NCBI GenBank assembly: GCA_964036045.1
Contig: OZ038387.1
Location: forward strand, 15,502,920 to 15,566,919
Length of the DNA stretch: 64,000 nucleotides
Direction: 5' to 3'
Origin: Eutreptiella sp. 'Long Island Sound 2002'
Taxonomy: Eukaryota; Euglenozoa; Euglenophyceae; Eutreptiales; Eutreptiaceae
In this document: positions 1-64,000 of the stretch, piece after piece
How the letters are laid out: each line of letters begins with the position of its first letter
How positions within the stretch are numbered: position 1 is the stretch's first letter
Program-made: the position numbers and the translations under genes
Notes under the pieces: generated by a model
The model's input: only the letters and a program-made list of their open reading frames with translations
Told to the model about the DNA's origin: nothing
The model's database searches: none

Positions 1-548
1 CAGCCCGATCCGGCTCAGGCACCTTTGGGACGGACAGCTCACCAGTGTGGCACCGCTTGTATGGCACCTCCCGGCAAGGTGCAAGCAGAGAATCAGTCAT
101 GGTGGGCAATAGAGGTCCTGTAGTTGAGGGACACCATTCCCTCACAACGTGCTTTACAATTTCTATTGCCTTCGGCAGGGCACCTCAAAGAGAGGCTAGA
201 GTTAATCACTTAGGCTAGGAGTCAGCCAGTCAGTCAATCAGTCAGTCAAACAGTCAGTCAAGCAGTGAGGCAAGCAGGCAGGCAGGCAAGCAAAAACACA
301 CAGTTTGGCTTTTTTGGTGGCAGCCTATGGCTACAGGCAAAGGGGAACAGCCTTTTAGGACGAATGATCATCGGTCGAGTGGTAGAACAGCCACCTGAAA
401 ATCCCAGCCAGCGACTGCGTCAGTTAGCCTATCAGTTCAGTCAGCCTACACAACTCTGGTTCAAATCCTTCAAAGCACAAACTTTTGCCCCCCCCCCCCC
501 CCAACACACACCCCTAAAAGGTGGTATCTAGTTTCGGGGGGATATAAG

Positions 549-732
549 GCTCAAAATCGAAAAATCCATTGGGGTATCTTTGTCGTGCAAAATAATGATT
601 TTACAAGGGGTTCAACATCCAACATCATGCCTTGGGGGTATGCTACGCGAACGTCCCCCAAAAGGGCGGGTGTATGACGTCCGCGCCTACACTTGATCTA
701 ACAACCTCTCTTCGAGATGATTTGCCCACCAT
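549..732 (+). repeat. Dispersed repeat family A, copy 1
   Basis: This segment shares an ordered series of blocks with 905-1075 and 11242-11425: a TCAAAATCGAAAAAT-type start, CATTGGGG, ATGATTTTACAAGGGG, then GATCTAACAACCTCT with a GAGATGATTTG-like end. The copies are diverged and sit next to G runs. No coding capacity is evident. It is probably a small non-autonomous element or a fragment of one. Confidence 0.55.
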
Positions 733-904
733 TACTGCAAGATACATCACAAGAGCCCCTCATTTCCCCAAATCTTTAATCTGAAACCACGCATCTCGAG
801 CCCAGTGCCTAATTAAGTACCCAATGAATTAGGCCCCAAAAAAGTACGGTCAAAACGGAAGTGTTCGTTGGACACAGTGTTCATTGGACATGGGGGGGGG
901 GGGG

Positions 905-1075
905 TCAAAATCGAAAAATTCATTGGAGGATCCTTTTGCCTCCCAAAATGATGATTTTGCAAGGGGTTAGACATCCGATATCATACATTGTGGTATGCTA
1001 CTCGAACGAACCCCCAAACAGAATGTGGCACCACGCCTGTGGTTGATCGCACAACCTTGGTGATTCTGATAGCAT
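905..1075 (+). repeat. Dispersed repeat family A, copy 2
   Basis: Second diverged copy of the family at 549-732, starting just after a run of about 11 G. It keeps the AAATCGAAAAATTCATTGG start, the ATGATTTTGCAAGGGGTT block and a GATCGCACAACC end. Confidence 0.5.
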
Positions 1076-2468
1076 GACCACCACCTAGACCTCCCATTGG
1101 GTTGCGTGGGATGACATGTTCGTTCACTTTGGGCTGGTGAGCTGCACTGTGCTACAATTGCCTCTTCAAAAAAGTTGTGGTGCCATTCCATGTACTGCTT
1201 CTATGAACTTCCTAGTGCTTGTGTGGGGGAGTGTTATGGACTATACACTATTTAAAACATGCACCATTTGCAAAACGGGCTTGGATTTCTGTTCTGACGG
1301 CCCACATCTCCAAAGGGGCCCAACAAACTCAAATTAAAGCTTCGCACACCGGTTATGCAACCAACAGCTCCTGGACGAGGGTGCCCTAGGCCACCAAAAT
1401 GAGTCTCCACAATTGTGTCAAAATTCTGAGCAATCCAAATTACCCACCACTTGGAACGAATTGCCGAAGGCGGCGATTACGGGGGCATGCAGAACAGGGG
1501 TATCTTTGCGGTTGAAGGAGCGCCCCTTGTATTTGCAACATTTGCAATGGAACGAGTTATGGTGTTATCAGCCCCCGCAAATGGCCCTAAAAGTAGTGAA
1601 GGGAGGTTGGGATGCGCAATTCTAGCACTACCAGTACTGGTATGTAAGGGTAATGCAGCAATACACATTTGCCTCTGCCAGACTGAGTTCCCTGTAAGTG
1701 TTTTTCGCCCTCACCGTGCGTTGTGTTTCGTGCTCACCGTGCGTTGTGTTTCGTCCTCACCGTGCGTTGTGTTTCGTCCTCACCGTGTGTTGTGTTTCGT
1801 AGAGTATGTACATAATGAGGCAGAATTCTCAAATGCGGTCGTTGATGCTCTCTCCCATGTGCAAGCATATCATAAACGGGGATGATGCCCGTCGTCAGAA
1901 ATCTGGCAGTGCGCCACTGACGTCCCGTGTTGGAGTTTGCCAACTGGCCTTGTGAGAGTAAATCAATTGAGGATGAGATGAGAAAATGATGGCTCTCAGA
2001 ATGTTGACAATCAATCCATCACTCCAAGGAGAAAAAAAGGTGTCTTCACTTAAACCCAACCCCGCACACACACCTACAAACCAGACGTAGAAGCAGCAAC
2101 AGGGTATGCCCGGGCATCTGTGCGCCGAAAAAAGCTCAATACTTGCACATGTAAAATCCTTATTCCAATGAGCACGAACCCCGTTGCACACACACACAAA
2201 CACACATGCGCGCGCACACAATGAGCTCCAATCAGCCGTAATTCAGGCCTAGACAAGACTACAGACACACTCACATCTACAAACACAACATACATACAAT
2301 GCAAAGATACCAACACCCTGCAGGCAACACTGCGTACACATACACAAATACATACACAGAGCTATTTACGCGCGGGCACGCACGCGCGCGCACACACAGA
2401 CCGATAGAGCCACGTACGCACGTACAAGCACACACAAACACACACACACACACACACACAGATAGCAC

Positions 2469-2628
2469 CTTTCAAAAATATCCAAAACATTCGGCGCGTC
2501 TATCCCCGCCGCAGTGAATTTCTCCACCTTGTTTGATCCGATGGTAATGGTCGACTTGAGACTGTCTGGAAACGTGCGAAGCAAAACGGCCGCTGTGACG
2601 AATTCCAAATGCATCACCACAGCCTGAA
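2469..2628 (-). CDS. UBR ligase exon, leftmost recognised
   Basis: An acceptor, GGTTGTCCAG, leaves two bases that complete the codon from the previous exon. The frame encodes VQAVVMHLEFVTAAVLLRTF, a Lys/Thr-rich turn and AGIDAPNVLDIFE, and ends at AAAG|GTGCTA in phase 2. The length (160 nt) agrees with both phases. Family resemblance is weak, and the assignment rests on strand, phase and continuity. Confidence 0.5.
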
Positions 2629-5600
2629 CTGGACAACCGGGGCTTCTGCCCAACAGGGTGTAAAAGCGTGGAGAGGCATGCCCGAGGCAGCCGTCATAGG
2701 CGTGAACCCGCATTTCCGATGAATCGGATGCACCTCTGTATACCCTGTCTGGACTGCCCAGTCTTTGCCTTTGCCTTTCATTTAATTTTCTCAACATCAG
2801 TTGATATGGCGGGGGAGGAGGGCACAGACCACGGCCACTTCAATATCCACCTCGGAGGGGGTGAAAGAGGCCCGTCGTGTTCTCTTTTGCGGTTGTGCTT
2901 ATCAATTTTTTTGCCCCCAGAACACGGCAGAGCCACGAAGTGAGCAGTGGAACAAACATTTCACTTTCACCCACACAACTGCATCCCCCGCCAGGTCACA
3001 GAAGAGACATGGCACTAAGCATCGTCTTGAACCCAACCAGCCTTTTTGGAGCGTGTCGGGCGACCCCCCCCCAACTCTGGACCCCCCAACCCACACCAAT
3101 TTGTGGCAATAGGAAACAGCCAAGTTTGTCCGTCCCACCGCTCACAAGTGCAGAACTCTGCCCTCATGGCGTCCACCCCCAGCAATTGGGGAGTGTGTGA
3201 TGTGCTAAAGGGATTGGTGGTTACATCGGTTCCCTTTTTGGGAGGGTGCTGTAAGGAGAGCTGGTCTGGTACATAGCGAACGCATCATGCACGTGTTTGG
3301 TGTAGATCAATGGGCAGACGACATCTGAATAGTGCGGTCTTTTACAACTTGGTAAATGCGTGCAACACTTTGAAAAATGCAATACAGCGTTTTGAGCGGA
3401 GTGTCATGCTGTGCAAAGCGTTGGTCAAGTGTGGCATTGTATACCCCGACGGTGTCATACTTCTGAGGATTGGTCCGAGCTGCGTGGGCGGAAAAGCAGC
3501 GCTAAGCCATGGCAAAGAGGATGAAGAGCGGCCTGCTAATAACTCGCATCCCGCATCCCCGCACTTTAACCTGAAATCTTTTTCAGCGTGGTCATCATGG
3601 TGTGCAGTGCGCTGGAGGTCATCGGGGGTTGCGGCTTAATCAGGTCTTTCACTACCCCCGGGACTGTCAGGAACTGCACGCTGAAGCTTGTCATGCGATG
3701 CACCCGCTCCTGCGCTGAACCTGAGCGCAAATAGACAGCCATAGAACCAGCCCCATCCCGCGTTGCTGCCGCCGAATTCCCGCTGGCCCGGCACCCCTTT
3801 CTGCAGGCGGTCCCCTCCTTGCGGCACGCACGCACAGCATCACCGCCAACACGCAATCACTCAAAATCGCAGATGTAAACGGCGCTTGCCGTTGACGACG
3901 CAAGATCATGTGCATCCGCGCGGGACGGACGTCGGACGGACGCGCGGGGCAACAGCAGAGAGCGGCATTGCGTTGCCCCGTTAGTCTGCAGGCAAAAAAA
4001 AAAAGATCACAGACACTGGAAGTGTTTCAACGAATCGTCCAAACAGTGTGCCGCAGCGACTGTTACCATCAGCAGTTCATCCTCGGCACCGTGACCAAAT
4101 AAAGAGGGGGGGCAGGGTCCCCAGGACCAAGTTTTTGTTAGACCTTGTGTTTTGAGTGTCTGCTGCGGCAAACCGTTTGTGTTGACTGTCCATGTGCCGC
4201 TAATGTGCAGCAGCGGGTGCAAACTTCAACCCAGTGCAATGGGATGGCGCACTTTGGATAGCACTTTGGATTGACCAGTTTACCTCAGTTGAATGTGGAG
4301 AACCAGGGGGTATGGGCAGGGACTTGCTTGTGAGGGGGGGGATCCCCCCAAATAGTTAAAATCTTGGACAGTGACCCAAGCATGGACTTTTGGTATTTTT
4401 GGAGTGGGCACTGGTGTTGTTGGGAAACGTTTGACTTTCTTGGGTGTGCTTCCAGGGCAGGAGATTGCATTGATGCCGGGGCTGTGAAGTACCAAAATAC
4501 ACGTGATATAAACGGTCACTGGCTGCCCATTGCACACCTACAGTTGACCGCATTTACAATTAATGCAGCAAGCATCGAATCTCATGGTCTCGTGGTGCCA
4601 TTCCCCCTGCCACATTCACCAACTGGCCATGGGTACACTCAAAGACAGTGTGGAAAGTGTGCTCTGCGTATAATACGCCACTTGTGGCTTTGCACCTTTG
4701 AATCTATCTTTATCCCACGAATTTTGGCCCGGAGCGGCCCGACGGGGAATCTGCAATGCGAAGTCAGTGAGTGCTGGAACATTGGGAACAGAAATACCAT
4801 TGGGTATATGTGCGCCGAAGGCGCAGAAGAAAGCCGGAATGAAAAAGAAATCAATTCCCTGGGGTTTGGGTTTGCGATGCAAGCACAATGGATATGCACG
4901 AGAGCCCGGACGATATGGGAACAAACGGCGCACAATTAAAATTAAGGATTCGGATGTCTTAATCGAAAGGTACCAGGTGTCTTGCAGTTTTGTGTGGTGT
5001 TCCGTTGATTAATTATGTACAGTGGTTGTGATTCTCTAAAATCTGACACTCGGTGTTAGGGATCTGACCATTTTTTGATAATCTCAGTTTTGCTGCTGCA
5101 CTTCAACATCGACGCTGGATACCGCTGGAGATTGCGAATGATTTCGGATTCGTTTACACGGAAAACAAAAATTACCAAAGGCCAAAATTAGCCAACAAAC
5201 CCCAATTCTTTGTGTTTTTTTTTGTAATTTTTTGGTACCGTAGCAAAAGGGACGCCACCCTTCCCTGCCACAATGCAACACAACGCAAAGGGATAAACAT
5301 ATTTCGATCGTCCAGCTGATGCTTTAGTTATAGGGCTGGACAAATGGCTGAGGAGTGATCCAACCAACAACCATCACAAACATATTCGGCGCATGAGAGA
5401 CACGTTCGTGCAGTCAAAGCCCAGCTAACCACACCATGAGCAACAGATGCAACAAACAGGGGCCTGCAATGAAACAAAGAACCAATTGACAGAACGACCT
5501 TCATTTTATGGTAATTTTTTTTGGGTAATATGTGCCGTGGGTCATTTTTGCTTGGACTGTATCCTTGTCATGTCCTCAAGCCCGAGTCTGAAGTGCAGCA

Positions 5601-8600
5601 GTGAAAAATTGCAACCAGCCCCAGACCCCGTTGTCACCTGCGGCCTTCTTGAAGAACACTATGCGGTCGTAATCTGCAATATACATGCGGGCGAAAGTGT
5701 GCTTGAACAAATAATCGGTCATGATGGAGAGGTACAGATCGTGTAGGCACACGAAGACACTCTGAAGAAGAAGCAGGGAGGAGAGGGAACTGATGGGGAG
5801 GAGTGGGAAGGGGTTCGGCTCCGTTAAAATTGGGACTAAGGCATCACGTGTGTAGGCAGTACGTGTAGGTGCATTCGAGAACAACAAAACAGCAGATGGA
5901 TGGGACGGTTGGTCATCAGAACACCCTTCCGGCGGTACCCTGCCTTACCAAATCATTGCTGTTTGTGATAGAGGTTGCACCAAACTTACACGCATGTATG
6001 CGCGCGTGCAAAATTGCCTCGGACCAACAAAGTTCAGAGACGACCAGGCGCCATTTTGCATGAAGAAGGCAATCGCGTCCGTGCTCAATCAGACGCGGTG
6101 TTGACACATCAGCAGCCGGCTATTGCGCGGTCTGTGCAGGGGTCGCGCAACTGATCTAAATCTTCACCAAAATGCCCCGCACCCTCGCCACGAGCACACA
6201 CACGGTCAGAGGCGCAACAGCATGCCACAGCAAAGCGAAAAGACAAGGCTCCTTGCAGGCCGTCCGGGGAAGCCGTCTGGGGACACTGCCAGGCGCCATT
6301 TGAACGTGCCGGCAGCGCATCACGGACGTGCCCAGCAGTCTCCTGCAGCTCTGCAGGCAGCATGGGAAACAATGCTCTGATCCGTTGAAACATCTCCCGA
6401 TACACCGGCCCATGCCGAGGAAAAGCAGGGGCCGTCGCACAGCAGCAGCCGTCACGGCGTGGGCATGGGGACACGCACACGCACGCACGCACGCAGGCAC
6501 TCGCTCGCTCACACACGTCATTCAAGTTCTCGAACTCCAAGGCAAAGAACTTCTGCAAAAGGCTGCTGAACTTAGCGGTCTGGGGCACACGGCAGTCGAC
6601 GGGTATGTCCGTACGCACGAGGGCGGATGTCAAAATGCGCTTGGCGCAGTCCCCCTTTTGCGCAAAGTCTGTGGCCCACTGAAGCGCGTATTGCGCAGTC
6701 TGCGGAGACACAGAGAAAGAGGACTGCGAGGGACAGACATTCATACGACATCCCACGGCACGGCGCGGCATTGGGTGGTGCGGGGTCCCAGACAGGATGG
6801 GGGTTGGAATGTGGAAGTGGCCCATCACGGAATTCTGTGCCCTCCTCCGATGGCGCTCAGCAGTCCGTTTGACTGCTCTACGTTTCGGTGAATCGACACG
6901 GTGCCCCAGAGGGACGTCCGTGCGATGATTGCACTAAGCGGCCCGTTTGACTTCTCTGTGCCATCTGCCGGGCTGGCTCGGCAACGCCGTAGGGGCCTGT
7001 GGTTGTGGAAATGACTGCCAGACTCCGTATAAGGCACGATGCAGCAAGAAACGGGAGGCAAAAGAGGCGCATACAGAGCGGACGTCGGCACTGTCAACGA
7101 TTCCTGCAGCAGAAAACGCGGCAGGGGGCACAGGGACACTGGCACGGGAATTGCCTTGAGTTTACACTATTGTTGCTCGCTCAAAGCAGCTGGATGAAGA
7201 CCCCTGTCAAAGGGCCCCATGAAAGGTCCTAGGCACCCGGCTAAAAGACCCTGCTGCGAGAGCAGCTTGAAGGACCACCGTGAAGGACCACCCTAAAAAG
7301 AACCTCTTGAAGGAACCCCTTCAAGGAACCCCAAAAGAACCCTACCACAGAAGCCGCTAAAGGACCCCCCTAAAGGACCCTCAAAACGAGGCCCGTGAAG
7401 AAGTAGGCGAGGAGATACTGGAGGCAGGGATGTATTAGAAAGGGGGTAGGGTGGGGGGGGTTGGCACAAGGCCTTGGTGGTTGGCTCTGTTAGCCTGTGG
7501 CGGCGCCTATTGGCCTCTCGCCTTTGAACCTTCTGCTATGACAAGCAGGCATCCGTACTACTGCGGACTAAAGGGGGGGGCGGTGGCTGGGACACCCCTC
7601 CTCCTTGGGTCCCTCGATGGTCCCCACTGAATGCGGGCCGAAAATTTTCAGGCTTAAATCATCTTGGCGCCAAAGGCGCCGAAGCAAAATTTTGCCTGTC
7701 AGCCTCAAACATTGGAAGGATAGGAGGGGGGGGTGAGGGGGGTCCAGGGCCCACAACGGCATAAAACGCATCCGGTATTATGGGCGTTTTCGTGGGTGGG
7801 TGGGTGGGTGGGTGGGTGGGGTCTATTCCGTCCAACAACTGGATTTTCAACTTTTTGGTACCAGGGGGGAAACCAACATTCGGGGGAGGAAACCAACGTT
7901 CCAAAGGTCAGGGTATGTTGTACTTTTTTGATATGGCATGAAAAAGACTTCGACCCCACTCAAGGAGCTTGTCCATAGGGTCTGTGGTCCAGGGCACATA
8001 TTGGACAATTTCTCCAATATCTCTTTTCGCTGGCTCTGTTATATTCTATTGCCTTCGGCAAATCCACCTCGCAGAGAATCTACCTTGAGCACCAATACCC
8101 GAATAGGGTGAAAAACACACCAATACGGCCTAAAACATGCTTTACATAGCTTGGATGGTCATCTTAGGTGGTCACAACATCAAACAAAAAAAGTTTCGCA
8201 AACTTCAATTTTTGAGCTGCCCAGGGTGAAAAACTACTTCAGCAGGTTGTGTACCAGTCAGTCCCTTGGGAGACACCCCCCCCCCCTGCACCCAATACCC
8301 AAATAGGGTGAAAAACACACAAATACGGCCTACAACATGCTTGACATAGCTTGGATGGCCATCGTGAGTGGTCACAATATCAAAATAAGTTTTGGAAACC
8401 CCAATTTGCCAAGCTGCCCAGGGCAAAAAACTGCAGGTGGTGTACAGCCCATGCACACATGTAAGCCATTATTGGTGGAAACCGTCATTTCGCGGCTTTC
8501 ACACGGCCCTAGGCAAGGCTAGAGACTGCAAAAAACGTCCCTTTGTATACTAGTAGGCATATGCTGTCACAAGCCCCCCACTTGCACCCCTTAGAGTGGG

Positions 8601-11600
8601 TACCACGGGGTCAGTAAAGTTGCGAAAAACGCGGACATAGCAAAAAAGACCAAGTAAACCATTCTTGATGGAAACAGTGATTTCGCGTCTTTGACACACG
8701 CCTTGACTGGCCGTAGGCAAGGCTAGAGGCTGCAAAAAAACGTCCTTTTGTATCCTCATAGGCACATCTCTCTAGAACACCGCGTTTCATGCCAATACGG
8801 AGCGTTTTCAGGGTTGGCGCCTTTGTTGCCTCATTTGTGCCCGCTGAGTGTCACAACCGGGGGGGGGGGGGGTATGTGGGGTATGTCTGGAAAGCCCTTC
8901 AAAAGGGCTATTTGGAACACCCTGGGTCTGCATGCTGTACTGACAACGCTTTGTGCGGGAACTCCGCATCCTGAAACGGAGCGACTTTTGGGTTATGTCC
9001 AGGTGGCTGGCAGGTGCAGATAAGTCTTCTGGCAGTCACCTGGACCATCAGCAGCAGCCTGTTTTGATCAGGAATGACATAATAAAGTGGTTGGATTTTG
9101 GCCAGACACCTGACCCTGAAAACCTTGAGCGCCATCCTGGCTTTGTCTGGGTGAAATCAGGGTACAGGTTAGGGTTAGGGTTAAGCGAGGCCATTGCATG
9201 GCGCAGCGAAATGTGGACCTCAACTGACGGCGGTGCCAGTCAAGGCACACAGGCTGCAGGATTGGGAAAAACTGAAGAAATATGTTCCCAGTCACAAGCA
9301 GAGGGATGTGTGCCCCAATGGAGTCCCAGCCCTTGTGGAGAGGGGCAACAATGAGAACAACTCGGATTGAGAGTAATGAGTGATCCCTGGAGCATTGCCC
9401 CGTCTGTGCGTCGTCCCATGTACAGCTCTGTGCTCAAAACTGTGACCACCTACCCCCCTGTGTGACATTCCGTCTGGTTGTTGCTCCTTTACGGGGCCCT
9501 GGATGGTCACCCGTTCTTCCCTTCGCATGTTGCGTCGGGTCGCTGCTTTCTGTCGGCCGCTGCGGCCGGTGCTCTTGCTGGTGTCGTTTCCACGTTCGCG
9601 GAGCCCAGTAGTTGGTGTGTTGGGGCTGTGCTGAATGTGGCATGGTGTGCCGTTTGCGCGTCAGCGGCGCCCAATAATTGGCGTATCGGGGATGTGCTGG
9701 TTGTTGCCGGGGTCGTTTGACTGTTTTTGCTGTCCACACACCTCTGTCCACAGGCCGTCCATAGCCTGCCTTGCTGTGTTTCTGTGAGGCCCAGGTGCCC
9801 TATTCCTCCACGCGCTGTCCGGGCCGTCCACCATATGTCCTTTTCTCCCTCACGGCTGGTCTGCCCCTGATGGGCTCCCGCTCCTGTTGCGCAAACAGCC
9901 CATCTGGGCTGCGGTAGACACCCCCCACCTGATGCCGGTTGAGCAGAGGTTGCCCTGGCACCCGGTAGCGACGGGGCTGGCTGGCCAAGCCATCCCCTTT
10001 ATTGTCGCTGCCTCCCATGCGCACGTTCCACCACCCGCTCCATTCTGGTTCCCTGTTCCCGCTGTTCTGGTTGCCTCTCCTGCCTTGCTGTGCCCCTCCT
10101 CCTTGTCTGCTGTGCTTGCCCTTGTCCCTCTTGGTGTGGCTCCTGCGTTCTGTGTGTCTGTGTTGCTCTTCCCCCTGTCTGGTGGCGCTCCTGGGTGCCC
10201 ATGTCGCGCACCCCCTCCTGTCCCACCTGCCTGCCCCCCCCCGTACGAGGATTTTACATCGCCGTACGACGTGGACTGTCCCGTGCGCGGTTGGCTGTTC
10301 ACGGCCCTGTTGCCACCCCCGTGGCGGACACCTCCCGGCGCGCGGGGCGCAGCCCCCGCCCTTGTGGAGTACGTGGGCACCTTGTAGAGGGAGGGGGGGG
10401 GGGTGTTTGCTGATGGCTCGCTCGGCGTGCGCCGCATTTGGTGGTTGCTGCAGTGCTCGCACCTCATGGTTCCCTTGTGTCTTGTTGTGTGTCCTGCTAG
10501 GGCTCACTGCCCTGTGTGGGGCGGCCCTGTGCCCAGTTGTTTTGCTGCTTGCGTTCCTTCCAGTTTCGGGCTCTTTCTTTTTCTGCTGGCATGCTTACTG
10601 CTTGTGGTGTGCGGCGCCGGGGGGGTAGCATGTCGCTCCCTGCATCCCATTGTGGCTGTCGGGTTGTCCCACTCGCAGTTGGGTGGTGCCAGGGGCACCG
10701 GGCACTTTTGCACATGTCTCCAAATCTACAAACTGACCTCAACCCATACATTTCTGAAACGGCCTTTTCTCACAGATTTCAAAAAGCATACACATACCCC
10801 CCCCTTTTTGGTGCATTGAACCAAAACATGAGAAAACCCTGAAAAATTGCGAATTTGCTCCGTGTTGGCACATACCGGAGATCCCCGAGAGATATGCTTG
10901 TTACAACATCCCCACTTGCACCCCTGAGAGTGGGTACAACGGGGTCACTAAGGTCGCCAAATATGCCGACATAGCAAAAATGACGAAAAACTGCAAAAAC
11001 TGCACAAGCACCCGCCCCACTCCCCCCCCCCACAAACCTCTTTGGGCTGGGACCAGAAAACATTTTTTCGGGTCAAACTCGAAAAAAACCAAAAGATTGA
11101 TGATTTTAGACCCACAAAAGGGGGGGGGTCATTTTTTTTCCGACATTTTTGACCCCCCCCCCCCACCAGCCACCACCCCCTCCCTAAAAAAGGCAAAAAA
11201 ATGGGTTTCAAGTGGGGGGTATCTGGGGGGGACGGACCAAAATCTCATTGGGGAATGCGTGGACAAAATAAGGATTTTACAAGGGGTCAAACAAGCAATT
11301 TAACCCCTTGAGATAGGTACACGAGTAGGCCCAAAAAGGCCCAAAACGGGGGGGTATGTGGCGTTTTCCCAGATATACGGGCCCGCCTGGCTTTGATCTA
11401 ACAACCTCTGTGAGGTGATTTGGGCTCTCCACGTCAAAATGCGCAACGTCACCCGTTTTCATTTTCAGGTGCGGTGACATGTGAGGGACCTGGGTCTGGA
11501 TCAAAGTATAGTGGCCGCAACAGCTCGACAAAAGTTTTGACCCCCCCCCGCCCCCGCACGCGAACCTAACCCCCCCTCCCAAAAAAAGAGTGCAACCCAG

Positions 11601-13607
11601 CGAGTAGTGGTGAGCGTGGTTGCGAGTACACTGGCTTACAGTTCAAGATGAAGTCGGGAAGCTCCGTCGGTGCATTCTTCGAATCCGATCCCGACTCAGA
11701 AGAGAAGGAAGCACACCCAATTTGTTGTGGCGTTTTTCATTGATGGCCACGTCTGCGTCGCAGAGGTCGATGACGTATGCAAACAGCGCAAAGCAGCAGC
11801 AGACGAGGGCCTCCTTCGCGTTCGTCGGCATCGACTCTGTTGGGTCCTCATCCGGCTGCAGCCCTTTGTGGTCGCAGCAGAATCCGGCCGGGTCCCACGC
11901 TGTAGCAGCAAGAAGGACGTGGGGCAGAGGAGGGGAAAGCACCAGAAAAATCTGCAGATGCATGTACAATTACAGCCCTGTTGATATCGGTGGGGCTCTG
12001 GCGCGTGTGTGTACGCGCGCGCGCGGGCGTGTGGTTGCGTGTATGTGTGCCCCCGTCATTTTCAGGCCACGCCAGCGTATCGAGGTGCATCAGGGCACAG
12101 TGCAACACCAGATACAGTGAAGAGCACTGTGGCAAGTCTCAAGACTGTGAGAGCACATAGGTGCGCACAAAGGCTGAGATTTGCATAGTCCCCGGGCAAC
12201 TGCTGCGGGAAGACTCCCATAACGCAGGTCTGCATGGCGAATATTGCAGCAGAAGGGCAGATGTGCGAACCTGCAGATGTGCCGTGCGGATACGAACGCT
12301 GGTGTGTGCGCGCACGCGCGCAAGTGTAATTGTTGTGCACGGCCCCTGGCAACTTCGCGCATTTAGACATAGTCTGCAAATCACCTCATCAGCGGTGGTT
12401 GGCGGTCTGGTTGGCCAACTGCGGTTCGCGATTATGCGGCAATTTGGTGCGTAACCGGACCGGGAGATAATGCAGAACCACAGCTCATTTGGAGGTCTAT
12501 CCTCCAAACCATTCATCCTACTCTCGGCGCACCCTCTTCCCCGTCCTACCTCGCTCCTCGTCCTCATCTTTGGGCGTGCATCCTCTCATTCCCGTCCCCA
12601 TCCCCGTCACGGTCGCGACTGAACCGAGAGCACTGAGAGCACACCCGATGCATCACCGCAGTCACACATCCCCCCCACAGTCCTGATCATGCGATAATCG
12701 TGCCCAGTGTGGTCGCCCTTGTTGAAGCACTCCACGCAGATAGCACACGTCGGGTCCGCTTGGCAGGTGTTGCATTTGTACGCCAGCTCGTTCTGAGAAA
12801 TGGGACAGAGAGGAATCGTGCGAAGGGGAGTTTCCCACAGTGGTGCGCAATGCCGGAACACCGAAAAATCCGACATGGGGTGATAAAGGAGCGGGCGGCA
12901 ATGAACAAGGGAAATGTGTTTGCGTTTCTTTTGACCTGCGTGTATGTGAAACGCAATGCGAACGGCATGATCTGCAAAGCCATGTTTGTGTTTGTGTGTG
13001 TGTGTGTATGTGTGTGTGTGCCTGTGTGTAACAAAGTGCCTTGTTCAAATTGTCGCAGAAAAGCGCCGCTTTTGTTGTTTGCGGCTTGGCGGGGCAAATG
13101 CACTCGGACGACCGCGTTGTGTTTGTCCGCTTTTAGAACTGTGGCCGACAAACAAGCAAACAGCGACTGGGCCCATCGCCTAATGAACGGTGTGGTTGAA
13201 CAGAGTCCAAGAATGCAAAGGGTGAAAGAGACAAGGCATACAACAGGGGTACCAAAGGGGATCGGGGGCATAAAAATTGGCATATAACGCGGAGATCGGG
13301 CCAATAGGGGGCAAAAAAGGAAATTTAGGCGGACATAGCACACGACGACGTTGATTCGGGGGGCTGGAGGTGCGATGCTTACCTTCTTCCACGTCTTCCC
13401 GCAGCTGCTCGACCTCGATGTCAAATGAGTAAATGCAGCCGAGGGGACTCCATTCCCCGCAATGTGTAGCATCCATCCCAAACTGTCTTTGATGGCTGCA
13501 TCTGGGTCAGCTGCGAGGCGACAAATTGATGTTTCCAAAATGCATTCCGCGACCCTCGAACGCAATCGCTCCCTCTCAAACCATGTGAAATCATCCACAG
13601 CCCGCAA
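2469..13607 (-). CDS. UBR1/PRT6-type N-recognin E3 ubiquitin ligase, partial multi-exon gene
   Basis: The product should bind destabilising N-termini through a UBR box and ubiquitinate the substrate in the N-degron pathway. Seven exons are recognised: 13607-13383, 12792-12645, 11899-11717, 6699-6517, 5761-5638, 3720-3571 and 2628-2469. The first three rebuild a UBR box: CGKTWKK, then NELAYKC, DPTCAIC, CFNKGDHTGHDY, GGMCDCGD, then AWDPAGFCCDHKG, with all zinc-ligand Cys/His positions present and both joins in phase. GDHTGHDY and the AW-x3-GFC end are like plant PRT6. Later exons give an LHDLYLSIM-x3-FKHTFARMY helical block and SVQFLTVP, which matches the SVQ-x-FTVP block of UBR1-family proteins. 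Exons 4-7 also chain in phase. The N-terminus, probably one or more exons between 6.7 and 11.7 kb, and the RING and C-terminal parts are not found. Known members are 1,700-2,000 residues, so well under half is seen. Introns carry repeats and microsatellites. Confidence 0.8.
3571..3720 (-). CDS. UBR ligase exon with SVQFLTVP block
   Basis: Starts after TTTGCGCTCAG with two bases that complete the Gly codon left by the previous exon and ends TCAG|GTTAAA (phase 1). It encodes SAQERVHRMTSFSVQFLTVP followed by GVVKDLIKP and a basic helix. Human UBR1-type proteins have SVQ-x-FTVP and a hydrophobic L-[IV] segment at this point, so this exon ties the distant left exons to the UBR box near 12 kb. Confidence 0.7.
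4033..4701 (+). repeat. Dispersed repeat family B, copy 1
   Basis: About 670 bp that matches the reverse complement of 40071-40779 over its full length. Shared blocks include AACAGTGTGCCGCAGCGACT near the left end, the GTGACCAAATAAAGAGGGGG block, a CCCAAGCATGGACTTTTGGT-like centre and a GCTTTGCACCTTTGAA right end. This copy lies in an intron of the UBR ligase gene (between exons at 3720 and 5638). No intact ORF is shared by the two copies in either direction, so it is a non-autonomous or decayed element. Confidence 0.8.
5638..5761 (-). CDS. UBR ligase exon: LHDLYLSIM / FKHTFARMY block
   Basis: Bounded by TTCTTCTTCAG (phase 0) and GCAG|GTGACA (phase 1). It encodes SVFVCLHDLYLSIM, DYLFKHTFARMY and IADYDRIVFFKKAAG. 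The order LHDL, then FK-x2-FA-x-Y, then Y-x-x-I fits the helical repeat segment that precedes the SVQ-x-FTVP block in UBR1-family ligases as I recall it. Both splice phases match the neighbouring exons. Confidence 0.6.
6517..6699 (-). CDS. UBR ligase exon: helical segment before the LHDL block
   Basis: The frame runs from TCTCCGCAG (phase 0) to a GTGTGT donor (phase 0) with 61 codons. It encodes an amphipathic stretch, ALQWATDFAQKGDCAKRIL, and ends LQKFFALEFENLND. The end joins directly in frame to the next exon. Resemblance to the UBR1 armadillo-like region is by pattern only. The reverse strand is also open here, so this exon is less certain than the UBR-box exons. Confidence 0.5.
8091..8768 (+). 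repeat. Nested duplications
   Basis: A unit beginning ACCAATACCCGAATAGGGTG at 8091 is repeated about 200 bp later at 8290, with the shared blocks AATACGGCCTA, CATAGCTTGGATGG and CTGCCCAGGG. A second pair follows: 8462-8565 and 8655-8768 share a CCATT-TTG-TGGAAAC start and GTAGGCAAGGCTAGAG. The segment ACTTGCACCCCT-AGAGTGGGTAC at 8580-8622 recurs at 10915-10955. These are diverged fragments of non-coding repeats. Confidence 0.6.
9434..9751 (-). other. Internally repetitive open frame, status unclear
   Basis: A 105-codon minus-strand frame in which a peptide unit of about 22 residues is repeated: PRYANYWAPLTRKRH, then PQHTNYWAPRTWKRH, with a further degenerate unit. The shared core is NYWAP-x-T-x-KRH. 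The opposite strand is open as well. This is either a minisatellite that happens to be open or the tail of a decayed element gene. I do not recognise a family. Confidence 0.25.
11242..11425 (+). repeat. Dispersed repeat family A, copy 3
   Basis: Third copy of the family at 549-732. It has AATCTCATTGGGG, AAGGATTTTACAAGGGGTC and GCTTTGATCTAACAACCTCT followed by GAGGTGATTTGGG. It lies in the presumed intron left of the UBR-box exons and next to several poly-G/poly-C runs. Confidence 0.6.
11717..11899 (-). CDS. UBR ligase exon: end of the UBR box
   Basis: Following GCTGCTACAG, the exon restores an Ala codon across the splice and continues WDPAGFCCDHKG, the last Cys and His of the UBR box, then an acidic PDEDPTES stretch and a hydrophobic helix (CCCFALFAYVIDLCDAD). 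The 3' end is uncertain. A GTGTGC donor at 11716 gives phase 1; a GTGGCC donor at 11750 would give phase 0, which would match the next exon found. The preceding intron is 745 bp (11900-12644). Confidence 0.75.
12645..12792 (-). CDS. UBR ligase exon: core of the UBR box
   Basis: The exon starts after TTTCTCAG and encodes NELAYKCNTC, DPTCAICVEC, GDHTGHDY and GGMCDCGDAS. It ends one base into a codon before GTGTGC. The spacing of Cys and His is that of the UBR-type zinc finger, in which three zinc ions are held and the substrate N-terminus is bound. The preceding intron is 590 bp (12793-13382) and contains a TG/GT microsatellite. This is the most secure coding segment of the gene. Confidence 0.9.
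13383..13607 (-). CDS. UBR ligase exon: N-terminal segment and first UBR-box cysteine
   Basis: The reading frame encodes DFTWFERERLRSRV, then a helical stretch, and ends SSSCGKTWKK at a GTAAGC donor (phase 0). CGKTWKK is the first zinc-binding motif of the UBR box, which selects this frame over a competing open frame across the same bases. The true 5' limit is uncertain: the frame stays open to a TGA near 13660, so an acceptor or an upstream start codon may lie between 13607 and 13658. No ATG is in frame in the part shown, so an upstream exon is likely. Confidence 0.7.
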
Positions 13608-13659
13608 CGGGATACGTTTATGGTACGATTTTGGTCGTCCTTTATCTCTGATAATGAAT

Positions 13660-14811
13660 CATGCCCCTTTCTAAGGTCAGGGTTGGGGGTGACTAAGCTT
13701 GAGGGTGACCACGAGTATTTCGAAATGCAGTCTATCCTTTGAATCCCAACATAGTCACCGCATCGGAATGCACTTTTGAGGTTTGACGTTCTTGGCAATC
13801 GTTATGCATGGTGTGAGTTGTTGATCGTTGTCGCCGCTGCTTTACCATTGGCCACGCTATTCAACGCCCATGGAAACACGAGAGAAAGCGACTTTTCTCT
13901 CTTGTTCCAATGGTTCTATTTGCCATGTCGCGTTTGCTCTTGTCGTCGTCACTACCGTGGTCACATGAAGCCACTCACGAGCTCCATACGTCTTGTTTCC
14001 TTCCTTGTTCTATGCCGGTGAGGTACCAAACACGAGCAAGGTAACAAATTCTCCTCAAGAGAGACTGTTGCGTTCGGGAGTCATTGATCGTAGTAATGGT
14101 TGTCATAGGGTTGGTACTAGTGCATCCGACGTCATCTCCTTGTCGGGAAACATCCGCTGATCGGCAGAAGCAGAGAAAACTGCGCTTTGTGTGACATGCA
14201 ACGAAGTGTAGTTGCAACCGCAACTATAGGGGCCAATAGGGAGAAATCAGCCATTTGAGTCGGAGGTAGCATTGCGCATTTCATTGATGTCCCGGCGCAA
14301 AAACCATTGTTTGGCCACCTCTGACGCAACACTCACGATGTTGTCTTCAACATCTCTTCAGGCCGGGGGCGCGATATTAGGATAGTGATGATGTCACGCA
14401 TACTGCTGTTTCGTGTAGTGCCACCGTTCCAACTAGGCATCAAACCGCCTGGCCTCCCAACCCTTGTGCCCCAATATGATGGATTTCAATTTCCTCCCCC
14501 CACTATTTCGAGACATGGAGGTGATGCCTTGGGTCCCGTAAGCACCAAGGGTAATGCGTTTTGATTAAAAGAGTGTCATTTTTCTGTTTTGCCTCCTGTC
14601 CAAAAGCAGGCAAAGCAGGAGGTTCTTTCAATTTGTCGTTTATAGTACTCTCCTCGTCAGGTGGCTGAAATACGGGCAAATGGACGTGCACAGCCTCAAA
14701 TCATGAAAGCAAATGCACAAAACAAATGCCACAAGCCGCCGCGGCTATCTGAATGACGTCTACGCTCCATTATTTTCACCGACCCACCTACTGACGCACT
14801 ACCTGGTGTTT
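13660..14811. other. No supported gene between the UBR gene and the foldback repeat
   Basis: I see no convincing exon here. Short open frames exist on both strands but have no recognisable motif or phase-compatible partner. The 5' end and promoter of the UBR ligase gene should be in this interval, but no start codon or core promoter can be assigned from sequence alone. Confidence 0.4.
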
Positions 14812-15212
14812 TGGGCAAACGTCTATTCACATGACCTCGATTGCACCCGTGTTTTTTTCCTCTATGAGGTTTCTAGGTACGTGGTGGTAATCCATTTTCA
14901 AGCTTTTCAAGCTAGAGGCATGGTGAATGCAAGGGAAACAAATTCAAAACAGGAGGCAGTTATCAAAACAGGATGCACGGACAAGAGGTGGATAGGCAGA
15001 ACAGGACACCCCTACCTCCGCTCCGTGCCTACTATTTTGACGATGACTTCCTATCACCACGTCCTGTTTTGAATGTGCTTCCCTTGCATTCACCATGCCC
15101 CCATAAGCATGGAAATGGATTACCACCACGCACTTGCAAGAAAAACGTCGCCAACGAAAAAAAACATGGATGCAAGTGAGCTCATATGCATAGACCTTTG
15201 CCCAGCACACCC
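14812..15212. mobile_element. Foldback (long inverted repeat) element
   Basis: Two arms of about 150 bp face each other across a spacer of about 90 bp. Left-arm blocks GGTGGTAATCCATTTTCAAGC, GGCATGGTGAATGCAAGGGA and ATTCAAAACAGGA recur as reverse complements in 15050-15205 (TCCTGTTTTGAATGTG, TCCCTTGCATTCACCATGCC, GGAAATGGATTACCACC). Outside the arms, GAGGCAAAACAGGAGGCAAA-type sequence occurs at 14580-14620 and 15245-15300. No ORF of note is present. It resembles a foldback or MITE-like non-autonomous transposon. Confidence 0.6.
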
Positions 15213-15550
15213 AACAATGCCTCCTGATCTGCCTACTATTGGACAAGAGGCAAAACAGGAGGCAAAGTAGGAGGCAAAGTAGGAGGCAAAACAGACGATG
15301 GGCCCCAAGAAATGGTACCTTAGTATATAGGTGGGTGGGGTATATCCTTAGTATATGGTGGTACACGTACACATTCCTTTGGCTACAAGTACGCATTTCG
15401 GACAGTTCGGTCCTCTGGTCTACCCGGTCCTACCGTTTCGTGCGTTTATCGTGAGGCTTTGTGTGTGTGTCATATGTGCGCGTGAGGTGAAGTGTGGTGA
15501 ACCGCGCAAACTGATCGGCCGGCCAATTCGTCCCTCTTGATAAAAAAAAC

Positions 15551-15750
15551 TCGCTAAAAAATTAGAGTGGGCAGTTACAAGAAGTTTTTTTGCAAAAATG
15601 CATATGCTCATGCAGGATCACACGCCTGTCTGGACGTGTACGTTCACACAGGATCACCCACCTATTTGGACATATTGCACGTATGGGACTGTTGCATGTT
15701 CACCCAGATTTTTGGTGCACTGTACCTGCCCACTCTAATTTTTTAGCGAT
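15551..15750. mobile_element. 200-bp MITE-like element with 23-24 bp terminal inverted repeats
   Basis: The left end TCGCTAAAAAATTAGAGTGG (then GCAG) is the exact reverse complement of the right end CTGCCCACTCTAATTTTTTAGCGA at 15726-15749. The interior has no gene. The flanks are A/T-rich and a TGCAAAAATGCATATGCT segment occurs both inside the left end (15590-15607) and just beyond the right end (15758-15775). Short length, perfect ends and no coding capacity fit a miniature inverted-repeat transposable element. Confidence 0.7.
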
Positions 15751-15824
15751 TTTTTTCTGCAAAAATGCATATGCTGTAACAGGGGGGGGGGGGGGCAGTG
15801 CTGAAAAAACACGCTGCGAAATAA

Positions 15825-16215
15825 ATGCAGTTCAGTGGACGTCAAATTCAGACAGCACATGGGCTGTCAGACATGTGCAGCACACAGGCTGCCAAACAAA
15901 TGCAGTTCAGTGGACGTCAAATTCAGACAGCACATGGGCTGTCAGACATGTGCAGCACACAGGCTGCCAAACAAATGCAGTTCAGTGGACGTCAAATTCA
16001 GACAGCACATGGGCTGTCAGACAAGTGCAGCACACAGGCTGCCAAACAAATGCAGTTCAGTGGACGTCAAATTTATACAGCACACACGCTGTAAGACAAG
16101 TGCAGCACACAGGCTGCCAAATAAATGCAGTTCTCTGGACAGCAAATTTACACAGCACACAGGCTGCCAGACAACTGCCGCACACAGGCCACCAGACACA
16201 TGCAGCACACAGGGT
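15825..16215. repeat. 75-bp tandem array built of 25-bp subunits
   Basis: Copies start at about 15825, 15900, 15975, 16050 and 16125. The first three are nearly identical and the last two diverge. Each 75-bp unit is made of three related 25-bp subunits (CAGCACATGGGCTGTCAG-, CAGCACACAGGCTGCCAAAC- and a weaker CAGTTCAGTGGACGTCAAAT-). Because 75 is a multiple of 3 the array is open in several frames, which gives false ORFs. It abuts the stop codon of the decayed ORF ending at 16220. Confidence 0.85.
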
Positions 16216-16219
16216 TCAT

Positions 16220-17230
16220 TCACTTTTCATCCATCTGTAGTACATCTGGCAAAAGCTGCTCAAAATCAGTCATATAGCCATCTGGCACCACTTCATTGCG
16301 CGTCGCAACGCGGTAATGTGTGTGAACCTGGCTTTCACTTAATCTACACTTTTTCCAGTCAAAATCGTCGCACTGAGTTTCCACCCGCATGGTGACCTTT
16401 TCAAGCTGTGCCTGCAGCCCCATTATCAGGGCTCGATTTTTGTACAGTTGTGCCTCAAAAGAGGCACAACTACTGCAGGGCGCTTCCTTGGTCACATCCT
16501 GTTTTTTCTGTTGCTTAGACTGATTCAAATCGTCCGGAGCAGACCTGAATTCACTTAATAGTGCACGCACAACGGAAGCTGCAGCTTTATCAGGTGAAAC
16601 GGGGCTCTTTACCTCAGCACCCGTCTTCCGATTAGGTGGTTTTCAGGGCGTCCCTTGAAGGTCCACCAAATATTGCGCCTAAGCTTTAGCATCTGCATGA
16701 CTAAAGGTGAAACTCTGGCCTGCAACATACTTGCGGTTGTGCAAATACCAATTCACGTGGCGCCCAACCAGCTCAGCATTAGGGTCACACCCCTTCTTAA
16801 TGGCCACCAACTGGCGCATAGGATATTGACTGATTGGCTCCAACTTCCAAACCTCCTTCTCAGTTTGTCGACAGAGGATCAAGTGCTTTTCCTGATGTCG
16901 ATACACAGCACACAGGACAAAGTCTTCTTGCTTGCCCTCCTTGGTTTGGACGCGTGCACATTGCGGCAATGTAAACTTGTCATCCGCCAATCGAGTCTTG
17001 TTCGCACGGACAACATAGCTCAGGGTGCCTTGCAGAAATTTGGCGTCCTTCTCGGCAGTCACGCCCCAATGGTCTGCAAACCTCCAACCATTGTGCAAAG
17101 TGGCCGTCGTTTGTCTCGCCTTTTTCGGGGGAGGGCTGGCAGGTACATCTCTGGGCCGCTTACTTTCTTTCGAAGCGGTTGTAGGCTCGGGAGAGGCTAC
17201 GGCTACAGGTTGTGGCGGGGGCAAACCCAC
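16220..17230 (-). pseudogene. Decayed ORF of unknown family, two in-frame nonsense codons
   Basis: One reading frame runs through the whole interval. It is interrupted by TAG at 16679-16681 and a TGA about 35 bases further on. The sequence between the stops (AQYLVDLQGTP) still looks coding, so I treat 17230-16679 and 16570-16220 as parts of one former gene of about 337 codons. Visible features: a Pro/Ser-rich N-terminus with KRPRD and PPPKKARQ basic signals, a compact central region rich in aromatic residues (HNGWRFADHWG, RHVNWYLHNRKYVAG), and a C-terminal segment with CSSC and a coiled-coil-like LIMGLQAQLEKV. I recognise no family. A retroelement capsid-like gene or an endogenous viral gene is possible but unsupported. 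Confidence 0.45.
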
Positions 17231-17405
17231 AAGCCGGCCGCCAGGGGGCCAGAGATCTTTGACAGATGAGTGAAACTCGCAAAGTTCACGTTCCGAGGTG
17301 GCTGCACGTTGACGTCAATGCGGTAGGCCATGCTGGCAATCCCGGCGCGAGAAGTACAGCTCCAAGTGGTCCAAGCATCATGAACAATTCTGTCGTTCCA
17401 TCAGT

Positions 17406-18290
17406 CTAAGTATTGAGAAGTAGTTGGTCAGGATCTGCACTCGTCAGCGCCAACATGTAATTCAAAATCATCACCATTGAACCGTCCGCACGGATGCTCC
17501 CATTAACAACTGCCCGTAGGATGTCATCCAACGTCTCGTGTACCATTGACAAGTCCGCAGGATTTCCAATCGATGCATGCCAATCCTCCTGTTGACGTGC
17601 GGCTGCACGAGCCCAGCCCCAAAACAGAGTGTTGCTTTGAGTGGGAATTGACTGCAGAGCCTCTGTGCCACTGGGGAATTGTACACCCGCAATCCGTGAA
17701 TTCGGTAGGGCTAATGCACGACTCCCCAGACCTGCCGTGTGCGTGCTGAGGGCCAGAATGTAGCGTGCAGCTCGTTGCTTTTCACGGGGTAGCTCAACCA
17801 AGACAGGCAGCAAATAAGGTGGTCCAGTGGTCAAAGAGCTGGCATATTCACGTACAATGTCGCTCTTGCCCTTTGCGGTTGGAGGACGATTGCCCGAGTG
17901 AACAACCGGCGCGATGAACCACTCTGGAGCGCCCGCAGATTCACGGTGTTGGTGCAGCTCCCAGTTCTTCAACATTGTCAGCGATTTCAGGATGGCGTGC
18001 AAGACGGAGGTTGGTGGGTTCCCAATTTGACTGATGGTATTCCAGACATCGGACACGGCGATGGCGCAATGAGGGACTCGAAAAAGGTCGCCAGCTTGTT
18101 CCGCAGCAGTCACAGAAATTGACGTGACAGCCCATGCCATGGCGATGTCCCGGACTTGAACAACTTCAGGGGGTACTTCAAGGGTATGTGGCGTGGGGCC
18201 AAAGTTGGTTTTGCCACAGTTCTGGTGTATAACATTGTAACATGGGCCTTCATGTGCCTCAACATGTCGTTGATTGGTCATGAGAATCAT
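17406..18290 (-). CDS. Intronless ORF of unknown function, 294 codons
   Basis: The frame opens with ATG at 18290 and closes with TAG. It is the longest uninterrupted frame in this part of the window and has protein-like composition: hydrophobic/alanine helices (MAWAVTSISVTAAEQAG), conserved-looking ISQIGNPPTSVLHAILKSL, and an Ala/Leu-rich C-terminus (MVMILNYMLALTSADPDQLL). It lies upstream of and on the same strand as the decayed ORF at 17230-16220, about 175 bases apart, suggesting both came from one element. I do not recognise the family. A mostly helical structural protein is an inference only. Confidence 0.45.
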   Translation of the reverse strand: MILMTNQRHVEAHEGPCYNVIHQNCGKTNFGPTPHTLEVPPEVVQVRDIAMAWAVTSISVTAAEQAGDLFRVPHCAIAVSDVWNTISQIGNPPTSVLHAILKSLTMLKNWELHQHRESAGAPEWFIAPVVHSGNRPPTAKGKSDIVREYASSLTTGPPYLLPVLVELPREKQRAARYILALSTHTAGLGSRALALPNSRIAGVQFPSGTEALQSIPTQSNTLFWGWARAAARQQEDWHASIGNPADLSMVHETLDDILRAVVNGSIRADGSMVMILNYMLALTSADPDQLLLNT

Positions 18291-18414
18291 GTTTCAAGAA
18301 TGTTGACAAAGCACTTTGATGAGTTTGATGCAACCATGCGGGCACGACCTCCATTGTGATTTGCTCAACATGCATTTGAATACCATGGCTATTGACATAG
18401 ACCTCTGGTCTGAT

Positions 18415-18500
18415 CCTATCTGAACGTGCACCGATCCTGTTTGAGCGTGTACCGATCCTGTTTGAGCATGTTCCGATCCTGTCTCAACATACCTGACCTT
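18415..18500. repeat. 21-bp tandem repeat, about four copies
   Basis: Units of the form CGATCCTGTTTGAGCGTGTAC follow one another with a few substitutions. The period of 21 keeps short frames open. No function is suggested. Confidence 0.7.
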
Positions 18501-19523
18501 GTGTGAACATATGCACCGCGCCATCCATGTGAACGGGTTTCAACCCCGTGTGGACATGTCCGAACACATCATCAAAGCAACCTCACCGTCTCATTTATTG
18601 TACGCGTGCACGTGTGTTTAGCATGCCCTCGCACATATTGCGCCTTGGCAAAAAACGGAATCCCTAAATGTTTCATTCCTGGGAAATGGTGCACGGATGT
18701 CTGTGTGAACAATATGTTCGACCGGTACACTCACGGGCAGTTAGACCGGTCCAGATCGGTCTTCCGGTCTGCTAAATTGGACTATGTGGGTAACTCTAAA
18801 CCTTCGTTGAACCATCAAAAATCACCAAAAGCAAAAGATTCGCCACGTGCAAAAACCCGTGGCCCAACTTCCCACACAAATGTCACATTTGACACACATG
18901 TTTAGACAGGATCATACCGTTGCGCCTGTAGCCAAAGGAATATGCATACAATAATGTGTACATAATGTACGATGTATGTTGCAAGTATAGTCCAAGTATA
19001 GTGGACAACCTCTCCTTGCTCCACCCGGTCCATGGAGGTAGTGGATCACCGGACCGTGAACCACCCCCCAACCCCCCCTTGCCCAAGAAGATCAAGGAAC
19101 TAGTGGACAATTCACATATATTATGTTGAAACATACGCCTGTTCAATGCATGGTAACAATGGGCTGGGGAAATGCCAAAAACGTGCCATCCATACCAATC
19201 TAAGTCAACGGCTTGTCCTTTTCTCGCATGCATCCTACTCCTCACCCTCTTTATCTTTGTGGTGAATGTGCTTGTATGGTGAGCATAACCTGGCATACCA
19301 AGAATACCCCCCCAAAACAGCCATTTTGGCACATGTACCTAGTCGTTCCGTGTGCCCATGGGATATAAAAAAATGAGTTTAGCACCCTAAAAATAGGGGG
19401 GGGGGGTCAAAAAACCAGAAAGCCAATTCCATACACCCACACCTGTGTGTGGCAATCTACACTTTTTGAGGTATTTGTCAGTATACTCGAAGTATTGGAG
19501 AAGTATTCTTGCCGTATACTTCG

Positions 19524-19565
19524 GAGTATACGGCCGTATACTCAGAAGTATACGGCCGTATACTT
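19524..19565. repeat. Palindrome array, left end of the element
   Basis: Two full copies of GTATACGGCCGTATAC at 19526-19541 and 19548-19563, the first extended to the 20-base palindrome GAGTATACGGCCGTATACTC, plus half-sites on both sides (near 19513 and 19569). It lies about 220 bp inside the left terminal inverted repeat and downstream of the gene's stop codon. Confidence 0.9.
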
Positions 19566-19826
19566 GGAGTATACGGGGACTTTCTGCCTCCCACCCATGC
19601 CACCATTCTCATCACCTACCCCCCCCCCCCCCCTTGCATTTACTCATGACCCTGCAACCCCCAAACACATTGTACACACAAAAGAGCACCATATGAGCAA
19701 AGCAGAAGACCACAAGAAGCAACCTTGTTTGATGTCCCATCCGAAATGTCAAATGTGATCCACTTCCCCATGTTATATATACCTAATATACACACTTACG
19801 CATATTGCACATCACATGATATATAC

Positions 19827-21641
19827 CTACATGTGCTTTGGTGCACGATGCTTCTTCCGCATGTGTTGCATGCCAAACTTGATCCCCTCTCTACCCAAAC
19901 CCTTTTCCCCAAACCACAACCGGATGCCCCAATCAAGGGCATCCAGGTGCAGAGCATGCCTTAGTCCCCATCGGATGACATAAGGCTTGCTCAGCTTCCA
20001 CCCTTGAAAACAATGGCGGATGTCCATTTTAAAACTTTTGTTCCTCCATTCCGTGGGAATGGAGGAAAACTTAATAAAATTCCCCCACCTTTGGAGGTGT
20101 GCCCCACTGTGGCACACCACCCAATGCACCCAAAACGCCAGGTCGGAGGGCGCACTGGCAACATCCCCCCGACCCACAGGAATGGGGTCCATGTACTCCC
20201 GACCGGAGACCACTTGCCCTGCGGCAGCCTTTGGCGCCACCAACTCCACCTCGGGCTTGGCCACCTCGTAATCGGTGATGCTCCGCAGTGGCCAGGGATC
20301 ATACTGGACCTGAATGGGAAGAAAGGGTGGAATTCTAACAAAGAACTAGGCAAAATAGATCGAAATTGGCAACAAATACTATGAGTATACGGCCGTATAC
20401 CTCCGAGTATACGGCCGTATACCTCGGAGTATACGGCCGTATACTCAAAATGGGTGGGCAGGTATACGGCCGTATACTCGCGGTATACGGCCGTATACTG
20501 GGAGTATACGGCCGTATACCGTGGGTATACGGCCGTATACACAAGGTATACGGCCGTATCTCAAGACCATGGCACTGGGTGGGTGAGAGGTATGCATGCT
20601 ACACCTGCAAACGACATGTTCCTGGTTCAAACCCCACTGCCCTCAAACATGCAAAAACATGTGTAGGCCACTGAAGAATCCTGGGAAGAAGTTGAAGAGG
20701 TTGATGATCAATTCAATTCAACTCAACCTGAAGAACTGCAACCATATAGGGAGGCGCTGAAGACAGGCCAAACAAAAAAACCCACCAGTGACCCTACCTT
20801 TTGAGATATTATTATTTGAGATAATAAACGGGACTTAATTAAATGAATAACAACAACACAGTTCAACCCATGCCCGGATCCCACAAATACCTGATTGCAG
20901 ATGCACCACAGCTCTTGCTTCTCCTCTTCCTCCTCCTCCACGTCCTCATCTTCTTCTCCGGCCTTCTCCTTGCCCTTCCTTGACTTTGCCTTGGGCTTCG
21001 GCTTCGACTTCTTCTTTCTCGAAACCGTCTTGAATGGCCACCACTTCACCCAACCATAGCTCTCCGCCAGTGCAACATCCATGAGGTGGTGCTTGTGCCC
21101 AAGTGCAAACCAATGCAAAACCCCGCCAATTGTGGGATCGGTGGAAGCCAAAGCAACACCACCAATCAAACCCCGCGAAACCACCAATGAACCGGGGGGA
21201 CAAGCAAGGAAAGTGCCATCCGAGCCCACAGAAGGCAAGGGGTTAGCATGCATTTGCCGCAATGGGCACTCCTCATATGAAGGGTGACCCTCAACCCCAA
21301 CTCGAAGGGGGCTAGGGGACAAATGTTCATGAACTGCAAAAAAAGTAGCCCCATCAACGGGCATCCGAATCATGGAGCTGCAACACAATAGCTTGCAGAT
21401 TAGGGTTGTTGTCAAACAACGACAACAAAGGGTCAGTGAGGCTGTGGGGTTGGGCAACGCCGGGGTGCGTTAGCTTCACCAGGGCCACAGGGGTGTCCAA
21501 GGTGGACCAAGCACAATTCTCAAGAGAAGTCCAAGACACGGTGCGTGTGCTGTCGGGGCTGTAAACACCTCTGTGCACTGTGCGGAGAGCTACGGCATCG
21601 GCCCACTTCTTCAACAAGGCATGAGTGCCGGCATCAGTCAT
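19827..21641 (-). CDS. Two-exon gene inside the TIR element, product unknown, one frameshift
   Basis: Start ATG at 21641 sits in a strong GCCACCATGA context. Exon 1 runs to 20891 and ends WCICNQ at a GTATTT donor; exon 2 begins at 20309 after CCCATTCAG with VQYDPW and stops at 19827. Exon 1 carries one extra base in a three-G run (21359-21361 on the plus strand). Ignoring it gives exactly 250 codons and a phase-0 join, so the intact product would be about 410 residues. Visible: an acidic/polar N-terminal domain, a WFALGHKHHLMDVALAESYGW segment, a long Lys-rich run (RKKKSKPKPKAKSRKGKEK) next to a Glu/Asp run, a lone CIC, and a Trp/His-rich C-terminal domain (FWVHWVVCHSGAHLQRW, RRLW-type basic end). 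No catalytic motif is recognised. The basic tract suggests nuclear or DNA-binding activity. Confidence 0.55.
20309..20891 (-). other. Intron of the element gene, carrying the main palindrome array
   Basis: The intron is 581 bp (20310-20890), with donor CAG|GTATTT and acceptor CCCATTCAG|GTC, both phase 0. Between 20385 and 20560 it holds seven perfect and one truncated copy of GTATACGGCCGTATAC, spaced by about 21-22 bp, that is about two helical turns. Nothing else coding is evident. Confidence 0.65.
20385..20560. repeat. Palindrome array, intronic, eight copies
   Basis: Copies start at 20385, 20407, 20429, 20462, 20483, 20504, 20525 and 20546. The last is truncated (ends GTATC). Spacers are 5-6 bases of unrelated sequence except one of 17. 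Regular spacing of a perfect dyad is what arrays of binding sites for a dimeric protein look like; cruciform formation is another possibility. Confidence 0.9.
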
Positions 21642-21870
21642 GGTGGCAGAAAAAGAGGGCCTGGGAGAGCAAGAAGCAACATAATATGGATTGGAATGGA
21701 CACATATGGAGACATACATTGCAATCATGAGTGAAGTATGAGCCTAGATTGGTTTCAAGTGGTGTGCAATTGTTGGGCAAAGGCAAAGCATGCAACAAGA
21801 TGGGCACAAAAGGCACAACAATGGAATTTTTCAACTTGAAACAACCACCTGGTGCAAACAAATACCCCCA

Positions 21871-21964
21871 GTATACGGCCGTATACTCTAAGTATACGGC
21901 CGTATACTCCAGAGTATACGGCCGTATACTGAGGTATTGGAGCCTTGAGTATACGGCCGTATAC
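21871..21964. repeat. Palindrome array upstream of the element gene
   Basis: Four copies of GTATACGGCCGTATAC at 21871, 21892, 21914 and 21949. The array lies 230-325 bp upstream of the gene's start codon and about 175 bp inside the right terminal inverted repeat, so it could act in transcription control or as a subterminal transposase site. Confidence 0.9.
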
Positions 21965-22879
21965 CCCAAGAGCCCAAAATGGGGTATTTTCAAACACAAC
22001 ATTGATCATCACAATTGGCAAACTAGAGGTATTCCCCAACCCACCTATGCATGCATTGTGCATTATACATTCGTACCCACCTGTACATGCCACATACCCC
22101 TTTCTCCCAAAACCCCCTTTTTTACCCGTATACTCCCAGGTATTCCTGGTATGCCAGGTTATGCTCACCATATGTGTTTGGTTTTGTGGTTGAGGAAGAG
22201 CCATGCCATGGGAGCGGAATTGCGTGTTGACGTGAAAGGGTAGTCGACTCACCGGTGTCGCGGAAGGCGCATACTTGTGAGTTTTTGAAGTGTGAGACCG
22301 TCGTCCCGAAGAAATGGCACGATGCTTCCGGGGTTTTCGAACAAATCTTTGCCTGAGAGAAGCAACGCAAGTGGACCCCGTTCATTCAGTAAATTGGAAA
22401 ACTCGACAACTTCACATGAATCAAACGAGGAGAAGTTGTGAGCTGCAAATGCAAATCAAAAGGCCGAATTCCCTTGACGAAGACTCACCCTATCATTGTT
22501 GAAGCACGTGTGCATGTTGTCCGAACTTCTGTACGAAACACGGCTTTGTTTCGGCAACGGACACACCTATTTTTGCCTTATCCCCATTCATCTTGGATCT
22601 TACCCCCTTGCCAAGTTTTCGGGTTTCGTCCATGATGATGGACTAAGAAGAAGCAGAGGAACGGAACGCTCACATGCACTAGACCACGGCACGTGTTGGT
22701 CATTCGATGCAACGCAATGCTCAAACCATTCGTTCCCAAAAAAAGCCTTTCTGCGCACTCGCTGGTGGAGAATGTATTGCAATCAACCCAACCCGCGCCA
22801 ATCAAATAGCGGCTTTGCAACTCGCTATCAACTCTTAGCTACCCTCCTGTAGCAAGGTTGCTGATGGCATTCCAAGCTA

Positions 22880-23185
22880 TTACTTGCATTCGGCGATGAG
22901 GTAGATGATCGAATCTATGGAACCAGCAGTGTCCCCCACTGCTTCGGGGACTGGAAACCGGGGAAACGGCCAAAACCTAGTGCTTAGCGCATACCAGCCC
23001 AGAAATGGGGCAGATGGTAACCCTACTTCTTCAAGCACGTTTGGATGGTCACCAGTTTCAAACCTCACCGCCAACCACGTCCACTCAACAGCGCGATTGA
23101 GGTTATTACTCGGCCATTTGTAGACAAAGGCCACAACAACCCACAAACAAGGGAACCCAACACCAAAGTCATTTTCCAGTGGCAT
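22880..23185 (-). CDS. Possible small ORF or exon, unknown
   Basis: The frame starts ATG at 23185 (MPLENDFGVGFP) and runs 101 codons. Trp/Phe/Pro-rich blocks (EWTWLAVRFETGDHPNV, APFLGWYALSTRFWPFPRF) give it a protein-like look. The frame is open a further 13 codons upstream. No family is recognised, and it may be a fragment of a decayed element. Confidence 0.3.
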   Translation of the reverse strand: MPLENDFGVGFPCLWVVVAFVYKWPSNNLNRAVEWTWLAVRFETGDHPNVLEEVGLPSAPFLGWYALSTRFWPFPRFPVPEAVGDTAGSIDSIIYLIAECK

Positions 23186-24580
23186 AAAGTGAGATCCACA
23201 TGCTTGCGGAGAATTGTACGGTTACGTTCTGTACAACGACGAGCTACAAAGCGGACAGAAGCGGATATCCATTGCAAGAGAACGAGAATGCAACCCAAAA
23301 ATACCCGTCGACGCATCATCCCAACAATAATAGAACACACATAACACTCATTGCCGTTCGTTCCATAATTACGGGATATGACACGCAAATCACATGCAAA
23401 TGGCATGATAATAAAACTCAACGGCACTCAACGGCTCATAGACGTCAACCCGTGAGCCGTTCTGGAGAATTTTGTGGAAAATCGATTGTGAAGTCGTGTG
23501 GCACAACGGTTGTGGGGGGTAGGTTTGTACCCAAGTGGACCGCAAAGTTTGTAGAGCCCGCTGAGTCCCCTGAAAGATTTGTTTGGATGTAACGCGAAGC
23601 TCAAGTTTAAGAGGCGATTCGCACCCCCCCAAAACACTTTGCGCTGAAACGGCCTCAATTTGGCGTCACGGCCGTTGCGGGGAGACCCATGAAAACGGCT
23701 GCAATTTAGCGCTGAAATTGTACTTGAGGCTGTACGTAGGCATCTCCAACCCTCAAACGAAAGCACCGAAGAACATCAATGTAGTGCGATGATGGATGGC
23801 ACGGCAGACGAGACAAACAGAGAGTTTTGTCGTAGTTTCGTACGCATGCATGTATTCATGGATCACTTCTCTTCAACGCACGATGGACATTGGAATCATT
23901 GCATGAACATGGTGGGAAGACTCTTTCAAAACGAGCTTCTCTCAGAGAAATAATCCTCCTTGTATGCACGGGTTAGGGGCGGACACGACAGGGCGCCCAT
24001 GTGGGGGCCCTATGTTGATGGACACGGAGTCAAGCACAAGGGTTGCTTCTAGCCCAACTCTTGCCTTTCGGTGGACCGCATGATTGCAGAACAATCGTGA
24101 CAACGTGTCAAGCACAATTGCACTAGTGGCACCCATGCGCTTCGAACCGACGTCGAACGCACAGGATAAACCCGAGAACGTGTCGCCTGGGTCCTTGGCA
24201 AGGGGTCGTCGCACGTATGCAAACCAACTAGTTGGCTGTACATGTAGCGAACAGTGAAATTATTGAACGCAGCAGTGTGGCACCATGAAATTGTCCAAAT
24301 ATATCATGATAATTAGACCACTTATGATTTCGCTGTTATGGAAGAATTATCCATTTTGATTTTGGCGTTTTCCGTGGGAGTGACTTCACTAACTAGGGAT
24401 TAGATTTAGATTTAGATTTAGATTGGAGTTTGGGAGAAATCGCTATGAAAACAAGGATTTCAAAAAGAATGTTTTTCCATTGCATTCGTCCCTAGGTAGT
24501 GAAGTACAGTAATTACTGTACCCTAACACTATTTCACGACGGTCCAGAAAGGCCCGGTAGCTGATTCCGCGACTTCGATT

Positions 24581-24763
24581 TTGATGCCTACAGAATCACT
24601 CAGATGGCCCAAACGAGTAGGAAATCGGAATTTTTTGGTATACTGGAACAAAATTAGTAAAGCAGCAAACGAAGCAACAACGCGAGAAACTCTTCAGACG
24701 GCCATGAATCGGGCTGTAGTGCAACAAAGAAAATTCGGGTGTTTGCACCACATTCCGACATAG
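24581..24763 (+). CDS. Possible ORF fragment, unknown
   Basis: A 60-codon frame with SLRWPKRVGNRNFLVYWNK and a helical ANEATTRETLQTAMNRAV segment. It reads like part of a transposon or DNA-binding protein but is too short to place. Confidence 0.2.
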   Translation: MMPTESLRWPKRVGNRNFLVYWNKISKAANEATTRETLQTAMNRAVVQQRKFGCLHHIPT

Positions 24764-26274
24764 GATTGTTCGCCCTATTTATTTTCGTTATCTCGCGCAT
24801 TCACGTAGCTTCAAGCCAAAAAGCATTCACGTAGCTTCAAAATGACATGCGATGACCTAGGGGGGGTCTGTCTCAGAAATCCCCGCCCCCAACCCTCCGG
24901 GTCCAGGTGTCATGCCACATCCCTTGAACTACGCAGAACGGCAAGGGTGCAAGGGGCAAGGGGAGGGGGGGGCACGTAGGGCTGAATTGTACACCATTGG
25001 GCAAAGAGGAAGCCAAGGGCCGAAAAATAGCCGATTTAAGAAATTCAGTGCAACGACCGGCATACGGGTCGGTTTCCCATGGGACCTAGCGCTTATTTTG
25101 CCCATCAATGTGGGTGATCAAGGGGAGCAAGGATCGAGGAGTATGCACACACTGGTGGTTTTTGGTAGAATTAGTACTGTGAGAATCGCTACAAAGACTT
25201 TTTGGACCGTTGTGTTTCCGTAATTTTGCGTTACCGCGAAGATATTCGTCGCAGAGGGCATCGCACGCCGCGCCCGTTGCCACCAAAATTTTCGAAATAT
25301 GCCGCAAGTGTGATCATTCTATTTCTAATTCTTGATCAAACAGTATTTGTTGCAGTGACGCCGTTGAAATGTGTCCGACACCTTAATTTCCGCGGCTTCG
25401 AGGTTTGGGTTTTTTTTGTCTCAAATTCAGCAGGTCCTGTGTCTCCCTTTAGTTGGCCCAAAGGGAGGCCACTTAGCTGCCTTGTTTGTCCGGGAGAGCA
25501 ACTGCAGCATTGTATGCTAAGTGAGCTAGCATTGTATGCCGAGTGAGCTGGGCTCACAATTTGCATGGTGCAGTGCATGTTGTTGTTCCCAAGGCAAATG
25601 GTGGCTTGGTGAGCTTTTTTCTTTTGGAGGTTTGTGAGGTAATCTGTGTGCCACGCGTGTTCGTGGGATGGATCCGGATTGATTGATTGGTTCATCATTA
25701 TGGATTGCGATCCCCTTCCTTGTCTCCAGCAAACAGATGCGTTGGTGTGTGGTGTCGCACCTTGTTGCATTGCACTGCTTCGAACTCCAAGGCAAGATTC
25801 CAACCGCAACTCGCATCCAATACGGGGGTTCAGCAAATGAATGAGATCGTGATTCACATCGGGTCGCGAGGGACAGAGGCCGGTATGGGGAAAACATCGG
25901 GAATAGAAAATACTATCTCCTAACTATTGAAACTGGACGGTATTCCTAACAATGAAATGGTGTCGACTTGGAGAATGGACACAATCCTAATTATGAAACC
26001 GGGAAAATGAGTGACCATCGTATGTATCGTGGTATAGTGCACTAAAGATATCGTGATTTGTCGAAAGGGGGAAAAAAGGCACCGGAACATTGGAAATACG
26101 CTTGAGGAAGCGAAAGAGTTCTATTGAAAACTCTTTGAGGTTTCCCATGCTCCTTAGCGAAACTTACTTGGATGGCAATGTGATGCTCACCTTGCAATGG
26201 GAGGGGAAAATCACCACTCATGCCACGGCCACAAATTAACCCACGTTCGGCGACAATGACTGTGCGCGACTTGC

Positions 26275-26397
<123 letters not shown>

Positions 26398-27048
26398 TGC
26401 CCAAGAAGAATTCAAATCATGCTCAAACTACGAGGTTCAACATCCGAAGCGCTTGGGTAATAGTGGAATCAAGCCCACACAATCATCATCTATTACCCAT
26501 CTCCCATTTTCTACCACCTGGTACAAAGACACCACTAACAATGGTACGAGGTTGCCATTCCTCAAATTACACACATCATATTTTTCAACCCTAAGTTCGT
26601 GGTGTTTGAGATTCGGTGGAAAGACCTACAAATTCATGCACCAAGCGGGAGAATGTTAGAGCGGGTTGGAAAGTTGTGGTGACAACGGACGTGCCTTCCG
26701 GCCGCACAACGTGCACCGCGTTTCATTCCATACGTCGCCTTGTTGGTTTCCCCACATGACGGTAATCTTGGGTCATGATCTTGTGGAGCACAAGACGAGA
26801 CGATGGGTTGTCGTGGAGTGTGTGATCTTGTCTGATCACGAGAAAAAGGCGCGTATGGGACTGCTCACAGCACCAAAAGAAATTGCCTCACTAATCCATG
26901 GGCGCAAAATGGCTTGAAATAGGAAATAATATGAACGCAAGTGGATTGTGCGGAGCTAATGCACATGGAGGCCATGTGGATAATTTTAGAACCTTGAGAC
27001 TTCAAGACTAGGGACATTTTCCTTTGTAGTTGCGCCAGGAGGCATGCC

Positions 27049-28556
27049 ATGTTGTTCTCCATGCTGTTGTGTATGGCAATTTGGCTCAACCCGGTGGGAG
27101 CGACCAACGATTTATTCGTGTTCGTATCGTCACGCGACGGCACTATCCAATTACCAAGCATAAGGCGTCGGTGGGGCAAAAGCGAAAATGTGGGATCAGT
27201 AGTGTTGCTATGTGGAGAGGAGGGGTTTATCAACGAGTTGCTCGATGAAGTCGTACACATTTCATCGAGTCCGACTTCCCTCAAAATACACATTGCGTTA
27301 CGTGGAGATTGTAACAGCCAGGTCCCCGAGATGCCACTTGCTCCATCCACGGTCTGCACGGTTGATAATTGCCATGAAATGCCACTCAATCGTGCTCCTT
27401 TGGATGGAAACATGAGCGACGACACGACCAATGGCGCACCAAACAACTTGGCCACACAACCCTATGGTCCACCTAAAGCACGAAATATTGCAGTCACCCC
27501 CGTACCATTTGCGTTGTCGCCTCGGGTCTCAAATGCAAGATTGAACAACGACATGCACGCGGCATCTTCGAAGGGGATGGCGGCGGCCAAGGTTGGGTCC
27601 ATGTATTGGCATGGTAACGAAACACTCAGGCTTCATCACTTGCATGCGGCAACGACTTCGTCCTGGCCGCGAGACGATATTCATGTTGCAAGCGATGGAA
27701 AGCGACGCAAGGGCTTTACCCCGGCCGAATTTCAGCTTTGGCCTTTCCGGAAAGCTTGCCTCGGAAAGGTAACCCTTGACGCAATTTCGGAGTGGGACCG
27801 CGCAGTGGAGCAACTTTGCCAAAGTGGAACTTTGCACATCGTGCCAGGCATATATTGGGTAGACTTCGCCATAGCTATGGAAGACCGTACTCTCACCGTT
27901 GAATGTGAACAAGGCGTGTTCATCCACTTGCCATACGCGATGGCGTTACAAAATGTCGCACTGCGAGTTGCTCGTTGCGTGCTCATCGGGCAAAGGCGGG
28001 TAATTGAAGGCCGCAACAGTTGCGTACAAGCTTTCGGTGCCACATTTGTAGGAGGGGGCGTTGTGCTGACCTACCACAAGGGCACCACGGATAGAATGAT
28101 CTGCCAATCGGCCCCTTTCGTCGCCAACTTGTTTCTTGGCACACGATTTCACCGCATCCAACACTCGCATAGTGGGGGCGCCATCTCGGTACACTACGGT
28201 CTCGGGCCACGAATGGTCAATGTGAATGTTTTCCGAAATGTACTATTTACCGAGACCCATGCGGGTCGGGGTGGGGGGGCAATCTCCGTGGTGTACCGAT
28301 CGGACACGACAGATGCAAAGAATGTCTTCGAAAATGTGTCATTCGTCAACACGAGCTCTGGGTTGGCCGGCGGCGCCGTCTCCATTTGGTATGGACATGA
28401 CGCCTCGGATTGCAAGAGCATTTTCCGATCCGTCACGTTCCGCAACACGACGTCTGGGTGGAGTGGGGGAGCGGTGTCCATACGCTACGGCGGGCACGCG
28501 TATCGGGACGACAACGTGTTTCAAGATTCGCATTTCATTCAAACAACGGCGGGAAG
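27049..28556 (+). CDS. Exon 1: signal peptide and first four GGA repeats
   Basis: ATG at 27049 gives a typical signal peptide followed by TNDLFVF. Residues 375-503 carry four repeats spaced 33, 32 and 32 residues: SGGAISVHYG, GGGAISVVYR, AGGAVSIWYG and SGGAVSIRYG. Each is preceded by a VF-x-[NSD]-x-x-F-x-x-T block. This is the pattern of chlamydial Pmp-type beta-helix rungs. The donor is GGAAG|GTGAGT, phase 2. Confidence 0.85.
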
Positions 28557-31500
28557 GTGAGTTTTGTCCCTCCGTAGTATTTGGGAGTGGGAGTATTTCG
28601 TTGGGCAATACTTGTGCGTGCTAGTTAACCTTCTGTGCTCCGTGCCGTAACCATCGGAGCGGGTGTGCCCCGTATTCGCACCATGAATACCCATTTGGGT
28701 GATCAAATTCGATTCGAACACTAGAGACGTGTTTCTGAGAGTATCGTTCAACGATTGGGAGAAATTTAGGCTAGCCATATGTCCGCGCGCGTACGTTTAT
28801 GTGTGCACTTGTTGGAGCAATTGTGTATGCGCATATGGGAGTAATTGTGTTTGTGCTTTCTTCTTCTTCTTGCGCGATGGGGGGGGGGGGTGAAGTGCCA
28901 TCAATTTGGACGGCCCATGCGACGAGCAAGGGGTTCCATTCCATTCATTGGCTTTGTGCTATGCGTGCCGGTTTCAGCAAACACGTTCAAGCTTGCACGT
29001 GCCCTCCACATTCACATCCACATTCACCCCTGCGCCTGTTCACAACCGACATCGTGTTCACGAACGTACGAATGTACGTGAACATACTACATTTTCCCAT
29101 TTTCCACGCCATTGAAACCGGCTAGCGCACCACACCCTAGGGTTGGTGCCCCGATGCCGCCGTTTGTAGGCGTCTTATATTTGCCACTCATTGTTGTCAC
29201 CCTCTCCTGTCCGTAGGAACGGTGGCGCTGTTGCCCTCGTGTACGCGACCAAAAGCCGTGGCAGTGCAATTGGCTTCCACGGCGTCCTCCTCAGCGACGT
29301 GACGTCCTCGGCCTGTGGCGGGGGCTTGTTTCTTTACCTTCCAATGGACAAGTTCCTGCAGACACATTGCCTTAGTCCTTGGGAAGACGAGCGCAAAGGG
29401 TATTTCTGTGCCTTGCACCTCTAATCTGTCAGTGCGTTTGTGTTGCGTTGTTCCCCTGCATTATCCTGCATGGTGTCGCGTTGCGTCGTGTTGTGCTGTG
29501 TTGTGTCCTGTTGTGTTGTGTTGTGTCGTCGCATGCGTTCTGTGGGAGGGCGGAGCCTGTGTGTACCATGGGATGCTCAAGGACCCTACCACGACTGTAC
29601 ACCCTCACCACGCCTCTGCCGCGCCTCTCCACCCCGTTACCGCACCTACTGTTCAATCTGACGAGGCAATGCATATCTAGCATCGGTGTTTGCTCATCTG
29701 TTCGGCGCTGCATGCATGCTTCACGTGTGCATGCGCAGATTGCCGTCCAAAGGTTGCCGCATCCCATTTCTTCTTCAGGGTTTACGCCCGGTTCGAATAT
29801 GAGGCCAGTGTGTGGATTGTGGCGTCCCAGTTCATCAATGTAGGCTGCCGCTCGCGGAGCTGCAGCGGAGGCGCCGTCTTCGCCATCGGGTGGCCACCAT
29901 CATCACCTGACCACTATCAGCCCCAGCCACCTCACCCAGCACCCATGCAACCATTTGCAACACGCAGGGGGTGGGGTTAACGGCTTGTGCCGTGTGCCGT
30001 GCCGTTCAGGGCCACCAGGGGGGAGGGTCGTGCCGCGCCGTGCCATTGAGTTCATACCGTCGTGTTCGGCTGATTGAAGTAGGAAGGTATGTCGCTATGT
30101 TGGCCAGCAATGTATTGTTATTGCCTTTGTACAATGACAGCAAGAATTCACGTAACCGGCTACGCTTTCATTTTTTTTCAAGATTAATTTCCTCACTTGC
30201 ATGCAATTCTTCACCAGCTGCGCTCCCTTTTTTTTTTTTTAAAAAAAAACGATCTTTGTCATTGTTGTTTTTTTTTTCTTGCATGCCACACAACGTCACT
30301 GGCTACTATTTTGTTTTCAAGATGAGCTTGCTCATTTGTAAGTACGAAGCCAAGTGCCAATCCTGTATTTTCAGCAGCTCCAGGTCTTTTGGGGCGTGCA
30401 ACTTTAACAATTTTGAACTCAGGACTCGTTGTGTCAATTTCAAGTGATGTTATTTGAACAATTCATATTACGGCGATTTGCTCACGTGTCTTGCTCACGT
30501 GCTTTGCATCGTTTTTGGTGCAGGGGCGGGGGGTCGAGGCATTGTGCCACGGACAGCGCTGCGCAATGCCCACGTTTCCCAATCCAGGCAAAGTTTAAAG
30601 AGCGCCCACATCTGTGAGGTGGGACTGAGTCGCTTCCAGGGATGTGGGGGGCGAGCCGGAGCCACCCACCTCTGTCGGTCAGTTGAAGAACGGCATGCGA
30701 TGTTTGACACAGCAGAGCCCCGCCCCATTGGATGTGGGGCCCTCTCACATCTGGCGTCTGGGTCAGCAGGACATGCACACATGACGTTGCTACCCGATCA
30801 TGCCCGAATGTTTGCACGGCCGCAGCATCGCACAGGCATTGCACGTCCCGCAGGGGGAATCTCACCATCATGGACACCACGCTCGCCCACACCCGCCCTG
30901 CCCCCAGTGCGGGGCTGTACGGAGGCGTGCTGTACGTCAGCCGCAGCGCTCGGCTCCACCTGGAGAACACCGGGGTCTCGCAGGGCCCAGCCCTCCCCGC
31001 AAAGCGCGGACAACTGTTGTACTCGGACAGCATCGGCGGCGTGACGCTTGGACCCGCGACGGTGCTGGAGGCGGGCCCCCCAGTCCGGGGTGAGACTATT
31101 ATGGAAGTGGTGCATGGTGTGTCACATTTGCACCGCTGGGCTGCAGCTGCATCGCTGGAAACCAGGTGGGCTGGGTGGGCATGAAGGCGGGGATGGCCCG
31201 TAGGGGTGTGTGGAAGATGGTGGTCGGCAGGGCAGGATGGGGTTGCCGAAGCTCACACTACGCCCCATGCCACCCCAGCCCCACATCTCTTGACCACATT
31301 CAGGACATGGCGGAAGCAAATGCATGACTGAATGGTCATAAACTGATCACCAAATGTATGCCTCAAAATGGTCACCAGGTCGTGGTGATCATTTGAGCAT
31401 CTCCCGGAACCATCCCCTGCCATACCGGGACCCCACTCCCAAGGCTTGAGGCCAGCCTCTTGCAATGCGTGGCCCACAGCCGTTTGCTGAAGGTGTTGCC

Positions 31501-34500
31501 GTTTGCCGTTTGCCGTTTGCCATTTGCAGGTATTGACGCAGGGGTGTTCTAGCATGTCCGTGTGCCCGAGGACCACACCCCAGTCAGGCGGCATTTTTGG
31601 CCGCATTCCCATGAGAAATCCATTGTTACACTTGTGGCCTGGCCCAACGATCATCCACGTGTCAGACAGTACCATTTGTGATGGCCGGCCGTTTTTGTCG
31701 GAGCTCTTTTTCTACCCCCCGGCAGGCAGGCGCGCGCGCACGCCCACAGAGAGGATGGCGATGGCGAAGAGTCCCCTTTGGGGGTAAGGGGCCAGTGAGC
31801 TGTTGGGCCCACTCTGCACCCGTCATCACCGTCTGGACCCGAAACATCCGCAGCCACCGCAGTCCCCGGGCCCCGCGGTTTCAGCAAAGGACCTCCGCCG
31901 GGATGATGGGCAGGACAGGTGGGCAACCGAGGGATCAGACAACCCTTGCAACCCTCCCCCTGGCCCCCGCTGTGACATTTGGTGATCCGGAACCCTCTGG
32001 GCTTATATCACATTTTCTCACATCATTTGTGGTGGTGAGCACCCTCCGAACTGTCATGCGAATGACTGAATAGGAAGCATGCCGGCGCGGCAGGGGAGGG
32101 ACGCCCTGGGGCAGAAGCAGCATTTTTGAGCACAGGGACCATGTCCCGCTCTCATCTAACAACGCGCTTGGGACAAGCAATGCGCACAATTTCCTCCAAA
32201 AAACTGCATACACCCGGAAGCACCAACCGGCACAGCTACCGAGCTTTCATGGCAATCCTCGACCTGCCCTGGGCGTCCACGGCTCCAGGGACTGCAGACC
32301 CCTAACCCAAGCACAGAGATGCCTGCCGCCTGGCCCTAGAGAACCATCCACTGACGACGGGCCGGGCAAAACCCCTGGAAATGGTGATCCAGGGACCCCT
32401 GTCGCAGTATTGCAGTTCCCACAACGGTAGGGGAGGGCACCGTCCAAACTTCACGGTCGCGGGATGACTGAATGTGAAGCCTGCCAGCGCTGGCAGGGGA
32501 GTGGACGCGGGCAGAATGCCGCAGTCGTGCGCAGTGGGACAGCCATGCCATGCGAAACCCGCAAAACTGCAGCCCCCGCACCCCTTCCCGCCTTTGCCCT
32601 CCACACAACTGATCTCGACCCCACAACAACACATAAGCGTGTCGCCTGTCCCGGCGAACCGCCCGTCCCAGCAATTTTCCATTCATATCAGCGCTTGTTG
32701 CGACGCATCCGAGGACCCTGCACATCCCGCCCATCCTGCGCCCAGGGGCGACCTGGTGCTCCGCGCATCCTGGCACAGCTCTTGGTGCGCATGCCGCCCC
32801 TCCTGGCAACCCAGCACGCGGCCGGTCCCAACGGACCTGCAAAAGCAATCCATCGCATGCCGCACCTTTCAGCAACCCGGTGGCATGGTCAGGCGGGTGA
32901 GAAAATCATTTGGCAGGGATGCGGGCCGTACGAGCCCCCACACAAGGGGGTAGGGTTTTCTTGGGGGGGGGACGGGCTCCGGTTACCGAAGGCATGTTTT
33001 GCTCAACAAAACCAGCCTGTTTTAGGACTCTCAGTGGTTTGAAAAGTTTCCCCCCGGGGTGCATAGCCCGAAACAATCAGTGCGGCATGGGGATCGGTTT
33101 TACTCATATGTAGCCTCCCCCAATGAAGCCCCCGTGAGGGGCCCTGTCTAAGGCTGCCCTCACCCCCAAAACAATTGTTTCCACGCCCATGACCTGGCAC
33201 ACTCCAAACAGTGGAGAAGAAACTGGATTGAGACCCCAATGGACTCCAGAAGTCCCTCAGATCTTGTGAACAGTGGCTCTGGCCCATTTCAGGCCTCGAC
33301 GGTTTCCAAGTCCTTGAAACCATCGAGACAGACGGAAAGTCCTTGGTGTTGGCGAGGGAAAATGGGTGCAAAAAACTCGCACAGGTGGGCAGTAAGCAAG
33401 AATCACTGAGAAACGGGGAGGAAGCGTAAAAACGAGGGCACGAGGTATCTTCGGCGCATGTTAGGCGGCGCTGCAGTGTTTACCCAGGCCTCTCTGCTGC
33501 GGCAGGTGGTCAAGTGCTCTGGAGTCCCGACGCCATTATCGGCTGCCCTGCAGGCACGCACGTGCGGAACCAGTCCATCTCGCAGCCGTACGTGTATCCC
33601 CTCATCGTCAGCTTTGAGGATATGTCCGACTGCAGGTTCAGGGGCAGGGCGCTCCTTGTCACCCCGTCTGATTTTTTGCTTTGCTCTAAGGAGCCCCTTA
33701 GGGAGCACACAGAATCACCGCTCAACCGCTAGCGGTCACCCTCAACCGCCGTCGGTTACTGTCCAACCGCCTTCGGTGGCCGTTCAACCGCCGTTGGCCA
33801 CTGCCAAACCGCTGTGGGTTACCGCACGAATACGACTGAGTGTCTGTTTAATCATTCCCCCTTCTTTTTTTTTACTACGGAGCGCGGCGCCCCCAAAGGG
33901 TAACCGTCGGGACAGTAGTGGCCATGGCATTGAGCTCCGCGGGAATGTGTGCCTGCAGCCATTGCGGACCGAACGCAACCTTCAGCCGGGTCAAAGCACC
34001 AGGGGAGGGAATGCATACACTGGCACGCAGCCTGGTCGGACTGTGGGGGCCAGAACCATCGGACTCGAACTCCTACACCAACTCGCGCCCTCGCCATGGA
34101 GACCGAGATACGGGCACCAGATTCTTTGGTTGTTCTTTCCGCATGCCGAAGAGGCATTTGCTGTTGCTGGGGCCTGAGCGTTCAGGGCAGCCGGGGACAG
34201 TGGTGTACACGGTGTTGTTGGTGCCTGGTCCTGCGGCTTCCAGGGCGTCGGTGTTGCCAGCCTTGACATCCGAGAGCGACCGTTGTAGTGTGGCCTGGAT
34301 TGGCGGTCGCCTACTGGGCGCGGCAACGCACCTCTGTTCCTTGATTTGTCGTGCAATCCTGCCCCTCCTTACGGCTGGCACGCCCCACCTCGTACATGTT
34401 GCGCTGCTCCACCTCCCGTGTGAAGAGCCGTGTGTGTGTGGGGGGGGGATATTGAGGATTGCGCAGGGTTGTGACTGGTTGGTGTATTGCGGTGATGTGT

Positions 34501-37255
34501 ACGGGATGGGGTTCAGCGAGTTTTGGAGGTTTCTGGTGGTTGTGGAGGGTTGTGGATGGTGGGGGATCCTAAGCCGTGCAGTTTTGTGGGGTGGTGCAGG
34601 GGGCGGCTACGAGCTTCCGAAGGCTCCCGCCATGCTCGAGAACCCATACACCATCCGAAGCAAATGACTGTGCCGATGTCAGACAGTCCTCCCTGATTCT
34701 GATCTTCAGCGGAGAGGTACAGAAAAGACTGCGGTATTCGGTTTCGGGGTCGTCCAAACGTGCTGGGGTGCGGTGACGTTATTTTGGCATAAGGCAGGGA
34801 CCGCCACGGGTTGACAATCATGGGATTCCGTAATCTCCCTCCACGCTGGGAGGTGGGGCAGCGCGACGATGTACTGATGTATTACACGTTGTTCCACACC
34901 ACCACCATCAATCACTATTTCCTGTTTCATGGTGAAACAGTCACCTATAACAGAGGCAACCCTCCCCCCCTCTTCTTTCCCATGCATCCCTGCCATGACC
35001 CGCATCCCCACATGCACTGCATCACATCCACACGCACCGACACACACACACACACACGCGCGCGCGCGCACGCACGCACACACATGCACCCACACCACAA
35101 CCCTACAACCCCACCTTCCCCACCCCTGACCCGCGGCCTCCCATTGCCCATGTCCCACAGGCTGAACGTCTCGCTGCAGTCGTTCTTGTGCGTGCCATGC
35201 CAGGCCTCGCATTACAGTCTGGCGCCGGACCAGCGCAATGCCTCAAGGACGGCGTTGCACGCGCCGTGCTACCCGTGCCCGTACGGCGCCGACTGCGCGC
35301 AGGGCGGCGCCCAGATTCGGGCGAAGGCCGGGTTCTGGCATGCAAAGCAGGCATGCTCGCCTCCCCGCTGCTCCCCTGTGCTGTGGCACTTTCGTTTGCA
35401 GCTGCCCTCGCTCTTGTCAAGCACCGGGGTTTTGAATGGTGGGCCTTTCAGGGTCCCAGAGGATGTGTGGGCGGGTGTGTGGGTGTTGGCTGGGGAATTG
35501 TTACGGGGGTCTGCACAGGTCCGCAATTTTTTTTGTGCAAGTTGACCTATTTTTTGCAGAGGTTTTTGGGTTCGGGCATAGTGGATTAACGCATGTGAAC
35601 AACATTTTCACATTGCAATGTGTTGTCTGCCTTCGTCTCAACAGCTCACATGAATGGATTCAGAATGTTGGAGCCAGGTAATGGTGCCTTCTATCTATGC
35701 GGCGCTACATTCAGCGTGTTCCCGCCACCATTGTGGGCCCATTGTCCACCCTGGACTGTGTGGCAATCTGATGACCGGTCTTGCCATTCCTAGCTGTATC
35801 TGGATTGCACACTGGACCGCTCGCATGCTAAGTCTCCGTCTAGCAGTTGTGGTTGTGACGGCTTTTGGTTGTGCAGCACAGTGTGTGTACTAGTACCAGC
35901 CTCGGCCCCCTCTTCAGCCCGCTCAACGCTTTAGGGGAGGGGAGGAGACCATTATTGCATGCAAACCCCTTAGGCCACTGCATCCCTGCCTTCTTTTAAA
36001 CAGAGTGCATGTAGCACTAAAAGTGTTTTTCCTCTGACGTGGGCAGCAGAGGATCGCTTTTTTTTGCAGACGTCCGCGTTTTTTTCTTTTGTTGAGGTCG
36101 GTGATTTTTTTTGCGGTGAGAGTTTTCGATCGGTTCTGTTTTAGTGATGCCAGCGAGCCAACGGGGGACACAAGGATTGGGGACCAACAATCAGCAAGTC
36201 CGCGGAAACAGGCCAACATGTGTGTTTGGCGCAGCTGTGTTCTTTTGGTTGCACATTTGTGATGGAACGACCCGCCCCCCCACCCCCTAGTTCCGATTCT
36301 CAACTCAGCGACCCCCGTCTTGAAGAGTGGGATATCTGTCCCACTGCCCACGATTGCCCCTGTGGCAGCCACCCCCCTGGCAGCACCGGCAAGCGTCACA
36401 TTCAGTCAGGACCCCAGCTGAACTTCGCAGGTGACCAATCACCTAGTCCCGACTACTTATGGGTCGTGTCATGCTGGTGCCACCCAATGTTGCTACTACA
36501 TCGCTGTTAGAATGAATCCGTATCGGACCCGGACGACACCAATCACCGGTGCAACAGGTATACAATACTTCCAAAATGCCTGCAGGATATTGACACAACA
36601 GTTACACACACTTACACAATGCCAGCACGTTTCCCATACAATTTGTTCGCAGTACCTCCACACAATCTGCGCAATGTAGGTGCAGTACCTACACAATTAC
36701 CCACCCAGTTCCAGTTACCCGCACCATGAGACACACAATACCTCCCCGTTCCCCACCTCCGGTGTTCTTTCCTCAGACTACGGCGCCCATCACGCGGCTT
36801 CACCGTTGCGCCCCTGGCTACTGCTGCGCCCATGGCCTTTGCGAGCTCGACGCCTGCAGTGGCCACCGCACCGGCCGGCTGTGCGGTGCGTGCCGCTCCG
36901 GGTACACGGAGACTCTCGGGGGCGCGGCGTGCCGTGCCCGGGCTGCTTGCGGGGCGCTGTGGCGGGATACCCTTTATTGGGTAGCAGTGCCGGTCTCTGC
37001 CCTTGTCCTGGCCGCTTATCTGGTGTACAAGCCACCGCTACTGCAGTTCATGCGGGCCTGGGCCGTGGGGAAGTTCCCGGTCGATGAAGCCCATGATGCG
37101 GGGTACTTTCTGATCATGACACATTTCTATCAGGTCATGGGACTGCTGCAGGTATGCCAAAGAAGCGGGCCCCAGGGGTCCACATGGGTCCCTGCACCAT
37201 GCCAACATAGTTTTGCACAGGCTGTCGCACTGGGGGTTGGTGTGAGGGAAGGGGA

Positions 37256-37286
<31 letters not shown>

Positions 37287-38001
37287 CCTGCAAGCCAATG
37301 CACAACCCCATAGCCTTTTCTCCAGCTCTCGTTTGGGTGTGTACATAGGTGGTCGCACCCAACACCGGTTGGCTAATCGCGATCTTTCTGTGAGTATCAT
37401 ATTTGTGCCTGGGGAGGGAGGTGTTGAAGTGAATATTGGTCACCAGTGCGACTGCTCTACAGGGCCAACGTGACTGGGACAGTTCCCAGAACCATTCAGT
37501 GAGCAAACCCAATTATCTGCTTCTCCGCCCTAGAACAAAAGGCGCCCAGGGGTGCCCTGCAGCTTTGCAGCTCAGAACCACTTTTGTGCCTGTGCTGTTC
37601 ACGCCGCTGTGTGTATGTGTGTGTGTGTGTGTGTATGTGTGTGTGTGGCAGGGGAATAAATGCCATCATCTACGGGTGTGAACAGCAGATGTCACACGTG
37701 CGAGCGCGCATGGTGCATGCAGGTTCCCGGCACGCAGTACGCCCCGGAGACACTTTGTTTGCAAGCTTTGCTCTGACCTTACACGAGTGCCGCACTGCAA
37801 GAGGCAGTGCAGCATGCTTCTGCTTTGCAGATTAACAGAGCCGCTTTCCAGCTGCTGCGAACGGTCTACTTCAGAAAGGCGCCTGGTCGCCTATGGTCAT
37901 GACTTTTCTTTGACTGTCTGCGGCCTGACGAGATTCTGCCTCTGACCAGTGCCTGCCCTGCAATTGCTTGTGCTGGTATTTGGTCGCTTTGCGTCCTCTA
38001 C

Positions 38002-38058
<57 letters not shown>

Positions 38059-38707
38059 AGTGTGAGTGAGTGAGTGAGTGAGTGAGTGTGTGTGTGTTCT
38101 GAGTGTCTGATTTTTTTTACCAAAGGCCCCCATTCCTTTTGATGTAACAACTGTTTGATCCGCCTGACGAGGTCACTGCCCGACCAATGCCTGTGCTGCT
38201 CCTGCCTCACTGGTCCTTGTCGCTCTATGTGCGTTGTGTGTGTGTGTGTGTTTGTGTGTGTTTGTGTGTGTGCATTACTGCGCTGGGCTGGGCTGGGCTG
38301 GGCTGGGCTGGGCTGACCGTTCCACCTGTGGCACTGCTGGCAGTTCAGTAGTGCTGCATGTTGCGTTCTTCACAGCTGACGCTGAGGCTGCTGCTGCTGC
38401 TGGACATCCTCCTTCTGCTGCACCTACAGAAAGGCGCCTAGCGCGTATCATGCACTGCTTTTGTGGCTTACGATGACTCGCGCCTGACGAGAATCCTTGC
38501 ACTCAGCGCCTTTGTAGTGCCTGTTTGTCACGTTCAACGTGTGTGTGCATTACAGAAACGCCCCCAGTCGTCTTATGGTGCATGTTGCTGACTGTTTGAC
38601 AGCCTGACGAGAAGTGCAGACATCCAGTGCACGTGTCGTTGCCTTCGGCTTCAGGGCTTGTGTCTCGGTCTTCGTGCGCGCATGTGTGTCTTTGTGTGTG
38701 TGCATGC

Positions 38708-38740
<33 letters not shown>

Positions 38741-41700
38741 ACCCTTGAGCCCTGTGCTACACAACCTATATAACACAGTCCCCCCCCCCCCCATCTCCGA
38801 CCCTGCATTGGGTTGCACGTGAAGCCTGCTGGGGCGTCAGTAGAAGAATACTCATGGTGGTGCGAAGATGAGCTTCATCATTTTAGGTGTATCGTGGAAC
38901 AGAGAGCACCAAGGCTGGACAATTCATCCACACCACATCAAGAAACAGATATTTCGATACCAAAGGTTCATGATTGATAACCAGCAGGATTCTATGAGGA
39001 TGGAGGGGATCAGGGTCCTGCCAGTGTTGAGAAGGCAGTGGACGATGTGTTGCAGTTTTTATGGCTGTGATGCGTGCCACGCCCCAGCTGGGTTGGGGGG
39101 GTTGGATTTTGCGTCGGGGGCAGGACGATCTCATTCTTATTCCCATCCCATCCCATTCCCCTATCTTCATCAACCTTCACTTGTATGTATGCCCAATGCT
39201 GATGAAGGGTGCTCCTTGAAAGCACAACCGATGTTCATGGTTCAGCACCCCCCTAGTACAGTGCTACGCCACCCACCCAGCCACCCCTTGGGCTAAGGAT
39301 CGTTGCGAGGCTTTGGTACCTGTCTTTGTGTAGTCTTTTTCCCCTCGTTTGTGTCGACCAGTCATTTGCTTAAGGTGGGGTCTACCCCACTGGGGGGGGT
39401 GCCAGCCAGGGTGGGTGGGTCTGTAGAGGTTTTTGGTGGATTTCAGGTAAATTGTCTACACCCCTGCCCCTGGGGGAGGCGGTGTAGGCTGTTAGGGTCC
39501 CTGGCCATCCCCCCAGGGTGTGGGGCCCCAGGATTACAGGAAAACAGGACTGCATCCAGCGCTGTGCAGGGGGGGCAGCTTGTGCAGCGGTGTCACATGT
39601 TTGCACAGTGCCTGCCAGGTCTGTGGGGCCCATTGCTGTGCCCCAGGCGCTCTCCTCTTGTTCTCAAGTGAGCACGCACAGGCTCATCCCACAATGTTTG
39701 TCCTGCAGAAATAAGCCTTTTTTGCCGCGATGCCCAAATGTCGGTAGGGGAAGTCTGTTTCGGACAATTCAGGTGCTCAGCAGGAGCACATCAATTCTTC
39801 ATTTCACCAAGCCTACCTGACAAAAATGCATACTCCCAATTTGCCAAGGTTGGTTTTGTCAGGTTGGTTAAGAATTGCTTCCAGAATTCTCAATCGTGAA
39901 CCCTCCCCCCCTCGGGGGGGGGGGGGGGGGCTAGGGTGGGTGGGTCTTGGCTAGGGTAGGTGGGTCCCAAGAAAGGCTATTTACTCCCCCCTCCCCCCAT
40001 CCTTGGTAAGCAAAAGCCTGGTGTCGACCCTCTATCTCAGCCTGCTTCCCTGTGTGTGCGTGTGTGTGTGTTCAAAGGTGCAAAGCAACAAGAGGTGTAT
40101 GACATGCAGAACACACCTTCCACACTGTCTTGAGCGTACCCATGGCCATAAGTGTCCTCTTTGCCACCCCGCACAGGCGTGTGAATGTAGCAGGGGGAAT
40201 GGCACCACAAGGCCATGAGGCGCTGCTTGCTCCAGGAATCTTGAATGCAGTCCACTGTAGGTGTGCACTGGGCAGCACAGAGGCCACGCACCTGCGACCG
40301 TTTACATCATTTGCATTTTGGTACTTCACAGCCCCGGCATCAATGCACTCTCCTGCACTGGAAGCACACCCAAGAAAGTCAAACGTTTCCCAACAACACC
40401 AGTGTCCACTCCGAAAATACCAAAAGTCCATGCTTGGGTGAATGCCCAAGATTTTAACTATTTGGCCCCCCCCCCCTCCCTTCCCCCGCTCAAGCAAGTC
40501 CCTGCTAATACCCCCTGGTTCTCCACATTCAACTGAGGTCAACTGGTCAAAGCTCTATCCAAAGTGTGCCATCCCATTGCACTGGTTTGGGGTTTGCACC
40601 CGCTGCTGCACATTAGCAGCACATGGACAGTCAACACAAACGGTTTGCCGCAGCAGACACTCAAAACACAAGGTCTCACAAAAACTTGGTCCTGGGGACC
40701 CTGCGCCCCCTCTTTATTTGGTCACGGTGCCGAGGATGAAATGCTGACGGTAACAGTCGCTGCGGCACACTGTTTGGCCGATTTGTTGGTGGGTGGGTGG
40801 GTGTTTCGGTCAGTGGGTTGGTTGCTAGGTGGGTTTGCTGCAGCTGCGAGATCGAGGAGGCGGAGGATATGGATATGTTCCCTCTTGCACAGGTCGGGTG
40901 TGCAGCGGACGGCTGGAGGCAGTATTTTGCAGCGCTGGCAAATTTTCAGGTGTGTACCACTCCTGGTCTTTGTCGCCACCAGTCCCGGGTGGAGTCACAT
41001 GTGTCTACGTGCGGATCGAAAGAGGTGGCTGGGGTGCATCCAGCGGCAGGGGCAGGGGCACGGGGGTTGGGTAAGGGGCAGGAGCTTAGGCAGGGTGGCA
41101 GGACGAGGGCAGCAGCAGCAGCAGCAGGGGCAGCAGCGGAGGCAGGGGCTTTGGCAGAGGTATGCCAGGGGCAAAGCTGCAGAGCTGCAGAGCGTTTATA
41201 GAGGCAGAGGCAGAGGCAGAGGCAGAAGCAGAGGCAGAGTGAATACACATGACAGTTACTGGCACATAACAACATTGCTGCATCATCATCATCTTTATGA
41301 TTCAATGGTAACACACTATTACCGCTCCCTTAACAGGCGCCACTTCTATATACTATTTCGTAGATTCCATGTATACCCCTCTTCCTTTAAATCTAGCAAG
41401 CAAGCAACAAGCAAGCAACAAGCCACACGACTCCTTTCTGTTTTGGCCATTACTCCATCCCAATGTTTCGGGCTCTGCTCTAATCCAGCCATCTTTGCAA
41501 TGACAGATGGCCTTTGCAAGTTGCACTGCTGCAAGGTGGATCTTTGCACTGCACCACACTATGCGCTACGTTTAGGACATACTGCCCAAAACAACCCCCG
41601 AACTGCCCCTCCTCCAAACAGCCCCCCAAAAACAAGACTGTAAGCGTCCCAAATGTGCAATATGTTTCTCTATCTTTCCTTTGGCCAAGACAATATGTAA

Positions 41701-43208
41701 AATAAACAACAAAAGACACAGTGTGCGCACCATTTGTGCTACATTGTGCATTGGATTGGTGTGCTCAAATGACAGAATTGCACTGGGCGCGTACCGTGCT
41801 CAAGGCACCCCCACAGTCCCGCAGTGGTTGCCAGCACTGCTTACATGCCATCACCAATCTGTCATGCAACAAGGGACACCCGCCCTCTTGTCCGAGAGGA
41901 GCAGTAGGAGGGCTTGGTCGGGTGGGGGGCACACACTCAGCCTGTACCAGGAGAGAGGCAGTTGCAATCGCAGGGGCAGGGGGACAAGGACAGCGGCAGG
42001 GGCAGCAGCAGAGCCCATGCGCAAGTGCAACAGGATACACGCATTTTCAGGTGCGGATGACGAGCCACAGTGACGTCTGCCCCCTCCGTGGCCTGACCCC
42101 CGTCACCAAATTGCTCATGGACCTGCTCCCCATAGCAGGCGTCTACATGGCCCTGGGGACTGCCTACGTCTGGCAGCTCTGCTTCACGGAGGCCCCCCAG
42201 CTCTCGCGGCTCCTGCGCGCCACGGTTCTGACGCTGCTGCTGACGTACGGCAGCGTGCTCAGCATCACGTTCACCCTCCTGAAGTGTGTGGCCGTGGACG
42301 AGCGTGTGGTGCTGATGCACGCAGGCACTGTGGAGTGCTACCAGCCCTGGCAGTGGCTGCTGGGGCTGGCCCTCGCACTGTTCCTCCTTCCCCTCCCCTT
42401 CTACATCGCGCTCGCAGTCCCCCGGCTGCAGACCGGCCGTCTTACTCCCTCCGAGTTCCTCACCGGCTGCCCCTGCCCCCTTTTGGGCTGCCTCTTTCTC
42501 GCAGTCCACCGGTGCCGTCCCCCTCAACCCCTGAGCCCTGATGCTGAAGCCCGCCTTCTGCACCTCGCGGCGTCGCTCCACAGCCCCTTCACTCGCGGTG
42601 CGCAGTACTGGCAGATGGTGTACCTTGTGCGCCGCCTGACCCTCGCGGCGCTCGCGGCCTTTGTTGCGGACCCGGCCGCGCGACTGGCGCTCATGTGCGT
42701 TGCGTGCGCCGGCAGCCTGATGCACCACGTGCGTGTGCGGCCCTTTTGGCACCCCGCGGCCAATTCTGCCGAGGGGCTGAGCCTCGCGGTGCAGTGCAGC
42801 GCCGCTGCGGTCAACTTTGCGCGCGCGCTCCTCGTGTCCGACGGGCACGAGCTTCCGGCGGAGAGCACTCCGGCCCGGGTCCTGCAGTGGTTCGCCCTTT
42901 TTGAGGCCGGGGCTTTGTTCGCCGCGCCGGCGGTGGGGGTCGCGGGCGCGGGCGCGGCGTTGGTGACGGGTGTGGCACTGCGGGTCGGAGGGTGGTGCAG
43001 GGGCTGGTGGGTGAGGGGGGATGAAGAGGGCGGGGAGGGCGGCATGCCTCTGATGGAGAAGTGGCAGGAGGTGCGCGTGACCGTGAGTGTGCGGCAGTGC
43101 GATGCGCATGACGGCCCAGAGGCCGCGAGCGCTGTGCTTTGGGGCGATGGCGGCGGCATGCGGGACTGTGCGGCTGGGGCAGACGTCAGGGCTGCAGATG
43201 TGGAGTGA
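27049..43208 (+). CDS. Nine-exon gene: signal peptide, beta-helix repeats, Cys-rich region, polytopic membrane domain
   Basis: Exons: 27049-28556, 29217-29399, 29779-29889, 30524-30613, 30854-31089, 33506-33635, 35161-35350, 36777-37151 and 42051-43208. All joins are in phase, giving about 1,326 residues. Order: signal peptide (MLFSMLLCMAIWLNPVGA), a variable N-terminal domain, Pmp-like repeats of 32-33 residues with GGA[IV] and F-x-[ND/S]-x-x-F (residues about 375-565), more beta-helix-like sequence (LYGGVLYVS), Cys-rich C-P-x-G and CxxC segments (residues about 710-875), one hydrophobic helix at about 881-901, then MTHFYQVMGLLQ and at least five further hydrophobic helices. Such beta-helix/Cys-rich/7TM-like proteins are large families in algae and other protists; the role is probably cell-surface adhesion or sensing, which is inference. 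Introns are 240 bp to 4.9 kb and hold microsatellites and dispersed repeats. Confidence 0.85.
29217..29399 (+). CDS. Exon 2: fifth GGA repeat
   Basis: After TGTCCGTAG the frame continues R-NGGAVALVYATKSRG at the exact 32-residue period of exon 1, then ACGGGLFLYLP. The donor AAAGG|GTATTT (phase 2) is chosen because it joins in frame to exon 3. Confidence 0.75.
29779..29889 (+). CDS. Exon 3: further beta-helix rung
   Basis: Starts after TTTCTTCTTCAG. It encodes VYARFEYEASVWIVASQFIN and CSGGAVFAIG, again with the GGA motif. The donor GG|GTGGCC is weak but keeps phase 2. Confidence 0.6.
30524..30613 (+). CDS. Exon 4, tentative
   Basis: A 90-nt segment between TTTTTGGTGCAG and a good GTGAGG donor that keeps phase 2 on both sides (GGGSRHCATDSAAQCPRF...). 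A second frame across the same acceptor is also open, but it does not fit the phase of exon 3. The peptide has no GGA motif, so this exon could be replaced by another one nearby. Confidence 0.4.
30854..31089 (+). CDS. Exon 5: beta-helix-like segment
   Basis: After CGTCCCGCAG the frame reads GNLTIMDTTLAHTRP, AGLYGGVLYVSRSARLHLEN and ends GPPVRG at GG|GTGAGA (phase 1). Short beta-strand-forming motifs with N-x-T and YGG turns fit the end of the right-handed beta-helix. Confidence 0.75.
33506..33635 (+). CDS. Exon 6: first Cys-rich C-P-x-G repeat
   Basis: The acceptor GCTGCGGCAG leaves two bases that complete a Gly codon. The exon encodes VLWSPDAIIGCPAGTHVRNQ and SFEDMSDCR. CPAGT is typical of GCC2/GCC3- or TNFR-like Cys-rich repeats. 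The donor GCAG|GTTCAG is in phase 2. Confidence 0.75.
33715..33830. repeat. Minisatellite of short dyads, five units
   Basis: Five units of 20-22 bp, each a small inverted repeat of the type CAACCGCnnnCGGTnnC (CTCAACCGCTAGCGGT, CTCAACCGCCGTCGGT, CCAACCGCCTTCGGT, TCAACCGCCGTTGG, CAAACCGCTGTGGGT). The two arms vary together in some units. It lies in intron 6 of the membrane-protein gene. Confidence 0.7.
35161..35350 (+). CDS. Exon 7: Cys-rich segment
   Basis: Begins after TGTCCCACAG and completes an Arg codon. It encodes LNVSLQSFLCVPCQASHYSL and CYPCPYGADCAQGG, then GFWHAKQ. The 3' end is ambiguous. A GC donor after CAG at 35350 joins GFWHAKQ to exon 8 in phase 0. The first phase-0 GT donor is at 35378 and would add nine residues. 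Confidence 0.7.
36777..37151 (+). CDS. Exon 8: last Cys-rich repeat and first membrane helix
   Basis: Bounded by CTTTCCTCAG and CTGCAG|GTATGC, phase 0 at both ends (125 codons). It has CAPGYCC, CELDACSGHRTGRLCGAC and SGYTETLGGAAC, then a Trp-flanked hydrophobic helix (LYWVAVPVSALVLAAYLVY) and DAGYFLIMTHFYQVMGLLQ. The last segment resembles the conserved F-[YL]-Q-V block at the start of the membrane domain in this type of protein. Confidence 0.9.
37874..38750. repeat. Four degenerate tandem units with TG tracts, intron 8
   Basis: Four units start with CAGAAAGGCGCC-like sequence (about 37874, 38118, 38427 and 38553) and share GCCTGACGAG about 45-60 bases later. Most end in a TG tract of differing length, so the period varies from about 120 to 310 bp. 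Within unit 2 lies a GGGCT pentamer run (38283-38316). Confidence 0.6.
40071..40779 (-). repeat. Dispersed repeat family B, copy 2 (inverted relative to copy 1)
   Basis: Reverse-complement match to 4033-4701 over about 700 bp, with a local insertion of a C-rich segment near 40465-40495. It lies in intron 8 of the membrane-protein gene. The 359-codon plus-strand frame that starts in it at 40564 continues into CAG/GGCAG low-complexity sequence and is not a gene. Confidence 0.8.
42051..43208 (+). CDS. Exon 9: polytopic membrane domain and C-terminus
   Basis: After ACGCATTTTCAG the exon encodes 385 residues to a TGA. Hydrophobic helices: LLPIAGVYMALGTAYVW, LLRATVLTLLLTYGSVLSI, WLLGLALALFLLPLPFYIAL, a helix pair at RRLTLAALAAF and LALMCVACAGSL, and AGALFAAPAVGVAGAGAALV. 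The C-terminal tail is charged and probably cytosolic. The GC-rich antisense strand is also fully open, an effect of codon bias. Confidence 0.9.
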   Translation: MRMTSHSDVCPLRGLTPVTKLLMDLLPIAGVYMALGTAYVWQLCFTEAPQLSRLLRATVLTLLLTYGSVLSITFTLLKCVAVDERVVLMHAGTVECYQPWQWLLGLALALFLLPLPFYIALAVPRLQTGRLTPSEFLTGCPCPLLGCLFLAVHRCRPPQPLSPDAEARLLHLAASLHSPFTRGAQYWQMVYLVRRLTLAALAAFVADPAARLALMCVACAGSLMHHVRVRPFWHPAANSAEGLSLAVQCSAAAVNFARALLVSDGHELPAESTPARVLQWFALFEAGALFAAPAVGVAGAGAALVTGVALRVGGWCRGWWVRGDEEGGEGGMPLMEKWQEVRVTVSVRQCDAHDGPEAASAVLWGDGGGMRDCAAGADVRAADVE

Positions 43209-46188
43209 CATTGCTGAGCAGCGACTGCCGGGGCCCAGAGTATGGGTTGGGGCAGCACATTTCTTTGGGGACCCTGCGGCGGTTTCATTTTCCTAAACGG
43301 TCTGTTTGAACCGTGATGGGCCGTTGTGGCTTCAACGACGGCAGAGCCGGATCACTGACCGGAACTTGGTACAGCGGTGTCTCGCAGGGCTGTTGTTGAT
43401 GGCAATTCAAGACTGACTGGCGGCGCTGCGGGGCTCAACAACGATAGTCTCTTGCTAATAGACCAGCGGCCGTTGGATATTTGCAAGACTGTTATTTAGT
43501 CTCTAACCCCCGTGTAATTCTGTGGGTCGATTGGAATGCCAGTCCGAATTAAATCCCAATTGAAAAATATATTGCGTTGATTGGTCGACGGCAAGATTTG
43601 CCCACCAACCGCCCCCCCGCACCCGCTTTGCTTTTGCCCCGGTCGTTCTCAATGTTGCTGCTGCGCCTGTGGTCAATGTCGCTGCTGTCAAAACAGGCGC
43701 AGCAGGCGGCAGTTGTCCTCACGGGATCCTGGTCACAAGCCTGGGACTCCCACACCCCTTCATCTCGTGAACTTGGGGCGCACAGTGACAGGTGCCCCGG
43801 CAGAAGGTAGTGCGACCGTATTGCCTTGCGAGCGGTTGCACGATGTTATGCCATGTAAAGTGGGATGGGATGGGCAGGCCGTCACCTGAAGAGTACGAGG
43901 CGCAGAGGACGAGGAGGGCTGGAGCAGCAGCAGCAGGAGAGGAGGAGCAAGAGAAGGGGGTGGATGACGGTTCCAGGGGCTCTTGATCTATTGGGACATG
44001 TGGGCTCCGAAGCTTCACCTGCCAAACGGCACCGTCGACTTTCTTGATGATGCCTTCAAGGACCCTGACCGTAGGAAATGGGAAGGGGCATAGGGTGGCA
44101 GGGCTGAGTCCCGCTTCACGAATCCGATGGGAAGGCTATCCCAGGCGTGCTCGACACGTAGCCCCACAATGGCATAGGGGCCTTTTGGCCGCCCTTCCAA
44201 CGGACAGGCATCACGTCCTGAACATTCTGATGATCTCCTGATGATCCATTGCTCTGTGGTTTCCAAAGTACGAAACAAGCACTGCCCTAATGAGGAAGTG
44301 GCGACGCTCACGCACGGCGCGTGGCCTGTGCATTAGTCATGAATGGGAACGTGGAGCGAACTCCGCGCTTGCCCTGCAGACCATCTCCGGGCGCACCACC
44401 AGTATTTCTGTCCAGAACCGATGGCGAACGCATTGAAATCCGGTGGCAAGATGCTGAGCATTTTCGTTGACGAAGTTGTGGATCCGAGATCCTTTTCTTC
44501 TGCATCTTTTTTACGGTGCACATCTCTTCATTTTTGTCCGCGATGTAGATCTTGCCAGCAGACCTCTGCCCACAGAGCACAGTGCCGATGGTGCAAGGGA
44601 GACAAAGTTGCTGCTTTGGTACAGTTGGTCCAAAAAATGTTACCACAGCGCAGCATACGTCCTCACACTCACACTCCTCGTCACGCACGGATCATTTTGA
44701 GGCGTAAATAAGTCAGGGTCCTTGACCCCACCCCCGACGTTTCCGGAGACCCCCCGCCCCCTCCCCCAAGTGGTCCGGTATTTGTTCTGGTCGTATCCCG
44801 TACTTTGAGGCGGTGAAACCGTGTTTGTGTCTTCAATTTGTCGCCCCTTCCCTTGCCCGCTGGATGGGTAGGCTGGCCCGAGATAAAGCGATTCAAGAGT
44901 CAATAGTCAATCAGTGCACTGTGGTTATGAGGGGCTTTTCCAAGGGGCACGCCCCGAAACAGGTACCCACCGGAACATCGCATCAAAGGCGGCACCGATA
45001 AAGCCACCCCCCAGACCAAGACACCTCAATTAACGGCCAAGGAGTCTGACGGGGAATGTGTCTGTTGCTTCCGCCGGTAAGCATGGGTGACCATCCAATG
45101 TACCAGCTTTGTGTTGTTGGTGCTGGAACGGGTGAATGAATAATTTGTGTCACTAGTCCGGATCCCCTTGCAATGCAATTCAAGGAGAGAGAAAGAGAGA
45201 AAGAGAGGCAGAAAGAGGCAGCAGAGCCCGTATGGTGAAGGGGTGCGGGGCACGCCGTTCCAACTGATTGGGGAGAGTTGGCATTGCGCTGGTGAGCAAT
45301 CATCAGTTTTTGTAAAACACCCCAATCATTCGCTTGTGCAGTTCCTCCAAAATTTGTGTTTTTTATGGATCTTTTGTAACACGGCCATGTCGCTGGATGA
45401 TGAAGTATGTTTTTAGTCCTTGTCAAAACAAAGTGGCAGAGTTTGAGCGGGCCCTTGCTGGAAGGTGAGCTGCACGAGGCAAAGCCATCAATGAGATTGC
45501 GGTTGATACATGATTTTGGCTGGCTCTTCATAATGCTGACATAGAGGGCTGATGTATCCCTTTGGGTTTTGAAAGCATCATGCAAGGATAGTGTGGCTGC
45601 AAGCAGAGCCACGCAGTGTGATATGTCCGATTTGCAGCGTACTGCCTGGTGAACATGATGTTCTGCATTTTACATCCATGCTTTGACGAGTGCTTTGTGC
45701 ACTGTCATGTGTAGTGTGTGCTACATGCTGTATGCTCCGCGACCTTTTTTTGCACACCGTGTCTTTTTTTCTTTAGCTTGATTGCATTGTCCAAAGGAAA
45801 CGCGCGCGACTGGTTGTGCAGCTAACTTGGAATGGCGAATGAATTCTCTTCAACAGGTATAGCAGCTCCTGATCATCTTTGCCTCGCCCTCAGCCGTAAG
45901 CTGCGACCCCTGTTCTTGCCTACACTTATCATCATCCGAAACCCTGGCCCTCCCACCATTTGAACGTGGCCTTCATCCTGGAAAATCCACAGATGATTTC
46001 CTGGTAGCTTGTCCAAGCCAACGCAGGGATTGCCTTGAAAGTTTTATGTGAAATGATGGTGTTGTGCGTCCCTGTTTTCATTTTTAACATACTGTGCCTG
46101 TGTTTTTGAGCTCTCTGCAACACTCTGTGCATCGGCTCCCGATATTCAAATTTCCTTGGGCTGTGCGTAAGCCACCGCTGGTATATGG
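43209..46188. other. Intergenic stretch with decayed coding-like fragments
   Basis: No gene is supported. Two minus-strand segments look coding over short distances: around 44075-43900 (RVLEGIIKKVDGAVWQVKL in one frame, GRPKGPYAIVGLRVEHAWDS in the overlapping one) and 45612-44983 (209 open codons beginning MALLAATLSLHDAFKTQRD). The two frames at 44 kb alternate, as expected of a frameshifted remnant. A GA-rich tract occurs at 45183-45225. Confidence 0.35.
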
Positions 46189-46524
46189 CTACCTCTGAGA
46201 TTGCATCATTCCTTCACCGAGCTCGGCATTGGGGGCGAAGTTCACCCTTTTTCTGTCTGGATCCGGCCAGGGCACTGTGCTGCTTTTTTTTTTTGAAGGC
46301 CTTCTGAGACCTCTTGTTTGCCTCCAGTTGGCTGCGTCCTGCTTATAGCCCCCCCTCCACCCTAAAAAAAAACAGCACGCGTCATCATAGGAGCACGGAC
46401 GCAAGTTTTCTTCATTTGCAGGAACTGAAGGCAGGCCAGTGGTTATCTTTCCTCTGACAAGCCAAAAGATGATGTTTTGGTGGTCGAACTCAACGGTGAT
46501 GGGGATCACCAGGGGAGGCACCAT
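46189..46524 (-). CDS. Possible ORF, 111 codons, unknown
   Basis: An ATG at 46524 opens MVPPLVIPITVEFDHQNIIF, then WLVRGKITTGLPSVP, a Lys-rich SKKKSSTVPWPDPDRKRVNF and an acidic end. The frame is open further upstream to 46944. Composition is protein-like, but the opposite strand is also open over the first half. No family is recognised. Confidence 0.3.
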   Translation of the reverse strand: MVPPLVIPITVEFDHQNIIFWLVRGKITTGLPSVPANEENLRPCSYDDACCFFLGWRGGYKQDAANWRQTRGLRRPSKKKSSTVPWPDPDRKRVNFAPNAELGEGMMQSQR

Positions 46525-46871
46525 CACGGCACGCGCATGTTCTTGTTTGGGGCGGGGTCCACTTGCAGCCGAGACCCAGCAGCTGCAGTGGAGTCGACGC
46601 GTTCTTTGTGAGGGTTGGAGGAGGTGCTGATGGCACAATGCCCTCGGAGACTGCTGGTTCCCGCCCACAGCCATTGCCATAGGAGGCACTGGGCTGTCGC
46701 CGCCCTGTTTGGGATGCCCTGATTTGCGGCGCGCACGCATCACCAACTCTTGTCCGTCAAAGACTTTGCACCGGCTGTGACGGGAGCCCAGCCGTCGCAG
46801 CTCCACCGCTGCACACCGCCCTTGCCCCGCTCCCCTTGTGCTCTGGCCCGCTACGCACCCCGGTTCCTCAG

Positions 46872-48219
46872 AGGCCGGTGCTGGAGCCCTGGAGGAGATC
46901 CGGCCGGGGCGGCACCTGTGGGTCGAGAGCTGGGCCCCGCCCACGGCACCTGCGGCACTGGTCCTATTTGTCCACGGCTCGTGCGCCCATGGCCGCCAAT
47001 GCGCAGATCAGCTCGCTTTTGTACGCCGCAGGCTGCAGCAGCGGGCGGCGCTCGCCACTGTCTGCTACGACCATTTTGGGTTCGGCAAGAGCGCCAAGCC
47101 GCTCGATGTTTGTCCAGGTGCTTCGCGAAGGGACCGAATGTAAGCAATTGCAGGGTGCGGCGGTATTGCTGGCAGTCGCAGAACAGGGCATGGCCGACGG
47201 GGCCGTGGTAAAGTAACCGACGGGCGGAGAGGTTACCGACGATACCGAATGACCGACAGCGGGGGTGCAGTGCCCGACGGTGGGTGGAGTAACCGACTAA
47301 AACGGTCGTAGACTGAAGCGGCAGTGGGTGGATGGAGTCTGTGCGGATGTTGATCGTCGGGCATCAGCAATTTCTTTCACGGCTACCTTGCCCCCCACCC
47401 CCTTTTGAAGTTTCCTCATGGGCATGGGGGGGGGTCACTTGGCCCAAAAAGCACAGGAAATCCTTGGCGCCGAAGAAAATTTTTCTTCAGGTTTATCCTG
47501 GAGCTGCTGCAGTTTTAGTGCTACCATTGTGTGGTGCAATCCCCCCCCCGGGGGAAATTTCAAGGGGGTGGCAAGGTACGGAAACCTGCTGCGTTCGCCC
47601 AGGTGCGTACGGCGTGGAGGAGCACTACAAGGACTTGCTCGCGGTGTATGAAGGGAAGTGTTTGGGGCACAAGGCCCCGATTTGGGTCGTGGCGCACTCC
47701 TTCGGCTGCTTGATGGCGGTGCGGCTTGCCGCCGACGCCTCGGAAGGCCCGGCGAAGCTCGTGCTGATTGCCCCGCCGCTGCCGCCACTGCGCACGCCGT
47801 GGATCATGCAGCTGCCGGCCTTCGGACTGGGCTGGCTCCAGCGCTCCTTGACCGAGGCCTTCCTGGCGCTCGCCTTCCATCCCCAGACCCTTACCACAAA
47901 CACGGCGCTGGTGGAGCAGGAGCGCGCGGCCGCCAACGCGAACACCCCGTGGATCTTCAAGAGCTTTTATCAGAGCTTTGCGGCTTCCGAGTGGCTTCAG
48001 GACATTGACATTTTGTTCGCGATACCGCCGGCGGTCCTGGTCGTTTGCGGTGACGGCGACCGGGTCACGCCTGGATCGCGGGCGGTGAGCGACCGGATGA
48101 CGAACGCGCGACTGCGGGTCGTGGAGGGCGCCGGGCATCAGGTCATGCAGGAACGCCCGGACGCCGTCAATGCGCTGCTGGAGGAGTACTTTTTCGGGGA
48201 CCCCGCCGCGTGCTCGTGA
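46872..48219 (+). CDS. Alpha/beta hydrolase, ABHD8-like, two recognised exons
   Basis: The product should be a serine hydrolase (lipase/esterase type); the substrate cannot be inferred. Recognised exons are 46872-47117 and 47603-48219, joined in phase (donor CCAG|GTGCTT, acceptor TTCGCCCAG|GT) across a 485-bp intron. Visible: strand and oxyanion motif VLFVHGSCAHG, a CYDHFGFGKSAKP loop, nucleophile elbow VVAHSFGC (A-H-S-F-G, with Ala for the first Gly), acid VVCGDGDRVTP, and catalytic His in VEGAGHQVMQERPDAV. A TGA stop follows FFGDPAACS. The exon at 46872 begins after CCTCAG with a partial codon, so a 5' exon with the start codon is missing. About 287 residues are seen, near the usual fold length. 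Confidence 0.85.
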
Positions 48220-51200
48220 GGGGGCCGAGTCCGTAGCCAAGCAGTTTGTGTTCGTTCGTATCGGCCGCCCCCCAGTCGGTGGTCCCTTCGCGGGCCTGCG
48301 CTTGAAGGAGAGAGGGGCCGCAGGGCCGTGCGGCAAAGGCCTGTAAAACCGGTTGGCCTCGGTTCGGAAAGCGGTTGAGGAGCACGAGACGACGGTTACA
48401 AAACCGTTGCAGCCGCGGTTGGAGTTGGAAGGACACGGCTGGAGCGTAGCTGCCGGTTACTGTGGAGGAAGGGAGGTCATCTCCCCCCCTTCAAGCGCCG
48501 GACTGTCTCTCAGGGGGTTGTCTGCCAACGGCCCCGAGCCCACGCACCTGCGTGTACGCAGGAGGGCCAGACGCACGGGGGTGCGTGTGAATGCACCCCT
48601 GACAGTGGCAGTGAAGAAACACACTTGTCACCAGCGTCCGCCCCGTGAAGCCAGGCAGAGGCGCGTTCGACCGAGCCAAGTCCTGGACGCGGCCGGTCCC
48701 CAACGCCCTGTGGATGTGACAGAGGCGGGTATTGGCGGGTGGCACATGGTACGGGGCGGACCCCGTCCCCCCGCGGCTGTGGGCGCACAGCGATACGCAC
48801 CGCTGCGTGAGGGCGTTTCATCAACCGTTGTTGACTCGTGATCGACCGCCTCGGAGACATCGCTCGCATCCACCGACGTGATGTACGAGGAGGAGAACGA
48901 CTCAAGAGTGGGCCCGTTAGCACTGGCGCCCGGAGGCTCTGCATTCCGTGCATCGCACGCCGTGGCATGTCTGTTAAGAAGGTGTACAGGAGGCAGTTGT
49001 TGCATTGGCTCTTTTCACTGAGGGGCCCCGAGGAGGCTCCCGACAGAACCAACAGGAACTCGGACATGAAGACGGTAGTGATGAAGGACACCGGTCCCTC
49101 CGGTCCCAAGGCGGACCAAACCCGCTAGGCCCATGCTCCATGTCTCCGGATGTTCAGTGGCAAAAGTGGTAGTGTTACTAGTGATCTGGTCGATTGGTTC
49201 CCGGTTATGGTCCTCGTTGTTGCTGGGGCTTGTCATTTTGCTTCAGACACTGCGACTGAAGTGTAAGAGGCGGTATGACTGCGACAAAGGGCGCTGGTCC
49301 ATGCCCCAAGTAGCTGTTGAGGGGTGGTGGGGATTGTGGATTGCAGAGCGTGGGAGCGGGTGGTCGGTTGCTGTCGGATGCCTGCGGTGCCTGTGGTCCA
49401 GGACCGGCACCCAAAGCCGCGGTGCTGGGGGAAATGCCGGCACGACGATACCGGTGAGCTTGGCGAGGGCGTTTTTTCCCACCGTTGCTGACTCTTCATC
49501 AATGGCTCCGGCACATCGCTCGCATCCACCGACGTGATGTACCGGGGGACCAGAGCGACTCCAGAGTAGGCACTTTTGCACTGGCGTCTGGAGGCACTAT
49601 ATTCCGTGCACCGGACCATATCTCTCAGGGACGGCCAAGGGGTGCCAACACGGCGCAGAATGGGGGGAGTAGCACGCAGTGCGGGCACGGTGCAGATACT
49701 CCCCTAATCTGGTGTTTTTCATACCTTTTGGTGTTGGTCATCAACATGTGCAAACACACTGGCAGGTATGTGCATGCTTTTTGAAGTCTGCAGGGGTTTC
49801 CAAGAGGTGAGAGACTCAGGGGGTAGACGGATAACATTTTTGAGAGAGGTGGTGGAAAAGGGGGGCGGTCCGAAGACAACGGACACCGCAGGGATGGAGC
49901 ATTGTTTTACAATATGTGCATGGGGACTCCCTGATCCCTGTTGCACTCATTCTTCCAGGTGTAACATATAAATTGGCACAGTTATGCTGTTTTCTGTACT
50001 CTATGCTTTGCAGGTAAAATAGGCACTGGGATACGATGACACCCATTTTCCCCATAAGACCTTGCATACCAGGTGCAGTACGCACAAGAGGCATATGGAC
50101 CCCTTTATTCCCATTACCTGGTATAACAGTCGTTCCTGGCTGCCAGTGCAGGGACCTCATTTGGGCCCACATCACCTTGTGTATGTGCAGGAGGATACTT
50201 TTGCGGCCTTTCCCAGTATCTAGGTCCCAGCGTCCCCTCATGTTCGAGGCAAAAAATTGGCTTGAAAAGTGGTAAACTCAGTTTTGGACAAAAGCTGGTG
50301 CTGAGAGTGCATGCACAAAGGATGCCGGAAACAGACTCTGCGAGGTTGCTTCACCTCGTCAGACCTTTTTGCAGTCACTGGAATCCATAGTGCACTATCA
50401 GAACCCACGTGCCCAGCAGCTGGAGGAATACAGCGCATATGCAGCACCACGGCGTTCTGCGAGGGCCATTCTCTGAAAAGCGGTGTCAGAGGCTGCCGGA
50501 TTTTGGGACCAATACATGAGGACCTCACGGAATCTCTGACTTCCCAGGCCCCAACTGCGTGTATGTGTGGGCGACAGGGTTGCCAAATTGCGTCACTCCT
50601 GCTTTCAGAAAGGACCTTGCTGAACTTTTTGTTTATGGCCTGATGAATCTGTCACGGTGACCAGTGCCCTGCCATCGCGCTGGTTTTCGTCTTCATTGAC
50701 GTTGTGCAACCGCGTAGTGGTGTCCCTGGTTTCCTGCACGAAGTGTGTGGGCGAAGGGGAGGGGTTGATGGCGAAAATAGGCCAGTGCACTTCATGAGTA
50801 CAGTGTCCCCAGGCCCAGTAATGGACCGTGGGGCAATCCCGATGCCCCCCCACCGCCCCGTTCTCCACCGCCTTTTGCCCCCAAGTGATCACCCACATTT
50901 CATTGCCAAGCGCATCATGGGGCGCGGGACCAGCCAATGTGCAGTGCTGTCAAACGGGGGATGATGCAGTGCACTTGTGGGAGGGAATGCCACTGCAATT
51001 GGGCCGGTGTTGACGCTCGGGGAGGGGGTATAGCCCGGGACGGGGCGAACCCAAACTCAGCTTTCGGGAGAGCCCTTGCGCGCCATTGACCGCCAAATGT
51101 TGTGCCACGCACGCAGAAGAGAGGAGGGTACGAATGGAACGGACTGCGAGGGTTCGGGGGTTGAAAAAGGGGCCTCCTCTGAAGCCTGGGGGACGGCATA

Positions 51201-51500
51201 CCTCCTGTGCAGCCCCTGCCGCAGCCGAAACGCCTGGATGTCATGGACAACCAGTTGCTTAGTACAATCCTCACACCCTTTGGGGGGGGGGTCAAAGGCC
51301 GAAAACAGGTTTGTGAACCGAAGATAGGCCTCCAATTTCGGGCACCCTTGAATAAATTTTCATTTTTTTTCCTGCGGAAAAGTTTTCTGATGTGAGGGGG
51401 GTGAGTGGGTGGGTGGGTCAGCTGTGGTTGGCCCCAAATGACCCCCCCCCCCCAGGGGTTTGCAGCAATGGCCTGGTATTGACTGCCCTATGCCACGCAG
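48220..51500. other. Unassigned stretch with a direct repeat
   Basis: No gene is supported. A direct repeat of about 140 bp occurs at 48810-48950 and 49468-49610 (shared core ACATCGCTCGCATCCACCGA followed by CGTGATGTAC). Minus-strand frames at 50937-50605 (MWVITWGQKAVENG...) and 50241-49816 (HIHKVMWAQMRSLHWQPG...) have a protein-like look, but the plus strand is equally open, so I do not call them genes. Confidence 0.35.
48810..49610 (+). repeat. Direct repeat pair of about 140 bp
   Basis: Copies at 48810-48950 and 49468-49610, about 658 bp apart. Shared blocks: GCGTTT...CCGTTG-TGACTC, ACATCGCTCGCATCCACCGA, GATGTAC, GAGTNGG and TTCCGTGCA. Read on the minus strand both give ITSVDASDV, so they may be duplicated pieces of a former coding sequence. 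Confidence 0.55.
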
Positions 51501-51571
51501 GGCTGGCCACAAGGGGGAACGTTAGCGCGCCGGGCATCTTTTGTGACCCGTGCCCCACCGGTGGCCTTCTA

Positions 51572-51961
51572 GCAGATGTTTTGATTTGGGATGGGTATGG
51601 ACCTTCTCGTACCCGAGGTGATTTCTTTGATTTCGAAGTTGGGGGCCACGATGGTGCTTGTAAAGGCCGGATTCATGTCATTGTGCCTCTCATTGGAAGA
51701 AAGAATGGCACTTTGACAGCCCACCAACAATGTTACAATGACGTGCACGGGTGGTATAGGGCATAGGAGCATGTCCCGCCTCATGTTTGGACTGACCAAA
51801 GCAACTCGGCCGCCACGCAAGATGAGGCAGAGGATGAGGCAGAAGTGTGTGTGTTGTGTTGCCAGAAGCGCTCCACCGTCGCAGTTTGTGATGAGTGTAA
51901 GGAGCACTATTGTACTGAATGTATTGACACCCACTTTTGTGGGACCAATGTTGTTTGTTAA
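51572..51961 (+). pseudogene. DDE transposase 3' remnant, copy 1, internally deleted
   Basis: The frame shows GACKGRIHVIVPLIGRKNG and QQCYNDVHGWYRA, then a TAG, and continues in the same frame with EHVPPHVWT and a zinc-binding cluster (CVLCC, CDECKEHYC, CIDTHFC) to a TAA at 51959-51961. Against copy 2 it lacks the segment from the RIEHLFARMW helix to YGPW, which holds the presumed catalytic Glu, so it cannot encode an active enzyme. Confidence 0.7.
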
Positions 51962-52128
51962 GTACAATACAGATGACAGTTGGAGTTGCTGAAGTCACAG
52001 ATATGCTTTATTATGCAACGTGCTTTGTAGGGAAGGTGTGCAGTGCAATGTGGTCTACTTGGGGGGCTTCTCCATGAGAGGGTAAGGGGGAGCCTTAAGC
52101 GCAGTGCGCGCGCAGTGCAACTATTTGG

Positions 52129-52692
52129 GTGTCTGGCCGTACTAGAGACCCATACTTTGTGATACTAGGGGCCCCTAGGGGCATCATGGTGACCCCTAGC
52201 GTAGGTTTTGACTTCTCCATGGATGGTGCATACAAGGGGCGCCTCCATGTGGCATGGCCATTTATCGGTCGAAAGACGTTGACCGAGCGGCAAAAGGAGT
52301 ACAACGATGTTCATGGTTTCTATAGGGCACGCATTGAGCACTTGTTTGCACGCATGTGGCATCGGGGCATCGTAAGGAACATATGGAGGGGATCCGGTAC
52401 GGAGTTGCATGAGTACGTGCGTGTACTCTTGCATTTGCAGCAATTTTTGATTCGAAGACAGGTACGGTACCCTCCATATGGTCCATGGGAACACGTACCT
52501 GCACATGTATGGACCGCACCTACACAGGAGGACAAAGATGATGAGGATGTTGTGGGTGATGATGGGGATGTTTGTGCCCTTTGTTGCACCAAGTTTGACC
52601 CTGAAAAGATGTCCATGTGTGACAAGTGTGAATTGCAATATTGTACGGATTGCATTGACACGCACACATGTGACAGTGTGACATTTCTTTGA
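52129..52692 (+). pseudogene. DDE transposase 3' part with C-terminal zinc cluster, copy 2
   Basis: The frame reads FDFSMDGAYKGRLHV, GRKTLTERQKEYNDVHGFYR, ARIEHLFARMWHRG and VRNIWRGS. An Asp in a D-G-x-Y-x-G motif and a Glu in an R-x-E-H-L-F helix are the second and third catalytic positions of DDE_Tnp_4/Harbinger-like transposases as I know them. A cluster C-x2-C(C)-x10-C-x2-C-x4-C-x2-C-x3-H-x-C closes the protein (CALCC, CDKCELQYC, CIDTHTC). The N-terminal half with the first catalytic Asp is absent upstream, where GC-rich repeats and copy 1 lie, so I call it a 5'-truncated pseudogene although its frame is intact to TGA. Confidence 0.75.
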
Positions 52693-52956
52693 TTCTGCAA
52701 CTGTGTCATGTTGTGCACACAAGTTGCGTATTCTCAATGTGTACTTAGTTGACAATGGACCAGAAAGACAGTTGTGTGTTCTTGAGGGTGGCGACCAATG
52801 CGCTGTTCATGGCCTTTCCAGATGTGCATGATGTGTGTTATGTTCAGGGAAGGTGGTTTGCAACTTTCTTGAGCTGGGGCAGTTTGGGTCACCTAATTCT
52901 AAGGGCGTTTCCAAGGGGTGTGCTTGGGGGCTCTTCCGGGGGAACATAGTCTAAAA

Positions 52957-53066
52957 GTAGCGCGCAGTGCGCGCGCAGTGCAAAGATTCCCCCTAAATCT
53001 GGGGCTGAAGTCGGGATAGTTGATAGAAAAGTAGCGCGCCGGGCGCGCGCCGGGCAAACATTCCCC
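52957..53066 (+). repeat. GC-rich duplicated motif next to the transposase remnants
   Basis: Two adjacent units: AAGTAGCGCGCAGTGCGCGCGCAGTGCAAAGATTCCCCC at 52957 and the variant with CCGGGC in place of CAGTGC at 53029. The same motif (GCGCAGTGCGCGCGCAGTGCAA) lies at 52100, just upstream of copy 2, and a shortened one (TAGCGCGCCGGGC) at 51524, upstream of copy 1. The motif therefore brackets each remnant. Confidence 0.6.
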
Positions 53067-54213
53067 CCAAGACCTCGGACAAGATAAGCACAGGGCCAAT
53101 GTTGGCTACAGCCTTGGCCATAAGGCAGTCGGAGGCTCGTGGCATTGTAATGCTGCATCCTGTGGTCAGACCCCCGTACCTCACAAAATGGCGGCGCGAG
53201 TCGGCAATGTTGTGGGCGTATTTGGATCTGACGCCCTGACGTACTGATGCCCATTGAGCGCATGGACTTTGGTGTGTGCACAGCACCCCATGCAGCTCTC
53301 GTGCCAAAAGGAAGGGTCATCGTTTAGAGCGCCGTCAATGCACGCCACTGGGGCTGGGATCGGGGGAGGCTTACAGAAGGCGAGGAAGAGGGCACCAGCA
53401 GTGTTAACAAGGAGGGCAGGGCAGGGAGGGGCATCTGGTTGACGGAGATTGCGTCAAGATGCGTCTGAGACGAAATGGCATGCGCCTGTCCGGCCCAGTG
53501 CTACTGTACATGCTTTGTCGTGCACGGGGGGTGGGGTTCCATAAAGGTAGGCTTGTTACTGTGCCGGTAGCCAGTGCTACGCCTTGTAGCCTACTTGTCG
53601 ACTGAGGTCCCGGGTGTCTCGAGAGTGGGGCAGGAAACATGCATTTATGTCGGCTAGGGTGGAATGATTGTCCCACTCACTGCCACTCAGGCACGGGGAG
53701 TCAGCGAGCACCTAGTATCTGCAAGTCCGTTGGCCACAGTCACCCATTGTAAGGCTGGTGTTTGTGTGGTCCCTGCGTTCTGGGTTTGCAGTCAACGGAT
53801 GGCAGTTGATGGTTGACGGATAGCGGTTGATGGTGAGCTGGGTAGTACAGTGAATGGTGGTGCACAGAGGTTGAATACAGTTTGCGACCGCCAGCAAAAG
53901 CGTCCAGCACACACAATTGGTAAAGTGGATGCAGTCCGAGGCCTGCAGGCAGCATTCTGTTGCTCACCTCTTTGCACTCACTGCAGTTCTGGTCAGGCAT
54001 GAGGGAGGGTTTGCGGCAATGGGCTTTCTTGACCACACCCGCAAAGTTGCACCACACCCCCGGTATGCGTAATGGCATTTGCCCTCAGCTGAAGACCTAG
54101 CACCCTCGGCAAAACACTGCGGACAGGGCAGGTGACGATCGATTTGCCTGTTACCGGGGTCATCGGTAGCTCTATGCCAACTACAATGGTTTGCACGGGG
54201 TAGGGGCAGTGGC

Positions 54214-54801
54214 GTGCCCAACGCCACCGAGCATGCCCTGTTCCCACAAGAATGCAATGTGGGCAGCAAGGGAAGGCAGGGCAGGAGCATCCGAAGGGCC
54301 AGGATTGCAAGATGGTGTGCACAGGTGTCAGCAGACATGATTTCGTGTCGCCATATCCCTGCTGAAGGCAAAACAAAGGTGTCATGCTGCTTTCAGTTTC
54401 TCTTTTGTTTGGTGCGTTCAAGGAGGGAGCTCCAGATGAATCTTTTGATTCCATGGCTCCACGCACAAGCACCATTTGAAGTGGTCTTAGGTGTCCACAC
54501 GAGTCAAGGGAGATTTGAAGCTTCGCTGTGTGGTATTGTGCACAGCCTCTTCCCTGGTGCACTCGCGGGTGCATTGAATGCACTCCCCTGGGGTGTGAAA
54601 ATGTGGCCCATAACAGCACCCGCGAGCCCTGTTGTCTCAGTTTGTGGGACGGAATCAGCTGCACTAGGGGATATGTGGGTCAAACTGCAACGCGGTGAAC
54701 AGAGTGGCCAGCGAACAAATAGATCATTAGACTCTCGTAGGCATCCGAGGTGCCATGCTTGGAATTGTATCATTGCAGTCTGTCATGCTGGAATGGCCTG
54801 A
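54214..54801 (+). CDS. Possible ORF, unknown
   Basis: 195 open codons with protein-like stretches in the second half (FEVVLGVHTSQGRFEASLCG, LFPGALAGALNALPWGVKMW, SVCGTESAALGDMWVKLQRG). No family is recognised. The first half is less convincing and may be non-coding, so the true exon may start near 54430. On the minus strand at 54140-53750 Cys-rich pieces (HLPCPQCFAEGA, QNCSECKEV) hint at a decayed zinc-finger gene. Confidence 0.3.
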   Translation: MPNATEHALFPQECNVGSKGRQGRSIRRARIARWCAQVSADMISCRHIPAEGKTKVSCCFQFLFCLVRSRRELQMNLLIPWLHAQAPFEVVLGVHTSQGRFEASLCGIVHSLFPGALAGALNALPWGVKMWPITAPASPVVSVCGTESAALGDMWVKLQRGEQSGQRTNRSLDSRRHPRCHAWNCIIAVCHAGMA

Positions 54802-55065
54802 GGGCAACATTTGTGGACGTTGTGTTGCTTGTTGACATCCGGGGATGTGTGTGTGGGGGGGTGCCAGAAGTACTGATATCCGGCAACAGACCAAAGCTGG
54901 TGGGAAGCGAGTGCGTGAACAGGGCGCGCAAACCAGAATGGTGCCGGTCAGCCCCGATCTCTCGTCCCTCCCTGCCTCCCTCCCTCCCTCCCTCCCTTCC
55001 GACCCACCTTTCTCAGCGTCTCTTTTCATCCCCCCCGGTGGTTGCATGTACTGAAAGCCCCAATC

Positions 55066-55422
55066 ATGCCCGCAAAAAAGGCCGCCGCCGATGAATCCGA
55101 AGCACTCCTAATGCCCATCCTCCCACAAACCGACTTCCCCACCCACGTCTTGAACAAGGAAAAGATGGTGGCCTTCGCCCAGGAGGCAGACGAGAGGGTG
55201 CGCATGCAGCAGATGATGTCCAAGATCGAGGCCGCGAAGCGCTCAAAGGCCCGCTCCAGGTTCGGCAGCCCCAAGCGGAGCGCTTTGAGCCCCCTGCTGC
55301 AGTCCGGGGCCGGCCTGCCGTCCCCAGACCGCTCCATGTCCAAGTCCTGGACCTCGACCGGGAGCAAAATTGTACCCCCGAAACTTTTCGATACCTTTGT
55401 CCACTCGGGCCTCAATTCGTAG
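55066..55422 (+). CDS. Small basic protein of unknown function, 118 residues
   Basis: ATG at 55066 opens MPAKKAAADESEALLMPILP; the frame ends TFVHSGLNS with TAG. The middle is a helical, charged segment (LNKEKMVAFAQEADERVRMQ, MMSKIEAAKRSKARSRFG), the end Ser/Pro-rich with SPDRSMSKSW. GC content and third-position bias are like those of the ABHD exons. A CT-rich tract (54960-55010) precedes it and could be the pyrimidine tract of an acceptor, so an upstream exon cannot be excluded. I do not recognise the family. Confidence 0.5.
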   Translation: MPAKKAAADESEALLMPILPQTDFPTHVLNKEKMVAFAQEADERVRMQQMMSKIEAAKRSKARSRFGSPKRSALSPLLQSGAGLPSPDRSMSKSWTSTGSKIVPPKLFDTFVHSGLNS

Positions 55423-55617
55423 ACGGCGGTCACTGGCGCAGGCCTGGGCCGGGGTTTGGCCGCAGACTGATGACGACACTCCTCCGCTCTCCTACGCCTG
55501 GTGGAACCATCAAACCTATGCAATGGGGAACGCCCGAGACAATTGTTGTGCTGCAACGTGTCCAACAAACGTGCCTGAGGCCCCGGCAGACGTCTCATAA
55601 TGCGTAAGTCAAAATGA

Positions 55618-55875
55618 TCAGCGCGACCTGTCATTCTGAGTGACGCGTGCTGAGGTCTTGAGGAGCCCCCTCCCCAGACCCTCAGGACCGAAACGATTTG
55701 TCCCGATCCGTTTGCCTCCGGACTCTCCCGAACCGATGGTGCCTGGCAGGCTGACCGCGACTGGCAGCTCTCCGAAGGCCCCTGTGAAACCTCTTCCTTT
55801 GGGATACTTTTCTGTGTCAAAAAGCATGCCTTGCTCCGGCCCTTGCCTTGGCCGCTTGGCCGGTAAGCCCGTCAA
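55618..55875 (-). CDS. Possible exon or ORF, unknown
   Basis: Frame with KRPRQGPEQGMLFDTEKYPK, GRGFTGAFGELPVAVSLPG and a Gly/Lys/Arg-rich end, 85 codons to a TAG. The frame is open about seven codons upstream. It could be a 3' exon following 56105-55872, but I found no phase-compatible splice between them. Confidence 0.3.
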   Translation of the reverse strand: MTGLPAKRPRQGPEQGMLFDTEKYPKGRGFTGAFGELPVAVSLPGTIGSGESGGKRIGTNRFGPEGLGRGLLKTSARVTQNDRSR

Positions 55876-56105
55876 GGCCAGTCCCTCTCGGATATCTCAG
55901 ACTGGCTCTTGCGCCACTGCAAAACCAGCACACAGCACTTCCACTTTGTAAGGCGGGCCCTGCGTATCATAATGTTCCGGGGCTGGTCATAAAACTGATC
56001 CCCCTTTCCAGAGGTTACGGTCAGCATGGGCCAGGGAAATGGATCCTTCTGCCCCTTGTACATGCGAACAGGCGCGTGGTTGACTGCACGTCTGGTGGCA
56101 TTCAT
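55872..56105 (-). CDS. Small ORF of 77 residues, unknown
   Basis: ATG at 56105 lies in a strong Kozak-like context (CGCCACCATGA). The product begins MNATRRAVNHAPVRMYKGQK, continues DPFPWPMLTVTSGKGDQFY and is basic (IMIRRARLTKWK), ending ERDWP. The basic, Arg-rich start could be a mitochondrial presequence. No family is recognised. Confidence 0.35.
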   Translation of the reverse strand: MNATRRAVNHAPVRMYKGQKDPFPWPMLTVTSGKGDQFYDQPRNIMIRRARLTKWKCCVLVLQWRKSQSEISERDWP

Positions 56106-56405
56106 GGTGGCGTATGTCGTCACCTTCACAGTGGGACGCCTTCATGGTGACCTGCAGTCAGATACGTTCAGTCAGTCATGAAGGCCGTGGCGCAGTTGTA
56201 TGAAATACAATGCGTGCATCTGTTTTCACTGGTGGCTTCGTGGCTCGAAGACGTCGTGCATGCGGTGGTGGAGGGTTAGGCATAGTGTCGTCCTGTGATG
56301 GCTCGTGGTACGCTGTTGCCGCCGATGATGGTCGACCGTGCCCGGGGCTCAGGGACGGGTATGGGGAGCGAACCCACACGTATATGTCCCCTTGATCTGT
56401 TTGCT

Positions 56406-59073
56406 CTATTTATGTCTCTTGGAGTCTGAACACTCACGCACGCCTGCGCGAACCCCTCCCCCGCAAACCAAGTTGCTGCGATCCAGTCGACCCTCGCAGT
56501 TTGAGCATTGATGGAAAGGAGCCATGTTCCCCCACGCCCCCCCCCACATTTTGTAGGCACAAGTACCAATCCTGTCAGGTGCAGACCGTGCCCCATCCTC
56601 GCTGACCGCATCTGACCATACCTGAGCTCCCATCTTCGCTGACCGCTTTGTACAGCCCGAGTATAGCCCGTCTGCATCCTCGGCTCTCCATTCCATAATC
56701 AGCTTCCTCCGAGCTCTCCCATCACCAGCCCCTCCGTTTACCACGCGGCCAATTCGTTGCATGGCAATCCGGCCTGCAGCTGGGCCGCCCCCACGCCACA
56801 ATGCACGCGACCCTTCTCAGGTCAGCATTGGCAGAGTGACAGTGTGCACAGCCATCTCCAACTCTACAAATGTACACTCTTGGGCTGCACCTTTCCTCCT
56901 ACCCTCTTCCACCTTCTGTATGTTATGTATCATGTCTGTGGGCGCGTTGGAGAGGGTCTGCACACTGTGTGCACAGGCTGCTCGCCAAGGTCGTTTGCCC
57001 AATCGCGAATGGAGACCGCTCCATTTCTCGATGCGGTCGGCCCAAGCGAAGGTGGCCATTTTCCCTTGCTTTTAGTGGTTTGCATGGCGGGCGCGTGCCC
57101 AGCGCTGGACGACAATCCGTATCCTCTGATGCCCCTCCTCCCTTGTCCTCTCGCCCAGCACGCAGGAATTATGCGACCCTTCGAGGGATCTGTCCTTGGA
57201 CAAGGGGCTGGCCTGCACAAGGGGGTCAAGCTCGCCATGTGCGTCAATTCTGGAATCTGCATTCTGAGAATGGCCAAACACCGCGGAGAGCCGGGCTTGT
57301 ACACATTGTCCAGGTCCGCAAAGATGATGGGCTGTGCCAATCCACACACTTCAATACAACGTCGAGGATTCAGCCTGGGGACCGGGATGTGCACCAGAGG
57401 CCACCGCTGTTGTCGGATACGACGCCAACCCAAAACCCACGACGGGATGCTGACAACAAACACGTTGGTCCACCGCCGTTGTTTTGATTTACCAGATCTT
57501 CAGTGTCCCTTGCTGCTGATTATGATCCTGACTGCAACTGTGACTGGGCCTGAACACATGATGCTGACCTGACTAGTCATGGCTGTAACGTGCCTCCAGA
57601 ATGTCAAACCTGACTCCTAACCTCTGACCTCACCTCAATCTTTGTCACTCTGGCCCGCGGTCCATGCCGTGATCTACCATGGCCTTTCTCCTAATCCTGA
57701 CCTGCTGAAGATCAGAAGCCTCCTGCCACGATGAGCACACAGGAATGTGAATGGTTTCGGCACACAACTATCTGTTGAGGCTGTGGCATGTGCGTTTGTC
57801 GGGCGTGTGGGATTCTGTTTTTGCAGCCTAATTTTGCATTCAGAGCTGGTCCATTTGATGGCCTGTGCAACCTGACCAAGAAGAATGGTCAATTTGGCTT
57901 GGCTGCAGTTGTCAAGAAGGGTTTGTGTACCCGAAACATAAAGTTCAGATCGGTACATTTCATTCAGGTGCTAATTTAAGAAGGGTCCAAATAATCTAGG
58001 AGCCAACCTTAAGAATAGTCCAACAGCCGAGAGGGTAATCCCCAGATTGGTCTGTTTGACGGTGCCATCTTCTAAAAGGCCCATTTTATGGGATGCAGTC
58101 TTAAGAATTTCCCTTCTGCTGAGGTTGCAAGGCTAAGAATGGTCCCATCAATGGGGCTGCAAACCATAGCTAACTGGGTTGGATTTACGCACGGTCCAAT
58201 TGATGGCGCAAATGGTAACCTGGCTCCCCAAACCAATGGAACTCACAGAAAACCACGGCAAGGTTTTCAGACCTAAATCACTGACAAAGCAGAAACCCTG
58301 TCCGGGGGTCCGAATACTTCCAAAGACCCAATGCACCCGAGGGCTGACATGGGTGTTTTGGACTCTGCATTTTGTGAGCACTCAAGGGCCTGATCATGGA
58401 GCCACGTTGCATTAACTGAGGCAGGCTGTCCAACATTCAACCATTTCTGTGTGGAGTCTGGCGCTTCCATGAAAATCTATTACTTCGTTCCAATACACCA
58501 AGTGCCCAATGTCCAAATACCCATCGATTCCTATACTGACGGCCAGCATCAACAACCGACAAAGTGCATTGTCACAAACCAATGAATGTTGCTGCTGATC
58601 CAATCTGCCTGTGCACAATTTGGCTGACTCACCCTGTGGGTGTTCACACTCTTAGCATGAGCAGTGCCTTACTGCTTGTAAAGCAATGTGAACACCATGA
58701 AGAATCATCATTGCGCAGGATAGGGTGGATGCAATCAGGGGGGATGGCTTTAAGGCAAGGATGCACACGGCACACCACAAGTTTTGTATGTACGGAAAGC
58801 GCACAACCAGGCCTCCTGAATTGATCAGCACGAAGCGGGGAAGGGGGGGTTCGAAAGACCATCATTGATCATGCATGTTGAAGACCTAACCATGCAGATA
58901 ACCCCCCCCCCCCTCAACAAGCGGGGTCGCACCTAATAATGCACACCCAGAATCCATGGCGACACACATGTGCAGCCCTCGAAACCTGCACAGAGCTGTG
59001 ATGGATCCGATCTGTCGTATTGTTGGTTTGTCGATTATCTTCATCCGGGGGCCCCAATACATGAACCTCTGCC
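56406..59073. other. Unassigned stretch
   Basis: A 271-codon plus-strand frame (56757-57572) and overlapping minus-strand frames (57463-56930, with QPIIFADLDNVYKPGSPRCL) coexist, and neither strand is clearly the coding one. From 57.6 to 59.0 kb I see only short frames and tandem-like fragments of the type GGTCCAATTGATGGC (57850, 58150, 58197). No gene is called. Confidence 0.35.
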
Positions 59074-59528
59074 ATGGCTACTGACACTGGCAAATACACT
59101 TCCAGCCCACCCACTCGCAGCACATTTTGGCACCCATCCTCTTCGACAAGCCAGCCTTTTACACCACCTGAAACCCCTCCTGTTACATCATGTCAATTTC
59201 GTCAGACTCACTCAATATCAAATCCATCAACCTTAGCTCTCTTCGCAACCCTTTTGTCGCTTTTGGAATGGGTTTGGGTGATCATTTTGGTGACAATACG
59301 GGTACTCTAGCACTCATGGGGACCCTCGAAAGCCTCAAAATCTTAGCCCACGCAAACTGCACCCCCCTTTTGGAAGAGAAGGACCTAAAAAATGACCGCC
59401 TGAAAAACTATTTTTTTTGGACATTTGCAACACACATGACCCAGATACCACCGAAAAAATACAATTTTACCAAATTTGCTGCTTTTTTCCACTTTTTGTT
59501 TTTTAAAATAAACTATTATTTTGTCTGA
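59074..59528 (+). pseudogene. ORF broken by one frameshift, unknown
   Basis: ATG at 59074 (GCCATGGCT context) opens MATDTGKYTSSPPTRSTFWH and a Ser/Thr/Pro-rich stretch. Near 59187-59192 the protein-like sequence moves to another frame that reads SISSDSLNIKSINLSSLRNP, FVAFGMGLGDHFGDNTGTL and LLEEKDLKNDRLKNYFFW to a TGA. A one-base difference would join them. This may be a decayed retroelement N-terminal gene or an assembly error in a real gene. Confidence 0.35.
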
Positions 59529-59682
59529 TTTGAAGGGTGTGTTTTACCAATCTTGTCGTTTTTGTATTTCAAAACCCAACTGGTGTGTGCCTGTTCGGGA
59601 GCTCATTTTCAAAAATGACATTCTGCAGGTCTCCAGTTGCACCTATGTTTGTCATGCGAAATAAATTGCTTTTTTATGTCCC

Positions 59683-59708
59683 TGAGTGCGCGAGGCCTCG
59701 CGCACTCA
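59683..59708. repeat. Palindrome GTGCGCGAGGCCTCGCGCAC, 3' region, distal copy
   Basis: Here the dyad extends to 26 bases (TGA before, TCA after the 20-base core at 59686-59705). It lies about 200 bp downstream of the stop codon of the four-exon gene. Confidence 0.95.
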
Positions 59709-59843
59709 AGGTCATGGAAACAATTGTGTAAGAAGGGAACAAAAACAAGACAGGAAGCACACAACATACAAACACTGAAATAAAAGCTCGGCAAAAATGT
59801 ACAAGCCCTTAAGGGCATATAATTGCATTCGCGTCGAAGGCGA

Positions 59844-59863
59844 GTGCGCGAGGCCTCGCGCAC
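59844..59863. repeat. Palindrome GTGCGCGAGGCCTCGCGCAC, 3' region, proximal copy
   Basis: Perfect 20-base dyad 45 bp downstream of the stop codon of the four-exon gene, in its presumed 3' UTR. Confidence 0.95.
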
Positions 59864-59907
59864 ACATGACTGCAAAAACCAGGAGAAACACTTGGGTTAA
59901 TGGTGGC

Positions 59908-60846
59908 TTACTTCTTCTTCGGTCCAGCAACCTTAGACAACCTTGAACCCAGGCTTCTTGCCACCGCACTTGTCCCACTTGGAGAGGCAACGGTACCACG
60001 AGACGGCTGGGCACCAGAACGCGAGGGCGGCTTGAACTCTGCACTAGCGGTGGCTGCAGTCTTCGCTTTCTTCTTCGGCTGTTCCTTACCAGATGCGGGG
60101 CTTGCATCGAAGTGAGCGGCGGCTGCCCGCTTGCGCTTCTGCTGGGTCTCCAGTACTTGCTCCGGATCCTCTTCTTCCTCCTCCTCGTCGGTATCATCGT
60201 CGTCTGATTCCGTGGGCTTGTCCGATTCCTTCTCGTTTCCTTTTGCCTGCTTCTTGCTACTCGAGGGGGTTCCCTTTCCGGCTGCAGTACCCTGAGTTGG
60301 TATAACTTTGGCAGTCTTCTTCACCTTGGCTTGCATTGGCAAAGTAGGTGTAGGCGCAACAGGCTCAGTGTCGTCAGCGGGGGCCTCAGTCACGACATCT
60401 TCCTGGACGGCCTCTGCAGCATGCACCTGCTGGTGCCCTTCATGCCCTCGGTTGCTGTCCAAAACCCACAGTGGAATGCCACGCTGAAGCCACTCTTCTT
60501 GAGTATCCCAAGGTGCAGCTGTTGCTCCCTGCTCCGTCTGATCAGCCTCCAACATGTACTGCATGATGATTGCATGCTGCAGAGCACCTCCAACGGCATT
60601 CCCAAGGTCCTTTTGCTTGATCGTTGACACAGCCAAAAACGCCACTTTAGTACGGAGGTCGGACATCGCAATTTTTGCGGCCATGGCAGGCGTGTCGTCC
60701 ACAACAACCACTGCATCAGAATACCCACTGCCCAAAAGATATTTGTCCAGGTACCACAGCACGTGAATCAGAGGCATGAAACCACCAAGGTTCTTGTTCT
60801 GCATCTCTTTGAAATGTCCAGCGGAATACGACACATAGTTCGGCAA
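59908..60846 (-). CDS. Exon 4 of the palindrome-intron gene
   Basis: Begins after CACATTTACAG with LPNYVSYSAGHFKEMQNKNL. A globular part (AVVVVDDTPAMAAKIAMSDL, AVGGALQHAIIMQYMLEADQ) is followed by about 170 residues of Lys/Ser/Pro/Glu low complexity. The TAA stop is at 59908-59910. Confidence 0.8.
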   Translation of the reverse strand: MPNYVSYSAGHFKEMQNKNLGGFMPLIHVLWYLDKYLLGSGYSDAVVVVDDTPAMAAKIAMSDLRTKVAFLAVSTIKQKDLGNAVGGALQHAIIMQYMLEADQTEQGATAAPWDTQEEWLQRGIPLWVLDSNRGHEGHQQVHAAEAVQEDVVTEAPADDTEPVAPTPTLPMQAKVKKTAKVIPTQGTAAGKGTPSSSKKQAKGNEKESDKPTESDDDDTDEEEEEEDPEQVLETQQKRKRAAAAHFDASPASGKEQPKKKAKTAATASAEFKPPSRSGAQPSRGTVASPSGTSAVARSLGSRLSKVAGPKKK

Positions 60847-62857
60847 CTGTAAATGTGATGTATAAAGACGAATAACGGAGGCAGCAGTGCGCGAGGCCTC
60901 GCGCACACAACGGCATCGTAACAGGCGAAAGAAGCAGATATACCTGCTTATCCCAGCGACTCGTTGTTCCGATCCACATACAGTGCTCGTCGAACTGATA
61001 CGTACTGCTGGTCACGGGACCCGATAACCAAGAGTATACCGGCAACCGAACATGGTAGAATGGCACTGTGGTTGGATCCTTGTCCTTCTCCATACGCCAG
61101 AGCCTCTGGATGTCGCGGCCAATACGGTGCACAACATCAGCCTCGCCATAGAAAATGAGGTCTTTCCCCAGCATCATCACATCGAACAGCCACTTCGGAA
61201 CAAATCCTGCAGTGTCATATTCAACGAAAAGGTCAGCGTTGATGACCCACAATGGGTAATGCAGATCCCGGAAACGGGCTGGCGGTGTCTCTTCAATATC
61301 CTCAATACGGCACGCCGTCAAAGAGAATTTGCTCCCTTGCTCGTCCTGCTTGGAGACATTGATCACATCGCCAGTACTCAGCTGTGTCTGTGACGGTGCC
61401 GATGATGGTGCCTCAGTCTTCTTTTGCAGTTGTTTCCGCACGGCCAGCGTCTGTGGTAATGGAGGTGCGCCCTTGTCCCCAGTCCGCCACAGAGGTGCAT
61501 TGAGCAACGTCTTCCATTTTGGCCACGGCGACCGATACCTCGTACTTGTATCCGGCCAGTAACCCCAATTTCCCAGCCCAATTTTCAGTTGCGGCGTGCC
61601 CAGTGCTGCGACTTCTGCTCGGATCTTCGCATCGGCAGCTGTACGGATGTGAAAACGGTGGTTGAGTGCGCGAGCCCTCGCGCACTGAAGCTGCGACACT
61701 GACGCATACCTGCCGTCTGGTTGACATACTGCTTATTGTCCGGATGGTCAAGATGGAAAGTAACCCATTGATCCGTAATCTGCGCGTCAATGTAGTTCTG
61801 GGTGGTGCGTAAGGTCGAGTCCTTCAGGTTCATGTGCGCACAGACTTTCCGCAATAAGCTCGGTAGATGCAGCCCCTCCAGCTTCTTGAAGGCATTCCTT
61901 GTAACTTCATCTTTCCTGCTCTTATTCTCGAGGTTCTTCATGCCAGTAACCGCCTCACGACCGCAGTAATACGCCAGGGAGAAGATGTCCCTCCAGTTCT
62001 TGAATGTCGAGTCCTGCGAGGGAAAACAATGCCATGGAGTGCGCGAGGCCTCGCGCATTATAACCGTGCGATACACGAATACATACTGTATGTCCTGCTT
62101 CCTCCAAAGCCTCGGGTGCAAGAAACGCAGAGTTGACGGCGGCCTGGACAACAGCAGTCTTGAACCGCTCGAAATCTTGTGGTTCTTTTTCCCGCTTCTG
62201 GTCCTCAATGTACAACAACATGTTGTCCAGCGCCTCGGACAGCGGAATCCACGTCACAGACTGGCTGCCAGCTTGTTGCAATCCTGCAACCTTGGCCCGG
62301 ATCCTCCAAGGTGTTTCGTACTTCAGAATGTCAACGTAGCAAAACTCCTGCCAGTCCTCCAATTCTTTGCCTTCTGCGAGACGCAGTTCCTGAATCTTTC
62401 TGCATGTTTCTGTGCCATGCTGACCATTCAGAACGTAAAGTGAGCCATCTGCAAAGCAAACCATGTACCGAAGCAAAGAGAAGAAACGTCTTCGATCGAA
62501 CGCGAAGCGAGTCATACCACTATCCTCCCACGCCGTTACGCGCAACGGTCCAGCTGGTGGCAGTGCTTGGTATCCCGTCACTTTCCTGGCAACATCGTCA
62601 TAGTTGATGGATCGGATCTGTCCGCGCTCCTTGGTCTTGTCAACTCTCAAATCAGCAATCTTTACCTTCACGGCTTTACCATTCTCCTGCCGCAACCACT
62701 GTTGCACGTCGACTGTGAGCTTCATCTCCGGTATTGGCTTCTTCTCACCCTTCTTCTTGCGTCCTTTCTTCGGCGTGTCCCCTTGGTCGGTCCCTGGTGA
62801 CGACTCCATGGCCTCTGTGTCTGGTGCTGGACGTTCTGGCGACCCTGGTTCACTCAT
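59908..62857 (-). CDS. Four-exon gene for a large nuclear-type protein of unknown function
   Basis: Exons 62857-62087, 62013-61710, 61638-60944 and 60846-59908 join in phase (0, 1, 0) to about 902 residues. Introns are only 73, 71 and 97 bp, start GTATGT, GTATGC and GTATAT, and each carries the palindrome. The product has a Lys-rich N-terminal stretch (KKGRKKKGEKK), a domain with SLLRYMVCFADGSLYVLNGQHG (residue 144-148 NGQHG, loosely like the GQH of ParB-type proteins) followed by LEDWQEFCYVDILKY, a helical central part, a Trp/aromatic region (PLWVINADLFVEYD), and a low-complexity tail with SDDDDTDEEEEEEDPEQ, KRKRAAAAH and PKKKAK. Nuclear location is inferred from the basic clusters. The gene upstream (63979-63107) has the same orientation. 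No known family is assigned. Confidence 0.75.
60847..60943 (-). other. Intron 3 (97 bp) with palindrome at 60887-60906
   Basis: GTATAT...TTTACAG. The perfect 20-base dyad lies near the middle. No other repeat is shared with the other introns apart from the splice sites. Confidence 0.8.
60944..61638 (-). CDS. Exon 3 of the palindrome-intron gene
   Basis: Begins after CATCCGTACAG and completes an Ala codon (ADAKIRAEVAALGTPQLKIG). It has a Pro/Ser/Gln-rich linker, then FRDLHYPLWVINADLFVEYD, HRIGRDIQRLWRMEKDKDP and YQFDEHCMWIG, ending RWDKQ in phase 0 before GTATAT. Confidence 0.8.
61639..61709 (-). other. Intron 2 (71 bp) with imperfect palindrome at 61666-61685
   Basis: GTATGC...CGTACAG. The dyad has one substitution at its centre (GAGCCCTC on the plus strand instead of GAGGCCTC), leaving the outer arms intact. 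Confidence 0.8.
61710..62013 (-). CDS. Exon 2 of the palindrome-intron gene
   Basis: Begins after TTTTCCCTCGCAG with DSTFKNWRDIFSLAYYCGRE, continues with a charged helix (KNLENKSRKDEVTRNAFKKL) and ends NKQYVNQTA in phase 1 before GTATGC. Confidence 0.8.
62014..62086 (-). other. Intron 1 (73 bp) with palindrome at 62039-62058
   Basis: GTATGT...CCTCGCAG. The dyad is exact except for the last base on the plus strand (CAT instead of CAC). Confidence 0.8.
62087..62857 (-). CDS. Exon 1 of the palindrome-intron gene
   Basis: ATG at 62857 (ATCATGAGT) opens MSEPGSPERP. 257 codons end EEAGHT|GTATGT in phase 0. An in-frame GTA TCT TTT GGC ATC precedes the ATG after a CCCTTTTTAG, so an extra upstream splice cannot be excluded. 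It contains the NGQHG motif. Confidence 0.8.
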
Positions 62858-62978
62858 GATGCCAAAAGATACCTAAAAAGGGCAAATGGCACGACTTGAA
62901 ACACGGTCATTTGAACTCTGAAATCAGTCGAAACGGTGTTTTGCAGGTCGTTTTCGCACATCTGTTCCACAACTATCT

Positions 62979-63055
62979 CTGTTGTGACTTAATCTAATGC
63001 ACTTAGCGAACTACTCAGTGCGCGAGGCCTCGCGCACTCACATCGCATTACATAC
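62979..63055 (-). other. Probable 5' UTR intron (77 bp) with palindrome at 63018-63037
   Basis: AACAG|GTATGT at 63055 and CACAACAG at 62979 bound a segment of the same size, donor type and palindrome content as the three coding introns. It lies 122 bp upstream of the start codon. A second palindrome (63075-63094) sits just outside, toward the upstream gene's stop codon. Confidence 0.5.
63018..63037. repeat. Palindrome GTGCGCGAGGCCTCGCGCAC, upstream copy A
   Basis: Perfect 20-base dyad in the probable 5' UTR intron of the four-exon gene, 57 bp from the next copy. Confidence 0.95.
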
Positions 63056-63074
63056 CTGTTTTTCGCAACGTTTA

Positions 63075-63094
63075 GTGCGCGAGGCCTCGCGCAC
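63075..63094. repeat. Palindrome GTGCGCGAGGCCTCGCGCAC, upstream copy B
   Basis: Perfect 20-base dyad beginning 13 bp after the stop codon of the upstream gene (63107-63109). Confidence 0.95.
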
Positions 63095-63106
63095 TGCGGG
63101 CGTCTG

Positions 63107-63979
63107 TTACCGCAAGCGTTGCCGCACGTTGCGTGTTGCTGCTTCCTGTCTGTCGGCATCCATATCTGTTCTCCGCCCCACAACAGCATCCAGTTTCCGT
63201 TTCAGTTGGTTGGTGGGATTTGTTTTCTGGTCAATGAGGGCATCCAGTACGCTGTGACCAAGTAGCCGGTAGTGGTCGTAACCAAGGGGTTGTGTAGGTG
63301 AGGGTGGAAATCTCGGTAACCTCCGCGGCCACGAAGTTGCAACGGTGCTGACTCTGGCCGACTCCCTTTCCACATACGCCATGCAAATTCGGTCTGTCGC
63401 CAAAAATCTTGTCAGTCGTTGTCGCATGCTGTGTACCAGGTTCTTGGGAACGTTTTGCAACCCCACGCGTTTGCCACCAGGACCAACCTTTAGTAACAAG
63501 TAATGGTTTTCGACCTCCTCAACAGTAACAGAACCCGTGTTTCTCGCCTTGTCCCGCACCAACTTGCTCAACATCCCTTCTCCAAACTCCTTTGAGTGTG
63601 CCTGACCGGGCAGGTCCTGGTGCCACTTGCTGTTGTACAGCAATGTGCACATGATCGTGCGTTCGTACTTCAGTACGGTGTCACACGGTCCTCGACGCAG
63701 CCTCCTCAACAGACACAAACTCAACTGCAACACCTCCTCGGCTCGTGACCCTGTACCGTTGTTTTCCCCTGACCAGTTGCATTCCCGTACCACGTGGCCC
63801 AAGTACAACAACAACGGGCACCATTCCGACAACAAATGCAAGACTGCGTTTGCCACTGCTGCCCTGTTGGCATGCGCAGTGTCACGACCACTGATCGCGG
63901 TTGCAGCTTGTGCCTTGCGCCGATACGGGCGTAGTATTCGGGGGGTGGCAAGCATCAGCGCAGCAATAGTTTTTTCCAT
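63107..63979 (-). CDS. Single-exon gene of unknown function, 290 residues
   Basis: ATG at 63979 opens MEKTIAALMLATPRILRPYR; TAA at 63107 follows RNVRQRLR. The protein is basic and helical, with LLSEWCPLLLYLGHVVRECN, LSLCLLRRLRRGPCDTVLKY, KLVRDKARNTGSVTVEEVEN and a Lys/Arg-rich C-terminus (NQLKRKLDAVVGRRTDMDAD). It lies head to tail with the four-exon gene, 250 bp apart, with two palindromes between. No intron or palindrome lies inside it. I recognise no family. Because the window ends 21 bp upstream of the ATG, an earlier exon cannot be excluded. Confidence 0.65.
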   Translation of the reverse strand: MEKTIAALMLATPRILRPYRRKAQAATAISGRDTAHANRAAVANAVLHLLSEWCPLLLYLGHVVRECNWSGENNGTGSRAEEVLQLSLCLLRRLRRGPCDTVLKYERTIMCTLLYNSKWHQDLPGQAHSKEFGEGMLSKLVRDKARNTGSVTVEEVENHYLLLKVGPGGKRVGLQNVPKNLVHSMRQRLTRFLATDRICMAYVERESARVSTVATSWPRRLPRFPPSPTQPLGYDHYRLLGHSVLDALIDQKTNPTNQLKRKLDAVVGRRTDMDADRQEAATRNVRQRLR

Positions 63980-64000
63980 AACTATCAGTTTGGGGTATGA

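Follow-up and report, generated by a model that had tools for sequence, protein, structure and literature searches.

Palindromic sites of a two-gene DNA transposon in Eutreptiella as candidate family-specific protein-binding sites

Analysis of a 64,000-nucleotide stretch of Eutreptiella DNA (the window) revealed that all seven copies of a 20-bp palindrome found in it belong to a single copy of a 6,861-bp DNA transposon, family F1, and that related families carry inverted motifs of their own in their non-coding DNA. From the sequence data we consider it probable that the palindromes are family-specific sites for a binding protein, encoded by the element, which would coat the members of its own family.

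The F1 element and its palindromes

The seven copies were recovered by a scan of the window (Table 1), and none appeared in any of 100 shuffles of the sequence. Genome-wide, sites of the F1/F2 type, with up to two mismatches allowed, number 13,901 versus 20 for the reversed control, which together with the shuffles rules out a chance origin; exact F5 motifs number 207, against none for the control. The host genome comprises 2.28 Gb. No Rfam family was matched within the window.

F1 ends in 23-bp inverted repeats beginning CTTAG, and its 5-bp target-site duplications are exact in five copies and agree at four of five bases in a sixth. Terminal inverted repeats together with a target-site duplication of fixed length characterise F1 as a cut-and-paste-type (class II) element. 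Inverted ends and 5-bp duplications were also observed in families F2 (two copies), F3 (one copy) and F5 (one copy), so that this layout is established for F1, F2, F3 and F5 and not for F4 and F6; the right end of one F2 copy, L032, was not found. As a separate observation, TTAGGG telomere repeats are present at three of the five contig ends that were read.

The 3.4-kb block described in the first-pass annotation of this DNA belongs to a transposon, which that annotation had missed; the element runs past the window end, and three further palindromes lie in the outside part. The full copy thus holds ten, none of them in the exons of the predicted gene models and seven of them outside introns. 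That annotation had assigned one palindrome each to introns of 73, 71 and 97 bp whose flanking exons join in frame, and had placed the other four copies of the block in non-coding DNA, all of which we find again. Its claim that every short intron carries the palindrome does not hold, since a fourth P1 intron, of 69 bp, is devoid of one.

Table 1. Features of the F1 element in the window
Feature	Position	Strand	Remarks
Target-site duplication, left copy	59337..59341	.	5 bp, AAAAT; right copy past window end
F1 transposon, part inside window	59342..64000	.	6,861 bp in all; ends at equivalent 66202
Left terminal inverted repeat CTTAGCCCACGCAAACTGCACCC	59342..59364	+	23 bp
Palindrome 1	59686..59705	.	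lies 3' of gene P1; position 345 in the element
Palindrome 2	59844..59863	.	lies 3' of gene P1; position 503 in the element
Gene P1	59908..62857	-	5 exons, 879 aa once spliced (predicted); D..GQxR...GQHxxE core
P1 intron 4	60847..60943	-	97 bp
Palindrome in P1 intron 4	60887..60906	.
P1 intron 3	61639..61709	-	71 bp
Palindrome in P1 intron 3	61666..61685	.	1 mismatch
P1 intron 2	62014..62086	-	73 bp
Palindrome in P1 intron 2	62039..62058	.	1 mismatch
P1 intron 1	62449..62517	-	69 bp, no palindrome; absent from first-pass annotation
Palindrome between P2 and P1	63018..63037	.
Second palindrome between P2 and P1	63075..63094	.	starts 57 nt after start of 63018 copy
Gene P2, C-terminal part	63107..64000	-	whole protein 665 aa, starting at equivalent 65104; putative DDE transposase

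The two genes

F1 codes for a putative DDE transposase, P2, and for a second protein, P1, whose gene has four short predicted introns where three had been recognised. Intron 1, with the borders GTATGA..TTTGCAG, had been taken for exon because it is open in frame throughout. Among the eight F1 copies that cover it, divergence within this intron is spread evenly over the codon positions (10.2, 9.3 and 10.8%), and in the exon parts on either side position 2 is constrained (3.7 and 4.4%). The region measures 82 bp, a length not divisible by three, in one of the eight copies, and an F2 intron occupies the corresponding place, in the same phase. All four P1 introns are predicted to be spliced.

The GQH..E motif of the P1 core is conserved in all five aligned P1 proteins. 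P1 matched no Pfam family, and searches of Pfam, NCBIfam and the PDB gave no credible identity; the best PDB match of the core, ribosomal protein L35 (E 0.0018), looks spurious. In P2, residues D161, D248, D300 and E377 are invariant in eight of eight chosen rows, an alignment that leaves out P0052, P0054 and the F2-like proteins P0041-45 and P0047-49; widening the set to 13 leaves D248 and D300 invariant and D161 and E377 conserved at 90% or more. P2 matched nothing in Pfam at E values up to 10 except for one chance-level hit, and nothing credible in NCBIfam or the PDB. The structure models of P1 exon 1 (pLDDT 35) and of P2 (pLDDT 48) were useless, so that P1, which also lacks a Pfam match, is a candidate DNA binder only. 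A viral origin was considered and set aside, as viral contigs, from which records of the window's own genome were possibly left out, contained neither a relative of P2 nor an exact copy of the 20-mer.

Related families and conservation of the sites

The F1 and F2 proteins are 38% (P1) and 45% (P2) identical, and introns 1-4 of P1 fall in the same alignment columns and phases (1,0,1,0) in both families. Three of the four introns hold a palindrome in F2 too, but the set differs from that in F1, so that orthologous introns are found both with and without one. The F2 palindrome has a 16-bp core in common with that of F1, and its outer bases are changed symmetrically. The start of one F2 site coincides with the final base of the P2 stop codon.

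Families F3, F4, F5 and F6, chosen by transposase similarity alone and represented by one copy each, have a repeated inverted motif of their own, which lies outside exons in all four and inside P1 introns in three. Allowing up to three mismatches (four for F4), we counted 65 motif sites in F1-F5 (10, 10, 20, 6 and 19, respectively), 18 of them in P1 introns. None of the 65 sites falls inside a modelled exon. Sites between P2 and P1 are present in F1-F6 and intronic sites in F1, F2, F3, F5 and F6. In F4 the P1 introns are free of sites, from which we conclude that intron sites are not indispensable. In F3, motif units have been amplified in tandem before the intron-2 acceptor, in repeats of about 60 and 120 bp.

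A 1.2-kb derivative that has no match to P1 or P2 retains the F1 ends and three palindromes. Their distances from the ends are 345, 501 and 199 nt in copy L023 and 346, 502 and 199 nt in copy L022, compared with 345, 503 and 197 nt in F1. The left arm of the derivative can be aligned to F1 (z 5.8), and the stretch that separates its first palindrome from the second resembles F1 only at the level of shuffled sequence (z -0.3). In F2, 196 nt precede the outermost site, versus 197 in F1.

Among F1 copies the palindromes diverge by 3.3%, the remaining intron sequence by 10.0% and third codon positions by about 10%, a comparison biased because the copies were located through exact palindromes. The F2 copies L030 and L032 were selected by protein and are free of this bias; in this small comparison 1 of 104 palindrome bases is changed versus 89 of 1071 other non-coding bases (Fisher p 0.002). 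The pair L030/L031 shows no difference (3/200 and 29/1704). Most palindrome variants within F1 carry a single change without a counterpart in the other arm, which disrupts the pairing.

A candidate role in self-recognition and the alternatives

We propose that a cut-and-paste-type transposon uses the palindromes as recognition sites in double-stranded DNA, and that an element protein, most likely P1, would bind them as a symmetric dimer at some ten places per full copy, spread over its non-coding parts; the motif differences do not distinguish P1 from P2 as the candidate binder. Sites would have been placed in P1 introns because only there can a 20-bp site be kept without spoiling the protein. 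As the families keep their own motifs, the protein would act mainly on its own family and on non-autonomous derivatives, although F1 and F2, with their common core, might cross-react. The likeliest purpose would resemble that of VANC in VANDAL: copies of the family would be kept from being silenced by the host and accessible to the transposase. The outermost sites may in addition assist assembly of the transposition complex. Of the functions suggested in the first-pass annotation, chromatin thus survives in altered form, as probable protein-binding sites of a transposon, and splicing and termination are not supported, given the palindrome-free introns and the palindromes of the derivative.

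En/Spm-like elements have subterminal transposase-binding sites, and the palindromes could be such sites only, the internal ones being leftovers or bridging. The near-end positions retained in the derivative and the spacing of the outermost F2 site agree with this. It is nevertheless unlikely, because internal sites are present across families with different motifs, in the P2-P1 gap as well as in introns, and so appear to be maintained. We regard as very improbable that a pre-mRNA hairpin aids splicing, termination or stability: the inverted repeats are perfect, and the outer bases change symmetrically between F1 and F2, which would suit base pairing too, but an orthologous intron may have the palindrome in one family and lack it in the other, sites lie in subterminal DNA and in the derivative, and most F1 variants disrupt pairing. 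Just as doubtful are parS-like segregation or replication tags bound by P1 as a spreading, ParB-like protein. Each element has multiple palindromic sites, and the GQH..E core resembles ParB-type and DGQHR domains by eye; the suspected relationship to ParB found no support in Pfam or the PDB, however, and chromosomal insertions do not need a partition system.

The origin of these introns by insertion of a palindrome-bearing introner into exons, the other reading in the first-pass annotation, is scarcely credible: the short introns are alike and, as described for introners, have sequence in common (PMC9860276), but the agreement of F1 with F2 in all four positions and phases already contradicts recent creation with variable presence, motif-free introns exist, F5 and F6 introns at corresponding P1 places hold different motifs, and seven of the ten F1 sites are non-intronic. 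Because the four introns that F1 and F2 have in common bear palindromes in different sets, we reject both readings of the palindrome, as introner and as splicing signal. Tagging by a transposon would account for a pattern easily mistaken for introner intron gain.

If the palindromes are indeed self-recognition sites, a broader and more tentative suggestion is that a superfamily outside the libraries searched, with CTTAG ends, 5-bp duplications and the P1 and P2 genes, independently evolved a VANC-like system, in which a palindromic address for each family, found even in orthologous introns, is read by a co-evolving P1, with several protein/site pairs in one genome. To our knowledge, self-recognition by transposon families and their escape from silencing are known in detail from few systems. 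The present six families, with a two-gene layout in common and different inverted-repeat sites, offer ready-made pairs for studying joint change of a DNA-binding protein and its sites.

VANDAL elements are Mutator-like, with a Mutator-like transposase and target duplications of 8-10 bp. The 5-bp duplication and the lack of a Pfam match for P2 exclude F1 from that group, from which it differs also in its CTTAG ends and in a P1 without Pfam family. Kyakuja-Dileera-Zisupton elements are likewise eukaryotic DNA transposons able to carry genes besides the transposase, but the duplications given for them are 7-8 bp (PMC12730594), and P2 has no Pfam hit to their transposase domain; we reject membership here too. 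For VANDAL21 and VANDAL6 of Arabidopsis, motif binding and methylation loss have been demonstrated for the VANC anti-silencing proteins (PMC5735166, PMC10398659), whereas the VANC-like action considered here is a proposal. The VANC motifs described in those studies (PMC5735166, PMC10398659) are short and have a direction, and they stand in arrays of one orientation; the motifs here are inverted repeats and mostly dispersed. Both are nevertheless multi-gene DNA transposons in which a family-specific short motif is concentrated in non-coding DNA, that is, in introns (F4 having none there), intergenic and terminal regions; in both, motifs differ between related families and motif units are amplified in tandem, as described for VANDAL (PMC5735166, PMC10398659) and seen here in F3.

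The palindrome-bearing transposon family

The seven palindromes of the window lie at the positions assigned to them by the first-pass annotation, and none was found in any of 100 shuffles. A search of the 2.28-Gb host genome (2205 contigs) with up to two mismatches returned 13,901 palindrome sites versus 20 for the reversed sequence; the former count takes in the palindrome variant of a second family, F2, which is two mismatches from the form seen in the window. The palindrome spacing of the window block is repeated at many genomic places. The first 50 exact palindrome places listed all fall within the first 22 Mb of one contig, C1, and group into 15 clusters, in 14 of which, all that were examined, at least one inverted end of F1 type adjoins the palindromes.

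Comparison with other places in C1 defined the bounds of a 6,861-bp element, family F1, which extends beyond the right-hand end of the window and is therefore cut by it. The element terminates in perfect 23-bp inverted repeats, CTTAGCCCACGCAAACTGCACCC. The window copy is flanked by the 5-bp duplication AAAAT and four other copies by TCAAC, TAAGT, AAGGA and AAGTT; in a sixth, the flanking duplication matches at four of five bases. The element contains two genes, P1, the gene of the first-pass annotation, which encodes 879 aa when spliced, and P2, encoding 665 aa; Pfam returned no match for either. Residues D161, D248, D300 and E377 of P2 are invariant in eight of eight chosen diverse proteins. 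Across a broader set of 13, no exception was seen at D248 or D300, and conservation at D161 and E377 was 90% or above. These residues suggest that P2 may be a DDE transposase.

Three predicted P1 introns, of 73, 71 and 97 bp, carry one palindrome apiece and their flanking exons join in frame. The original claim that every short intron of this gene does so must be relaxed. A 69-bp stretch of P1, open in frame and without a palindrome, varies without codon constraint among the eight F1 copies that cover it, has an 82-bp equivalent in one of these and matches exactly the position of an intron in P1 of F2. With this predicted intron included, three of the four P1 introns carry the palindrome.

Coordinates of the features discussed
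Feature	Sequence	Position	Strand
F1 element, window copy	window	59342 to equivalent 66202	
P1 gene	window	62857-59908	-
P1 intron without palindrome	window	62449-62517	
F2 P1 intron 3	L030	5610-5683	
F3 tandem repeats	L033	5570-5929	
Arrays of a further palindrome	window	19525-21965	
Inverted ends around these arrays	window	near 19275 and 22172	
503-aa ORF	window	27049-28560	

A 1.2-kb derivative is present at three loci. At L022 and L023 it has F1 ends (with a single mismatch in L022, at one end) and is flanked by duplications of 5 bp, AAGGA and CAGAA, respectively; at L024, the right end alone is seen. It gave no match to P1 or P2, and because its longest reading frames, stop to stop, span 147 aa (L023) and 86 aa (L024), we do not call it gene-less. 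Its three palindromes lie 345, 501 and 199 nt from the ends in L023 and 346, 502 and 199 nt in L022, compared with 345, 503 and 197 nt in F1. Alignment with F1 succeeds for the left arm (z 5.8) and only just for the right arm (z 2.1); it fails between the first two palindromes (z -0.3) and in both inner stretches tested (z -0.1 and 0.9).

Related families with other motifs

A genome search with a P2 relative of 45% identity gave at least 85 matches, 85 of 7,244 candidates being scored. Two F2 copies, L030 and L031, terminate in CTTAGGCGGCTCAAGTTGCATGGTCAAAA and are flanked by the duplications TAAAT and ATTGT; L030 contains ten TTGCGCGAGGCCTCGCGCAA-type palindromes (up to three mismatches). The P1 sequences of F1 and F2 are 38% identical (308/819), and both genes have four introns in identical alignment columns with phases 1, 0, 1 and 0; the palindromes reside in introns 2, 3 and 4 of F1 and 1, 2 and 4 of F2. 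Intron 3 of F2, which lacks a palindrome, holds GTGCGCCGCAC, identical to the F1 palindrome with the nine central bases removed and perhaps a decayed copy.

Searching with P0051, a distant metagenomic relative, gave at least 64 matches of 29-39% identity, from which three types, F3, F4 and F5, were chosen, one copy each, before motifs were looked at. F3 (L033) has the motif TGTCTGGAACCAGACA at 20 sites, seven of them within P1 introns; five of the seven form a tandem array directly before the acceptor of intron 2, whose donor was not located. F5 (L035) has TATCGAAATTTCGATA at 19 sites, five within P1 introns, and F4 (L034) has TCAGCGCAAATGCGCTGA at six, none intronic, within assumed element bounds, its ends not being established. 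F3 and F5 have CTTAG ends and 5-bp duplications, ATTGG and CAAAA, respectively. Relatives of P1 were found by tblastn in F3, F4 and F5 (best E 1.5e-13, 4.5e-5 and 2.6e-6) and have a GQ.R + GQH..E core in common; the F3 copy contains an in-frame stop. In a sixth type (L036, 4 kb examined), GCTGG-NN-CCAGC occurs at six places: one in intron 1, which an in-frame exon join confirms, two where reading frames predict introns 3 and 4, and the remainder between genes and after P1.

Placement and conservation of the sites

None of the 65 motif sites of F1-F5 (up to three mismatches; four for F4) lies inside a modelled exon, the exon models of F3, F4 and F5 being partial. The first base of one F2 site is also the final base of the P2 stop codon; the F2 test treated this site as coding. 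Binomial p values for coding versus non-coding placement range from 1e-9 (F5) to 1e-3 (F4), again with partial models for F3-F5.

Across eleven F1 copies or fragments, 3.3% of pairwise base comparisons show a difference within the palindromes, a figure biased low because the copies were located through exact palindromes; the values are 10.0% for other intron bases, 9.5% for 20-bp flanks and about 10% for third codon positions (intron 1 counted as coding). In the protein-chosen F2 pair L032 and L030, 1 of 104 palindrome positions differs versus 89 of 1071 other non-coding positions (p 0.002); the younger pair L031 and L030 shows no such difference (3/200 versus 29/1704). Most changes in F1 sites are single ones with no matching change in the other half; this counts against a role of the palindrome as an RNA hairpin.

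Motif identity tracks the family, site position tracks non-coding space, and sites are retained in the derivative, which gave no match to P1 or P2. Such a pattern would be expected of DNA-binding sites recognised by a family-specific protein, and the inverted-repeat form of the motifs suggests that the binder would be a symmetric dimer. Candidate purposes of such putative binding are anti-silencing, transposition or both. The underlying principle is already known from VANDAL, Arabidopsis transposons with an anti-silencing protein acting via a family-specific motif. In comparison with VANDAL (PMC10398659), the motifs here are inverted repeats, and the ends and duplication length of the transposon differ. 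The paper titles and abstract openings examined contain no description of the element or its families; on that basis, the type of element, its palindromic motifs and the presence in one genome of this many families with different tags appear to be new. Directly before the acceptor of intron 2, F3 has three tandem 120-bp repeats in which the motif recurs at intervals of about 60 bp, resembling the tandem motif growth reported for VANDAL.

Further observations

P0063, from a 5,581-base JGI contig, is 94% identical to P1 exon 1, and P0051-P0054, distant P2 relatives of 28-33% identity, lie on short contigs from other sources, so the host or its relatives may be present in environmental samples. 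Elsewhere in the window, a different perfect palindrome, AGTATACGGCCGTATACT (14 sites, up to four mismatches), forms short arrays between inverted ends, TATGGTGAGCATAACCTGGCATACCA; since these ends do not start with CTTAG, the region may be a different mobile element, also palindrome-bearing. The 503-aa ORF has repeated GGAISV-like units, and its product is perhaps a beta-helix surface protein.
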